A stretch of 50,569 bases of DNA, taken from Spirochaetales bacterium (GTDB lineage: Bacteria > Spirochaetota > GWE2-31-10). The notes beneath the pieces were generated by a model, which worked only from the letters and a program-made list of their open reading frames with translations, had not been told where the DNA came from and made no database searches. The stretch spans positions 1-50,569 of the forward strand of contig JAGANG010000018.1 in the NCBI GenBank assembly GCA_017624275.1, written 5' to 3'. Positions 1-50,569 of the stretch are shown piece after piece; the stretch's first letter is position 1; each line of letters opens with the position of its first letter. The translations under genes and the position numbers were made by a program.

Positions 1-651
1 ACCTTCGTTCATAATCATAATTCTGTCTGACATTGCAAAAGCTTCTTCTTGATCATGAGTAATATAAATCATTGTGTTTCCATATTTTTTTTGAATATGT
101 TTTAGTTCTGCTCTTAAAGAAAGACGTGTATCAACATCCAAAGCACTCATTGGTTCATCAAACAAAATAATTTCTGGATTCATAGCCAATGTTCTTGCAA
201 TTGCAACACGTTGTTGTTGTCCACCAGAAAGTGAAGTTGGGCGTTTGTTAATATGTTCAGAAAGTCCCACATCGTTGATTGTTTTTAAAACTTTTTCTCT
301 AATTTGTTCTTTGGAATATTTTTCTTTTATATCTTTGTTATGAAGAAGGGCATATTCAACATTTTGCAAAACTGTCATATTTTCAAACAAAGCATAATTT
401 TGAAAAACAATTCCCATTCCTCTTTTTGAAGGATGAAGATTTGAAATATCTTGATTTTCTTTGATAATTGTTCCATCATTGGCTTTTTCCAAGCCAATTA
501 GAATGCGAAGCAAAGTTGTTTTTCCACAACCAGATGGTCCTAAAATTGAAAGGAACTCTCCGCTATTAACGCAAAAGTTTAAACTCTTAAGAATCTGTTT
601 TGAACCGAAAGATTTGTTCAAATTATTAATTTCAAGTTTAATATTTAACAT
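1..651 (-). CDS. ABC transporter ATP-binding protein, C-terminus beyond window
   Basis: The frame is open from an ATG at 651 down to base 1 (217 codons), so the C-terminus is missing. The encoded protein is a complete-looking ABC ATPase core that would power solute transport at the inner membrane. Walker A is GPSGCGKTT (residues 38-46), followed by a Q-loop in VFQNYALF, the signature LSGGQQQR, Walker B IILFDEP with the D-loop SALD, and the switch histidine in THDQEEA. The order and the THDQEEA motif resemble the PotA/FbpC/PhnT group (polyamine, iron or phosphonate importers). The substrate cannot be told because the accessory domain and the permease genes lie outside. An AGGTGAGAG ribosome site sits just before the ATG. 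Confidence 0.9.
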
Positions 652-696
652 CTCTCACCTTATTAAATTACAAAAAACATTCAAAAACGCACAATA

Positions 697-725
697 TGTA
701 TAATATATTGAACATTTTTTATCAA
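697..725 (-). promoter_or_regulatory. Putative sigma-70 promoter of the ABC ATPase gene
   Basis: Reading the minus strand, TTGATA (725-720) is followed after 17 bases by TATACA (702-697), about 45 bases before the ATG at 651. Spacing is ideal and both boxes are near consensus. The region is AT-rich, so chance matches are possible. Confidence 0.45.
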
Positions 726-778
726 TATCTTTTCATTAGAATTCTTATATTTACAAAAAAAGATTTGAAGCCCAATTT

Positions 779-1021
779 TCAGTAACTAAAAAAATTAGGG
801 TGTTTTTCGACTGTACCAATTTGACTTACCCACTCTGGTTCGATTTCAATTTCATACTGGCTTGTTAAGAATTCGATTTTACCTACTTTGATTTTCAAAA
901 TTGTTTCGATTAGTGACTTGCAGATGTCTTTATTTTTCATGACCTGCGAGAAGATAAAATCATCAGTAAAAGTCAAATCTTCCCTGTGTTTAAATCTGTT
1001 AAATTTTAATGCGTTTCGGAG
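779..1021 (-). pseudogene. Remnant of Rpn/PD-(D/E)XK-family nuclease-transposase
   Basis: The open frame runs from just after a TGA at 1024-1022 to the stop at 779 and has no in-frame ATG. It reads RNALKFNRFKHREDLTFTDD and continues FIFSQVMKNKDICKSLIE, which is the typical N-terminal region of Rpn-type PD-(D/E)XK recombination nucleases/transposases. Family members are usually 250-300 residues. This one ends after about 80, before the nuclease active-site residues, with an unrelated tail. An out-of-frame ATG at 1025-1023 reaches a stop after eight codons, so a start-proximal frameshift is likely. TTG at 976 could start a 65-residue product, but nothing suggests it is functional. I read it as a decayed mobile-gene fragment next to the metH terminator. 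Confidence 0.6.
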
Positions 1022-1043
1022 TCATTTTTAACTACAAGTTGAT

Positions 1044-1079
1044 AAAAAAACCCGATATTCGAGATTTTCGAACATCGGG
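1044..1079 (-). terminator. Rho-independent terminator of metH
   Basis: A 12-bp stem (1051-1062 pairing with 1068-1079, one G-U pair) has a 5-base loop and is followed on the minus strand by seven T (1050-1044). It starts 16 bases after the metH stop. The stem is almost identical to that of the terminator at 8526-8563. Confidence 0.9.
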
Positions 1080-1094
1080 TAAATCAGTAAATAA

Positions 1095-3512
1095 CTATTC
1101 CAAACCTATCAGCCGCTTTCCTACACGTACAGCGTCCAGACCGTCTTTTGAATATCCGTCTGCACCGATTTCATCAGCATAATCTTGTGTAATTACAGCT
1201 CCACCGATGATAATTTTAGCTTTACATCCTTTGTTTCGTGCGATTTCAACAACATCTTTCATTCGTATCATTGTAGTTGTCATCAAAGCCGAAAGTCCTA
1301 TTAATGCAGCATTTTCAGCCATTGCCTTATCAACAATTGCTTCACTGTCAACATCTTTTCCCATATCCAACACATCAAATCCGTAGTTTTTCAACATAAT
1401 TCCTACAATATTTTTTCCGATGTCGTGGATATCTCCTTTAACTGTTGCTAAGATAATCTTTGGTTTTTCCTCTTTTGCACCGCCTTCTTTTTTTATAAGC
1501 GATTCAAGAGATGCAAAAGCGGTCTTCATTGCTTCTGCTCCGGCTATTAATTGAGGTAAAAAGTATTTTTTTGATTCATAAAGATCGCCTACTTTATTAA
1601 TACCCGGAATCAAATGTCCGTTGATAATTTCATCGGCACTTACTCCGTCATCAAGCATTTTCTTTACACGGTCAACGATGATTTCTTTTTCACCGTTTAC
1701 GACACAATCAAAAACGCTGTTACTTTCAGCTCGTTCTTTCTTACTTGCTCCGCCGTCACCTGAAGTCATGTCTGTTTTGATAACATTTGAAACATACATC
1801 ATGCTGCCCTTATCATTAAGAGCAAGTACGTCGGACGCATATTTTAAGTTCATCAAAACCGGTTCGTTAGGATTGGCAATTGCCGATGAAAGTCCGTTGT
1901 AAATACACATTGCAAGAAATGCACCGTTTACCCATTTACGTTCAGGCAATCCAAACGAAACATTAGAAAGTCCCATTGTCGTATTTACACCTAAATCTTT
2001 AGCACACCATCGCACAAAATCCAAAGTCTCAAGCCCTGCACGCTGTTCACTGGAAACTGTCATGGTAATACAATCCACTACAATATCATCTTTTGTAAAT
2101 CCTAATTCTGTTGCCTGTGCTAAAAGTTTTTTTGTATTTTCAATTCGTCCTGTAGCCGTAGTCGGTACTTCTTCATCTGATAAAGGCAACAAAATAAACA
2201 TTGCTCCGTATTTTGCTGCGACATCAAGTAACGGCTGTTTTATCTTTTCTAAAGATATTGAGTTTATCAAGGCTCTTCCCGGATAAAGTCGCAAAGCTTT
2301 AGCTATAATATCAGGATTTGAAGAATCGATTACAAGGGGTAATTTGCTTGATGTAGAAAGCATTGCTATTGCCTGCATCATTACGGCCGATTCGTCGATT
2401 CCAGCCATTCCTACATTGACATCAAGTAAATCAGCTCCGCTGTTTTCCTGTTCTACGGCAAAGCGTTTTATTTCTTCAAAACGACCTTCACGTAAAGCTT
2501 CTTGGAATTTCTTCTTTCCTGTTGGATTGATTCTTTCACCGATTACTTTTACCGGCGTGCCGGGTTTTAAGAATACATGACCTCTTGCACTTGATAATCC
2601 GCTGATTCCGGCTTCGTTTTCAATCCAAACTTTAGGCGTTTTTCCTTTTATATGTGAAGCAACTTGAGCGATATAAGCCGGTGATGTTCCACAACATCCT
2701 CCCATCATATTCACGCCGGCTTCTACAAAATCATCAACGAAAGTTCCGAATTCTTCAGGCGGCATTTCAAATACGGTTTTACCGTCACGCAATTTAGGCA
2801 ATCCTGCGTTCGGTTTTACAATTACCGGAATTTTTGCCAACGGTTTAATTTTTCGAACAACTTCCAGCATTTTATCCGGGCCTACCGAACAGTTACATCC
2901 GAAAACGCTTACTCCCAATGATTGCAAAGTAATCAACGCCGTAATCGGGTCTGTTCCGGTAAGAGTATAACCGTCTTCCCCAAAAGTCATTGTAGCAATA
3001 ATAGGCAAATCACAAACTTCACGAACAGCTATTACCGCCGCACGAAGTTCTTGAATATCAATCATTGTTTCTATTACAAAAAGATCTACTCCGCCGGCAA
3101 GTAATCCTCTCGCCTGCTCTTTATATATTTCCACGCAATCTTCAAACGACAAACTACCGAAAGGTTCTACAAATTGTCCGGTAGGAGCCATATCCCCGGC
3201 AACAAATTTTCCGGCAGGTGCAATTTCTTTTGAAATCTCTGCCAAACGCTTGTTCATTTCAAAAACCTTGTTCTCCAGACCGAATTCTTGCAATTTCAAT
3301 CTGTTACAACCAAAAGTACATGAATAAACAATATCGCTTCCGGCATCAAAATAGGACTTTTGAACTTCCTGTATTACCTGCGGATTTTCCATTACCCAAT
3401 ATTCCGGACTTACACCGGACGGCAGTCCTCTTTTTTGCAATTCAGTTCCTGTAGCTCCGTCAAGTACAAGCACTCGTTCTTTTAAAAGACTATACAAATC
3501 AGTTTTTGTCAT
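1095..3512 (-). CDS. metH: Cobalamin-dependent methionine synthase, without reactivation domain
   Basis: Transfers a methyl group from methyltetrahydrofolate to homocysteine through cobalamin, giving methionine. Domains in order: homocysteine-binding barrel (about 1-295) with zinc ligands in GCNCSVGP (around C206/C208) and GGCCGTSP (C273, C274); pterin-binding barrel (about 320-590); B12 cap and B12-binding domain (about 610-805) with the cobalt ligand His696 in GDIHDIGKNIVG. At 805 residues it stops where the E. coli enzyme (about 1,230) continues into the S-adenosylmethionine-dependent activation domain. Such short forms are known in several anaerobes, so reactivation must come from another protein or be little needed. 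ATG at 3512 follows a GGGGT ribosome site. Confidence 0.95.
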   Translation of the reverse strand: MTKTDLYSLLKERVLVLDGATGTELQKRGLPSGVSPEYWVMENPQVIQEVQKSYFDAGSDIVYSCTFGCNRLKLQEFGLENKVFEMNKRLAEISKEIAPAGKFVAGDMAPTGQFVEPFGSLSFEDCVEIYKEQARGLLAGGVDLFVIETMIDIQELRAAVIAVREVCDLPIIATMTFGEDGYTLTGTDPITALITLQSLGVSVFGCNCSVGPDKMLEVVRKIKPLAKIPVIVKPNAGLPKLRDGKTVFEMPPEEFGTFVDDFVEAGVNMMGGCCGTSPAYIAQVASHIKGKTPKVWIENEAGISGLSSARGHVFLKPGTPVKVIGERINPTGKKKFQEALREGRFEEIKRFAVEQENSGADLLDVNVGMAGIDESAVMMQAIAMLSTSSKLPLVIDSSNPDIIAKALRLYPGRALINSISLEKIKQPLLDVAAKYGAMFILLPLSDEEVPTTATGRIENTKKLLAQATELGFTKDDIVVDCITMTVSSEQRAGLETLDFVRWCAKDLGVNTTMGLSNVSFGLPERKWVNGAFLAMCIYNGLSSAIANPNEPVLMNLKYASDVLALNDKGSMMYVSNVIKTDMTSGDGGASKKERAESNSVFDCVVNGEKEIIVDRVKKMLDDGVSADEIINGHLIPGINKVGDLYESKKYFLPQLIAGAEAMKTAFASLESLIKKEGGAKEEKPKIILATVKGDIHDIGKNIVGIMLKNYGFDVLDMGKDVDSEAIVDKAMAENAALIGLSALMTTTMIRMKDVVEIARNKGCKAKIIIGGAVITQDYADEIGADGYSKDGLDAVRVGKRLIGLE

Positions 3513-3618
3513 CTTTTACCCCATTTTTGTAATTTTTTCGCAATATATCACAACAGCCAAATTTTGAGAATAGCTTTGTAAAAAGCCGTCATCTTCTAAA
3601 TATCCGACATTTCTGCAA

Positions 3619-6600
3619 TTAACGGCTCACTCCGGGACCTTCCAAAATTGAAAATCCTTGCCCTTTCTTTTTTACTTCTATTCGCAAAGGAAATTCATCT
3701 TTTAATGTTTCTACATGAGTGATAATTCCCAACATTTTACCGTTTTCCTGCTGTTGAGTTTGCAACATATTAACGGTACTTGCCAACGCCTGACTGTCCA
3801 ACGTTCCGAAACCTTCATCGAGAAACAAAGTATCAATTTTAATTTTACGACTTGCCATTGACGAAATCCCCAAAGCCAACGACAAACTCACAAGGAATTT
3901 CTCTCCGCCTGAAAGATTACTTACGCTGCGTTTTTCATTTCCCAAATCATGGTCAATCAAGTACAAAGCCAAATCTTCCGCAGAATCAGAAATCAATTGA
4001 TAACGATTGGTAATTCTTTGTAAATGAAGATTTGCTTCTATAATCAATTGCTTTAAAGTTATACCTTGTACAAATTGTGCAAAATCCTTACCGTCCGCAG
4101 CACCCATAAGATTTTTCATTTTGCTCCATTTTTCACAACGCAACTTTTGTTCATCAAAGGCTTTACGCTTTTCACCGAAAGTCTTCACATTTTCATAATG
4201 AGACATTAGTTTGTGGTTAAAATCAGAAATTTCCGCATTAATATCTTGCATTTGCTCATCATAATTTGCAAAATCTGCGTCCAGTTGCTCAATATTTTTT
4301 TCAGTCAATGCCCGACTGTTTTCTTCATCAAAATTCTTTCTGCAAATTTTCAACGCTTCCGCAGCCTTATCGCAACGACTTTTTATTTTATTTTCTATAT
4401 TCTCCAACTTCTCACGGTCAATTTTAGTCGCATTTTCTACGGCATTTTCACTGTCAAATCCGGCAACACGATAAGCCTGTTCAAAATCGACCTCAATTTT
4501 TTGCAACTCATCTTCAATATTTTTTAAATCGATACGACCGCTTTCCGTTCTGGTTGCAATTTCATTTAACTGCTTTTGAATCTGCATAAACCGAGATTCA
4601 CAATTTTCAAAATCTTCTTTGGCAACATTAAATTTTTCATTCAATTTTCTTTGTTCTTCTTTAAGATTTTTAGTTCCGAATAAATCTACACGCTTATTGT
4701 AAATATTCTCATTTTCGCTTTTTGCTCTTTTCGTAGCTTCATTTCCCGCTGCAAAATCTTCATTCTTTTGCGACAAAAAATTCTCTTTTTCAGAAAGTTC
4801 AGCTTGTAATTGCAATTTTTTCTGACTGATTGTTGTTAATTTTTCCTTATGAAACAACCAATTTGCCTTACGAGCTTTGAGCATTTCCATTATATTTCCC
4901 AGTTCGGACATCGTAATTTCATTTTTCCACATCGATAAAACTTCGCACAATTTACACCATTCAATTTCAAAGCGACCGGTTTTATCTTTAAGTTCTGTTT
5001 TTTTCGCAGCAAGATTTTCAGTCAAACTTTTTTCAGCAGCATTTTTCTTATTCAAAATATTTATTACGACATCATACTTTTCTTTTGAATCTTCCCAATT
5101 CTTTTTTCGTTCCGCCAATTGTGCCGTTATATTTTCAAGCTTTTCGGCTAAAGTTGAAAAATCATCTGTTTTCAAATCGGAAAAACCGAAATCTGATAAT
5201 TTCAATGAGATTTTTGTCAAATAAACACCGACGCCTGCCGCTTTGTCGTCATGCAATTTTTGGCAATTTTCTACATTATGCAAAGCTACTTTTGCATTTT
5301 CTTTTGCTGCATTCAAATCTGCGGCAGCCGTTTCTTTTTCCTTTTGAATATTTTCAATATGCCCGGCTAAAACATGTACGCTGTCTTTAAAATCAGCCGA
5401 ATATTCTGCATTACCGGAATATTTTCCGCCGCATACCGGACAATCGTCGCCGTCTTTTAAGCAAGTTCGCAAAAAAGCACTGATTTTACCGATTTCATCT
5501 ACGCAAAGCCCATCGAGCTTTTTTTGTACATTGTCGAAATTTTCCTCTGCCCGATTCAACTCTTCCTGTTTTGCGTTCAATATTTCCTGCAAGTCATCAA
5601 GTTCATTTTTCAGATTGGCAATTTGCTTCAAATCCTCGCAAATTTTCTCGGCTTCAACTTGTATTCCCGAAAAAAACAAAGGCAGTTTTTCATCCGCTGC
5701 ATTATTTTTTTGATACTCCTCCAGCTCCTTTTCTGTTTTTAAAGCTTTTTCTTTTTCCGTTTTTATCGCCGACAATTCATTTTCGTATTTGCATATATCG
5801 TTACGCAATTTTTCTATTTCACCATTTTGCAAAATGAAATTCTTTGTTCGTTCCTGCCATGCTTCTAAGTTTTCCACAAGTATTTCATCATTTGCAAAAT
5901 TTTGCAGATAATCTTTTTCTTTTACTTCGTCATTTTCTAAAGCAATAAGATTTTCTTGAACATTTTTGATTTGATATTGCACATTCTGGATTTGCTTGCG
6001 TAGATTCTGTTCATAACTCAACGCCTCGTTATAACGCTGTTTAGAACTAATCACCTGTTCATCAAGTTTTAAAACTTCCTCCCAAACAGGCAAAGCTTCA
6101 TTTTTTTCCTTTTCAGCAGATAAATAAACATCTTTGGCTTTGTTCTTTTCACATTCAATATCTGCGGCGTTTTTTTTCAACACATTAAATTGAGATACCA
6201 ACTTCGCATTTTCATTTTCTTTATTAATTTTAGCTTCACGATTTTTTTTCAAAACAGAAAATTGCGGCAAAAGATTCGTCACATTACGAGCGAGATTCAA
6301 CATCTCACGTTGCGGCTCAAATTCCTTGTCGGCATTTTCCGCAGTCTGATATTCATCCCGGGCAATTTTACAGTCATTGCTTATTTTTTCCAGATTTTTA
6401 CGCCACTGTTTTTGTTCAATAATTTTATTTTGTTCGCATTTAATATTTTTTAATTCTTCATCTTTTGCTGAAATTTCAAGTTTAATCTTTTCAATATCTT
6501 CATCGCTTAGACATTTCTCTTCAATATTTCCCAATTCATTCTGCAAATTTTTTAGTTTATTTTCCTCTTCCCTAAAATGTTCATGAGTTTTTTGTGCTAT

Positions 6601-7155
6601 CAATCGATATTTTTCACCGCCGGACAATTTCTCAAGAATTTTAGTTCGCTCTTTTGCCTCACCGGAAAGAAAACGGGCAAAATCTCCCTGCGGCAACAAA
6701 ACAGCTTGTGTAAACTGGTCAAAATCCAATCCGATAATTTTCACAATCTGACTGTAAGAATCTCGCCTTGTTACACTTAAATTTTTTTCCGTTCCGTCAT
6801 CTTCTATAGAAAAAAGACTGCGTTTGTAATCACCTAGATTTTTATTTCTCGTATAAGATTGTTCCCAACCGGAGACATAAGTTTTTCCGTTACTTTCAAA
6901 AGTTACCTTTGCAAAACAAGATTTTTCGCCCCAAGTCATAACTTCATTTTTTCTGTTATTCACCGTATCTTGACGCGGAGTTTTTCCGTACAATGCCAGA
7001 CAAATAGCATCGAGAATTGTGGTTTTACCGGCTCCGGTTGGGCCGGAAATAGTAAACAGTCGCCCGAAATCCTCAAAGATTTTATCGGTAAAATCAATTT
7101 TCCAATGTCCTCGAAGAGAATTTATGTTTTCAAATTCCAGTTGCTTAATTTTCAT
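3619..7155 (-). CDS. sbcC: SbcC, ATPase subunit of SbcCD nuclease
   Basis: Large SMC-like ATPase that with SbcD cuts hairpins and trims DNA ends during repair and replication. Walker A GPTGAGKTT lies at 38-46 of 1,178 residues. Long Lys/Glu-rich coiled coils flank the zinc hook CPVCGG (C572 and C575) near the middle. The C-terminal lobe has the signature NLSGGEKF and Walker B DTLFLDEGFGTLD. Length is in the usual range for SbcC/Rad50-like proteins. The ATG at 7155 lies inside the end of sbcD (11-base overlap), so the two are translationally coupled. No terminator is evident in the 106 bases before metH, so read-through into metH is possible. Confidence 0.97.
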   Translation of the reverse strand: MKIKQLEFENINSLRGHWKIDFTDKIFEDFGRLFTISGPTGAGKTTILDAICLALYGKTPRQDTVNNRKNEVMTWGEKSCFAKVTFESNGKTYVSGWEQSYTRNKNLGDYKRSLFSIEDDGTEKNLSVTRRDSYSQIVKIIGLDFDQFTQAVLLPQGDFARFLSGEAKERTKILEKLSGGEKYRLIAQKTHEHFREEENKLKNLQNELGNIEEKCLSDEDIEKIKLEISAKDEELKNIKCEQNKIIEQKQWRKNLEKISNDCKIARDEYQTAENADKEFEPQREMLNLARNVTNLLPQFSVLKKNREAKINKENENAKLVSQFNVLKKNAADIECEKNKAKDVYLSAEKEKNEALPVWEEVLKLDEQVISSKQRYNEALSYEQNLRKQIQNVQYQIKNVQENLIALENDEVKEKDYLQNFANDEILVENLEAWQERTKNFILQNGEIEKLRNDICKYENELSAIKTEKEKALKTEKELEEYQKNNAADEKLPLFFSGIQVEAEKICEDLKQIANLKNELDDLQEILNAKQEELNRAEENFDNVQKKLDGLCVDEIGKISAFLRTCLKDGDDCPVCGGKYSGNAEYSADFKDSVHVLAGHIENIQKEKETAAADLNAAKENAKVALHNVENCQKLHDDKAAGVGVYLTKISLKLSDFGFSDLKTDDFSTLAEKLENITAQLAERKKNWEDSKEKYDVVINILNKKNAAEKSLTENLAAKKTELKDKTGRFEIEWCKLCEVLSMWKNEITMSELGNIMEMLKARKANWLFHKEKLTTISQKKLQLQAELSEKENFLSQKNEDFAAGNEATKRAKSENENIYNKRVDLFGTKNLKEEQRKLNEKFNVAKEDFENCESRFMQIQKQLNEIATRTESGRIDLKNIEDELQKIEVDFEQAYRVAGFDSENAVENATKIDREKLENIENKIKSRCDKAAEALKICRKNFDEENSRALTEKNIEQLDADFANYDEQMQDINAEISDFNHKLMSHYENVKTFGEKRKAFDEQKLRCEKWSKMKNLMGAADGKDFAQFVQGITLKQLIIEANLHLQRITNRYQLISDSAEDLALYLIDHDLGNEKRSVSNLSGGEKFLVSLSLALGISSMASRKIKIDTLFLDEGFGTLDSQALASTVNMLQTQQQENGKMLGIITHVETLKDEFPLRIEVKKKGQGFSILEGPGVSR

Positions 7156-8407
7156 CTGCTGCCTCCGTTTTTTCTACTTCTTCAGTAACTTCACTGACTA
7201 ATTGTAAAAACAACGGCATAAGTTCTTCCTCTTCATCCGTTCGCTCTTTACTTTTTAAAAAGACATTAAAAATGTCACGCTCCGAAAAATCTGACAAATC
7301 TCTGACAGCTTCATCGTTGATAAGTTGATTTTCATAAACGCCGCCTTCGATTCTGAAACGCACAATATCAAACAAAGCTCCGTCCGTTACATCTGCAAGT
7401 TCTCTTTTAAAATCTATTCCGTAAACATTGTCTGTTATATGTACATCTATCAATGCCTTACAATTTTCATTTTTCAACTGCTTTAATTTTTCACGAATTC
7501 CGTCCAATGAATCTTCCAATCGAATATATTTTGTATAAACCGGCACTTCATGTGAATTAATTTGCGGTTTGCATTCATCATCAAAATTGATTTCCAAAAC
7601 GTAATGAGGAATTTCTGTTTCATCAAATCCCATAACAAAAGGCGCCCCGCAATAACGAATATGATTTTTACCCGAAACTTTTTGATTGCGGTGAATATGT
7701 CCCAATGCAACATAATCGAAAATCTCCGGGAAAACAGAAGCTGAAAATCCGTCCAATGTACCGACAATCTCACGAACGCCGTCTTCATTTGCATTTCCTC
7801 TTAATGCCCCGGCTGCATAAAGGTGTCCCGTCGCTATAATCGGGATTTTTTTATCACAAGTTTTGCGAATTTCTTCTGCTGCCATTGATGTCTGTCGGTA
7901 AATCTCTCGATACGCATTTTCCATTTTTTGAGCTACTTCCGCCTGTCGCAATCCGGAATGAATTTGTGATAAATCGCTTTCTCGGATAAACGGTACGGCA
8001 CATACAAGCCCGATGATATCGGCATTTTCATCTTTCAGTTTAACTACCAAATCAGCCGGCGTACGTTCTTTTATACTACCGACTACGCTGATATTAAATG
8101 CTTCCAGTAAATATTTAGGTGCATCCAACAATGACGCATTATCATGATTGCCGCCGATTACGACTATATTGCGACAATTTGTATTTTTTAATTCTGCAAG
8201 AAAACTGTAATACATTGCTTGTGCCGTACTGCCGGGCATTTTTGTATCAAAAACATCTCCGGCTATTACCAAAACATTTATGTCCAATTCAACAATTTTT
8301 GCGTGCAACCATTTTAAAAACGCAATATTTTCTTCTTCTCGACTGCGTTCATTCATTGTATTACCCAAGTGCCAGTCTGAAGTATGAATCATTCTTATTT
8401 TGCTCAT
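7145..8407 (-). CDS. sbcD: SbcD, Mre11-like nuclease subunit of SbcCD
   Basis: Metallophosphoesterase-fold nuclease partner of SbcC. The phosphoesterase metal-binding motifs are all present: HTSDWHLG near the N-terminus, then AGDVFD, IGGNHDN, ATGHLY and ALGHIHR. The frame is open to a TTG at 8410, but ATG at 8407 gives the standard start (MSKIRMIHTSDWHLG) behind an AAAGGA site, so 8407 is chosen (420 residues). The C-terminus is acidic. It is the first gene of the sbcD-sbcC pair. The 118 bases upstream to the amylase terminator must carry its promoter, but no clear boxes stand out. Confidence 0.96.
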   Translation of the reverse strand: MSKIRMIHTSDWHLGNTMNERSREEENIAFLKWLHAKIVELDINVLVIAGDVFDTKMPGSTAQAMYYSFLAELKNTNCRNIVVIGGNHDNASLLDAPKYLLEAFNISVVGSIKERTPADLVVKLKDENADIIGLVCAVPFIRESDLSQIHSGLRQAEVAQKMENAYREIYRQTSMAAEEIRKTCDKKIPIIATGHLYAAGALRGNANEDGVREIVGTLDGFSASVFPEIFDYVALGHIHRNQKVSGKNHIRYCGAPFVMGFDETEIPHYVLEINFDDECKPQINSHEVPVYTKYIRLEDSLDGIREKLKQLKNENCKALIDVHITDNVYGIDFKRELADVTDGALFDIVRFRIEGGVYENQLINDEAVRDLSDFSERDIFNVFLKSKERTDEEEELMPLFLQLVSEVTEEVEKTEAADEN

Positions 8408-8525
8408 CAAATATTCCTTTGAGATTTTAATTCCTGCTTGCTATCTTAACATATTCAATGTCTCAAATAACGCTACAGCGATTCATTTTTTCTAATTTTT
8501 TAATCTGTTCCCATAAAAAGGACAT

Positions 8526-8563
8526 AAAAAAACCCGATATTCGAGAAACTTTCGAACATCGGG
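8526..8563 (-). terminator. Terminator of the amylase gene, same family as the metH terminator
   Basis: A 12-bp stem (8533-8544 with 8552-8563) and 7-base loop are followed on the minus strand by seven T (8532-8526). It begins 27 bases after the amylase stop. Stem, T-run and the AAAT just outside the stem match the copy at 1044-1079. Only the loop differs. Confidence 0.9.
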
Positions 8564-8590
8564 TAAATTAACAATTGTTAGACTAAGGTT

Positions 8591-11500
8591 TTATTTTACT
8601 AAAACATATCTTGCAGATAATCCGGGAACACTTACATTACCGCTAAATGATTCACCTGAAATCAAGTCTGTACCTGAACCGCCGATATCAAATGATTTAG
8701 AATCTGTTCCATAGTTGAATGCAATAAAAATAGTTTCACCGCCACCTTGTTTTTTAGCTACATAGAAAGTTTGTTCACCTACAATTTGAGTATTTGTTCC
8801 ATTCCACAAAGCTTCATGTTCTGCACGAGCTTGTAAACATTTCTGTGTAAAGTCATGAACTTCCTTTTCCCAATTATTAAACCCAGAAATCTTACCTGAA
8901 GAACGAGCAACATTATCTGCATACCAACCGCCGCCGTTTGAGTTATCAGCAGAACGAGCTCCGATTTCATCACCATAGTAAATTGTGATAGGACCGGAAT
9001 ATGCACACTGTGCGGCAAGAAGAACTTTGTTTCTTCCTACATACTGAGCGTTATCAAACCCACATCCGTATTTTTTCTGAATCAAATCACCAATACGATA
9101 AAGGTCATGATTTGTAAGCATAAAATTTGGATAGTACTCATCATAACTTCCGTCATCTTCTTTACATACATAACCTTTTTCTTGGTAAGTTTTATAAAGA
9201 TAACTCAAACCTGTTGTAATATTTCCGGTTGTTTTACCATCCCATTCCTGTGCAAATCCCTGAATTATTTGATAATAAGCAGGGAAATCAAAACAAGAGT
9301 TCAATCCGTACCCCTTAGAACCTCTTGGAGAAACAACAGATGCTTGAAGTGATGTTTGGTTTCCATCCCAGTCTTCACCAACCATATAACCAAGAGTTCC
9401 CCAATCTTGACCTTTTGTTCCGTTTGATGCTGCAGCCGCTTCAACAACTTTACGAATATCATACCAGTAATTCATACCACCTGTATTACAATTTTTTCCA
9501 GAATTATATTCACCACCACCTAACTGATAACACTGGTCAAAACGCCATCCGTCAATATCGTATTCTGTAATCCAATAACTTGCTACATCTGAATAATACT
9601 TTAATGAATTACCATTTGTTGCATAATTTACAGGATTTGCAGTATCCGGAGTAATTCCCGGATTTTTAATACCTGTTCTGTTTGGAGAAGCTGCAACATT
9701 TCCTTTGTTATGTCCAAATACACCGTCAAGAATAACAGCCATTCCTTTATCATGGTATACTTCTACTAATTCTGCAAATTTTTCATTTGTACCAAATTGA
9801 TCATCAACATTAAAGTAGTCATAAGCAAAATAACCAGTAGAATCAAGTTCACCACCACCGTTAGATTCAAAAATTGGTGTCATCCAAATTGCATTACATC
9901 CTAAATCTTTAATATAGTCTGCTGCGTTAATAATACCTTGTAAGTCCCCACCTTTAAGTGCGTTACTTGGTCCATAAGCACATGTAAATCCTCGACTTGG
10001 GTCACCATCTTGGAAACTTGATACCATAACTTGATAAATACGTAATTCTTTTGGATCTGAAACAATTGTAGAAACAGGTTTTTCTGAAACTACAATATTT
10101 CCCGTAACAGGTGTAGAACCGGCAGCATTAGCAACGCTTCCGGATACAGAAAGAGTTTTTGCTTCTGTTGTAAAATCTGCAACATTAAAAGTATTATTGC
10201 CAACTGTTAATGTTTTAGATTTTCCGCCTATTGTTATATTTGATGAAGTCAAATCTGTAGAACTTTTAACTGTGATAGTAAAACTTCCGCCTACTCTTGC
10301 TGATGTAGGTACTGTTACTGTAGGAGGTTGAGGTACTGTAGAAAAAGGCTCTGCACCGTTACTTGTAATTTTGTAACTACCTTTTTCTGTAATTTTTATA
10401 TCATCTTGACATAACTTAGCATCACCTTTTGTAATAAGTAAATTTACACTGTCAGCATTTTCAAATTCATAAACATAATAATCTTTGTCAGTATCATCCA
10501 TGGCAACACCGGGCCATTCTGGCTTTGAATATTTCGAATTAGAACATTCCCAATAATAAATTTGATTATATCCAAGAGACTTTTCTACATAAATCTGAAT
10601 ACCGTCAAAAGCAGGCAAAGGATTTATTGTAATAGTAGCTGTAGCTACAGAAGAATCTTCGCAACCTGATTTTACGGCAATCGCTTTTACCGTAGTAGTT
10701 TTACTTACAGAAATTGGACTTGTATATTTAGTACTTGAATCTGTAGGATCTTTTCCGTCTGTCGTATAATAAATATCAGCTCCGCTTGTTCCGCATGCAA
10801 TTTTCACACTTTGAGCAGTTGTAAAAGTTCCGCTTGCCGGAGTAATTACCGGAGTTTCTACCGTATCGGTTGAAAGATTCAAAGTATAAGTTGCAGTTAC
10901 TACAGAACTTTTTAAATCACCTTTTACAGCTACAGCTTTTATTGTGTGACTGCCGTTTGTTGTCAAAGAAATCGCACCACTGTACAATGTTGTAGGCTCT
11001 TGTCCTGGGTCTGTAGTATAATAAATAAGTGCACCTACAGTATTACTTGTAATAGTTATACTTGCATTATTGCTAAAAATTTCTCCAGAAGCCGGATTAA
11101 AAACCGGTGCAGAAACAGAATCTTTTTGTATTTGAAAGTTTACTGGTACTACAGCAGATGCTTTATCTCCTAATTTTACAAATGCTTTCAATGTATAAGA
11201 TTTAGCTTCACTTAATTTTATAGCACTTGTAAATTGAGTACTAGATTCAGTAGGTTCTGTTCCGTCTAATGTATAGTAAACAGTTCCTTCCCCATTTGGA
11301 TTAGAAATATTAACAGTAACATCTGAATTATAAACAGCACCTTCTGTCACACCATTTATCACTGGTGATAAAAGCAAATCATTATTTACTTTATAATTTG
11401 CTGTTTTCATATCTGAACTGATTAACATCCCATCAACGGTTAAATATGCCATAGCACTCACGATCATATCTGCATTGATTATAATAGGATTAGCATATCT

Positions 11501-12292
11501 TGTGCTTTTATCAGTAGGACTTGTTCCGTCTGTAGTATAATAAATTCCTGAAACAGAAGAATTACAAGTAATAGTCAAAGTATCACCGGGAGCAACAGTA
11601 CTTCCTGCAGGTAAGCTAAAAATTAACGGTGTAACTTTAGTTTGTACCGGCGTCAATGATACTGACTTTGTCCCATTTTCGACAGCAACAGTCTCAGTAG
11701 TTTTAAAATATTCTACACCTGCATTGTCCTGAAATGAAAAGTTAAATGTGTAAGTTCCGGCAACTGCCAAACTATATGAAAACTTTTCATTGTTTTTATA
11801 ATCAATAGTTTTTGAAGCACTGCTTGTAGGACATTCAACAATAACTTTTTTTATTTCCTCAGGTAATTTTGTAACAACTGAAAAGTCAACACTAGGTGTT
11901 TGGTTTTCAATATCAACAGTTAAAACCTGAAATTCTTTTTTCATTGAAAAATCTTTCTTTGTAGAAAATAAAGCTTTTCCTGATTCATCGAGAGCTATTG
12001 TTTCAACTGAATAATCTCCGAAAGCAACATTAGCAAACTTTGTTTGCAGTTTATTACTTCCCGCAATTTTTTCAGATTTGGTTGTAGTACTTTGTATAAG
12101 TTTTACTTCCCATCCGCCTTCCGGTTGAAAATCGTTTACCGGACGCAAAAGTACAGTTAAAGTACCGGATTTTGCTGTTGGCTCCGTAGATTCGTTATCA
12201 TTGTCATTATCACTTCCGTCACTATTGGTACATGCAATAAAAAACAATAATATTACAAGAACAGAAAAAATATTCTTAACTATTTTTTTCAT
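8591..12292 (-). CDS. Secreted modular alpha-amylase lipoprotein (GH13, starch-binding)
   Basis: A 1,233-residue extracellular or outer-surface glucan hydrolase. Residues 1-21 form a lipoprotein signal with lipid-attachment Cys21, followed by an acidic Ser/Asn/Asp linker. Four chitobiase-C-terminal-like beta repeats (about 220-300, 308-390, 395-472, 480-556) each carry a YYTTDGxxPT-type motif (YYTTDPGQEPT in the third). About 565-645 resembles the CBM26 starch-binding module (IYYWECS, EWPGV). An Ig-like segment precedes the GH13 barrel (about 750-1150). The catalytic set is visible: D856 in LDGVFGH, nucleophile D919 in DGWRFDQ, acid/base E973 in VGEDWDG and the NHD of region IV (D1063). A beta-sandwich closes the protein. 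It has its own terminator and looks monocistronic. Starch or glycogen is the likely substrate, not proven. Confidence 0.93.
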   Translation of the reverse strand: MKKIVKNIFSVLVILLFFIACTNSDGSDNDNDNESTEPTAKSGTLTVLLRPVNDFQPEGGWEVKLIQSTTTKSEKIAGSNKLQTKFANVAFGDYSVETIALDESGKALFSTKKDFSMKKEFQVLTVDIENQTPSVDFSVVTKLPEEIKKVIVECPTSSASKTIDYKNNEKFSYSLAVAGTYTFNFSFQDNAGVEYFKTTETVAVENGTKSVSLTPVQTKVTPLIFSLPAGSTVAPGDTLTITCNSSVSGIYYTTDGTSPTDKSTRYANPIIINADMIVSAMAYLTVDGMLISSDMKTANYKVNNDLLLSPVINGVTEGAVYNSDVTVNISNPNGEGTVYYTLDGTEPTESSTQFTSAIKLSEAKSYTLKAFVKLGDKASAVVPVNFQIQKDSVSAPVFNPASGEIFSNNASITITSNTVGALIYYTTDPGQEPTTLYSGAISLTTNGSHTIKAVAVKGDLKSSVVTATYTLNLSTDTVETPVITPASGTFTTAQSVKIACGTSGADIYYTTDGKDPTDSSTKYTSPISVSKTTTVKAIAVKSGCEDSSVATATITINPLPAFDGIQIYVEKSLGYNQIYYWECSNSKYSKPEWPGVAMDDTDKDYYVYEFENADSVNLLITKGDAKLCQDDIKITEKGSYKITSNGAEPFSTVPQPPTVTVPTSARVGGSFTITVKSSTDLTSSNITIGGKSKTLTVGNNTFNVADFTTEAKTLSVSGSVANAAGSTPVTGNIVVSEKPVSTIVSDPKELRIYQVMVSSFQDGDPSRGFTCAYGPSNALKGGDLQGIINAADYIKDLGCNAIWMTPIFESNGGGELDSTGYFAYDYFNVDDQFGTNEKFAELVEVYHDKGMAVILDGVFGHNKGNVAASPNRTGIKNPGITPDTANPVNYATNGNSLKYYSDVASYWITEYDIDGWRFDQCYQLGGGEYNSGKNCNTGGMNYWYDIRKVVEAAAASNGTKGQDWGTLGYMVGEDWDGNQTSLQASVVSPRGSKGYGLNSCFDFPAYYQIIQGFAQEWDGKTTGNITTGLSYLYKTYQEKGYVCKEDDGSYDEYYPNFMLTNHDLYRIGDLIQKKYGCGFDNAQYVGRNKVLLAAQCAYSGPITIYYGDEIGARSADNSNGGGWYADNVARSSGKISGFNNWEKEVHDFTQKCLQARAEHEALWNGTNTQIVGEQTFYVAKKQGGGETIFIAFNYGTDSKSFDIGGSGTDLISGESFSGNVSVPGLSARYVLVK

Positions 12293-12374
12293 GTATCGCT
12301 CCTAAAAATTATAATTTTAGGGAAAAGAGCAAATTAAATACCAGAAAATAACTTTTCAGATAACAAGACGATTT

Positions 12375-12390
12375 GTTTCTAAATAGAAAC
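12375..12390. promoter_or_regulatory. 16-bp inverted repeat upstream of the amylase gene, candidate operator
   Basis: GTTTCTA and TAGAAAC face each other across two bases, 83 bases before the amylase ATG. No T-run follows, so it does not look like a terminator. A repressor or activator site for the amylase gene is an inference from its position only. Confidence 0.3.
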
Positions 12391-12408
12391 ACGTTTATTG
12401 ATTACAAA

Positions 12409-13209
12409 TTAAATTTCTGACAAAAAACACAGTAAGAAATCTTTCACCATTTCCAGTGCTTTATCTTGAATAGAGAATAAATTATCTTTTTCTGAATGAA
12501 TGTTTTGCCATACTGCGGGAAGTTGATTTTTTTGTACTAAATAATTCTTAGCTTGATAATACGGGATAGCTCCTACGACCGTACCGGAAATACCAAATAC
12601 TTTTACGCTCAACATATCTGTAGAAGGCAACTTTAACTGTATAACTTGAAAATTATTACGTTGTGCAATATCGAAAAGTTTTTTATTCAATTCCGGGTCG
12701 GTCATTACATTGCCACTTTGTTGTGCAATATAAACACTGTCGCCTATCCCGGAAAGTTCCATTACTATAATATGACGAATATTTTTCTTATTTGATAACT
12801 TGTTCAAATACATATAAGAACCGACATGCGGCATAATTTTCTGAAGTTTTTCCGGAGTAATCGCCCCGGAAATTGCCCCCAATAATTCTTCGTTATCCGT
12901 AAACACAAATCGTATATTATAAGCAAAAGTTTTCCCGGCGACAGTTTTTGCCAATGCCAATAATACAGCTACCGATGACGCATTGTCATTTGCACCTTCA
13001 TTAGTTTTTAGAGAAATATCGTGATGAGCAAAAAAGACAATGTCCTGTTTAGTTGCATCATTTGACGTAGAAAATTCAATATTTTTCTGTCCGGCAGAAT
13101 ATTCTTGAATTACAGGTTGTAATTTTAATGATGTCAAATATTCAAGAATATATTCTGTTCTGTGACGTCCGCAAGCTATTAATTCTTGCAAAATCTCTTT
13201 TATCTTCAT
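12409..13209 (-). CDS. M28-family zinc aminopeptidase
   Basis: A 266-residue protein with the M28 fold and most metal ligands: HHD in FFAHHDISL, the bridging Asp in GANDNASSV, Glu pair in FTDNEELLG, a further Asp in ELSGIGDS and a late His in NIHSEKDN. No signal peptide is seen, so it probably acts in the cytoplasm on small peptides. It is shorter than many M28 enzymes and seems to be the catalytic domain alone. Its ATG overlaps the murD stop by four bases, so the two are coupled. The exact substrate cannot be read. Confidence 0.85.
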   Translation of the reverse strand: MKIKEILQELIACGRHRTEYILEYLTSLKLQPVIQEYSAGQKNIEFSTSNDATKQDIVFFAHHDISLKTNEGANDNASSVAVLLALAKTVAGKTFAYNIRFVFTDNEELLGAISGAITPEKLQKIMPHVGSYMYLNKLSNKKNIRHIIVMELSGIGDSVYIAQQSGNVMTDPELNKKLFDIAQRNNFQVIQLKLPSTDMLSVKVFGISGTVVGAIPYYQAKNYLVQKNQLPAVWQNIHSEKDNLFSIQDKALEMVKDFLLCFLSEI

Positions 13210-14594
13210 AATTTATTAACACATTCGTTAAATACTCTGCCTCGATGAAATTCATTCTGAAACAATCCGAAACTGGTACACCCCGGAGAAAGCAACACTA
13301 CATCTTCCGATTTCAACTTCGGTAACATGTCCGAAAAAACTTCTTCTAATGAAGAAACTTCCTTTATATCTTTGCGTGAAATTACGTTTTTAATTTTGTC
13401 TGTTCCCGTTCCTTTTAACAAATAAATCATTCTTGGAATATTCTCGATTTCTTTTATACAAGTAAAATCAAGATTTTTATCAGTTCCGCCGCCGATCCAC
13501 ACAAGCGACTTCGCACTAATACTTTTTACGGCACACACAGCAGCTTCCGGAATTGTCGCCGTTGTATCATTAATAAAAGTCACATTATTCCATTCTCTGA
13601 TTTTTTCCATTCTAAAAGGTACACCGTGAAATTTTTCTATACCTTCAGACAATTTTTCTTTATCGATACCGAGTGCCAAATAACACAAAGCTGCCGCTGA
13701 TAATAAATTATTGCGGATATGTTCTCCCGGAACCTGAATTTTTTCATCATCAAACAACGGTATATCTCGACAATAACCTACGCCGTTATCAAAATAAATA
13801 TCCGCAGCGTCCGATTTATCTCCGAAACAAAGTTTATTCTGCCCGTTACAAAATAACTCTTTTTTAATATAAGAATCTTTTGCCGGTATCAAAAGCAAAT
13901 CGCCTTCTTGTTGATATTTAGCAATAATCAATTTATCGATAAGATATTTTTCCATTGAATGATAATAATTTTGATGATCATGCATTAAATTAGTAAAGAT
14001 TACATAAGGGAATCGAGCATTCGCTTTTGCCAATTCTAAATCTCTTAATTGCCAACTTGATAATTCCAACACAAGCAGTGATTCTTCATTTAATTCTTCC
14101 AAAAATGACAACGGAGAAATAGAAATATTTCCGCCTAAAAAACAATTCTTTGTATAAACACTTAAAACAGAATATAAAACCGAAACTGTTGTCGATTTTC
14201 CTTTACTTCCTGTTACGGCAAAAATTTTTTCTGTAGGACAAACCTCCATAAAAATAGACAAATCACTCAGAATTTCTGCACCATTATTAATAGCTGCTTG
14301 TATATATTCATTTTCCGGTGATACCGCCGGGCCTTTCACTACAATATCAGCGTCAATAAAATCTTCTATATTATGTTTACCCAAAACATACGTCACATTA
14401 CCGCCGAGATTTTCCAATTCGGCAATTGACGGAGCCAATTCCGTTTCAGTTTTTAAATCTGTAATTTTTATCGGGATTCCGTGTTTTATGAAAAAACCGG
14501 CAATTCCTGTTCCGCCTTTGTTCAGTCCCAGTCCTTGTATCAAAACTTTTTTATCTTTTATTCTAGTTAAAAATTTATCTAATTTATCGTTCAT
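13206..14594 (-). CDS. murD: UDP-N-acetylmuramoyl-L-alanine:D-glutamate ligase
   Basis: Adds D-glutamate to UDP-MurNAc-L-Ala in cytoplasmic peptidoglycan synthesis. The N-terminal UDP-binding domain starts with VLIQGLGLNKGGTG. The Mur ligase ATP loop GSKGKST is at 129-135. The central domain has ELSSWQL and NLMHDHQNYYHSMEKY. The C-terminal domain has INDTTATIP and LLSPGCTSFGLFQNEFHRG, which is diagnostic for MurD. 462 residues is normal length. ATG at 14594 follows TAGGAGTAG. It is alone among mur genes here and is followed directly by the M28 peptidase. Confidence 0.95.
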   Translation of the reverse strand: MNDKLDKFLTRIKDKKVLIQGLGLNKGGTGIAGFFIKHGIPIKITDLKTETELAPSIAELENLGGNVTYVLGKHNIEDFIDADIVVKGPAVSPENEYIQAAINNGAEILSDLSIFMEVCPTEKIFAVTGSKGKSTTVSVLYSVLSVYTKNCFLGGNISISPLSFLEELNEESLLVLELSSWQLRDLELAKANARFPYVIFTNLMHDHQNYYHSMEKYLIDKLIIAKYQQEGDLLLIPAKDSYIKKELFCNGQNKLCFGDKSDAADIYFDNGVGYCRDIPLFDDEKIQVPGEHIRNNLLSAAALCYLALGIDKEKLSEGIEKFHGVPFRMEKIREWNNVTFINDTTATIPEAAVCAVKSISAKSLVWIGGGTDKNLDFTCIKEIENIPRMIYLLKGTGTDKIKNVISRKDIKEVSSLEEVFSDMLPKLKSEDVVLLSPGCTSFGLFQNEFHRGRVFNECVNKL

Positions 14595-14732
14595 AATTTC
14601 TACTCCTAAAAATTAACGCTCTTCTATATCACAATTTTGAACAGCTGACCATAATTCAATAAAACTAGACAAAGAATATAAATAATGTTACGTTATTGAA
14701 CTACTAAAAAAGTTGTAAGAGAAGGCAACATT

Positions 14733-15734
14733 ATGGATATAAAATCAACTATTGAAACTGTAAAAGGATTTCCGAAAGAGATTGCAGAAATCGCAAGAGA
14801 ACTTAATAACGCAAAAAAAATTATAATATTCGGACATAAAAATCCTGATATGGATTGTATTGGTTCTCAAGTCTCACTGGCTCTTGCTATGAGAGAACGA
14901 GGAAAAGAAGTAATTATTTATTCAAACGGACCTTTTCACAGTTATATGGCTGATTACGAAAAACTTTATACAAATAAAGTAGAAAATATTGATGATATCG
15001 ATTTATTTGTAGTTGTCGATACGTCTTCACTCAATCGTATTGATGTTGATTTTGAATTGCCTTTCGAAAAAGTAATTGTTTTAGATCATCATGTTACAAA
15101 TGAAAATTTCGGGAAAGTAAATTATATTGATTCCGATTTAATTTCCGCTACCGAAATTATTTTTATGTTACTTGTTTATATGGATTACTCTTTTGAGAAA
15201 AATAAAACCGTCGTACAAATTTTATTAGACGGAATTCTTTCTGATAACGGATATTACAAGCACATCAGAACCGACAAATATATGTCTTTGATTTTCACAT
15301 ATTTGTTAATTTCTAAAGGTGCTAATCCAAAAGAAACATACGACAAAATGTATGTTAATAATAACATTGCCGAAATAAAGTTGCTGGGAAAAATTCTTGA
15401 TAGAATCGAATCCTTAAAAGGCGATCAAATCATTTATACATACCAAACTGACAATGATGAAAACGAAAACGGCGTACAAGTCAGTTCAGCATTATTATTT
15501 CAGCAAATGACTTCGATTAAAACCGGGAAAATATTCCTTTATTTCAAAGTTAATACAGCTGAAAATAAAGTTATTGTCAGTATGCGTTGTTCTCCGGAAT
15601 ACGATATCGGTTCTATTTGTAATATTTTCGGCGGCGGCGGACACAAAGTTGCAGCCGGAGCTACTATATCCGGAGATTATGAAACAGTTAAGAAAAAAGT
15701 TTTAGATAAAATCTTAGAAATATATTTTTCATAA
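14733..15734 (+). CDS. nrnA: NrnA-like DHH/DHHA1 phosphoesterase
   Basis: Bifunctional oligoribonuclease/pAp phosphatase type enzyme that degrades nanoRNA and 3'-phosphoadenosine 5'-phosphate in the cytoplasm. The DHH domain has GHKNPDMDCIGS (about 34-45), VVVDTSS and LDHHVTNENFG. The C-terminal DHHA1 domain ends in the substrate-binding GGGGHKVAAGA. 333 residues matches the family. The start follows GAGAAGG. It is divergent from murD across a 138-base gap with several AT-rich candidate promoters but none clear. rsmE follows after 12 bases, so it heads a three-gene plus-strand group. Confidence 0.9.
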   Translation: MDIKSTIETVKGFPKEIAEIARELNNAKKIIIFGHKNPDMDCIGSQVSLALAMRERGKEVIIYSNGPFHSYMADYEKLYTNKVENIDDIDLFVVVDTSSLNRIDVDFELPFEKVIVLDHHVTNENFGKVNYIDSDLISATEIIFMLLVYMDYSFEKNKTVVQILLDGILSDNGYYKHIRTDKYMSLIFTYLLISKGANPKETYDKMYVNNNIAEIKLLGKILDRIESLKGDQIIYTYQTDNDENENGVQVSSALLFQQMTSIKTGKIFLYFKVNTAENKVIVSMRCSPEYDIGSICNIFGGGGHKVAAGATISGDYETVKKKVLDKILEIYFS

Positions 15735-15746
15735 ACGGTTTTTTTC

Positions 15747-16463
15747 ATGAAAAAGTTATTTATCGATAATATTTTAGATTTAGATTCTTCCGCATTTATC
15801 GAAGGGGATGACTATCAACACCTTACAAAGTCTCTCCGAGTTCGTTGCGGAGAAAAGTTTGTTATAGAAGATTCTTCGGGAAATGAATATTCTTGTGAAG
15901 TTATTTCAATAAACTCAAAGATTATCGAAATGAAACCGCTTTCTGTTTTTGAAAGAAAACATTCTAAAAATTTTAAAATGACGCTTTATTTCCCTCTTTT
16001 AAAGGGAGACCGTACTGAATTGATATTACAAAAAGCAACTGAAATCGGAGTAGATAAATTCATTCCGGTAATTACAAAAAATACTGTAATACAATTAGAC
16101 AAACAAAATAATAAATTGAAACGCTGGCAAACTATACTGAAAGAAGCTGCGATGCAGTCCGGACGTAAAGGAATTCCAGAAATCACACCTGCAATTGCGT
16201 TAAATGAGATTCCGACAATATTTTCTACAGAAGAACGTGGTTTTGTAGGAAGTTTTGATGGAATCAAATGGAATTGTTTGGAAAAAAACTTTACCGATAT
16301 AAAAAATGTTGCAATTATAATGGGACCGGAGGGCGATTTTACTTCCGAAGAAGTTTCTGTTTTAAAAGATAAAGGTTTTACAGCAGTAAACTTTTCCGAT
16401 AATGTTCTGCGAAGTGAAACAGCCTGTATATTTTTTGTTTCAGTTTTGTCAATGTTTCAATAA
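15747..16463 (+). CDS. rsmE: 16S rRNA m3U1498 methyltransferase
   Basis: SPOUT-class methyltransferase that methylates N3 of U1498 of 16S rRNA in the assembled small subunit, using S-adenosylmethionine. The N-terminal PUA-like domain has the typical HLTKSLRVRCGE. The catalytic knot has ERTELI-like GDRTELILQKATEIGVDK, AAMQSGR, and the SAM-binding IIMGPEGDFTSEEV with closing LRSETA. 238 residues is typical. Begins 12 bases after nrnA and is followed 13 bases later by the next gene, consistent with one transcript. Confidence 0.95.
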   Translation: MKKLFIDNILDLDSSAFIEGDDYQHLTKSLRVRCGEKFVIEDSSGNEYSCEVISINSKIIEMKPLSVFERKHSKNFKMTLYFPLLKGDRTELILQKATEIGVDKFIPVITKNTVIQLDKQNNKLKRWQTILKEAAMQSGRKGIPEITPAIALNEIPTIFSTEERGFVGSFDGIKWNCLEKNFTDIKNVAIIMGPEGDFTSEEVSVLKDKGFTAVNFSDNVLRSETACIFFVSVLSMFQ

Positions 16464-16476
16464 TTAGGAGTACTAA

Positions 16477-17334
16477 ATGCCGAGGTTGAAGCTTCTTGGG
16501 GTAAATGTCGATATAATGGAAGAAGATGAAATGATGCATGAAATTTATCGTCTTTCAAAACAAGATTATCCTGCCAGAATAATCCTTTTGGATAAACGTT
16601 TATTAATGAGTGCTAAACTTCACAAAGAACTTTTTAATATTATTAACAGTGCAGACTTAGTCATTCCAGTTTCAAAAAGCATTAAACGAGGACTAACTTT
16701 TTTAAGTAAGAAGTTTTATTCCGTATTGCCGGCATATCGTCAACCGATATTAACTCCATTTTCCTTTGCTATTCATTTACTTTCGTATTTTACAGAAATA
16801 GAACAAAGCGTTTATTTACTCGGTGGCTCAAAAAAATTAATCAAAGGTGCTGAGAAAAATGTTAAAGATTCGTATCCCGGCATAAAGTTAATGGGAGTTT
16901 ACCATACTAAATATAAAAAAGATTTCGAATCAAAATTGCTCACTTCGATTTACAAGATTGCTCCGAATTTATTGTTAATCAGCAAAAAAAGTCCCAAAGC
17001 TGAGTATTGGTTGTCAAAACAAAAAGAAAAATTGCCAAACGGAGTGTCTATAATAATAGAAGACTTTGTTTATGAAATAGGAGAAAAAGTCATAAAACCT
17101 ACAGACCGAGTCAAATATTCATTCGGTAGAAAAATTAAAAACTTTTTTTCTTTTCCGTCAGCTTTTATTCGTCATATTTTATTTGTTATCTATCTGCTTA
17201 ATTACAAGATATTCAATTTGGAATACAAAGTAAAAAAAGAAAAGATTAAAAAAGAAACTCACAAAAAAGAGAAAGTGAAATTCCCTAAAGAAGATAAAAA
17301 GAGAAAAGTTACTGTTACTAAAACAAAGAAATAA
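16477..17334 (+). CDS. WecG/TagA/CpsF-like protein with altered active site and basic tail
   Basis: The 285-residue protein follows the fold pattern of GT26 glycosyltransferases: LLGVNVDIM at the N-terminus, NIINSADLVIP, QSVYLLGGSKKLIKGAEKN and PNLLLISKKSPKAEYWL, corresponding to the family GSPKQE region. In active members the segment after ADL reads (P)DG and contains the proposed catalytic Asp. Here it reads VIPVSKSIKRG. The family TPN near the start is replaced by LDKRLL. The last 55 residues are Lys/Glu-rich and very basic. A hydrophobic stretch FIRHILFVIYLLNY precedes this tail and could lie on the membrane. It is either a divergent or a catalytically dead relative. ATG follows TTAGGAG. 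Function not known. Confidence 0.6.
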   Translation: MPRLKLLGVNVDIMEEDEMMHEIYRLSKQDYPARIILLDKRLLMSAKLHKELFNIINSADLVIPVSKSIKRGLTFLSKKFYSVLPAYRQPILTPFSFAIHLLSYFTEIEQSVYLLGGSKKLIKGAEKNVKDSYPGIKLMGVYHTKYKKDFESKLLTSIYKIAPNLLLISKKSPKAEYWLSKQKEKLPNGVSIIIEDFVYEIGEKVIKPTDRVKYSFGRKIKNFFSFPSAFIRHILFVIYLLNYKIFNLEYKVKKEKIKKETHKKEKVKFPKEDKKRKVTVTKTKK

Positions 17335-17344
17335 CAGTTGAAAG

Positions 17345-17587
17345 TTATGCTTTTATATCAAAACAGTTATCTTTTATTCCTTCATTTTTTATATCAATAG
17401 CTTTTTGTTTAGGCGTAAAAAAAGGGCATTCCCTACCGATAGAATCTTTCACTATCTTATAGGGAATTATCCCATTACACTTCAAACCCCATTTTTGACA
17501 CAAATAAATCAAAGAATTACTATGACTTAAACTGTGTTTTAAAAAATTACATTTGTAACATGAGTTACGTATTTTCTCATTTCCCAT
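17345..17587 (-). CDS. Small six-cysteine protein of unknown function
   Basis: An 80-residue protein with six cysteines at 10, 13, 30, 37, 54 and 75. The CxxC, then Cys-x6-Cys and ECPFF pattern suggests a small zinc or iron-sulfur fold, but I do not recognise a family. Its ATG overlaps the adenosine deaminase stop by 11 bases, so translation is probably coupled, and no separate ribosome site is clear. No signal peptide or membrane segment. It ends 11 bases from the convergent plus-strand gene, without an obvious terminator between them. Confidence 0.6.
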   Translation of the reverse strand: MGNEKIRNSCYKCNFLKHSLSHSNSLIYLCQKWGLKCNGIIPYKIVKDSIGRECPFFTPKQKAIDIKNEGIKDNCFDIKA

Positions 17588-18785
17588 TTGTATATTTTTG
17601 AACTATAGATTCATAATAAGCAATACACTTTCTTACATATTCTCTCTTTTCTGAATATGAACCATGAAAGAAAGAGCGTTTGAATCCATAAACAACAATG
17701 TCTTTAAACATTTTCTCCGAAACAGAAAAATTATCTGTCAACAATTTCAATTCTTTGCAAACACTTGTATTGGAAACCAAACGATTATCCGTACAAATCG
17801 AAACTGAAAGCCGCTTGTCTAACATTTTTAAAACAGAATGTTCTTTTATATCTTTTAATTCCGGCATTGTCTGCAAATTACTTGTTAGACAAACTTCTAC
17901 CGTAATTCTTGAATCGGCAAGAAAATTTACTAATCCGGATATATATGATTTTTTATCTTTAATTGATAAATCAGTTATTTTGTCTTCTCTAAATAGTTGT
18001 AACCCATGACCGATTCTGTCTGCATGACAAGATGTTACTGCCGAAAAAATTGATTCCGGCCCGGAAGCTTCTCCCGCATGAACAGTTTTATGCAGAAAAT
18101 GTTTATGAACATAATCATAAGATTGTTTATGGTCATCAGCCGGATGTCCCCACTCGCTTCCTGCAATATCAAATCCTACAATAGGAATATCCGATTCATC
18201 TCTAAGTTTTACAGCTGCTTTTGCCAACTCTAATGATGCCAAACTTATACATTCACATTCTGACGAATATTTGTGCATATCAAAAAACTTCTTATAATAT
18301 GATGAAAAATTTGCATTACAATATCTCATTGCACAAACAATTAAACCATAGCGGAATTCCGGCTCATTTTCAGGAATATTTTTATTTATTTCGGCAGCAG
18401 CTTTTCGCATACCGCAATCAATACTTTTAACAACATCTTCAAAAGAAAGAGAATCGTTTATATGAAGTTGCGGTGCAAATCTTACTTCCACATATCTTAC
18501 ACCTTCCTGAAAATTATCAATCGCAAATTCATAAGATATACGCTCAAGAGATTCTACAGAATTCATTACCAATCCGGTATAAAAGAACCCTTTTAAATAT
18601 TCATCAAGAGATTCATATTTGTCTTTAAATACAAGTTCTCGCATTCCTTCTTCAGTATAGGACGGCAATGTAACATTATTTTGTTTTGCCAAATCAATCA
18701 ATGTCGAAAGTCGCAAAGATCCGTCAAGATGTACATGAAGATCTGTTTTAGGAATTTCACGTAAAAAATCTTCCCTGGTCAACAT
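17577..18785 (-). CDS. add: Adenosine deaminase family protein
   Basis: Deaminates adenosine or deoxyadenosine to inosine in purine salvage. The metal-binding HVHLDGS follows the N-terminus (TDLHVHLDGSLR). FAPQLH, GFDIAGSEWG, VHAGEASGPESI (His and Glu of the active site), DRIGHG and CLTSNLQT follow in order, then SICTDNRLVSNT near the end supplies the catalytic Asp. The open frame reaches a TTG at 18812, but ATG at 18785 has a GGGGGA site five bases upstream and gives a normal N-terminus, so it is preferred (402 residues). It follows the DHH gene by 16 bases. ADA-like proteins may use other substrates, so adenosine is the family inference. Confidence 0.88.
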   Translation of the reverse strand: MLTREDFLREIPKTDLHVHLDGSLRLSTLIDLAKQNNVTLPSYTEEGMRELVFKDKYESLDEYLKGFFYTGLVMNSVESLERISYEFAIDNFQEGVRYVEVRFAPQLHINDSLSFEDVVKSIDCGMRKAAAEINKNIPENEPEFRYGLIVCAMRYCNANFSSYYKKFFDMHKYSSECECISLASLELAKAAVKLRDESDIPIVGFDIAGSEWGHPADDHKQSYDYVHKHFLHKTVHAGEASGPESIFSAVTSCHADRIGHGLQLFREDKITDLSIKDKKSYISGLVNFLADSRITVEVCLTSNLQTMPELKDIKEHSVLKMLDKRLSVSICTDNRLVSNTSVCKELKLLTDNFSVSEKMFKDIVVYGFKRSFFHGSYSEKREYVRKCIAYYESIVQKYTNGK

Positions 18786-18801
18786 ACTTTTCCCCCTGAT
18801 T

Positions 18802-19980
18802 TTAATTAACAAAATATTTTTCTGACATTTGAAAAAACAAAGTTTCTACTTTGTTTTGAAACTCTTCATATTCCATTACACCGGCTACTCTAAAACTTAC
18901 AGCTCCGGGATGTCCACCGCCGCCGCAAAAATTATTATCAAACAAATCCATTATTAATTTATCCAAACTTCTAAGGTCTAATCCTTGAAAGCTTGCAGAA
19001 CGGCGAATCTTTATCATGTATTTCTCTTTTTTACTGTCAAAATATGCGAAAATTCCCACTTTACCTGCTTTTTCCGGTAACAAATTTACTAAATCATCAG
19101 AAACATCTTCCAAAGAACAAAATAGATTTTCTTCTGATAATAAATTTTCATCCTTTTCTACTTTTGGAAATACTAATGCACCTAAACCTTTTTTTGTTTT
19201 AAAATTATTCATTACTTTTTCAAACACTAAATCTTTTGATTTATTTACTTTTGTTATAACTTCAAATATTTCATTCGGAGTTCTTAAATTATCAGTATCT
19301 TTCCAGGTTAATAAATCTAAACGTTGCGTTAAAATCTCAAACCAATTTCTTTCATTTGAAAACGGACAAAATTTCCCCAATTGAGTATCAGAACAAATTC
19401 CTGTTAATAGAGTCAAAACTATATTGCGTAAAAAATAATCTTCCGTATCAGAAAGAATCGGCAAAGATTTAGTCTGGCAAATCCACAAAAAATCAGCAAC
19501 AATATCACAACAAGAATTTGCATATTTAAACAACGATACGGAATCAGGATAAATCTGTTCACTGTCATTGCCGAAATGATGATCTATTTCTATAGATTCT
19601 TTATTCTGATAAGAATTAAAAATCTTATTTATTGCATCAAAATCCGGTAATAATGATTTATTGGGAGTATCAAAAATTGCAAAGACATATTCTTTACTGT
19701 TCAATTCGGCTATTAAATCATTCAAATCAAAAATAATTAATATTTTGTTATAGTCTGCAATTTTAAATAGAAAATCTGAGCTTTTATCTTTATTTTGAGG
19801 GAAATAAATCAAAGCATTTTTTCCGATACGCCTTAAATAAAGAGCAAAAGATAAACTGGAACAAACAGAATCAAAATCTGATGAAAAATAAAAAAAGAAA
19901 TCATTTCTTTTATTAATTATTTCCTGAATTTCTTTTGCATTCTTTTCAAATTGTTTTTCACTGAGATTTATTTTATTCAT
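18802..19980 (-). CDS. Divergent DHH/DHHA1 phosphoesterase-like protein
   Basis: A 392-residue protein with DHH-family landmarks: FSSDFDSVCSS near residue 37, FAIFDTPN, IDHHFGND and the C-terminal DHHA1 signature GGGGHPGAVSFR. The first motif of active enzymes usually has a His two residues before the Pro-Asp (as in GHKNPDMD of the other DHH protein here). This protein has Tyr/Phe in that stretch, while the two Asp remain. The linker between domains is longer than in NrnA. It may be a phosphodiesterase for oligonucleotides or cyclic dinucleotide products, or have lost activity. It lies just upstream of add, so a nucleotide-salvage link is possible but inferred. Confidence 0.7.
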   Translation of the reverse strand: MNKINLSEKQFEKNAKEIQEIINKRNDFFFYFSSDFDSVCSSLSFALYLRRIGKNALIYFPQNKDKSSDFLFKIADYNKILIIFDLNDLIAELNSKEYVFAIFDTPNKSLLPDFDAINKIFNSYQNKESIEIDHHFGNDSEQIYPDSVSLFKYANSCCDIVADFLWICQTKSLPILSDTEDYFLRNIVLTLLTGICSDTQLGKFCPFSNERNWFEILTQRLDLLTWKDTDNLRTPNEIFEVITKVNKSKDLVFEKVMNNFKTKKGLGALVFPKVEKDENLLSEENLFCSLEDVSDDLVNLLPEKAGKVGIFAYFDSKKEKYMIKIRRSASFQGLDLRSLDKLIMDLFDNNFCGGGGHPGAVSFRVAGVMEYEEFQNKVETLFFQMSEKYFVN

Positions 19981-20035
19981 CTTTTCCTTTTGTTTTGACC
20001 TTAAAGTTAATTTATATATTATTTAGCAGTTTTTA

Positions 20036-20135
20036 ATAAAAAAGCCTATCCAATAAATTAATTATTTCATAATTCAAATTATGTGTATCAATAAATTGAA
20101 TTTTCCATAATAAATTTATCAAATAGGCTTTTTTT
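20036..20135 (-). terminator. Long palindromic terminator after cheB
   Basis: The outer stem AAAGCCTAT (20041-20049) pairs with ATAGGCTTT (20123-20131), with A- and T-runs outside. It reads as a terminator on both strands and lies right after the cheB stop. The interior can pair further: ATAAATT with AATTTAT, a hairpin at 20068-20083 and a small one at 20088-20099, giving a branched fold. Confidence 0.75.
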
Positions 20136-20138
20136 ATT

Positions 20139-21215
20139 TTAATATCCTTTCAAATATTCTGCTGCATCATTTATAAAATTAGCAATTTTATTTAACGGAA
20201 TAATTCTATCGACTTTCCCCGTTTTTATCGCACTTCCCGGCATCCCAAAAACGACGCAAGATTCCTCATCTTGTGCAACGGTAAAACCGCCGCTATCTTT
20301 TATTTCTGCGATTCCTGCAGCTCCGTCACTTCCCATTCCTGTCAAAATTACAGCCAATATTCGGTCTTTATATTCCATTCTGACAGAACGAAACAATACA
20401 TCAACACTGGGTTTGTGAGCATTTTCAGGGTCACAGTTATCAACAATTATTTTTCCGCCAACAACTCTCATTTGATATCCGCCGGGAGCTATATATACTT
20501 TGTTAGAAGTAACAGATTCTCCGTTTGTTCCCTCTACGACTTCCAATTCTGACAACGAATTTAAACGAGCTGCAAAACTTTTTGTATACATTTTAGGCAT
20601 ATGTTGAACTACAAAAATAGGAACTCCAATATCTTTTCTCAATTTTGGAATAATTTCAGTTAATGCAACAGTCCCACCCGTAGAAGAACCAATACAAATT
20701 GCATCAATAGGACAATTTCTAACTTTTGGAATATCAAAAGACGGCAATCCTCCGATTACAGGAAAACCATCTTCTTTAGCAATATCTTTAAATTTATTTT
20801 TGTGAAATTTAAAATTTGCAAATGTTTTGATTTTCTCAAGCAATGTACTTCTTAAGAAATTCAAATTATATTCAAGTTCATTATCTTCCGGTTTCTGAAT
20901 ATAATCTACAGCTCCGATTTCAAGAGCCTGCAAAGTAATATCCGCACCGGCACATGTAAATGAACTAACCATAATTACCGGTTTCGGATTATTTTTCATT
21001 ATATACCGAAGCGTATCAATACCGTTCATTTCCGGCATTTCAATATCCAGCGTGATTATATCAGGATTTAATAAATCTAATTTCTTTACAGCTATTGCTC
21101 CGTTAGCTGCAAATCCAACATATTCAAGATCCGGATCTGATTCGATAATATTCTTCATTACCTCACGATAAATCGGAGAATCATCAATAACAAATACTTT
21201 TATTTTTCTTTCCAT
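20139..21215 (-). CDS. cheB: CheB, chemotaxis glutamate methylesterase response regulator
   Basis: Removes methyl (and deamidates) groups on chemoreceptors to adapt signalling. The N-terminal receiver domain has the acidic DD pair in VIDDSPIYR, phosphorylated Asp57 in TLDIEMPEMNG and VMVSS. After a linker, the esterase domain (about 165-358) has the catalytic Ser in IGSSTGGT, His in VVQHMPKMY and Asp in TGMGSDGAAG. The frame opens at TTG 21224 directly after the cheY stop, but ATG at 21215 (MERKIKV) gives the usual N-terminus and is chosen. Last gene of the che group, followed by the long palindromic terminator. Confidence 0.95.
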   Translation of the reverse strand: MERKIKVFVIDDSPIYREVMKNIIESDPDLEYVGFAANGAIAVKKLDLLNPDIITLDIEMPEMNGIDTLRYIMKNNPKPVIMVSSFTCAGADITLQALEIGAVDYIQKPEDNELEYNLNFLRSTLLEKIKTFANFKFHKNKFKDIAKEDGFPVIGGLPSFDIPKVRNCPIDAICIGSSTGGTVALTEIIPKLRKDIGVPIFVVQHMPKMYTKSFAARLNSLSELEVVEGTNGESVTSNKVYIAPGGYQMRVVGGKIIVDNCDPENAHKPSVDVLFRSVRMEYKDRILAVILTGMGSDGAAGIAEIKDSGGFTVAQDEESCVVFGMPGSAIKTGKVDRIIPLNKIANFINDAAEYLKGY

Positions 21216-21224
21216 ATCCAACAA

Positions 21225-21587
21225 TTACTTCAAAGCCTTCTCAATAGCGGATAAAATTCTCTCTGGTTTAAAAGGTTTTACAATAAAATCTTTTACTCCA
21301 GCTTTTATTGCTTCAACAATAAGTTGTTGCTGTCCCAACGCAGAACAAATAATAATTTTTGCAGCTCTGTCAAACTCAAAAATTCTATGCATAGCATCAA
21401 GACCGTTCATATTAGGCATTGTAATATCAAGGATAATAACATCCGGTCTAAGAGTTTCATAACGCTCTATAGCCTCAATACCATCACTTGCTTCGCCTAC
21501 AATTGTATATCCTTTTTCTTCTAATATTTCCTTTTGTACCATTCTCATAAAAGAAAGGTCATCTGCCAAAACTATTTTTGCTCCCAT
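21225..21587 (-). CDS. cheY: CheY, chemotaxis response regulator
   Basis: Single-domain receiver of 120 residues that carries the signal from CheA to the flagellar switch (FliM/FliY). Shows LADDLSFMR with the acidic pocket, the phosphorylation site Asp54 in ILDITMPNMNG, the Ser of ICSALGQ and the conserved Lys in FIVKPFKPER. It follows cheA by 27 bases with AGGAGAGA ahead of the ATG, and cheB follows with almost no gap, so all are co-transcribed. Confidence 0.95.
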   Translation of the reverse strand: MGAKIVLADDLSFMRMVQKEILEEKGYTIVGEASDGIEAIERYETLRPDVIILDITMPNMNGLDAMHRIFEFDRAAKIIICSALGQQQLIVEAIKAGVKDFIVKPFKPERILSAIEKALK

Positions 21588-21614
21588 ATTCTCTCCTTAT
21601 CAAAAGACTCGTTG

Positions 21615-24080
21615 TTATTCACGAATATCATTAAACATATCTGTTATTTTCTTTAGGTTTTCGTCATCACTTGCCGGATCTTCTTTTTTAACATTTGAAC
21701 TCGAATCTGTCACTTCAGGCTCAACTTCTTTTTTATCTTCCGGTTTTTCCGTATCATTTTTTTCTGATTCCATACGATTTAAATTATCATACAGACTTGA
21801 TAACGTAAACGCTTCATCTACGCCGTCACCGTTTAAATCATAATCGTGAGCAAGTTTATTTATTTCTTTCAACGTTGCATTTACCAAAGTACTTGTATCA
21901 AGAACTAATACAATACGACCATCCCCTAATACTGCTGCTCCGGCTACACCTTCGTTGTTCTTTAAAACATCATCAAGTCCCTTAATAACTATATCTTGGT
22001 CTCCCATCAAGTTATTAACTATAAGCCCGATACGTCTCTTTTCAAAAGAAACAACTACAATATACACATCCTCATCATCTTTCCTTACTCGTTCCATTCC
22101 CACAAGATCCGAAAGTTGAATAACAGCAAGAGTTTCATTTCTTAAATTATATACTTGATAATCATCAAATTCTTTAATTTCTGAACGATTAATTTTCAAC
22201 GTTTCTTCAACAACACTGATTGGAATAGCAAAAATATTTTCATCAACATTTACAAGCAATGCTTCAACAATTGTTGTTGTCAAAGGAAGAACTATTGTAA
22301 ATTTCGTACCTTCCCCAAGTTTTGTAGAAATATCAATACGACCACGCATTTTTACAAGCTCTGTTTTTACAACATCCATTCCTACTCCACGACCGGAAAC
22401 TGAACTTATTTCCTTTTTAGTACTGAAACCCGGAGCGAAAATGAAGTCATAAATTTCTTGAGCCGGCATACCTACCAATTGAGCCGGAGTTACAATTCCG
22501 TTTTCTAAAGCTTTATTTTTAATTCCTTCAATATTTAATCCATTTCCGTCATCTTCAACTTCAATGTAAATATTAGAACCTTCTTGATAAGCTTTTAATA
22601 TTACATGACCTTCTCTGTTTTTACCTTTTTTCTCACGTTCATCCGGAGATTCTACACCATGGTCAACACTGTTTCGAATCAAGTGAGTCAATGGTTCAGC
22701 TAAATGTTCAATTACAGTTTTATCAATTTCTGTATTTTCACCAATAATTTCCAAATGTATATTCTTGTGTAAAGAATTTGCCAAATCACGAACCATTCTA
22801 GGAAACTTAGAGAAAATAGTTCCAACAGGAACCATTCGGGTTTGCATCATTTTCATCTGCATTTGATCTGAAATTCTTTCCAATTCAGATGTTGCATCTT
22901 CAATTTCTGCTTTCAATTCCTGAATTGACGAACTGTCTGTTATTTTATCTGAAATCTGCATAAATCTTGAACGATTAATAATTAACTCCCCTACTAGGTT
23001 AATCAATTCATCCAATCGTTCTGTATCTACACGAATTGTTTGCTTTTGAACAATTTTTTCTCCGGCACCGGGAGCTTTCGTTGCAGCTTTAGCAGCCGGA
23101 GCTTTTTGTGCAGCAGCTGCTTGAGGTTTATTATCTTCAGCAAGCTGTTCTTCCATTCTCTGTTTTACAAGATCTTCAGCCCAAGCTTGTTCCAATTCTT
23201 CTGCTTTTTGAATTTCATCAGCAGAAAGTAAATCACCTACCCCTACAGAACCGCCGAAATTTATTTCTTTAATATCCAGACGATCTATCTGATCTACATC
23301 TGCACAATCTTTCAAATCTTCTACAGAAACAGAAGACAATATATACAGAGCTACTTCACTGAACTTTGCATCATCAGTTTCTTTTTCAATATCCGGAACC
23401 GTTTTAAGTACAGTCACCGTATTTTCAAAATTATTGAATACAAGATAAGCTCTCGGATACTTCATATCACAATCATCTTCTATGTGAAAAAGAACTTTGT
23501 ATAATTTTTCTCCCTTTTCAATAGCATCTTCGATTTGACTTTTCTCGATTTCTGAAAATTCTACGTCTAAAGATTTCAAAGTACTCATGCTTACATGCAT
23601 TACAGTACCGTCACCTTGTTGAGAGTTATCTTCTTCCGGTTGCGGAAGATCTGAAGCTTTAACTGTAGGAGAAGCTGCAGGAACAGCCTCTTCGTCTAAT
23701 ATTGCCAATAATGGATTTACAACATCCGTAATATCCACATCTTCTTCATTTTCTCCATTTTCTACAGCAGACAAACATTTCATTATTCTGTCAAAAGCTG
23801 CAAAAAGAGCATCCATAATTTCTGTATTTACTAAAAGAACATTACGTCTTACTCTTTCAAAAATATCTTCCATTTTATGGGCAAGTGTTGAAATCTTTTT
23901 ATACCCGACTAATGCAGATTCACTCTTTATAGAGTGCGTAAGACGGAAAATCTCATTTATTACATCCGAATCTTCAGGAGAATTTTCGAGATCCAGCAAT
24001 CTTTGATTTAAGGTCTCTAAAAGTTCTTTTACCTCTTCCAGAAAAGCTTCTAATATTTTTCTTTCATCAATATCTACCAT
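21615..24080 (-). CDS. cheA: CheA, chemotaxis histidine kinase
   Basis: Receptor-coupled kinase that phosphorylates CheY and CheB. The P1 phosphotransfer domain has the phospho-His49 in RLTHSIKSESALVG. A middle region (about 150-320) would hold the CheY/CheB-binding P2, followed by an Ala/Lys/Pro-rich linker near 320-345. The dimerisation P3 has INLVGELIINRSRF. The ATPase P4 has HLIRNSVDHGVESP, DDGNGL and GRGVGMDVVK. The P5 CheW-like domain follows (about 625-760), then an acidic C-terminal tail of about 60 residues rich in Glu, Asp and Ser. 821 residues is long but within range. It sits between cheR and cheY. Confidence 0.97.
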   Translation of the reverse strand: MVDIDERKILEAFLEEVKELLETLNQRLLDLENSPEDSDVINEIFRLTHSIKSESALVGYKKISTLAHKMEDIFERVRRNVLLVNTEIMDALFAAFDRIMKCLSAVENGENEEDVDITDVVNPLLAILDEEAVPAASPTVKASDLPQPEEDNSQQGDGTVMHVSMSTLKSLDVEFSEIEKSQIEDAIEKGEKLYKVLFHIEDDCDMKYPRAYLVFNNFENTVTVLKTVPDIEKETDDAKFSEVALYILSSVSVEDLKDCADVDQIDRLDIKEINFGGSVGVGDLLSADEIQKAEELEQAWAEDLVKQRMEEQLAEDNKPQAAAAQKAPAAKAATKAPGAGEKIVQKQTIRVDTERLDELINLVGELIINRSRFMQISDKITDSSSIQELKAEIEDATSELERISDQMQMKMMQTRMVPVGTIFSKFPRMVRDLANSLHKNIHLEIIGENTEIDKTVIEHLAEPLTHLIRNSVDHGVESPDEREKKGKNREGHVILKAYQEGSNIYIEVEDDGNGLNIEGIKNKALENGIVTPAQLVGMPAQEIYDFIFAPGFSTKKEISSVSGRGVGMDVVKTELVKMRGRIDISTKLGEGTKFTIVLPLTTTIVEALLVNVDENIFAIPISVVEETLKINRSEIKEFDDYQVYNLRNETLAVIQLSDLVGMERVRKDDEDVYIVVVSFEKRRIGLIVNNLMGDQDIVIKGLDDVLKNNEGVAGAAVLGDGRIVLVLDTSTLVNATLKEINKLAHDYDLNGDGVDEAFTLSSLYDNLNRMESEKNDTEKPEDKKEVEPEVTDSSSNVKKEDPASDDENLKKITDMFNDIRE

Positions 24081-24125
24081 TGTCGAAAATCTCCTTCTAA
24101 CAATTTATCTGTACTGGTATCTTTA

Positions 24126-24938
24126 TCATTCTTTGTAATAAACAGGTGCATCTTGAACTTTCTTAAACTTAAAACCTGAATCCATAAAATATAAAGACTC
24201 TGCATGTCCCAAAAAGAAATACCCTTCAGGATTTAATGCTTTAAAAAAATTAGCTACAACTTTATTTTGATCTTCTCTGTCAAAATAAATCATTACATTT
24301 CTACAAAAAATGATGTCATATTTTTTATCGGTAGAATCATGAATAAGATTAAATCGAAAGAAATTTACTGAACGACGAATTTCCTCATCTATAAGATAAT
24401 TTTTGTCATTCAATTGTTTAAAATACTTTTTTATATAACCAGGCTCGGTTTCTCTAAACTTTTTATTATCATAAATACCATGAGTAGCTAAATTTAACAC
24501 TTCCGTATTTATGTCTGAAGCATCAATTCTAATATATTTACGATTTAGATATCCACGTTCTTTTGCCAACATTGCAATAGTGTACGGCTCTTCACCGGAA
24601 GAACATCCTGCACACCATATGTTTAAAGGGAAATGACTTCTGCTGATAAACTCCGGAATTATAACATCAAATAATGCAATAAAATGAGGATTATGTCGGA
24701 AAAAATAAGTTTCATTTGTTGAAATCCCATTTATAACCTCAATAATTTCTTCTTTATCTTTTGAAATCACATAATCATAATAATCATTGAAAGAATTTAA
24801 TTCCAAATCTTTCATTCGTTTTGATAAACGATTAGAAAGTAAAGTTTTTTTTGATTCTTTCAAATAAATTCCGGAAATGCGATGAATTAACTCGGCGAAT
24901 TTTTGAAATTCTTCCGAAGAAATTTTTTCATTTCCCAT
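24126..24938 (-). CDS. cheR: CheR, chemoreceptor glutamate methyltransferase
   Basis: Uses S-adenosylmethionine to methylate receptor glutamates, opposing CheB. The N-terminal helical domain has SNRLSKRMKDL, and NGISTNETYFFRHNPHF leads into the methyltransferase fold. SAM-binding WCAGCSSGEEPYTIAML, IRIDASDINTEVL and FCRNVMIYFDRE are diagnostic. 270 residues is standard. The ATG is about 20 bases from the cheW stop, consistent with an operon. Confidence 0.95.
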   Translation of the reverse strand: MGNEKISSEEFQKFAELIHRISGIYLKESKKTLLSNRLSKRMKDLELNSFNDYYDYVISKDKEEIIEVINGISTNETYFFRHNPHFIALFDVIIPEFISRSHFPLNIWCAGCSSGEEPYTIAMLAKERGYLNRKYIRIDASDINTEVLNLATHGIYDNKKFRETEPGYIKKYFKQLNDKNYLIDEEIRRSVNFFRFNLIHDSTDKKYDIIFCRNVMIYFDREDQNKVVANFFKALNPEGYFFLGHAESLYFMDSGFKFKKVQDAPVYYKE

Positions 24939-24959
24939 TTAAAACTCCATCATTTCCAT

Positions 24960-25433
24960 TTATTCCTCAATTACGATATCTTCCTCACTCTGGAGAATTC
25001 TCGTAATATCAAGAATAATAATCAATTTATCCTCAAGTTTTCCGATTCCGTTAATAAATTCCGCTTTTAAACCGGAAACTGTAGGTAAAGAAAGTTCTAT
25101 TTGAGATTGATTCAATGTTACTACTTCCGCAACAGAATCTACTATCAGACCAAATTGTCTTTTTTTAACTTCAACAATAATGGTCTTGGTCTTTTTGGTA
25201 TATTCAATTTTTTCCATACCAAAACGCTTTCTCAAATCAATAACAGGAATAACATTACCACGTAAGTTAATAACACCTTCAATATATTTAGGTGCTTTAG
25301 GTACTACAGTAATTTCCCCCATTTTCTTGATTTCAAATACATTTTCAATAGGAATTCCGTAATTACCCTTTCCTAAGGCAAAAAGAATCAATTGTCGTTC
25401 ATTATTAGAAGTAGCTGAAGTATTTTCGCTCAT
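24960..25433 (-). CDS. cheW: CheW, receptor-kinase adaptor
   Basis: Couples chemoreceptors to CheA in the membrane-associated array. The single CheW domain (157 residues) has LFALGKGNYGIPIENVFEI, YIEGVINLRGNVIPVIDLR (hallmark) and IGKLEDKLIIILDI. The ATG follows a GGAGGAC ribosome site. It is the first classical che gene after the uncharacterised 190-residue protein, within the fliA-led unit. Confidence 0.95.
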   Translation of the reverse strand: MSENTSATSNNERQLILFALGKGNYGIPIENVFEIKKMGEITVVPKAPKYIEGVINLRGNVIPVIDLRKRFGMEKIEYTKKTKTIIVEVKKRQFGLIVDSVAEVVTLNQSQIELSLPTVSGLKAEFINGIGKLEDKLIIILDITRILQSEEDIVIEE

Positions 25434-25483
25434 TTCAAGTCCTCCAAATTTATTATCACTATCGGATTCTACTACCTAAAAAA

Positions 25484-26056
25484 TTAAGATTTATCATCCA
25501 TGTTCATAACATTAAACAAAACTTCAAACTCTCCGTCAGGAAGAGCCAATATTTTCTTTATTTCAAAATCCGGCATTTTTTTATTATATAAAAAACGGAT
25601 TTTTTCTCTTAAATTCATTCTTTCCATTTCTTTTTTTAATGATTCTATTTCTTCTTGACCCAAAGGGTAATTTTCTGATGTTTGATTTCTTTTTCTATAA
25701 CTGGCTAACATTTTATTAGGTGAAACAACTGTTTTCTTTGATATTGGTTGATTTTCATTTGCCATACTCTCTGAAGATTTATTAATCTCCATTTTTAATA
25801 AATTCTCAATTTCTAAAATTTTATCGTCAGCCTTTTCTATTATTTTTTTTAAATCCTCAACCTTAGCTTCTATTACATTACAATTATTTAATGTCGCATC
25901 ATTTATACTTCGCATAAAATTGTTAAGTTCTTTCTTGGCACTATCCAATACCATCTTATTCAAATATCTGGAATCAAACTTTTGTTTCAATACAAAATAC
26001 GATACAAGCAAAATAAAAATATTAACAAGTACAATTATAATATTCAGGAATATCAT
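25484..26056 (-). CDS. Membrane-anchored coiled-coil/HTH-like protein, SwrB-like architecture
   Basis: A 190-residue protein with an N-terminal membrane helix (about residues 3-24, FLNIIIVLVNIFILLVSYFV), a charged helical middle likely to form a coiled coil (about 40-95), a variable linker, and a C-terminal helical domain (about 135-185) with LREKIRFLYNKKMPDFEIKK followed by a short helix-turn-helix-like end. I do not recognise the family with certainty. The same architecture and a similar place near the sigma-28 gene and che genes are known for SwrB of Bacillus subtilis, which aids flagellar export and sigma-D activity. Homology is not shown here. Nine bases or less separate it from the preceding gene. 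Confidence 0.6.
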   Translation of the reverse strand: MIFLNIIIVLVNIFILLVSYFVLKQKFDSRYLNKMVLDSAKKELNNFMRSINDATLNNCNVIEAKVEDLKKIIEKADDKILEIENLLKMEINKSSESMANENQPISKKTVVSPNKMLASYRKRNQTSENYPLGQEEIESLKKEMERMNLREKIRFLYNKKMPDFEIKKILALPDGEFEVLFNVMNMDDKS

Positions 26057-26062
26057 ATAAAA

Positions 26063-26392
26063 TTATCCTACTGTATCGATTTTGATTCCGACACCATCTT
26101 CTCTTAAAACTGTTTTTGCAACAGTTTCACTCTCATTTGCCTCTTCTGTTTCTGCATTCTTATTTTTATGTTCTGAATCTTTTTTATTTTTATTTCTGTC
26201 ATTTGTATGTTCTAAATTATCTATGTCTTTAGCCTCACGAACATCTTCTGTATTTTTCTCGCTTTCTTTTTTCAACAAATCCGTCACATATTCTTGCTTT
26301 AAAATTTCCTGTTCTTTGGAAAGAACTTCTTTTTTAGAAATACTATTGATTTGCATGAAATTAGTTTGAAGATCGAGAGGATTTACAGCCAT
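26063..26392 (-). CDS. Small charged protein of unknown function in the fliA-che operon
   Basis: A 109-residue hydrophilic protein with no signal or membrane segment. The N-terminus (NPLDLQTNFMQINSISKK) is moderately hydrophobic and could be a binding helix. The middle (about 30-95) is dominated by Lys, Glu, Asp and Asn and is probably disordered. The end LREDGVGIKIDTVG is more ordered. Its position between fapA and the SwrB-like gene, with tight spacing, points to a motility role. The family is not recognised. Confidence 0.6.
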   Translation of the reverse strand: MAVNPLDLQTNFMQINSISKKEVLSKEQEILKQEYVTDLLKKESEKNTEDVREAKDIDNLEHTNDRNKNKKDSEHKNKNAETEEANESETVAKTVLREDGVGIKIDTVG

Positions 26393-26416
26393 AAATAATT
26401 TCCTTACATAAAATTT

Positions 26417-28354
26417 TTATCTTTTCTCATCATCTTTTTTTTCTTCAATATATTGAACAGCATTAACTTCTTCATGTTCTAAAATAAATTGAATTTTTTT
26501 GTACTCAGTTCTTATAGGAAGCATTGAATTTTTAATATAAATTTTTACCTGCGGATAAACTATTTTTGTAGCAATAACAGAACCTTTTCCTTTTAACATT
26601 GCTAAATATTGATTAAGCTCTCCGATAACAACTTCCATCTTAGCAATGACATCATTTAAGCGATTAATTTCTTCACTTAAATTCTTGTAAATTTCCTCTT
26701 TTTCCTTAGGGAATTTATCTCGCATTTGTTTTTTAAGATTTTGAAGTCCGCTGAAATTTACTTGAACTTCTTCTAATTCCTTATAAGCCGCTTCTTGTTC
26801 TGCTAAAGCTTCCATCAATTCTTGACGTTTCTTAGGGTCAATACCGACTTCAATAATAGTTTCAGTACCAGATTGAGAACCTATAGTTCCAGATTTGATA
26901 GTTTCCCCGGCACGCAAATCTCCACCAACAATAGTCGCACGTTTACCAACACAGCAAATTTCCTTTGTTGCATCTACATAAGACTGCATTATAGCGTCTT
27001 GAACATAGACACTGTCACCAACTTCTACCTTGCTAACCTGTTGGATAAATTTTGCATAAAGACATTCACCGGCTTTAATATAAGCCTCATCTTTACCCAT
27101 AATACCTTGGCTTACCGTAATATTTCCTTTAGCTTCCAATCTACATTTTCCGACAGAACCTTTAATTTCAATATTACCTTCAGCCGTGATATTGAAATTA
27201 TCTTCAACACTTCCGGTAACAATAACATTACCAAGGAATGAAATATGACCAGTTTTTAAGTTTACGTCTCCTTGAACAATATAAACTTCATCTACATTTA
27301 CCTTTCCTGCAGAATAATTTACTTGTCCATTGGTCAATGCAACAATATTAAGTCCATCATCTGAAACTTTTGTATTTTTTCCTTCTTGCAATACAAGGTC
27401 TTTACCCGGCTTGTTATATATAATCTCACCTGTTACAGTTCTGCCCGGTTCTCCGGTTGTAGCCAAATTCTTTGTTGCCAAGATTTGACCGGCTGTAACA
27501 TTTTGAATGTTATTCATACTCTTAAAATCTATTTGACCGTTATTTTGTTCATGAAACTCTTTCTTTTTAGATGTATTAAAATGATAAGTAATAGACGCAT
27601 CTACACCATTTACAACTTTAATTCCCTCTGCAATCCATATCGGAGTATCATATTCAGGATAATCTAAGATTTTATCAATAACATCTTCTTTTATACCGAC
27701 TATAACATTATGACTCTTTAAAATACTGCGAATTTGGTCCACATCTAAGTCATAACCACCCGGTCTAGGAGCACTGATAATGATATAAGCTCGCATTTTT
27801 GTTTCGCTTATTTGAACATTAGCTGTAGAATCATTAACAACATTCAACGGCATTGAACCAATCTTGATGTATTCACCTTCGGCTTTATTGATAATCTCAT
27901 TTAAAACACTTTCTTCATATTTATCAAAACCTCTGGCTTCCAATTTCTGGCAAACCTCTTGAATATCCACAGGTAAACCATCTTTTACCGGAGCAATAAC
28001 TTTTAATAAAACACCTTCTTCAGTAATTCTAACAAAAGCTTCCCCATCTTTACTTTGAAGTGTATCTTCCAAGCTAATATCCATATCACCGATAGAAGAA
28101 GATTCGCTCATTTCTAAAATATCTAAAGTATTTCTTGCCTTATAAACTCGAATCTTATATTTCTTTTTCCCAAAACCAAAAATTCCATTATCTCCGGACT
28201 CTAAAATCTCATAATCCAATTCAGATAAAGTAACATTTAATTTTGAACAAGCTTCTTCCAACGCAGTATCTAATGATTCACTTTCAATTTCAATACTCTC
28301 TAAGTTAGCTTCTTCTTCGATAATCTTTTTAAGCATTAATCTTAGCTTTTCCAT
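26417..28354 (-). CDS. FapA-family (DUF342) protein with N-terminal Jag_N-like domain
   Basis: The 645-residue protein starts with a Jag_N-like region (about 1-70) ending in the typical GDNGIFGFGKKKYKIRV. FapA/DUF342 features follow: VKDGLPVDIQEVCQ, VVNGVDASITYHF, KNLATTGEPGRTVTGE and a long beta-helix-like stretch (about 340-500) with repeated NITAEGNIEIKGSVGKC-type turns. A coiled coil (about 515-590) leads to the C-terminus. FapA proteins are linked to flagellar assembly or polar localisation in Vibrio, but the biochemical role is open. The frame extends to TTG 28366. ATG at 28354 has GGGGTG upstream and is preferred. It directly follows fliA. Confidence 0.82.
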   Translation of the reverse strand: MEKLRLMLKKIIEEEANLESIEIESESLDTALEEACSKLNVTLSELDYEILESGDNGIFGFGKKKYKIRVYKARNTLDILEMSESSSIGDMDISLEDTLQSKDGEAFVRITEEGVLLKVIAPVKDGLPVDIQEVCQKLEARGFDKYEESVLNEIINKAEGEYIKIGSMPLNVVNDSTANVQISETKMRAYIIISAPRPGGYDLDVDQIRSILKSHNVIVGIKEDVIDKILDYPEYDTPIWIAEGIKVVNGVDASITYHFNTSKKKEFHEQNNGQIDFKSMNNIQNVTAGQILATKNLATTGEPGRTVTGEIIYNKPGKDLVLQEGKNTKVSDDGLNIVALTNGQVNYSAGKVNVDEVYIVQGDVNLKTGHISFLGNVIVTGSVEDNFNITAEGNIEIKGSVGKCRLEAKGNITVSQGIMGKDEAYIKAGECLYAKFIQQVSKVEVGDSVYVQDAIMQSYVDATKEICCVGKRATIVGGDLRAGETIKSGTIGSQSGTETIIEVGIDPKKRQELMEALAEQEAAYKELEEVQVNFSGLQNLKKQMRDKFPKEKEEIYKNLSEEINRLNDVIAKMEVVIGELNQYLAMLKGKGSVIATKIVYPQVKIYIKNSMLPIRTEYKKIQFILEHEEVNAVQYIEEKKDDEKR

Positions 28355-28381
28355 TACACACCCCAATTATCAAGCAAAGAA

Positions 28382-29161
28382 TTAGGAAATTTCTTCTTTT
28401 ATTTCTGCCAATTTTGCACGCAGTCGAACAATAGCTTTAGTATGAAGTTGACTTACTCTCGATTCCGTAACGTTCAATACTTCACCTATTTCTTTTAATG
28501 TTAAATCTTCATAATAATACAATATAAGAACTTTCTTTTCTTTTTCCGGTAATTCATTAATTCCCTTTATAACAAGCTCTTTTACAGCTTCTCGTTCTAC
28601 TGAAACGTCGGGATTTATACTTGAAGGACTTTCAATTGTATCAATCATTGAAATTTTATCATCAGTACCGGGATAAGGATTATTATCCAACGACAACATT
28701 GTCGTACCAGATATTTTAGTCATTGTAGTATAAAATTCTCTGATATCTATTCCTAATTCTTCTGCAATTTCCTGATCTTCCGCTGTCCGACCGGTTCTTG
28801 CTTCTACGGCATTAATTGCTTGTTCTACAGCTTTTGCTTTTTGACGTACAGATCGCGGGACCCAGTCTATAGAACGCATTTCATCATAAATAGAACCACG
28901 TATTCTGGTAACTGCATAAGTTTTGAATTTTACATTTTTTGCGGGGTCAAATTTATCAATCGCATCCATCAATCCAAATGAACCGAATCCGATTAAATCA
29001 TCTGCTTCTAAAGTTCCTGTTTTCCCTAGATTAATTTTTCTAACAACATAATGAACTAAAGGAGAATACTTCTGAATAAGATAGTCCCTTATTTTTATAT
29101 CTTTTGTCTTTTTATAATTAATCCACAGTTCTTCCTCTGGAATATCTACAAAACTATCCAT
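28382..29161 (-). CDS. fliA: Flagellar RNA polymerase sigma factor (sigma-28)
   Basis: Directs transcription of late flagellar and chemotaxis genes. Region 2 has YSPLVHYVVRKI, DDLIGFGSFGLMDAIDKFDP and FKTYAVTRIRGSIYDEMRS, the hallmark of FliA/WhiG sigma factors. Region 3 has IDWVPRSVRQKAK. Region 4 has LPEKEKKVLILYYYEDLTLK followed by EIGEVLNVTESRVSQLHTKA. The open frame extends to a TTG at 29179, but ATG at 29161 has a strong GGAGGGG site nine bases upstream, giving 259 residues, typical for the family. It is the first gene after the terminator at 29300-29323 and so should have its own promoter. FapA follows. Confidence 0.95.
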   Translation of the reverse strand: MDSFVDIPEEELWINYKKTKDIKIRDYLIQKYSPLVHYVVRKINLGKTGTLEADDLIGFGSFGLMDAIDKFDPAKNVKFKTYAVTRIRGSIYDEMRSIDWVPRSVRQKAKAVEQAINAVEARTGRTAEDQEIAEELGIDIREFYTTMTKISGTTMLSLDNNPYPGTDDKISMIDTIESPSSINPDVSVEREAVKELVIKGINELPEKEKKVLILYYYEDLTLKEIGEVLNVTESRVSQLHTKAIVRLRAKLAEIKEEIS

Positions 29162-29206
29162 TAAAAAACACCCCTCCAATAAACTGATAATAGACTTCTA
29201 TCTTCT

Positions 29207-29212
29207 ATTATA
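29207..29212 (-). promoter_or_regulatory. Candidate -10 box (TATAAT) upstream of fliA
   Basis: A perfect TATAAT lies on the minus strand 45 bases before the fliA ATG. No good -35 box is found at 16-18 bases. A TTGACT is present but 24 bases away. A promoter is expected here because a terminator lies just upstream. Confidence 0.35.
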
Positions 29213-29299
29213 AAATATTTGTGCATTGTACCTAAAAGTCAATCAATAATCCAGAATAATTTAAAAAAACATTTTAATATATTATCCTGTCGCAAATTT

Positions 29300-29323
29300 A
29301 AAAAAAGAGACTCTTAGTCTCTT
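29300..29323 (-). terminator. Terminator ending the structural fla operon
   Basis: A perfect 8-bp stem AAGAGACT/AGTCTCTT (29305-29312 with 29316-29323) with a 3-base loop is followed on the minus strand by a run of T. It begins nine bases after the stop of the acidic membrane protein. Confidence 0.9.
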
Positions 29324-29331
29324 CCTAAATT

Positions 29332-29940
29332 TTAGTCATCACCGGATAAACCGCCTTGACGTTTCAAAATTGTCTTAATTCCTTTTGCAATATCTTCAGG
29401 AGTTGCAGCAACACCAAGTTTATCCTTTATAATTTCTTCCGGAGGCATTCCCGGAGTTATTTTCTTCATACTAAAATCTTCCGTATAAGAATCAATATCA
29501 TTTGATTCATTCTTACCTTCGTTTTCATCTGAATCTTCAGAATCATCCTCCAAATCAGGAAAATCTAAATTTTTATCGGTATTAATTTCAGGTAAACTTC
29601 CATTATCCTCATCTGTTTCTGAGACTGCTGAAGATTCCATTCTCTCATTCTCATTTATATCATCTTTAATTGTAAAGTTAACATTTTTTCCTACAGAAGA
29701 AGAATACTCTTTATTTTCCGGTTCACTTGTTTCGCTTTCATTTTTTTCAACTAATATAGAATCAACTTTTAATATTTTTGACAATAACAGCAGTACTCCA
29801 AAAACTATTCCAAAAATAATAACCGCTGCAACAACAGGCGAAACTAAAAGTCCTACAATACCTTTACCTTTAGAAAGATTAATAATAAAAATTAAAAGTA
29901 ATCCTATAACAGAAAAAAATCCACTTACAATAATTTTCAC
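29332..29940 (-). CDS. Acidic membrane protein of unknown function at end of fla operon
   Basis: A 202-residue protein with two N-terminal hydrophobic helices (about residues 3-22 and 29-55) and then a long acidic, Ser/Glu/Asp/Asn-rich region (about 65-155) that is probably disordered. The C-terminal segment (about 160-200) looks ordered, with ITPGMPPEEIIKDKLGVAAT and EDIAKGIKTILKRQ. No family recognised. It follows flhG by 23 bases and is the last gene before the terminator, so it is expressed with the flagellar genes. Confidence 0.65.
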   Translation of the reverse strand: MKIIVSGFFSVIGLLLIFIINLSKGKGIVGLLVSPVVAAVIIFGIVFGVLLLLSKILKVDSILVEKNESETSEPENKEYSSSVGKNVNFTIKDDINENERMESSAVSETDEDNGSLPEINTDKNLDFPDLEDDSEDSDENEGKNESNDIDSYTEDFSMKKITPGMPPEEIIKDKLGVAATPEDIAKGIKTILKRQGGLSGDD

Positions 29941-29963
29941 AAAGACCTTCCTGATTGTTGAGA

Positions 29964-30827
29964 TTATTGAGCACCTACAAGTTTCATTACAAACTTTCTG
30001 ACGCCACCGCCACCTTCTTTAAAATCAATACCTTCAAGACGCGATACTATATGTTTTAAGCTGATAGCTGCTTTACTTTTAGGATCAAGATGCAAAAATG
30101 GAACTTGTTTTTTTGCTGCCTGACCTACGATCGGATCATCGTAAATCATTCCAAGGTTTTCTACTTTAACACTTAAAAACTGTCCTGCAATATTAATCAC
30201 ACGTTCAGCTACTTTTCTTCCCTCAGTAATAGAAGAAACTCTGTTTACAACCAATTTCAATTCCATATTTTGAGTAGCCATTTCTGTAGCTATAATTTTA
30301 ATAATACCGTACGCATCCGTAATTGCAGTAGGTTCCGGAGTCGTTACAATAATCGCTTCATCAGCAGCAGTTATAAAATCAAGAACATTTTGACTTACCC
30401 CCGCCCCTGTATCAATAATTAAAATGTCCGCATACGACAAAACATCAAGTTCACTTATAAAATCAGAACGTTCCTTGTCTGTCAAATTTGCCAATTTAGA
30501 AAAACCTGAAGCTCCGGCTACAATTTGAATACCGTAATCTGTATCAACTATTATTTCTTGCATTGTTTTTTGTTTCTTTATCAATTGATAAAGATTAAAT
30601 TTAGGAATAATTCCCAAACAAACATTAACGTTAGCAAGTCCTAAGTCTGCATCCATAACAACTACTTTTTTACCCAACTGAGCAAAAGCAATTCCCATGT
30701 TTACTGCAATATTTGTCTTTCCTACTCCACCTTTTCCACTAGATATTGTGATAATTCTGGTTTTATGTTCAAAATTTCTGCGAGAATCTCCCATCATTTT
30801 TACCAAATCTTCGGCCTGATCCACCAT
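29964..30827 (-). CDS. flhG: FlhG, MinD-like ATPase controlling flagellar number and placement
   Basis: ParA/MinD-type ATPase that acts with FlhF in placing flagella near the cell poles. The deviant Walker A GKGGVGKT is at 31-38, followed by VVVMDADLGLANVNVCLG, IIDTGAGVSQNVLDF (Walker B region) and VTTPEPTAITDAYG. A short N-terminal extension (about 22 residues) precedes the ATPase core, in the place where FlhG proteins carry an activator helix. 287 residues is normal. ATG at 30827 is preceded by AGGGG at seven bases. The 82-base leader holds a G8 tract inside a predicted hairpin loop. Confidence 0.93.
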   Translation of the reverse strand: MVDQAEDLVKMMGDSRRNFEHKTRIITISSGKGGVGKTNIAVNMGIAFAQLGKKVVVMDADLGLANVNVCLGIIPKFNLYQLIKKQKTMQEIIVDTDYGIQIVAGASGFSKLANLTDKERSDFISELDVLSYADILIIDTGAGVSQNVLDFITAADEAIIVTTPEPTAITDAYGIIKIIATEMATQNMELKLVVNRVSSITEGRKVAERVINIAGQFLSVKVENLGMIYDDPIVGQAAKKQVPFLHLDPKSKAAISLKHIVSRLEGIDFKEGGGGVRKFVMKLVGAQ

Positions 30828-30839
30828 ATCATACCCCTA

Positions 30840-30890
30840 TTTCAGATAAGTCTCCGTTTATTATCGTTCCTCCCCCCCCATTATCTAAAA
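30840..30890 (-). promoter_or_regulatory. Hairpin with G8 tract ahead of flhG ribosome site
   Basis: TTTTAGATAA (30890-30881) can pair with TTATCTGAAA (30849-30840), one G-U pair. The 31-base loop includes eight consecutive G (minus strand, 30879-30872). The flhG ribosome site AGGGG begins one base after the stem, so folding or tract length could affect translation. Confidence 0.4.
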
Positions 30891-30909
30891 TAAAACTAGC
30901 TTTTTTTAA

Positions 30910-32175
30910 TTAAAATTCTAAATTTTCCAAATATACTTCCGGTGCAAACCCAGTAACTTTTTGCATCAGGCTACTTTTGGATACTTTTTCTATATTTGAA
31001 GGAACTTTTTGTCCGTTTGTACAAAACATAATTTTTTTCTTAAACTCTATCGCACAACTTAGAATACTGCCTATCGTATCAGATTCATCATTTTTTGTAA
31101 TAATAATTTGATCATAATCAAATATTGAAAAATTCTTAAAAATATTACGAACTTCCTTTGGTTTTGTTGTAGCACTTATACCCAGAACAAAATCCGGATG
31201 AATAGTTTTTAACCGTAAAAAATCTCTCATTTCTGCTAATTTTATTCCGTCTTGTTGACTACGTCCGGTTGTATCTATCAAAACCAAAGATTCTTTTGAC
31301 ATCAAAATTGTCTTATTTAATTCTTCGATTGTATCGGTATAAGTACATTTTATACCTATTAATTTAGCGTATCTTTCGATTTGCTCTCTTGCTCCGATAC
31401 GATAACCATCCATTGTGATAAATTCGACACCTTTTTTCTCTTTCATTTTGACATTAGCCGCAATTTTGGCAAGAGTAGTAGTTTTTCCTATTCCTGTAGG
31501 ACCTACAAGAACCATAACGCTTTTTTCATTTTCCGGTAAAAGGCATTTATCTGAACCTACGATTTTGGAAATACAATTTTCTAAATAATTATAAGCATAT
31601 TTTTGCACCTCAATACGATTTTCAATTTGACTGATTGAAAGAGTATTGCGAATACTTTCCAATAATTCTTCAATAAATAATGTAGTAAATTCATTGTTTT
31701 CTAAGATTTCACGTAATTCATTCAAATTCTTTGTTATAACATCGGAATCTTCAGACTTTGAATTTTGATTACCGATTTTGCGATCTATAATTTGTTCTAT
31801 TTTTTCCATAAATCGCATTTCAAAATCGCTGTTGCTTTCAAAATTTTTATCATTTACTTGATTAGATTTTTTTTCTACATCATCAACAACTTTTTTATAC
31901 TTTGAATCATCATTAGAATTATTTATTTCCGGGTATTTCAAATTATCATTTTTCTGATTCAAAATATCGAGACACTTTTGTCGCTTAAAGTAACTATCCG
32001 GAACAGAACAAGTTAATATACATCTTGTCTTCTTTTTACCGAAAAGCCCCAATATTCCGTCTTGAAAAACCTTTTCTTCCTTTGTGTCTAAAATAAAACA
32101 ATCCTGCCCATATTTCCGTTTTGCTTCACGTGTAGCATCTTCTATAGTCGGTGCAATTATTTTATCGTAATACAT
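30910..32175 (-). CDS. flhF: FlhF, SRP-like GTPase for flagellar placement
   Basis: SRP54-family GTPase that recruits early flagellar components. The N-terminal B domain (1-65) has the FlhF pattern KYGQDCFILDTKEEKVFQ. A variable charged linker with a coiled-coil-like stretch runs to about 200. The G domain has P-loop GPTGIGKTTT (225-234), TMDGYRIGAREQI, DTTGRSQQD and the TKND specificity motif (ITKNDESDTIG). 421 residues is normal. ATG at 32175 follows AAGGGAGAGGG. Lies between flhA and flhG, as in other bacteria. Confidence 0.95.
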   Translation of the reverse strand: MYYDKIIAPTIEDATREAKRKYGQDCFILDTKEEKVFQDGILGLFGKKKTRCILTCSVPDSYFKRQKCLDILNQKNDNLKYPEINNSNDDSKYKKVVDDVEKKSNQVNDKNFESNSDFEMRFMEKIEQIIDRKIGNQNSKSEDSDVITKNLNELREILENNEFTTLFIEELLESIRNTLSISQIENRIEVQKYAYNYLENCISKIVGSDKCLLPENEKSVMVLVGPTGIGKTTTLAKIAANVKMKEKKGVEFITMDGYRIGAREQIERYAKLIGIKCTYTDTIEELNKTILMSKESLVLIDTTGRSQQDGIKLAEMRDFLRLKTIHPDFVLGISATTKPKEVRNIFKNFSIFDYDQIIITKNDESDTIGSILSCAIEFKKKIMFCTNGQKVPSNIEKVSKSSLMQKVTGFAPEVYLENLEF

Positions 32176-32211
32176 TTTCCCTCTCCCTTAAAATCTATCA
32201 TTTACACAAAC

Positions 32212-34335
32212 TTAATCTTCATTTTTCTTTGGTAATTCTATCTTTCCGTAAATCGTAAGTTTTAAATCCCCGGCAACTTCCTCATTACTTATTACCGCAA
32301 TATTTTTATTTACGGTACGACAAAGTTCCCAAACTGCACGACGGATTCGTGAATTAGTAATAATCAAAGCCGGGAAACCTTCACTTTGTATTTTACCCAC
32401 AGCATTAGCTATTGCTTGTTGAATAGCCCGCAACGCTTTCGGCATTAGTCCTACTACCGGCTCACCTTCTTCCGTTTCTCTGATACTTTGCAAAATTAAT
32501 TTTTCTATATCTGAATCTATTAATAAAACAAACAATTCATTATCATCTGTTTTATATTTATTACAAATTACACGCTTCATTCCCTGACGAATATATTCCA
32601 CAATACCGTAAAGTTTCATTGCCGGAGAACAATCTGAAAGTCGTTCCAATATAAAAGCCAAATCTCTGATAGACACACCTTCTCGTAAAAGAAGTTGTAA
32701 TATTTTCTGAATTTGCCCTTTCTTAAATCCGATTTCTTTAACATCAAATACAACCGCAGAATTGTCTTTCTCCAATTTCTTTAATAAATCTTCCGTTGCT
32801 TTTCTATCCAAAATTTCATCTGCATGAGTTTGTACTAAATTTTGAATATGCGTTGTAATGATTGTCGTAGGATCTACAACCGTATAGCCGAGCTCTTCAG
32901 CTTCAAGACGTGCATCTTCTCTTATCCAATACGCCGTAAGTCCAAAAACCGGTTCTCTTGTTTCTTCTCCGTCGATAGGTTCCAAATCGTCACTACCCAT
33001 TGCCATCATACAGCCCGGACGAATACTTCCGCTGCCGATTTCTTGACCTCGTAATTTAAATGAATATTGGTTTGGTTCCAGCTCAATATTATCTTGAATG
33101 TGAATGTCCGGCATAATAATACCGATTTCCACAGCAAAATGTTTTCTCATCGTTCGAATAGAACTGATAATGCTGTTGTCAGTTTCATTAACTAGCGGAA
33201 TCAATTCATAACCGATATGCAAAGTCAATTCGTCAACTTTTAATAATGAATCATAATTTTCAGCTCCGCCGATTTCCTTTTTAGCTGCATTTTCTTGCTC
33301 TGCCATTGCAATACTTGCTTGTTTTTTTCTTTCACCTGAACGCAATTGTTTACTGAACAATATAAGTAAAATTCCCATTACAATCAAAATTAAATGCGGG
33401 AATCCCGGAAGTACCGATAAAACAAGAAGCACAATTCCGGCAATCATATAAACCCTATCGTATCTGCTTACTTGTTGCCATAAAGTATCACCGATAGAAC
33501 TGTCGTTTCCTGATGACCGTGTTACAAGAAGACCTGTTGAAAAGCTTATCAATAATGACGGAATCTGACCTACCAAACCGTCACCGACTGTCAAAGAAAT
33601 ATAATTGCTCAAAGCTTCATTAAACGGCTCTCCGTGAATTACAATACCGATAATTAATCCCCCGATAACATTTACTAATGTAATAATTATACCGAGAATT
33701 ACATCACCTTGGATAAACTTTGACGCTCCGTCCATGTTCCCGTAAAATTGCGATTCTTCACTCAACTCTCGACGTTTTTCAATAGCTTGTTCTTCTGTAA
33801 TAGCACCGTTATTTACCTCAACATCAATCGCCATAAACAAGTTAGGCATTTTGTCCAATGAAAAACGTGCAGCAACTTCAGAAACACGAGTAGCACCTTT
33901 TGTAATAACGATAAATTGTACAAGTACCAAAATTACAAATATAATAACACCGATTACAAGTCCGGATGCGTCATTCGTTCCTACTACAAATTCCCCGAAT
34001 GCTCGAACCATTTTTCCGTCAAATTTAGCCCCTTGCGACAAAATCAATCGAGTAGAACTGACATTTACGGCAACACGCAATATAGTTGTAACTAAAAGTA
34101 AAGTCGGAAATATAGAAAAATCAGTCGCTTTTCTTGTATAACTGACAATCAAAACAATCAAAATCCCAAATAAAAGATTTATCGCCATTAAAAAATCTAA
34201 CAAAAAAGATGGTATAGGAATAATCAACATCATTACGATAATGACTATCATTGCACCAAAAATCATAGTCGAATCTTTAAATAATAAAGCCCAATCTTTT
34301 AAATCTAATTTTTGCTTTGCTTTATCCGCCATCAT
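32212..34335 (-). CDS. flhA: FlhA, export-gate membrane protein
   Basis: Inner-membrane component of the flagellar type III export gate that binds substrate-chaperone complexes. The N-terminal half has about eight membrane helices, starting MIFGAMIVIIVMMLIIPIPS. The conserved cytoplasmic loop includes RVSEVAARFSLDKMPN and QFYGNMDGASKFIQGD. The C-terminal cytoplasmic half (from about 345) has HIGYELIPLVN, TVVDPTTIITTH and IANAVGKIQ. 707 residues is standard. Two ATG codons in tandem (34335 and 34332) follow AAAGGGGGA, and the second has the better spacing. Follows flhB with an eight-base gap. Confidence 0.97.
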   Translation of the reverse strand: MMADKAKQKLDLKDWALLFKDSTMIFGAMIVIIVMMLIIPIPSFLLDFLMAINLLFGILIVLIVSYTRKATDFSIFPTLLLVTTILRVAVNVSSTRLILSQGAKFDGKMVRAFGEFVVGTNDASGLVIGVIIFVILVLVQFIVITKGATRVSEVAARFSLDKMPNLFMAIDVEVNNGAITEEQAIEKRRELSEESQFYGNMDGASKFIQGDVILGIIITLVNVIGGLIIGIVIHGEPFNEALSNYISLTVGDGLVGQIPSLLISFSTGLLVTRSSGNDSSIGDTLWQQVSRYDRVYMIAGIVLLVLSVLPGFPHLILIVMGILLILFSKQLRSGERKKQASIAMAEQENAAKKEIGGAENYDSLLKVDELTLHIGYELIPLVNETDNSIISSIRTMRKHFAVEIGIIMPDIHIQDNIELEPNQYSFKLRGQEIGSGSIRPGCMMAMGSDDLEPIDGEETREPVFGLTAYWIREDARLEAEELGYTVVDPTTIITTHIQNLVQTHADEILDRKATEDLLKKLEKDNSAVVFDVKEIGFKKGQIQKILQLLLREGVSIRDLAFILERLSDCSPAMKLYGIVEYIRQGMKRVICNKYKTDDNELFVLLIDSDIEKLILQSIRETEEGEPVVGLMPKALRAIQQAIANAVGKIQSEGFPALIITNSRIRRAVWELCRTVNKNIAVISNEEVAGDLKLTIYGKIELPKKNED

Positions 34336-34343
34336 TTCCCCCT

Positions 34344-35483
34344 TTATCTTTTATTCATTTTTTCTTTATGTTCATACGCCAATTTCAATGCTGTTACTAC
34401 CAAACTCCACATTGTTTCAGGCACATAATCGTTAATTTTTACGTCAGCGTAAAGCTTTCGTGCCAACGGAACATTTTCATAAAGATATATTCCGTGTTCT
34501 GCAGCGACTTTTTTTATTTTTTGAGCAAAATCATCCTGCCCCTTAGCTATAACACGAGGGACATCGTCTACCACTCTGTCATATCTTAATGCAACCGCAA
34601 AGTGAGTCGGGTTAGTGATTACAACATCAGCCTGCGGAACAACATCGTTTAATATCTTTTGCTGTGACAACAAGCCCTGATACATCTGCTTCAATTTTGA
34701 TTTTACCTGCGGATCTCCTTCCAAATCCTTAAATTCCTGCTTTACTTCTTCTTTCTTCATTTTCAATTCTTCTTCATGTTGTCTATGAACGAAAAACACA
34801 TCCGCTACGGAAAAAATCAACATCAAAATCATAACCGTGAAGATAATTTTCACACAAACCTTCACCATAAAAATAAAACCGGCTGATATATCCATATTAA
34901 ATAAATCTATTATTTCCATAATATGGCTTTTAATTACTATAAACGCAACCACGCCGATAATCGTAACCTTTACAAGTGACTTTAATAAATTAAAAGCTCC
35001 TACAGGCGAAAAAACCTGTTTTTGAAAGAACTTAAAAATATTGGGATTAACCCTTTTAAAATCCGGCACTAACGGCTTGGAATAAAATTTCATTCCGCCG
35101 ATTTGACCGTAATTACTCAAAAGAGCAGCAATAAATGCCACACTCGCCATCGGTAAAAATAATTTTACCATAGGTATAATTAATGTATCAAAGTACATCT
35201 TTGGATTATGCAAAGATAAATGTTGATAATTCTCAAAAATATAAACAAAACAACTTCTTAATATTTTGAAAATATATTTACCGAGAATCACCATAACGCC
35301 GAATGCTGCTATGGTTACTACAACGGCAGGTACTTCTTTCGAAAGAGCTACACGCCCTTCTTCACGAGCTTTACGTTTTTTATGTTCTGTAGCCTTTTCG
35401 GTTCTACCTTCAGACTCTGCCGATGCGAAACGCTGTAAATCAAACGGAATATTCAGTAATAAAATATCGTTTTTATCAACCAT
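34344..35483 (-). CDS. flhB: FlhB, export substrate-specificity switch
   Basis: Membrane component of the flagellar type III secretion system that switches from hook to filament export. Begins with PFDLQRFASAESEGRTEKAT and the basic EHKKRKAREEGRV, followed by four membrane helices. The cytoplasmic domain has the self-cleavage site NPTH (N291-P292) in VVITNPTHFAVALRYD. 379 residues. The start overlaps the fliR stop by eight bases, indicating coupling. FliK encoded upstream in the same operon is its hook-length partner. Confidence 0.96.
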   Translation of the reverse strand: MVDKNDILLLNIPFDLQRFASAESEGRTEKATEHKKRKAREEGRVALSKEVPAVVVTIAAFGVMVILGKYIFKILRSCFVYIFENYQHLSLHNPKMYFDTLIIPMVKLFLPMASVAFIAALLSNYGQIGGMKFYSKPLVPDFKRVNPNIFKFFQKQVFSPVGAFNLLKSLVKVTIIGVVAFIVIKSHIMEIIDLFNMDISAGFIFMVKVCVKIIFTVMILMLIFSVADVFFVHRQHEEELKMKKEEVKQEFKDLEGDPQVKSKLKQMYQGLLSQQKILNDVVPQADVVITNPTHFAVALRYDRVVDDVPRVIAKGQDDFAQKIKKVAAEHGIYLYENVPLARKLYADVKINDYVPETMWSLVVTALKLAYEHKEKMNKR

Positions 35484-36279
35484 TACCCATCTCCGCCATC
35501 AAGTTCAGAACATTTACAAAAGTATGCTCAACAATATTACCTATTATATTTACCAAAGCCGGTGTAACTAACATTAAAATAACAAATCCTATAAAAATAG
35601 AAATTTGGAATCCCACAGACTGTAAGTTCATTTGCGGAGAAGCTTTTGCCAATAACCCTTGAGTCACGGAAACAAACAACAACATCGCCAATATGGGAAA
35701 TGATATTTTCAATGCAACAACAAATAAATCTCCCATCGCAGCAAGAAGCCCGTAATTTGACCCGGTCATGGAAGTCCTCAGTAAATCAGCAAAATTTACC
35801 CTTGAGAAAGACTCAAACAATCCGTTCAATATATAAGCCGGACCGTTTCCGAGCATGAAAACAAGAGTAAAAATCATATATAAAAATTGCCCCATAATCG
35901 GCAAACTAATCTGGCTCAACGGGTCAAATACTTCACTGGCACCAAAACCCATCTGAACTGAAAAAAACTGTCCGGCTAACTGAAAAACCGTAAAGTAAAC
36001 AGACATAATCATACCGAGTGCAGCACCGATTATCCCTTCTCCCAAAGCGGACAAACCATATTCAATCATATTAGGACTTGGTTCAGGCACAAAAGCACTT
36101 ACTACAGGGTAAATAGTCGCAGTGACCAGAAAAATTAATCCCAGTCTGATTGTTTCCGGTAAAGCATCTGAACTAAAAAATGATACCGTAAAAAACAATC
36201 CCATAATACGTGCGAATACTAAAAGAAATTTTTCAAAATGAAAAACAAAATACTCCATATTCCCAAGCCTATTTATCAA
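35476..36279 (-). CDS. fliR: FliR, export-gate membrane protein
   Basis: Integral membrane part of the FliPQR export channel. A 267-residue protein with about six membrane helices: FEKFLLVFARIMGLFFTVSF at the N-terminus, FRLGLIF-like TIRLGLIFLVTATIYPV, GEGIIGAALGMIMSV, QMGFGASEVFDPLSQ (highly conserved in FliR) and a C-terminal VGFQISIFIGFVILMLV. Ten bases after fliQ, overlapping flhB, in the standard order P-Q-R-flhB. Confidence 0.95.
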   Translation of the reverse strand: MINRLGNMEYFVFHFEKFLLVFARIMGLFFTVSFFSSDALPETIRLGLIFLVTATIYPVVSAFVPEPSPNMIEYGLSALGEGIIGAALGMIMSVYFTVFQLAGQFFSVQMGFGASEVFDPLSQISLPIMGQFLYMIFTLVFMLGNGPAYILNGLFESFSRVNFADLLRTSMTGSNYGLLAAMGDLFVVALKISFPILAMLLFVSVTQGLLAKASPQMNLQSVGFQISIFIGFVILMLVTPALVNIIGNIVEHTFVNVLNLMAEMGNG

Positions 36280-36288
36280 TCAAACCAT

Positions 36289-36579
36289 TTAATGATTTTG
36301 ACCTATCGTTCCCATCAAATCAAACAGCCCCACGGTATACTCTTGTAAAACATGAATAATCCACGGACCACACAAAATCATAGCTAAAAAAATTATAACC
36401 ATCTTTGGAACAAAAGTAAGCGTTTGCTCTTGAATAGAAGTCGCAGCTTGCAGAATAGAAATTAACAATCCGAGAATCATACTGCTAAGAAGCATCGGTG
36501 CACTGACTAATAATGTTTTAAGCAGGCAATCATACATTATGTATTGAACAAAACCACTGTCAAAAACAAAATCTCCCAT
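36289..36579 (-). CDS. fliQ: FliQ, export-gate membrane protein
   Basis: A 96-residue two-helix membrane protein of the FliPQR export gate. Hairpin helices lie at about 14-41 (LLKTLLVSAPMLLSSMILGL) and 53-79, with the conserved ILQAATSIQEQTLTFVPKM between them. The ATG follows GGGAGGGGAAA. It lies between fliP and fliR, 24 bases after fliP, and its length and order are fully typical. Confidence 0.95.
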   Translation of the reverse strand: MGDFVFDSGFVQYIMYDCLLKTLLVSAPMLLSSMILGLLISILQAATSIQEQTLTFVPKMVIIFLAMILCGPWIIHVLQEYTVGLFDLMGTIGQNH

Positions 36580-36603
36580 TTTCCCCTCCCAAAGAAAAAG
36601 TTA

Positions 36604-37389
36604 TCACATAAAACTCACAAATAATCCCTGAGTCAATAAACTCCAACCGTCAACAAGAATAAACAGAATTATTTTAAAAGGTAATGAAATCATAACCGGC
36701 GGTAACATAATCATCCCCATAGCCATTAATGTTGATGCTACAACCATATCAATTACAAGAAACGGGAAAAATATTAAGACTCCCATTTCAAACCCGACTG
36801 TTAATTCATTAATAACAAAAGCCGGTATTAAAATATAAGTCGGAACATCATCAAAAGTTGCCGGTGCCGGTAAACCACGCATATTCATAAAAAAACCAAT
36901 ATATTTTTCATCTGTTTGTCGCAACATAAAATCACGAATCGGATCTGAAAGCTTTTTAAAAAACTCATCCATTGTCAGCCGTTCTGATGCCGGAAGCTCA
37001 TTTTGATGTACAAAAGGTTGAATAGCTTCATTATTGATTTTCTCGAAAACTGGCCACATTATAAAAAGCGTCATAAACAGTGCAAGCCCAAACATTATCT
37101 GATTCGGAGGCACCTGCTGTAATGACAATGCTTTTTTGATAAAATCGAAAACTATTATAATTCGCAAAAAAGAGGTCATTAACACCATAATCGATGGTGC
37201 TAAGGTAATTATAGAAAGAAGAAATAATATCTGCAATGATAAAGCAACTTCTTTAGGACTTTCTGCTTCCTCTATATTTAAATCAATTTTAGGGATTGGA
37301 ATAGTCGAACCCCGATCTTGAGGAATCGCCGGAACTGCACATAAACAAAAATACAGCATTACAAAAATTAAAGTATATAGTCTTCTCAT
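36604..37389 (-). CDS. fliP: FliP, export-gate membrane protein
   Basis: Core of the flagellar export channel, 261 residues. A cleavable signal-like N-terminus (MRRLYTLIFVMLYFCLCAVP) is followed by FLLSIITLAPSIMVLMTSF, RIIIVFDFIKKALSLQQVPP (FliP hallmark), LRQTDEKYI and the C-terminal pair of helices with FLVIDMVVASTLMAMGMIML. The ATG at 37389 is directly preceded by nine G (37398-37390 on the minus strand) and seven A, so the ribosome site is a pure G tract with no defined spacing. Confidence 0.96.
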   Translation of the reverse strand: MRRLYTLIFVMLYFCLCAVPAIPQDRGSTIPIPKIDLNIEEAESPKEVALSLQILFLLSIITLAPSIMVLMTSFLRIIIVFDFIKKALSLQQVPPNQIMFGLALFMTLFIMWPVFEKINNEAIQPFVHQNELPASERLTMDEFFKKLSDPIRDFMLRQTDEKYIGFFMNMRGLPAPATFDDVPTYILIPAFVINELTVGFEMGVLIFFPFLVIDMVVASTLMAMGMIMLPPVMISLPFKIILFILVDGWSLLTQGLFVSFM

Positions 37390-37405
37390 CCCCCCCCCTT
37401 TTTTT
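37387..37405 (-). promoter_or_regulatory. A7-G9 homopolymer ribosome site abutting the fliP start codon
   Basis: On the minus strand seven A are followed by nine G and then ATG. The G run must act as the Shine-Dalgarno element. Slippage in it would change the spacing only slightly but could change translation. Confidence 0.6.
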
Positions 37406-37452
37406 CTGAAAGACTCTATAATAAAATTGTTAAATAAACAAAATACAAACTA

Positions 37453-38124
37453 TCAATTATTTACATCATTTTCATCAGTCTCTTTTTTTACTTCATTCAA
37501 ATTGTTAATTCTGGTTGTTTGTTCTTGTAAAAAATCAATACTGTTTTCTTCATAATCAAAATCTTCTTGTTTATTATTTTTTATTCCGGAAAATTTCAGC
37601 ATTTCTTGAAAAACATTAGCAAAGGATTCTCCGGATTTAATTTTTTGTTCTTGTCTTAAACGTTTAAGATTATCAATTTCTTTTTCATCTGTTATTTCAC
37701 CCAAATAATTAATAGAATCATTTGTAACACCGACTATAAGAAATTTTCCGGCAATAAAAACAACTTGTACGTTTTTTCCGACTCCGAGCGGTAATGACAA
37801 CAATACAGATGAATCTTCGCCGCTTTTAGAAGCTAATGAATTAGTTTTCTTTTTTAGAAAGAAGTAAATGAGATAAATCATTGCACATATAAGCAGCAAT
37901 GAAAAAAATAATCGAAAATATGAAAAAGAAGTTCTTCTGTATCCAGGAACTGAATTTTCAGCATTATTGCTTACTCGCTTATCATACGCATTTCTTATAC
38001 CTTCAAGTTTTTCTTTTTCATAAGCACTAACATCCGAAGATAAATCACTTTGAGCAAAAGATAATGCCGGATACACCATTTGAAATGAAATGAAAATCAA
38101 CAACCAACAACAAACACTTTTCAT
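37453..38124 (-). CDS. fliO: FliO/FliZ-family flagellar biosynthesis protein
   Basis: Membrane protein that helps assemble the FliP ring. N-terminal signal-like segment (CCWLLIFISFQMVYPALSFA), a periplasmic stretch, a single membrane helix (about 71-90, LFFSLLLICAMIYLIYFFLK) and a cytoplasmic FliO domain with LLSLPLGVGKNVQVVFIAGK and FLIVGVTNDSINYLGEI. 223 residues. Identity rests on this pattern and on the position between fliY and fliP. A 123-base gap with hairpins separates it from fliY. GGCGGGG precedes the ATG. Confidence 0.88.
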   Translation of the reverse strand: MKSVCCWLLIFISFQMVYPALSFAQSDLSSDVSAYEKEKLEGIRNAYDKRVSNNAENSVPGYRRTSFSYFRLFFSLLLICAMIYLIYFFLKKKTNSLASKSGEDSSVLLSLPLGVGKNVQVVFIAGKFLIVGVTNDSINYLGEITDEKEIDNLKRLRQEQKIKSGESFANVFQEMLKFSGIKNNKQEDFDYEENSIDFLQEQTTRINNLNEVKKETDENDVNN

Positions 38125-38158
38125 TAAAGAAAAAACCCCGCCAACAACAACTGAAACT

Positions 38159-38196
38159 TTTTATCTATAAAACCAACAACATTTTTATAGATAAAA
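38159..38196. other. 14-bp perfect inverted repeat between fliY and fliO
   Basis: TTTTATCTATAAAA (38159-38172) and TTTTATAGATAAAA (38183-38196) face each other across 10 bases. There is no good T-run after it on the minus strand, so it is not a clear terminator. A second weaker hairpin (TTAAAG-ACA with TGT-CTTTAA, about 38198-38225) lies upstream in the transcript. Possible mRNA processing or partial attenuation site within the operon. Confidence 0.5.
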
Positions 38197-38247
38197 CATT
38201 AAAGCACACCTTTCGATGTACTTTAATTTCTAAAAATCTATATTTTA

Positions 38248-39387
38248 TTAAGTTAATTCTCTTAATCTTTCCATAGGATCAACAATTTCTGTTACACGAA
38301 CACCGAAGTTTTCATCTATAACTACAACTTCACCTTTAGCTATCAGTTGACCGTTTACCAAAACATCAACCGGCTCTCCTGCTAACTTGTCAAGTTCAAT
38401 AACAGTACCTTCACCCATTCCTAAAATATCTTTGATGGATTTTTTTGTTCGCCCAAGTTCTACTGTGAGCTCCATGTTTACATCCATCAAAAGCTTAATG
38501 TTACTATTTTCCCCGGATTCAACACTAGGCATTCCGTTGAAATCTGAAAATTGTACTCCACGTACCGGTATCTGTTGTGCAGGAGAAAATCCGCCTCCCA
38601 TCATTGCTGAATTTCCCATATTCATCATCCCCTGATTTGAATTCATCATTCCAGTATTCATTCCCATCATATTATTCCCTTGAGGAACATTATTTACAGG
38701 TTGAATAGCACTTAAAAATTCTCTGGCAATATTTGCATCATAAATTTCTGTCAATACTGAAGGCGAACTTCCTTCTATAGCAAAATCATATGATATTTTT
38801 AAATATTCTCGAGAAGGATTTAGACTTATCGAATTATTATCTTTTACCGCAGTCTGAGGCGGTGCTGGTTTAAGACTTTTTCCTATTTTTGCACCTATTT
38901 TATTTGCAACATTTCCGGATATTACATTCATTGCTTCACTTACAGCACTTAAAGACGCATCGGTCAATTCACCGCCGTTTTGTCCCATCATTGCTTCACT
39001 GAGCTCTTTTGCAATATCAACACTCAATAAATAAAGATGTTCTCCGACAACACCTTCTTCATAATCCATTTTTACTTCGACTATCTGACCAGGCAAACTT
39101 CCGCTTATAACACTTGAAGTTCCGGCTTCGACACGAGGATTATTAATTACAACTTTTTTTCCTACGGTTATACCTAAAACATCTTCAACACCGGAAGATG
39201 TTTCAACTATCATATTTTTTAGAAGCGATAATTCTGAACTGGAAAAGCTTCCTGTTCCACCGCCATTTCCTCCATTACCACCAACAGGAACACTAGGCTC
39301 ATCCAAATGCGACATATCAAAATCGCTATCATCCGTTCCCTGCAATAATGCATCAATTTCATCTTGAGACAAAGCCCCGTCGCTCAT
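38248..39387 (-). CDS. fliY: FliY/FliN-type flagellar switch protein
   Basis: Part of the rotor switch complex with FliM. The N-terminal SQDEIDALLQG resembles the CheY-P-binding peptide of FliM. A Gly/Asn-rich linker (34-50) leads to a CheC-like middle domain (about 52-225). A striking Met/Asn/Gly linker (about 235-267, ten Met in residues 240-263) precedes the C-terminal FliN/SpoA domain (about 297-375: MDVNMELTVELGRTKKSIKD). 379 residues fits FliY rather than short FliN. ATG overlaps the fliM stop by four bases. Confidence 0.95.
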   Translation of the reverse strand: MSDGALSQDEIDALLQGTDDSDFDMSHLDEPSVPVGGNGGNGGGTGSFSSSELSLLKNMIVETSSGVEDVLGITVGKKVVINNPRVEAGTSSVISGSLPGQIVEVKMDYEEGVVGEHLYLLSVDIAKELSEAMMGQNGGELTDASLSAVSEAMNVISGNVANKIGAKIGKSLKPAPPQTAVKDNNSISLNPSREYLKISYDFAIEGSSPSVLTEIYDANIAREFLSAIQPVNNVPQGNNMMGMNTGMMNSNQGMMNMGNSAMMGGGFSPAQQIPVRGVQFSDFNGMPSVESGENSNIKLLMDVNMELTVELGRTKKSIKDILGMGEGTVIELDKLAGEPVDVLVNGQLIAKGEVVVIDENFGVRVTEIVDPMERLRELT

Positions 39388-40415
39388 TCTTCCCCTCCAT
39401 CCTCTAGCTCTTCAGCCATTTGACCATCTTTATTGTCTTCTATCTTATCTACAATCTGTACTGCGACCTTGCTTCCCAACTTACCAGGTCTACAATCAAA
39501 TTTTTCCTTACCGCCAATTTTTATTTTAAAATTATCCGTAATTTTTACATTATTCAGTTTTACACAATCGCCGGGCTTTAAAGATACAACATCTTTGATT
39601 CTTATATCAATACTGCCGACTTCTACTACAAGATCCACAATTACACTGTTTAATCGTTCCTTGATTACAGATAAGTTTTCTGTAGTAGCTCCTTTTCTGA
39701 CACTTGAATACCAATATTGACCCGAAAGTTTTGAAATAACAGGCTCAATCGTAATATAAGGAATACAAAGATTTGTCATTCCTTCCACATCACCGATTTT
39801 AGTTTCCAGTGTAACCAAAACAACCATATCAGAAGGCGGTACAATCTGAGCAAATTGCGGATTAACCTCTATACGTCCCAAACGCGGTCGTAAATCTATT
39901 ACATTAGCCCACGATTCACGCAAGTTACCGAGGATTCTAACAATAACACTTTCGATAACGGCAATTTCAATTTCCGTTAATTCACGTGCCATTTTTTGAT
40001 TTCCTTCAGCTTTACCACCAAACAACTTTTCTATAATCGCAAAGGTAATGGACGGATCCATTTCCAATACTGCACTACCTTTTAATGGTTCCATATCAAC
40101 AACAGCAAGTGTTGTCGGATTAGGAATAGAACGAATAAATTCCTCATATGTCAACTGATCAACAGAGACAACATGCACATGAACCATTGCACGCAACTGA
40201 GCAGACAAACTCGTAGAAGTCAATCGTGCAAAAGTTTCATGAATCATTGAAATTGTACGAATTTGATCTTTAGAAAATTTATCAGGACGCTTAAAGTCAT
40301 AAATCTTAACTTTACGCTGCTCACTGTTATTTTTCATTTCATCAGCATCAACCTCACCGGTCGAAATAGCTGTTAATAACTGATCAATCTCGTCTTGAGA
40401 CAAAACTTCATTCAT
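39384..40415 (-). CDS. fliM: FliM, flagellar motor switch protein
   Basis: Rotor protein that binds phosphorylated CheY and sets rotation direction. The N-terminal LSQDEIDQLLTAI is the CheY-P-binding motif. KIYDFKRPDKFSKDQIRTIS starts the CheC-like middle domain, and the C-terminal SpoA domain begins near 255 (VDLVVEVGSIDIRIKDVVSL). 343 residues is standard. It follows fliL by 25 bases and overlaps fliY by four bases, so switch components are coupled. Confidence 0.97.
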   Translation of the reverse strand: MNEVLSQDEIDQLLTAISTGEVDADEMKNNSEQRKVKIYDFKRPDKFSKDQIRTISMIHETFARLTSTSLSAQLRAMVHVHVVSVDQLTYEEFIRSIPNPTTLAVVDMEPLKGSAVLEMDPSITFAIIEKLFGGKAEGNQKMARELTEIEIAVIESVIVRILGNLRESWANVIDLRPRLGRIEVNPQFAQIVPPSDMVVLVTLETKIGDVEGMTNLCIPYITIEPVISKLSGQYWYSSVRKGATTENLSVIKERLNSVIVDLVVEVGSIDIRIKDVVSLKPGDCVKLNNVKITDNFKIKIGGKEKFDCRPGKLGSKVAVQIVDKIEDNKDGQMAEELEDGGEE

Positions 40416-40440
40416 AGTTTTTAGCCCTATTTCCCTAAAA

Positions 40441-40995
40441 TTAATTTCCCATTAATGTGTATTCCTGGAAAAAGATTCCTTCAATCTCACCTTCATTTAA
40501 CATTCTGTTAATCTGTTTTATCAAGTCATCTTCCAATTTACTCAACGGATCCACATCTGAAAAATAATTTGCTTCAAGTTTTGAAAGAGTTTTAATAACG
40601 ATATCACGAATCTGTGCTTTATTTTGAGTTAATTCAGTTTGTAATTTTTTATTTTTTTCAGCATAAGCCAATGCGATATCAACCTGAATCATTTTTCCGT
40701 CTCTTAGTTGTTGACGGAAAGGAGTATCCATCGCCAATATAGCAGGATGCTCTACGTGAGGCTTTCGGATATCAGTTAAGCCATTGTCCGGAGTTCCGGT
40801 ACCGCCTGTTCCCGTAGTAGAACATTTTACAACAAGCAAACAAACTACTACTACTAAAGTAATCAACAATACAATTCCGGCAACACCAGAAAGAATCTTA
40901 ATTATAAAAGGATTCAATCCTCTTTTTTTCGATTCCATTCCACCGCCGTCAGTATCATCCATATTGTTTAAGTTATCATCTTTTTCGTCAGACAT
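40441..40995 (-). CDS. fliL: FliL, stator-associated flagellar protein
   Basis: Single-pass membrane protein around the stator units. A cytoplasmic N-terminus, membrane helix (about 28-57, FIIKILSGVAGIVLLITLVV) and periplasmic stomatin-like domain with QVDIALAYA, IVIKTLSKLEANYF and LIKQINRMLNEGEIEGIFF. The open frame extends to 41025, but ATG at 40995 sits right behind AGGGGGAGGGGAGA and is preferred (184 residues). A near-consensus promoter lies in the 108-base gap to motB. Confidence 0.93.
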   Translation of the reverse strand: MSDEKDDNLNNMDDTDGGGMESKKRGLNPFIIKILSGVAGIVLLITLVVVVCLLVVKCSTTGTGGTGTPDNGLTDIRKPHVEHPAILAMDTPFRQQLRDGKMIQVDIALAYAEKNKKLQTELTQNKAQIRDIVIKTLSKLEANYFSDVDPLSKLEDDLIKQINRMLNEGEIEGIFFQEYTLMGN

Positions 40996-41023
40996 TCTCC
41001 CCTCCCCCTTTTTCGGTTTTAGC

Positions 41024-41052
41024 ATAGTATTTTAAATTAATACAAAAGTCAA
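41024..41052 (-). promoter_or_regulatory. Internal sigma-70-type promoter before fliL
   Basis: On the minus strand TTGACT (41052-41047) is followed after exactly 17 bases by TACTAT (41029-41024). A start site near 41017 would leave a leader of about 22 bases before the fliL ATG. Confidence 0.6.
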
Positions 41053-41103
41053 GAAATTGAAATTAAAACTCCGGTCTATTCAATAACTGTCATTTTGTTA
41101 TTT

Positions 41104-41835
41104 TTAATCCCTTAATATAAGAACATCAACTCTACGATTTCTTGCCATACCTTCTTCCGTATCATCATTTAACAATGGTATCGGCTGATATTCTCCATAA
41201 GAAACCGCAGCCATATTTGCAGGATTCACTCCAAAATCTATTAAATATTTCAAAACATTCAAAGCACGTTCTGCAGCCAAATCCCAGTTTGTTTCCCAAG
41301 GCCCATCTGGGTCTGTAGGTCCTTTGTCTGTATGACCTTCAATTCTCACTTGTTTATCTGAAAGTTCTGTTTTAGTTAAAAGCAAACTAATTTTTTCCAA
41401 AACAGTACGAGCAGTATCTATATCTAAATCTGAACTTGCACGTTTAAAATAAACATCATTCGAAAGTGAAATAATAATACCTCGTTCGTTAATATCAATT
41501 TTAACTTTACGATTTTTTATCTCACTTTCAAAAAGTGATACAGCTTGCTTATAAGCTTTCGCCATTCCTCGCCCTTGCTCTGTTGACGGTAAAGCTTCAA
41601 GAGTATTTCCCAAATTAGCAAAACGCCCTTCACTGATACTTTTCCCACCTTGAAAAACACCGAATGAACCTTGAAACGCAGATAAAATCAACTGCGATTC
41701 AGTAATATCCATTTTCATCATTGATACCAGAAGAACAAAGAAACAAAGAAGCAACTGATTCATATCACTGAATGTCGCCATCCATGCAGGCGATCCCGAA
41801 GGACATGGTTTTGGTTTTTCTTTTCTTTCTGCCAT
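41104..41835 (-). CDS. motB: MotB, flagellar stator protein
   Basis: Stator subunit that anchors the motor to peptidoglycan. The N-terminal membrane helix carries the proton-binding Asp24 in TFSDMNQLLLCFFVLLVSM. The C-terminal OmpA-like peptidoglycan-binding domain has VRIEGHTDKGPTD, NWDLAAERALNVLKYLIDFG and NRRVDVLIL. 243 residues. Follows motA by 23 bases. Periplasmic flagella require the same stator pair. Ion specificity (H+ or Na+) cannot be told. Confidence 0.96.
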   Translation of the reverse strand: MAERKEKPKPCPSGSPAWMATFSDMNQLLLCFFVLLVSMMKMDITESQLILSAFQGSFGVFQGGKSISEGRFANLGNTLEALPSTEQGRGMAKAYKQAVSLFESEIKNRKVKIDINERGIIISLSNDVYFKRASSDLDIDTARTVLEKISLLLTKTELSDKQVRIEGHTDKGPTDPDGPWETNWDLAAERALNVLKYLIDFGVNPANMAAVSYGEYQPIPLLNDDTEEGMARNRRVDVLILRD

Positions 41836-41858
41836 TTTCTTTATCTCCTAATTTTCAA

Positions 41859-42638
41859 TTAATCTGATGTTACTTTCATTTTACTTCTGTCACTAGGAGG
41901 AACAAATGCAAGCAATTTTTCTTCTACAATTCTCGGGTTATCACCACTTTGAATAGACAAAATACCTTCAAGAATTATTTCTCGTTCTGCTACTTCAGCT
42001 TCGTCACGTGCAGCCAACTTTGTTTTTATAGGAATCATAATCAAGTTCGCAACAATAGATCCGTAAAATGTTGTAATCAACGCAGCAGCCATACCTACCC
42101 CGATAGCTGACGGATCGGCTAAGTTCGCCAACATCCCTACAAGTCCGTACAATGTACCAATCATCCCCCATGCAGGAGCTTGGGCACCCCAAGTATCCAT
42201 TAAGTTAATACCTATAGCATGACGTGATGTCATTTGACTTATTTGATTATATAAAATTGATTTAATAACTTCCGGGTCTGTACCGTCGACTACAAGTTTA
42301 ATTCCTTGCTTAAAAAAGTCATCCTGTACCTGTTCTACTTCATCTTCCAAAGAAAGAAGACCTTCTTTTCTTGATTTTTCAGAAAAGTTTACCAACTGTC
42401 TAATCAAATCACCAACATTTGAGCGAGGTTGTTTAAAAGCCAATCCCATATATTTAGGTATATTTCTTACAACAGACATATCATTACTGATTACTACAGC
42501 ACAAAAAGACCCTCCTATAGTAATAAGTACAGATACCAAGTCCATATACAAACCCAGACTGTACCCCCCTACAATGATACCACCAAGAATCATACAAAAA
42601 CCGGCGGGAATTCCTATTAGAGTTGCTAAATCCATCAT
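41859..42638 (-). CDS. motA: MotA, flagellar stator protein
   Basis: Ion-channel partner of MotB. Four membrane helices are visible, beginning LATLIGIPAGFCMILGGIIV. The large cytoplasmic loop follows, and the last two helices lie around GAQAPAWGMIGTLYGLVGML (with the conserved Pro) and ALITTFYGSIVANLIMIPIK. 259 residues is standard. Two tandem ATG codons (42638, 42635) follow AGGAGTAA. flbD ends 19 bases upstream and motB follows. Confidence 0.97.
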   Translation of the reverse strand: MMDLATLIGIPAGFCMILGGIIVGGYSLGLYMDLVSVLITIGGSFCAVVISNDMSVVRNIPKYMGLAFKQPRSNVGDLIRQLVNFSEKSRKEGLLSLEDEVEQVQDDFFKQGIKLVVDGTDPEVIKSILYNQISQMTSRHAIGINLMDTWGAQAPAWGMIGTLYGLVGMLANLADPSAIGVGMAAALITTFYGSIVANLIMIPIKTKLAARDEAEVAEREIILEGILSIQSGDNPRIVEEKLLAFVPPSDRSKMKVTSD

Positions 42639-42657
42639 TTACTCCTGTTTAAACGGT

Positions 42658-42825
42658 TTATTTTTCACTTCTGATTTGATTATTTATTTCTTCAATACTC
42701 TCTTTTACCACATATTGTGTTTGAGAGTTCATTGTAATAACAGTATCCGGCGTTATTTCAATTTTCTCAATCAACAAATGATTTAAATAAAAAGAAGTAC
42801 CGTTCAATTTTGTCAACTGTATCAT
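42658..42825 (-). CDS. flbD: FlbD family small flagellar protein
   Basis: A 55-residue protein: it begins MIQLTKLNGTSFYLNHLLIE, continues KIEITPDTVITM and has QYVVKESIEEI near its end, the whole-length pattern of the small FlbD/YlxI-like family found in spirochete and Gram-positive fla operons. Its role is not defined. The ATG at 42825 follows a strong GGAGGG site. It stands between flgE and motA, its normal place, 19 bases before motA. It is short enough to be missed by length-filtered gene calling. Confidence 0.92.
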   Translation of the reverse strand: MIQLTKLNGTSFYLNHLLIEKIEITPDTVITMNSQTQYVVKESIEEINNQIRSEK

Positions 42826-43025
42826 TTTCCCTCCAAACCTTTCGTAATTAAAAAGAGTTTTGCTTTACTTATATAATCATCGACTTTTTATATTTTTTTT
42901 TTATACAAAAAAACACAAAAATATCTTTATATTGCAAAAGTTTTTATTTAATTAAAAAAACGCCATCTTTTTAAGATTAAAACCGATTATTTTTCAACAT
43001 AAAAACATTTACATCACGCTAATCA
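42826..43025. other. AT-rich gap between flgE terminator and flbD
   Basis: About 200 bases with long A and T runs and no reading frame of interest. Because a terminator ends the flgE transcript, a promoter for flbD-motA-motB is expected here. Candidates on the minus strand are a TATATAAG near 42865-42872 and a weak sigma-28-like GTCGATGA. Neither has a convincing partner box. Confidence 0.4.
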
Positions 43026-43060
43026 TAAAAAAAGGACTTACGCAATAACGTAAATCCTTT
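43026..43060 (-). terminator. Terminator after flgE
   Basis: A 12-base stem with one mismatch (43031-43042 with 43049-43060), six-base loop, and a T-run on the minus strand (43033-43027), starting 22 bases after the flgE stop. It would separate the hook genes from flbD-motA unless read-through occurs. Confidence 0.85.
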
Positions 43061-43082
43061 TGTTATCATATCAATTTAAATC

Positions 43083-44546
43083 TTATCTTTTCAATGTCAA
43101 CAATTCTTGAAGCATTTGGTCTGATGTCTGAATTGTTTTTGAGTTCGCCTGGAAACCTCTTTGAGTAGTAATCATATCAGTAAACTGTTCAGATAAATCA
43201 ACATTACTCATTTCCAACGCTCCGGCAATAATTTTACCTTTTCCGACTGTTCCGGCAGCAGAGATATCAGCAATACCGGAGTTGTTTGAAGCTTGGAAGT
43301 TTGTTTCGCCGGCTTTTTCCAATCCACCGTTATTAGCAAATGTAGCTAACGCAATTTGTGCCAAAGTTCGGTTATTTCCGTTAGAGAAAACTCCGGTAAT
43401 AGAACCACTGGAATCAACTTTTACATCTTCAAGATATCCCATTGCAAAACCGTCTTGTCTGAAAGGTTTTGTTGAAAAATCAGAACCAAACTGAGTCACG
43501 CCTACGCCTTCTTCGGTTTTTACTCTTCCGGCTTCACCTAAGTTTAAGTTCAAAGCCATCTGATTATTTTCCAACTCACCTTCAGCTGCCGGAATATTCA
43601 TATTCAATGTCACATACAAAGCACCTGCGTCCATTACATCACCGGCTTGGTCGGTAACTGTTCTGATTTGTCCTAAATTATCAAAGTTCAATGTAAAAAT
43701 ATTCTGTCCCATTTCTGCGGCTGTACCTTCGGCACCTTCTGCATTAGGGTTTACATTCAAACTATATTGATCATTATCCAATCTGATTTTTTCGCCGTTT
43801 GGATTTGCAGGATCTTGACGGTAAATTTCACTTCTTACCTGCCATTCGTTTGTATCAGTTTTGATAAAAGTAAAACGTGCTTCCAACGGATTTCCGAAAT
43901 TATCAAAAATATCAATAGATGAAGTCCATGAGTTTTTCATCTGCTGACTTACAGGTAATTGGTCAAATGCTTCAAATCCACCTTCAACCGCAGCCATTTC
44001 TGAAAATAGATTACATTTAAAATCTACATTTTGAGTAGCTTTTGCTGGATCTTTTGAAAACATAGGAATTACAATATCTCCCGGAGTATCTGATGTACGA
44101 ATAATAGATTCTCCGTCTATTTGTTGTTCCATCCAACCTTGAACTTTCAAACCTGTACCCGGATTTACAAGAGTTCCGTTTTGGTCAGTACCGAAAACAC
44201 CGGCTCTTGTATAATATTCTTTATCGCCATCTTTTAATACAAAGAAACCCTCACCCTGAATAGCCAAATCGAACTTATTACCTGTAGTTTGAGCTGATCC
44301 TTGAGTAAAAACAGTATCAATAGATGCAATACTCATTCCCAAACCTACTTGTTTAGGGTTAATACCACCTTTATTTTCTTCCGGTCTTGAAGCTCCGTTG
44401 ATATTTTGAGAAAGCATATCGTGGAAATTTACACGACCTTTCTTAAAACCTGTTGTATTTACGTTAGAAATGTTATTCCCGATAACATCCATTTTTGTCT
44501 GGTGATTTTGTAATCCGCTTACACCAGAATAAAGTGATCTCATCAT
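43083..44546 (-). CDS. flgE: FlgE, flagellar hook protein
   Basis: Builds the universal joint between rod and filament. The N-terminal rod/hook motif MRSLYSGVSGLQNHQTKMDV plus GNNISNVNTTGFKK and the C-terminal LSEQFTDMITTQRGFQANSK are the classic ends. The middle has GEGFFVLKDG. Lys165 (PMFSK) and Cys178 (NVDFKC) are present with the 13-residue spacing of the lysinoalanine-forming pair of Treponema denticola FlgE, so hooks are probably covalently crosslinked. 487 residues. Two tandem ATG codons begin the gene. It follows flgD by 15 bases and is followed by a terminator. Confidence 0.97.
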   Translation of the reverse strand: MMRSLYSGVSGLQNHQTKMDVIGNNISNVNTTGFKKGRVNFHDMLSQNINGASRPEENKGGINPKQVGLGMSIASIDTVFTQGSAQTTGNKFDLAIQGEGFFVLKDGDKEYYTRAGVFGTDQNGTLVNPGTGLKVQGWMEQQIDGESIIRTSDTPGDIVIPMFSKDPAKATQNVDFKCNLFSEMAAVEGGFEAFDQLPVSQQMKNSWTSSIDIFDNFGNPLEARFTFIKTDTNEWQVRSEIYRQDPANPNGEKIRLDNDQYSLNVNPNAEGAEGTAAEMGQNIFTLNFDNLGQIRTVTDQAGDVMDAGALYVTLNMNIPAAEGELENNQMALNLNLGEAGRVKTEEGVGVTQFGSDFSTKPFRQDGFAMGYLEDVKVDSSGSITGVFSNGNNRTLAQIALATFANNGGLEKAGETNFQASNNSGIADISAAGTVGKGKIIAGALEMSNVDLSEQFTDMITTQRGFQANSKTIQTSDQMLQELLTLKR

Positions 44547-44561
44547 AATTCAGCTCCTATT

Positions 44562-45038
44562 TTATTCATTCGAAATTGTTTTTATTTCAGAAATTGGGTA
44601 TGTTTCCCCATTTACCATTACACTTACTTCAGATCCGTTTCTGGATACTGACTTCACCACACCGTTGACTGTTTTAGGTTCCGCACCTTCTTCAGTACCT
44701 TGAGAAATAATTTCAACATTTTTTCCCAAAAGACCGTATGTCGTCTGAAAGTTAAATTTATCAACAATAGATTCCATACTTTTGTTCATATTCATCATTT
44801 GTTCCATCGAACTAAACTGAGCCATTTGAGCAATAAACTCTCTGTCTTGCATTGGATTCGTTGGATCCTGATGTTGCAATTCCGTAACAAGAAGTTTAAG
44901 GAAATCATCCTTATCCAATTGTTGTTTCATTGCCTGTCCACTTTTAGTTATGGTTTTATTTAATGTTTCAACTTGCATTTTGGTTCTCATCATTTCACGA
45001 GAATCTTGCATTGAACTAAAACCTGTGATTCCGTCCAT
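44562..45038 (-). CDS. flgD: FlgD, hook-capping scaffold protein
   Basis: Caps the growing hook and is needed for FlgE polymerisation. The conserved [20 protein letters not shown] followed by [20 protein letters not shown] is the FlgD N-terminal domain. The C-terminus has a small beta domain ([20 protein letters not shown]). The frame opens at ATG 45050, but the ATG at 45038 has GGGAGGGG three bases upstream and is preferred (158 residues). Short for FlgD, as in Gram-positive and spirochete forms. Confidence 0.95.
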
Positions 45039-45052
45039 TTCCCCTCCCATTT

Positions 45053-46528
45053 TTAAATCACTAAGTGAATGCCGTTTCCTGAATAAATATTTTTCTCTAT
45101 AGCAACAGCACCTTCATCAAAGGTTTTTACCGCATGATGTAACCCTACTGATGCCATTTTTTCCTGTGCCTGAGCTTCTTTGTCTCCGGTATTATTTGAA
45201 TGACCGGAAAAATCAAAATTGCCCGTTTCAAAATTTTGTCTGCCGGCTATTTGGATTTCCAATTTGTCCAATTCTACATTTGCTCGTTGAAATACTGCTC
45301 GCAAATCTTCAACGTTTGAACGAAATAAATCCGCAGCTTCTTGATTTTGCAAAATAATCTTTCCGTTTACTTTGCCGTCTTTAGTAACAAACTTAAAATC
45401 CACACGTCCAATCTCTTCCGGACGGATAAAAGTACTGAAACTAACTTTATCGCTGGTTAAAAGAACTTTTGTTTGTTTTGTTACTTGTTCATATAAAGCT
45501 GTTTTTTGTTCTTGAAAACTTCTTGTAAGTTCTTCAGAACTAACCTGCTTATTATTTATCGGCATTGAAAAATTTTCTTTAATTTCATTTTTAATTTCAA
45601 AAACATCTTTTGTTTGGATTGAAGAATTCCTTTGAGCTTTATCTTTTTCTGTATTAACGGCAATTTTCTCAAAACGAGATTTCTTTGCTTTTGTAGCATC
45701 AGATAAAACTTCAATTTTATTATTTGATTGAGAATCCAATTTTTCTGTCTTTGTAAACTGCTCTTTTCCGGTAAATAAAAGTTCTTTCAATCCTACTGAA
45801 AGCTGATTTCCTTTGTTAGAGTTCAAATCTGCTTTACCTGTAATTTTTAATTGCTTCAGATTTTCAGAACCTTTCAAAATTAATTTTCCATCTTTTAACG
45901 CAACCTCTGAAACATTTTTAACGAAAGTCTCTGATGTAACTTTTTTACCGGTATTTTTCTCTTTCATTTGGAATTGAGATAACAACAAACTTCCCACATC
46001 ATGACTGAGCTGTTCAATGTTTTTCTTGTTATCTGATTTATTTGCAATTAAGTTTTTTATTTTTATAGAAAAATCTTTTGGTAAGCGTTCAAGATTTACT
46101 TCTAATTTTGTATTAGACTTTTTTTCTTGATTCTTAGACAACAACGCTAACAATTCAGTTTTATCAAATAATTTTTCGTCTTTATCAAAACCTTTAATAT
46201 TTGAATTTACTTCTTCTGCAACTACAGTTTTTTCTTCCTTGTTATCTTTTTTACTTACAGCAACCGCACTGTGAATTGTCTCTGCGTTTTCGCTGTCGGT
46301 ATCTTCCGAAACTTGCATAACATCGGAAAATTCATCAGTTTCAATTTCCTCATTATTTGTTGTCGCTGAAACTTCAGTTTTTTCTGCCTTTTGTTTCTCT
46401 TCAATAGTTGAAGATTGAAAAAAATCATCAAATGACGAAGAAAATTGTTCATCTTGATTTTTCTCAATTAAATTATCTGCTATTGAAGCTTTTGTACTAT
46501 GTAATCCATTTTGTAATATCTGAAGCAT
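45053..46528 (-). CDS. fliK: FliK-like hook-length control protein
   Basis: Secreted ruler/switch protein that ends hook export through FlhB, known as TapI in treponemes. A long low-complexity, charged region (1-330) rich in Lys, Glu, Asn and Ser is typical of the ruler part. The C-terminal Flg_hook domain (about 365-440) has [20 protein letters not shown] and [20 protein letters not shown]. The frame opens at TTG 46543. ATG at 46528 has AGGAG six bases upstream (491 residues). It is the first gene of the fla operon, followed by flgD and flgE. Confidence 0.9.
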
Positions 46529-46571
46529 ATTAACTCCTATCAAAATTAATCTCGGAGTTTTTTAAAAGCTC

Positions 46572-46601
46572 TTAATAGTTTTTTGCATTTTTAATAAGCA
46601 A
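46572..46601 (-). promoter_or_regulatory. Candidate promoter of the fla operon
   Basis: Minus strand TTGCTT (46601-46596) and TATTAA (46577-46572) with an 18-base spacer, about 45 bases before the fliK ATG. Moderate match. No better sigma-28 or sigma-70 pair is seen between the tRNA promoter and fliK. Confidence 0.35.
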
Positions 46602-46689
46602 TACGTTCGATTTCCTCCTGATAACCAACTTTCTTACCTTGTTTAATTAGAGATTTTTTCGTTACCAATCGCTTTTTTTTATTTTTTTG

Positions 46690-46718
46690 TTGACACGGAA
46701 AAGACTTCATGGTATAAG
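46690..46718 (+). promoter_or_regulatory. Strong sigma-70 promoter of the tRNA cluster
   Basis: TTGACA (46690-46695), 17-base spacer, TATAAG (46713-46718), ending 12 bases before the first tRNA. It is the best -35/-10 match in the region and is divergent from the fla operon. Confidence 0.8.
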
Positions 46719-46730
46719 CCTCACTGTCTA

Positions 46731-46806
46731 CGGGATGTGGCCTAGTCCGGTTCATGGCGTCTGGCTTGGGACCAGAAGATCGGGGGTTCGAATCCCTCCA
46801 TCCCGA
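46731..46806 (+). tRNA. tRNA-Pro(TGG)
   Basis: Acceptor arms CGGGATG and CATCCCG pair fully. The anticodon loop CTTGGGA gives anticodon TGG, and the T-arm contains GGTTCGAATCC. The 3' CCA is not encoded. First gene of a six-tRNA cluster. Confidence 0.95.
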
Positions 46807-46815
46807 AAAACTTTT

Positions 46816-46889
46816 GCGCCAGTAGCTCAGTTGGATAGAGCAACAGCCTTCTAAGCTGTGGGTCAGGAGTTCGATTCTTCTCTGGCGCA
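46816..46889 (+). tRNA. tRNA-Arg(TCT)
   Basis: Acceptor arms GCGCCAG and CTGGCGC, D-arm AGCTCAGTTGGATAGAGC, anticodon stem ACAGC/GCTGT with loop CTTCTAA (anticodon TCT), T-loop TTCGATT. CCA not encoded. Confidence 0.95.
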
Positions 46890-46899
46890 TGATAAACAT

Positions 46900-46973
46900 G
46901 GTGGACGTAGTTCAGTTGGTAGAGCGCCAGATTGTGGTTCTGGTTGTCGTGGGTTCGAATCCCATCGTTCACC
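46900..46973 (+). tRNA. tRNA-His(GTG)
   Basis: Anticodon stem CCAGA/TCTGG with loop TTGTGGT gives anticodon GTG. Acceptor arms GTGGACG and CGTTCAC contain one G-T pair. A genomic G at 46900 faces the discriminator C, supplying the extra -1 G needed by histidyl-tRNA synthetase. Confidence 0.95.
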
Positions 46974-46997
46974 CATCGATTAAAGACCGCAAAAAAT

Positions 46998-47071
46998 GCG
47001 TTCGTAGCTCAGTTGGATAGAGTGGCGGACTTCGAATCCGTTGGTCGGGGGTTCGAGCCCCTCCGGACGCG
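46998..47071 (+). tRNA. tRNA-Arg(TCG)
   Basis: Acceptor arms GCGTTCG and CGGACGC (one T-G pair), anticodon stem GCGGA/TCCGT with loop CTTCGAA (anticodon TCG), T-arm GGGGGTTCGAGCCCC. CCA not encoded. Confidence 0.93.
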
Positions 47072-47083
47072 AATATAAAATAA

Positions 47084-47156
47084 GGACCGTTAGCTCAGCT
47101 GGTAGAGCAGCAGACTCTTAATCTGCGGGTCAAAGGTTCGATCCCTTTACGGTTCA
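47084..47156 (+). tRNA. tRNA-Lys(CTT)
   Basis: Acceptor arms GGACCGT and ACGGTTC (one G-T pair), anticodon stem GCAGA/TCTGC with loop CTCTTAA (anticodon CTT), T-arm AAAGGTTCGATCCCTTT. CCA not encoded. Confidence 0.95.
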
Positions 47157-47197
47157 TTTTCAAGCACATCTTAAAAAATTATAAACAAAACAAATCA

Positions 47198-47278
47198 GCG
47201 AGCGTGGTGAAATTGGTAGACACGCTAGACTTAGGATCTAGTGCCTTCGGTGTGGGAGTTCGAGTCTCCCCGCTCGCA
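47198..47278 (+). tRNA. tRNA-Leu(TAG)
   Basis: Acceptor arms GCGAGCG and CGCTCGC, anticodon stem CTAGA/TCTAG with loop CTTAGGA (anticodon TAG), a short variable arm GTGCCTTCGGTGT, T-arm GGGAGTTCGAGTCTCCC. 81 bases, class II. Last of the cluster. No strong terminator follows, only AT-rich hairpins around 47278-47290 and 47405-47420. Confidence 0.95.
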
Positions 47279-47504
47279 TTTTATAAAATCTCCTTTAATA
47301 TTAATTAGATTATCTTGTATATGTTCTTTCACTATATTTTATAAATATAATGTAAGAATTAAAACACCTCAAATAAATTATAACTCCTATTATATCGCCA
47401 ATTTAGCTAAATTATTAGCTCGTCTTTTACTTTTTTTTAAACACAAACTAAAATTTTATGATATATAAAGGTTTTAGAGTTTAAGTTTAAAAAGGAGTGT
47501 AATT

Positions 47505-49580
47505 ATGGAAAAACAAAAAACTCTATACTCCGGTATTTTAGTACCGATTTTGACATCTGCAATTTTAGGGATTTTGCTATTAGCAGCAATTTTAAAAGTT
47601 GAGATTCCTAAAACCCTTATAAAGGATGATTTTAAAACCCTTGAAAAAAAGGTTAAGATTTTAACCGACAATGTTCAAACCGAAAAAGAAAGTTTTAAAA
47701 CATTACTAGGCTATCTTCAAAAAGATGCAGCTGTAATTCCGAATGAACTTTTAAATCTATGGTTATCTGAATCTATAAAAACTTTTAACCTTACAAAAAT
47801 AGCTATTTTAAATACAAACGGTGAAATCATCTTTACTTCAGATAAAACAATTAATTTTTCTTCTAAAATTGAAAAAAACATTATTCAAAGAGCTTCGGAA
47901 CAACCAACTATCGCTTTGACATCGAATAATAATCAATTAGTATTAATCGGTTCCGGTTACGTTACTATTAATGAAGACGAAAAAGCTATCCTTGTAGTAG
48001 AAAGAGAACTTTTTAATGATACATATTTAGCAAATATATCCAATACAATGGATTGTGTTTTAAACATTTTAATAGATGATGTATATTCGAAATCTACAAT
48101 GAAACAAGTAGCTGTTGTCGGAACCAGCTTAAAAAATAACGCCGCTTATAATGACATATCAAATTCTGTCTACATTAATAATAAGATGTATGAAAGACAA
48201 GTTGTTATACAAGGCGTAAAATATATAGCTTTATATTTCAGATTAATGACTGATAATCCGGATGACAGAATTTTATTATTCTTAGGAAATCCTGTAGGAG
48301 AAATCAACAAAGTTGCCACAGAAATACTCGGAACCGGAATGCCTATTAACGTATTTATGTTATTGCTTATTACAATTTGTTCTATTTGGGGTATTTCAAA
48401 TAATGTTATGAAAAGATTGAAAAATGCCCAAGAAGCATTCAGTAAATTTAACAGTAATAACGCAAATAACACAATTGACTTAACTTACAGAATACCCATT
48501 ATTCGCAATGATGAATTAGGTTTTATTTTTAATGAAGCAAACAGATTCGTTAATTCTCAAAATTTACTATTAATAGAAATAGACAAAGCTGAAACGGCAT
48601 TAAAAGAAGTCGGTGAAACTTTAGCTGCAAATTCTGTACAATCAGCAAGTGCAGTAGCCGAAATTGTTTCACATATTCACAGCGTAAAAGACTCTGTAGC
48701 GGAACAAAATGCTGCTCTTACAAAAATTAACAAGATTTTAAGAATTAACAGTGAAGGCGTAAACAACCTTGATCAATTAATTGAAAATCAATCTGCCGGC
48801 ATTGTAGAATCTTCGGCTTCTATAGAAGAAATGATAGGCAATATTAATTCTGTATCAAATTCTATTAACAAAATGGCAGAAGAATATCATCAATTGATAA
48901 ACATCACCAGAGAAGGAAAGAAAAATCAGGATGAAGTAACATTGCAAGTTAATAATATGGCTCAACAGTCATTACATTTGGCTGAAGCGAACGATGTTAT
49001 TTCACAAATTGCAAATCAAACAAATTTACTTGCAATGAATGCGGCAATTGAAGCTTCACATGCCGGAGAAGCCGGAAAAGGATTCTCAGTTGTCGCTGAT
49101 GAAATACGTAAACTTGCTGAAAATTCTGCAATGCAGTCAAAAGCAATTAAAGGTGAATTGGAATCTATTACAAAAATAATTCAGAACGTAGTAAAAACAT
49201 CTACCCTTTCAGCTCAAGGTGTAGAACAGATTTCTGAAAAAGTTACAAGTACAGAACGACTTGTTCATGAAATCAATAATGCTATGGAAGAACAAAAAGA
49301 TGCTTCTCAACAAATTTTAATTGCTTTAAGAGATATGAACGACGCTACAAGCCAAGTTCAAACAACATCTAAACAAATGGCGAACAATTTTAAAATGATG
49401 GAAGACGCTTCTTCTAATCTTGATAATGCAACAAATACCGTAAAATCAAGAATGGATGAAATGACTGTAGGTGCCGGAGAAATAGAAATATCTTCACAAA
49501 ATGTTTCAGAAATGGCTTCTAAAACAAGTGAAAATATAAATATCCTGGAAGACTTATTAAATAAATTTAAGCTCAATTAG
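47505..49580 (+). CDS. Methyl-accepting chemotaxis protein
   Basis: A 691-residue chemoreceptor that would control CheA through CheW. Membrane helix 1 at about 10-28, an external ligand-binding region (about 30-277) with a CACHE-like look ([22 protein letters not shown]), membrane helix 2 at 279-299 ([16 protein letters not shown]), a HAMP segment (about 300-360) and a long coiled-coil signalling domain. The tip region [20 protein letters not shown] and [18 protein letters not shown] lies at about 495-538. It ends NKFKLN without a CheR-docking pentapeptide. AAGGAG precedes the ATG. The ligand is unknown. The 226 bases upstream hold its promoter, which I could not place. Confidence 0.95.
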
Positions 49581-49606
49581 TTTTTCTTCTTTGTTTTTTT
49601 GCTTTG

Positions 49607-49641
49607 ACCGCTATGTTCTGTAGGATATAGCGGTTTTTTTT
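49607..49641 (+). terminator. Terminator of the chemoreceptor gene
   Basis: CCGCTAT (49608-49614) pairs with ATAGCGG (49627-49633) around a 12-base loop and is followed by eight T. It starts 27 bases after the stop codon. Confidence 0.9.
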
Positions 49642-49671
49642 ATGTCTTATCGTAACACTCCTCAATCAAAT

Positions 49672-49735
49672 GGAAAACATCAAGTGACTAACGTTAAATA
49701 CTCCGTTTCACCTGATGTTTTCCAATAGAAAACAT
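49672..49735. repeat. Overlapping inverted repeats, mutually exclusive hairpins
   Basis: GGAAAACATCAAGTG (49672-49686) pairs with CACCTGATGTTTTCC (49709-49723), 15 bp with one G-T pair. The same second arm (49715-49722) pairs perfectly with GAAAACAT at 49728-49735. A TAACGTTA palindrome sits inside the first loop. Both folds cannot form at once. Confidence 0.7.
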
Positions 49736-49787
49736 TTCATTCGTTTTACAAACTCATCATTGTTCCCTGAACAACAAAAACGCTATG

Positions 49788-49951
49788 AGGCAGGCTTGCC
49801 TGCGAAAGAAGCCCCAAACCTGCAAAGGTTTATAAAACTTTAAACTAAAGTTGCATTTCTGGGCGGACTTGTCCGCAGATAAAGCCTTGAACCTACGTGG
49901 GTTTATAAAACTTTAAACCAAAGTTGCATTTTAACGCCGGGTTACCCCGGC
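49788..49951. repeat. 73-bp tandem units built of hairpins
   Basis: Units begin at 49788, 49861 and 49934. Each opens with a GC-rich hairpin (GCAGGC/GCCTGC at 49790-49803, GCGGAC/GTCCGC at 49863-49876, GCCGGG/CCCGGC at 49936-49951). Units 1 and 2 also share an AACC..GGTT hairpin and a 32-base core (49827-49858 and 49900-49931) that differs at one base and itself folds (AACTTT/AAAGTT). The third unit keeps the first hairpin and then diverges. Confidence 0.85.
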
Positions 49952-50019
49952 AAAACGTAGAATATCCGAGCGTAAGCCCTCTACTCCACGTGGAGGAATG
50001 TTTTCTTTTTACTACAAAA

Positions 50020-50047
50020 TTGACAGTTTTTTTTTTTTTTTTACAAT
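50020..50047 (+). promoter_or_regulatory. Promoter with 16-T tract as spacer
   Basis: TTGACA (50020-50025), then G and 15 T, then TACAAT (50042-50047), whose first T is the 16th base of the T run (50027-50042). Spacer is 16 bases. The DUF4469 start is 45 bases downstream. Loss or gain of a T would change the -35/-10 spacing. Confidence 0.65.
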
Positions 50048-50091
50048 CATTCTAATTTAAATTCATAAATAAGATAATTAGGAGTATAAAA

Positions 50092-50569
50092 ATGGCAAAC
50101 AATCAATGGCAGGTCTACCTGCGACCGAACACTCTCACAAAGGACAACGACAAAGACTGTATCGCCGATGTTCATCTAAACGGTGCGACACTGACAAATG
50201 AAGACGTAGCACATAGAATCGTAAGCGAACGAAGCGAATACCGCAAAGATACGATTCTTAACATCTTAAATTTACGTGACAATGCAGTAAAAGCATTCAT
50301 CCAAGAATGCTCAAGCTTCCGTGACGGACTTGTACAAATCACGCCACGTGTCAGCGGAGTATGGGAAAACGAAGCCTCAAACTTCGACCCGGCAGTACAC
50401 AAACGCACTGTAGACCTTGTACCTACGGCAGACCTGCGAAACACATTAGACGCAATATCTGTAAAAGTCATGGGAACAACATCCGCCGCAGCCCGAATAT
50501 CAGCAATCACTGACAGTGCAACGGGACTCAAAGACGGCACAATTACCATCGGAGATGACATCATCATCG
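50092..50569 (+). CDS. DUF4469/HU-like DNA-binding domain protein, C-terminus beyond window
   Basis: ATG at 50092 follows GGAG at seven bases, and the frame is open for 159 codons to the window end. The protein starts MANNQWQVYLRPNTLTKDND and has ATLTNEDVAHRIVSERSEYR, ITPRVSGVWENEASNFDP and LKDGTITIGDDIII. This matches the DUF4469 proteins with an HU/IHF-like N-terminal fold that are common in Treponema and Bacteroidetes. Their function is not established. Codon use (CGA, CTC, ACG, CCG) and GC content are higher than in the neighbouring genes, which may mean recent transfer or high expression. Extra reading beyond the edge is needed for the C-terminal domain. Confidence 0.8.
   Translation, partial: MANNQWQVYLRPNTLTKDNDKDCIADVHLNGATLTNEDVAHRIVSERSEYRKDTILNILNLRDNAVKAFIQECSSFRDGLVQITPRVSGVWENEASNFDPAVHKRTVDLVPTADLRNTLDAISVKVMGTTSAAARISAITDSATGLKDGTITIGDDIII

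Follow-up and report, generated by a model that had tools for sequence, protein, structure and literature searches.

The window, i.e., the whole 50,569-nucleotide stretch of DNA that was analysed, ends inside a gene coding for an HU-type DNA-binding protein, which is preceded by a putative promoter with a homopolymeric spacer. The features of the locus are listed below; the two boxes, the spacer, the homopolymer, and the ribosome-binding site were read from the sequence, and the label of the chemotaxis-receptor-like gene was derived from its sequence without a family search.

49606..49635, plus strand: terminator-like hairpin 3' of the upstream chemotaxis-receptor-like gene
50020..50025, plus strand: -35 box, TTGACA
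50026..50041, plus strand: 16-bp spacer, G (50026) followed by T15
50027..50042, plus strand: T16 homopolymer, the final T of which is base 1 of the -10 box
50042..50047, plus strand: -10 box, TACAAT
50080..50084, plus strand: ribosome-binding site, AGGAG
50092..50569, plus strand: HU-DNA_bdg gene (PF14848 at residues 6-128), truncated by the contig end

The element at 50020-50047 reads TTGACA-G-T15-TACAAT, just as described in the initial annotation, which had also counted the full run as 16 T. It matches 11 of the 12 sigma-70 hexamer positions, and its chance expectation in the window is 0.00 (100 dinucleotide shuffles). The hairpin sets the chemotaxis-receptor-like gene apart from the promoter at 50020, and 44 nt lie between the end of the -10 box and the ATG of the HU-DNA_bdg gene. 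The earlier naming of the product as a DUF4469/HU protein, as distinct from the usual surface antigen, agrees with the HU-DNA_bdg (PF14848) match of the window gene and with its full-length paralogue on contig C22, in which PF14848 is combined with DUF4469. Two 70-nt direct repeats (77% identical) are located upstream of the HU gene at 49789-49931, and the HU copies on contigs C22, C40, and C70 are preceded by intergenic DNA related to this segment. Contigs C49 and C40 end within HU genes and C70 ends just short of one, so that the assembly is broken at this family. A literature search on the HU-HIG/DUF4469 family returned nothing useful.

The element belongs to a class of at least 33 homopolymer-spacer promoters, 19 of them in the window's genome (a Spirochaetota draft of 2.58 Mb) and 14 in the one congener compared, Spirochaetales bacterium HAN109. 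The sites were collected from all T runs of at least 13 and all runs of 10-12 listed in both genomes, with extra sites read; the counts are lower bounds, since the two drafts are 84% and 86% complete, and assembled homopolymer lengths may be off by one base. A 16S search of the window's genome gave no hit. In this genome, there are 12 copies of the string TTGACAG-T14 and 12 exact matches to the pattern TTGACA(G/T)T16ACA; the latter has nine matches in HAN109. A wider pattern retrieved 13 sites in the window's genome and nine in HAN109 but had no matches in 98 further genomes of the phylum; a reversed control pattern gave no exact matches in the window's genome.

A phylum-wide distribution of the element was rejected: the T form is present in two of 100 genomes of the phylum, and the A form is sporadic (9 of 393 genomes in a phylum-wide search). 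Single poly-A-spacer promoters were recorded in other Spirochaetota, e.g., at loci L107 (genome G008) and L106 (genome G003), and one of these precedes a tRNA-like gene, indicating that such spacers can serve housekeeping genes. Among the 84,980 species searched, HAN109 and one Elusimicrobia genome, the uncultured SRR10912534_bin.120, were the only ones with more than one copy of the T13+ form. The Elusimicrobia genome harbors three TTGACA-T14-C-TACAAT promoters (L043, 6450-6474; L062, 3076-3100; and L049, minus strand), each located before a type IV pilin-like gene, and is apparently an independent instance of the same architecture. Viral spread of the element was also considered and rejected, since the T13+ pattern had no matches in 2.9 million viral contigs.

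The spacer is 16 bp long at 25 of the 33 sites, 15 bp at five, and 17 bp at three, so all members fall within the 15-19 bp spacing typical of sigma-70 promoters. The -35 box is exactly TTGACA, as in the window, at 28 sites; the -10 box contains TACA in all cases but one (32/33), its position 5 being mostly A. Of the two bases conserved in the sigma-70 box TATAAT, the A at position 2 is always present (33/33), whereas position 6 is unconserved (T in 13/33). The sense-strand tract consists of T at 29 sites and of A at four (contigs C6, C7, and C75 of the window's genome and C126 of HAN109), suggesting that the homopolymer character is kept rather than one sequence, and only one tract of the 33 is interrupted in the middle. 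Ordinary promoters, sampled from both genomes with the pattern TTGACA-N15-17-TANA, are mainly of the TTGACA-N17-TATA type, with 52 cases at spacer 17 vs. nine at 16 and 11 at 15 among the approximately 150 matches listed. Hence, the class is set apart from ordinary promoters by both spacer length and -10 sequence.

In both genomes, A/T runs dwindle by a length of 12-13 nucleotides and then form a second peak, mostly at 15-17. The window's genome contains 13, 4, 1, 0, 0, 3, 13, and 4 runs of 10 to 17 nucleotides, respectively, and none longer. Extrapolation from the short runs predicts 0.1 second-peak runs in this genome vs. 20 observed; a rougher estimate, scaled up from the window, amounts to 2.7 long runs, which is still far below 20. 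Nearly all runs of at least 14 in the two genomes (33/34) follow a TTGACA-like box, i.e., 19 of the 20 second-peak runs in the window's genome and all 14 such runs (lengths 14 to 18) in HAN109, where one is cut by a contig end before the -10 box. The sole long run outside the class, a T15 tract without TTGACA (locus L078, positions 1852-1866 of contig C17 in the window's genome), precedes a glutamate-dehydrogenase-like gene.

The distance from the -10 box to the start codon is 31-44 nt in 26 of the 31 readable cases. The products of approximately 25 of the 31 genes that could be read are lipoproteins, exported proteins, or membrane proteins, as judged from a lipobox, signal-like, or membrane N-terminus by a simple pattern and hydrophobicity check and reading by eye rather than by a trained predictor. 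Among them are a family of small proteins with 11 members, mostly lipoproteins with the motif CTAAGVECGLIGKWE, as well as CsgG-like, CotH, and BspA-type LRR or List_Bact_rpt proteins; the remaining targets are four HU/DUF4469 genes, one GTPase gene, and one Cas3 gene, in the tract of which there is an interrupting A. The element is absent before three further HU paralogues in the window's genome. The class thereby resembles the phase-variable homopolymer-spacer promoters in having a homopolymer between the -35 and -10 boxes and surface or other variable genes as targets, the window's own gene being an exception in the latter respect. An integration or recombination site was rejected as an explanation, given the near-constant distance at which the element faces a gene and the mostly unrelated flanks. 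The HU-DNA_bdg protein was likewise rejected as a general regulator, since none was found in HAN109, which has the promoters.

One-base length differences between close paralogues were observed. The paralogues on contigs C63 and C17 encode proteins that are 79% identical, and their promoters differ by one T, this being the sole gap over ~500 aligned bases of promoter and gene. The HU copies on C40 (T15) and C70 (T16) are also one T apart, and their upstream flanks are 85% identical. Such differences indicate that the tract length does change; the narrow 15-17 bp range of the spacers, in turn, suggests a strong constraint on length. A homologous pair across the two species, with 45% protein identity, has exactly T16 in both, and a CsgG-like pair has kept the homopolymer with spacers of 16 and 15. 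From this pattern, both slippage and strong selection on length would appear to operate.

The favoured reading, to which a probability of roughly 50% is assigned, is that of a promoter class specific to this lineage, the spacers of which can slip around a set length of 16 bp; the class probably forms a graded phase-variation (contingency) regulon. Its members would be genus-specific sigma-70-type promoters with a strong -35 box, TTGACA, a non-consensus -10 box, TACAAN, and a nearly pure A/T homopolymer held near 16 bp as the spacer. They are predicted to be active mostly before genes of lipoproteins and exported proteins, along with a few DNA-binding HU/DUF4469 genes, e.g., that at 50092. With a long homopolymer as the spacer, each locus would independently gain or lose one base by replication slippage within the population, so that the two boxes would come to lie 15, 16, or 17 bp apart and transcription would change stepwise. 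Taken together, the loci would make up a contingency system that is graded, spread over the genome, and directed mainly at the cell surface.

This reading is favoured by the recurrence of the element at 33 sites in two species, the two-peaked distribution of run lengths, in which the long runs are almost all part of promoters, the consistent orientation and distance to the start codon, and the predominance of lipoproteins and exported proteins among the targets. The occurrence of spacers of 15, 16, and 17 bp, the one-T differences (C63/C17 and C40/C70), and the use of both poly-T and poly-A also speak for it. Arguing against it are the tight length distribution, including the T16 pair shared by the two species, the far wider range of known drifting T tracts (T5-T22 in Helicobacter pylori sabA), and possible one-base assembly errors. 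Such spacers need not switch, as implied by the poly-A spacer that another spirochaete has upstream of a tRNA-like gene, and in Escherichia coli libraries 16- and 17-bp spacers are approximately equal in strength, so a one-base slip might do little. The slippage-switch promoter proposed in the initial annotation is retained in part. A homopolymer-spacer promoter before the HU-DNA_bdg gene is almost certain, and the close paralogues differ by one base, as expected from slippage. At the same time, it is no single-locus oddity but one of at least 19 such promoters genome-wide, mostly preceding lipoprotein or exported-protein genes, and on/off drift is disfavoured by the narrow spacer range.

As the main alternative, the tracts may represent fixed-length structural promoters, held at 16 for strength or co-ordinated control (e.g., by supercoiling), with slippage as a cost devoid of function; this explanation is plausible, if short of probable. 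Poly(dA)/poly(dT) is stiff and over-wound, with about 10.0-10.1 bp per turn. With twist values taken from general knowledge, a 16-bp A/T tract rotates by ~576 degrees vs. ~583 degrees for 17 bp of ordinary DNA, so the over-wound tract would give nearly the same angle between the -35 and -10 boxes as an ordinary 17-bp spacer. This match is in line with the modal spacer of 16 bp vs. 17 bp in ordinary promoters of the same genomes, and the interchange of poly-A and poly-T, the length kept in the two-species pair, and the poly-A spacer before the tRNA-like gene fit a structural role as well. However, rigidity needs no such purity as a single mid-tract interruption in 33, the targets are typical of phase variation, and 8 of the 33 spacers differ from 16 bp. 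Sequence alone cannot tell the contingency and structural readings apart. It is tentatively suggested, with some doubt, that the homopolymer spacer constitutes a general promoter class acting as a per-gene dial in over a dozen mostly surface genes per genome, in which each gene has its own slippable, over-wound 16-bp A/T tract in place of the usual 17 bp and poly-A and poly-T are interchangeable.

It is unlikely that a dedicated factor (an alternative sigma or activator) reads TTGACA and TACA across the A/T tract, making the genes a conventional regulon. The prevalence of TACA with an unconserved position 6, vs. TATA in ordinary promoters, would suit such a factor, but the -35 box is that of ordinary sigma-70 promoters, the exchange of poly-T for poly-A makes base-specific reading of the tract improbable, and the HU-DNA_bdg protein cannot be the general factor, as none was found in HAN109. 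Chance, an assembly artefact, or a functionless spreading repeat is a highly improbable explanation: although the assemblies are drafts, with several sites close to contig ends and some flanks common to paralogues, it is already contradicted by the conservation of the element in both species, whose genomes were assembled separately and whose flanks are mostly unrelated, and the bimodal run lengths and the consistent distance and orientation to start codons also oppose it.

Under the contingency reading, the class would work most like three known systems, two of which are precedents for tract-controlled transcription and the third for a variable tract in a spacer. According to the account of Citti and Wise (1995) given in PMC10502178, every member of the vlp lipoprotein family of Mycoplasma hyorhinis has a homopolymeric A tract in its promoter, and changes in tract length switch transcription. 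Homopolymer promoters before lipoprotein genes are a shared trait; the spirochaete class differs in phylum and proteins, in using A or T, in having at least two thirds of its members at one length, and in including non-surface targets, and its switching is predicted. In Treponema pallidum, also a spirochaete, the tp0126 and tpr promoters have poly-G tracts of about 7-11; that of tp0126 lies between the -35 and -10 boxes as a part of the spacer, and transcription is best at a total spacing of 17 (PMC7864442); here, the whole spacer is A/T, the set point is 16, and many more loci share one architecture. The poly-A tract between the predicted -35 and -10 boxes of Chlamydia trachomatis lpxC, with A11/A12 mixtures in reads (PMC4514472), is also an A/T homopolymer spacer, but a shorter one at a single locus and outside any promoter class. 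In H. pylori, the long T tract of sabA, ranging from T5 to T22 between strains, tunes the adhesin promoter stepwise via DNA geometry, changing how the core promoter is aligned with UP-like elements (PMC4081817); in contrast to this rheostat, the spirochaete tract is the spacer itself. The class is distinct by its scale, A/T tracts in both orientations, a shared 16-bp set point, and the TACA box. No description of it was found in a literature search that left out most subscription journals.

So far, homopolymer-spacer promoters have been known as single cases or from individual gene families, mainly of pathogens. In this uncultured genus of spirochaetes, each draft genome has 14-19 loci that share a single A/T spacer architecture and precede several unrelated gene families; they provide a natural series (15, 16, and 17 bp; poly-A vs. 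poly-T) for testing the effect of spacer geometry on transcription. Should the tracts be subject to slippage within the population, these loci would amount to a large, distributed system of surface variation discovered from sequence alone, in which small copying slips in a run of ~16 nt could adjust the expression of many surface genes.

A causal loss of mismatch repair was rejected: mutS is present in both genomes, the copy in the window's genome merely having an early stop near the C-terminus. This stop (locus L105, G000:C41:75400-78500) removes a C-terminal tail of ~60 residues, which is retained in HAN109 and includes the motif NLFDF, which may be a clamp-binding site. In HAN109, a lipoprotein gene behind a T16 promoter (locus L025, contig C13, near 21199) has an apparent frameshift near its start, in an A/T-rich stretch directly 3' of the ATG.
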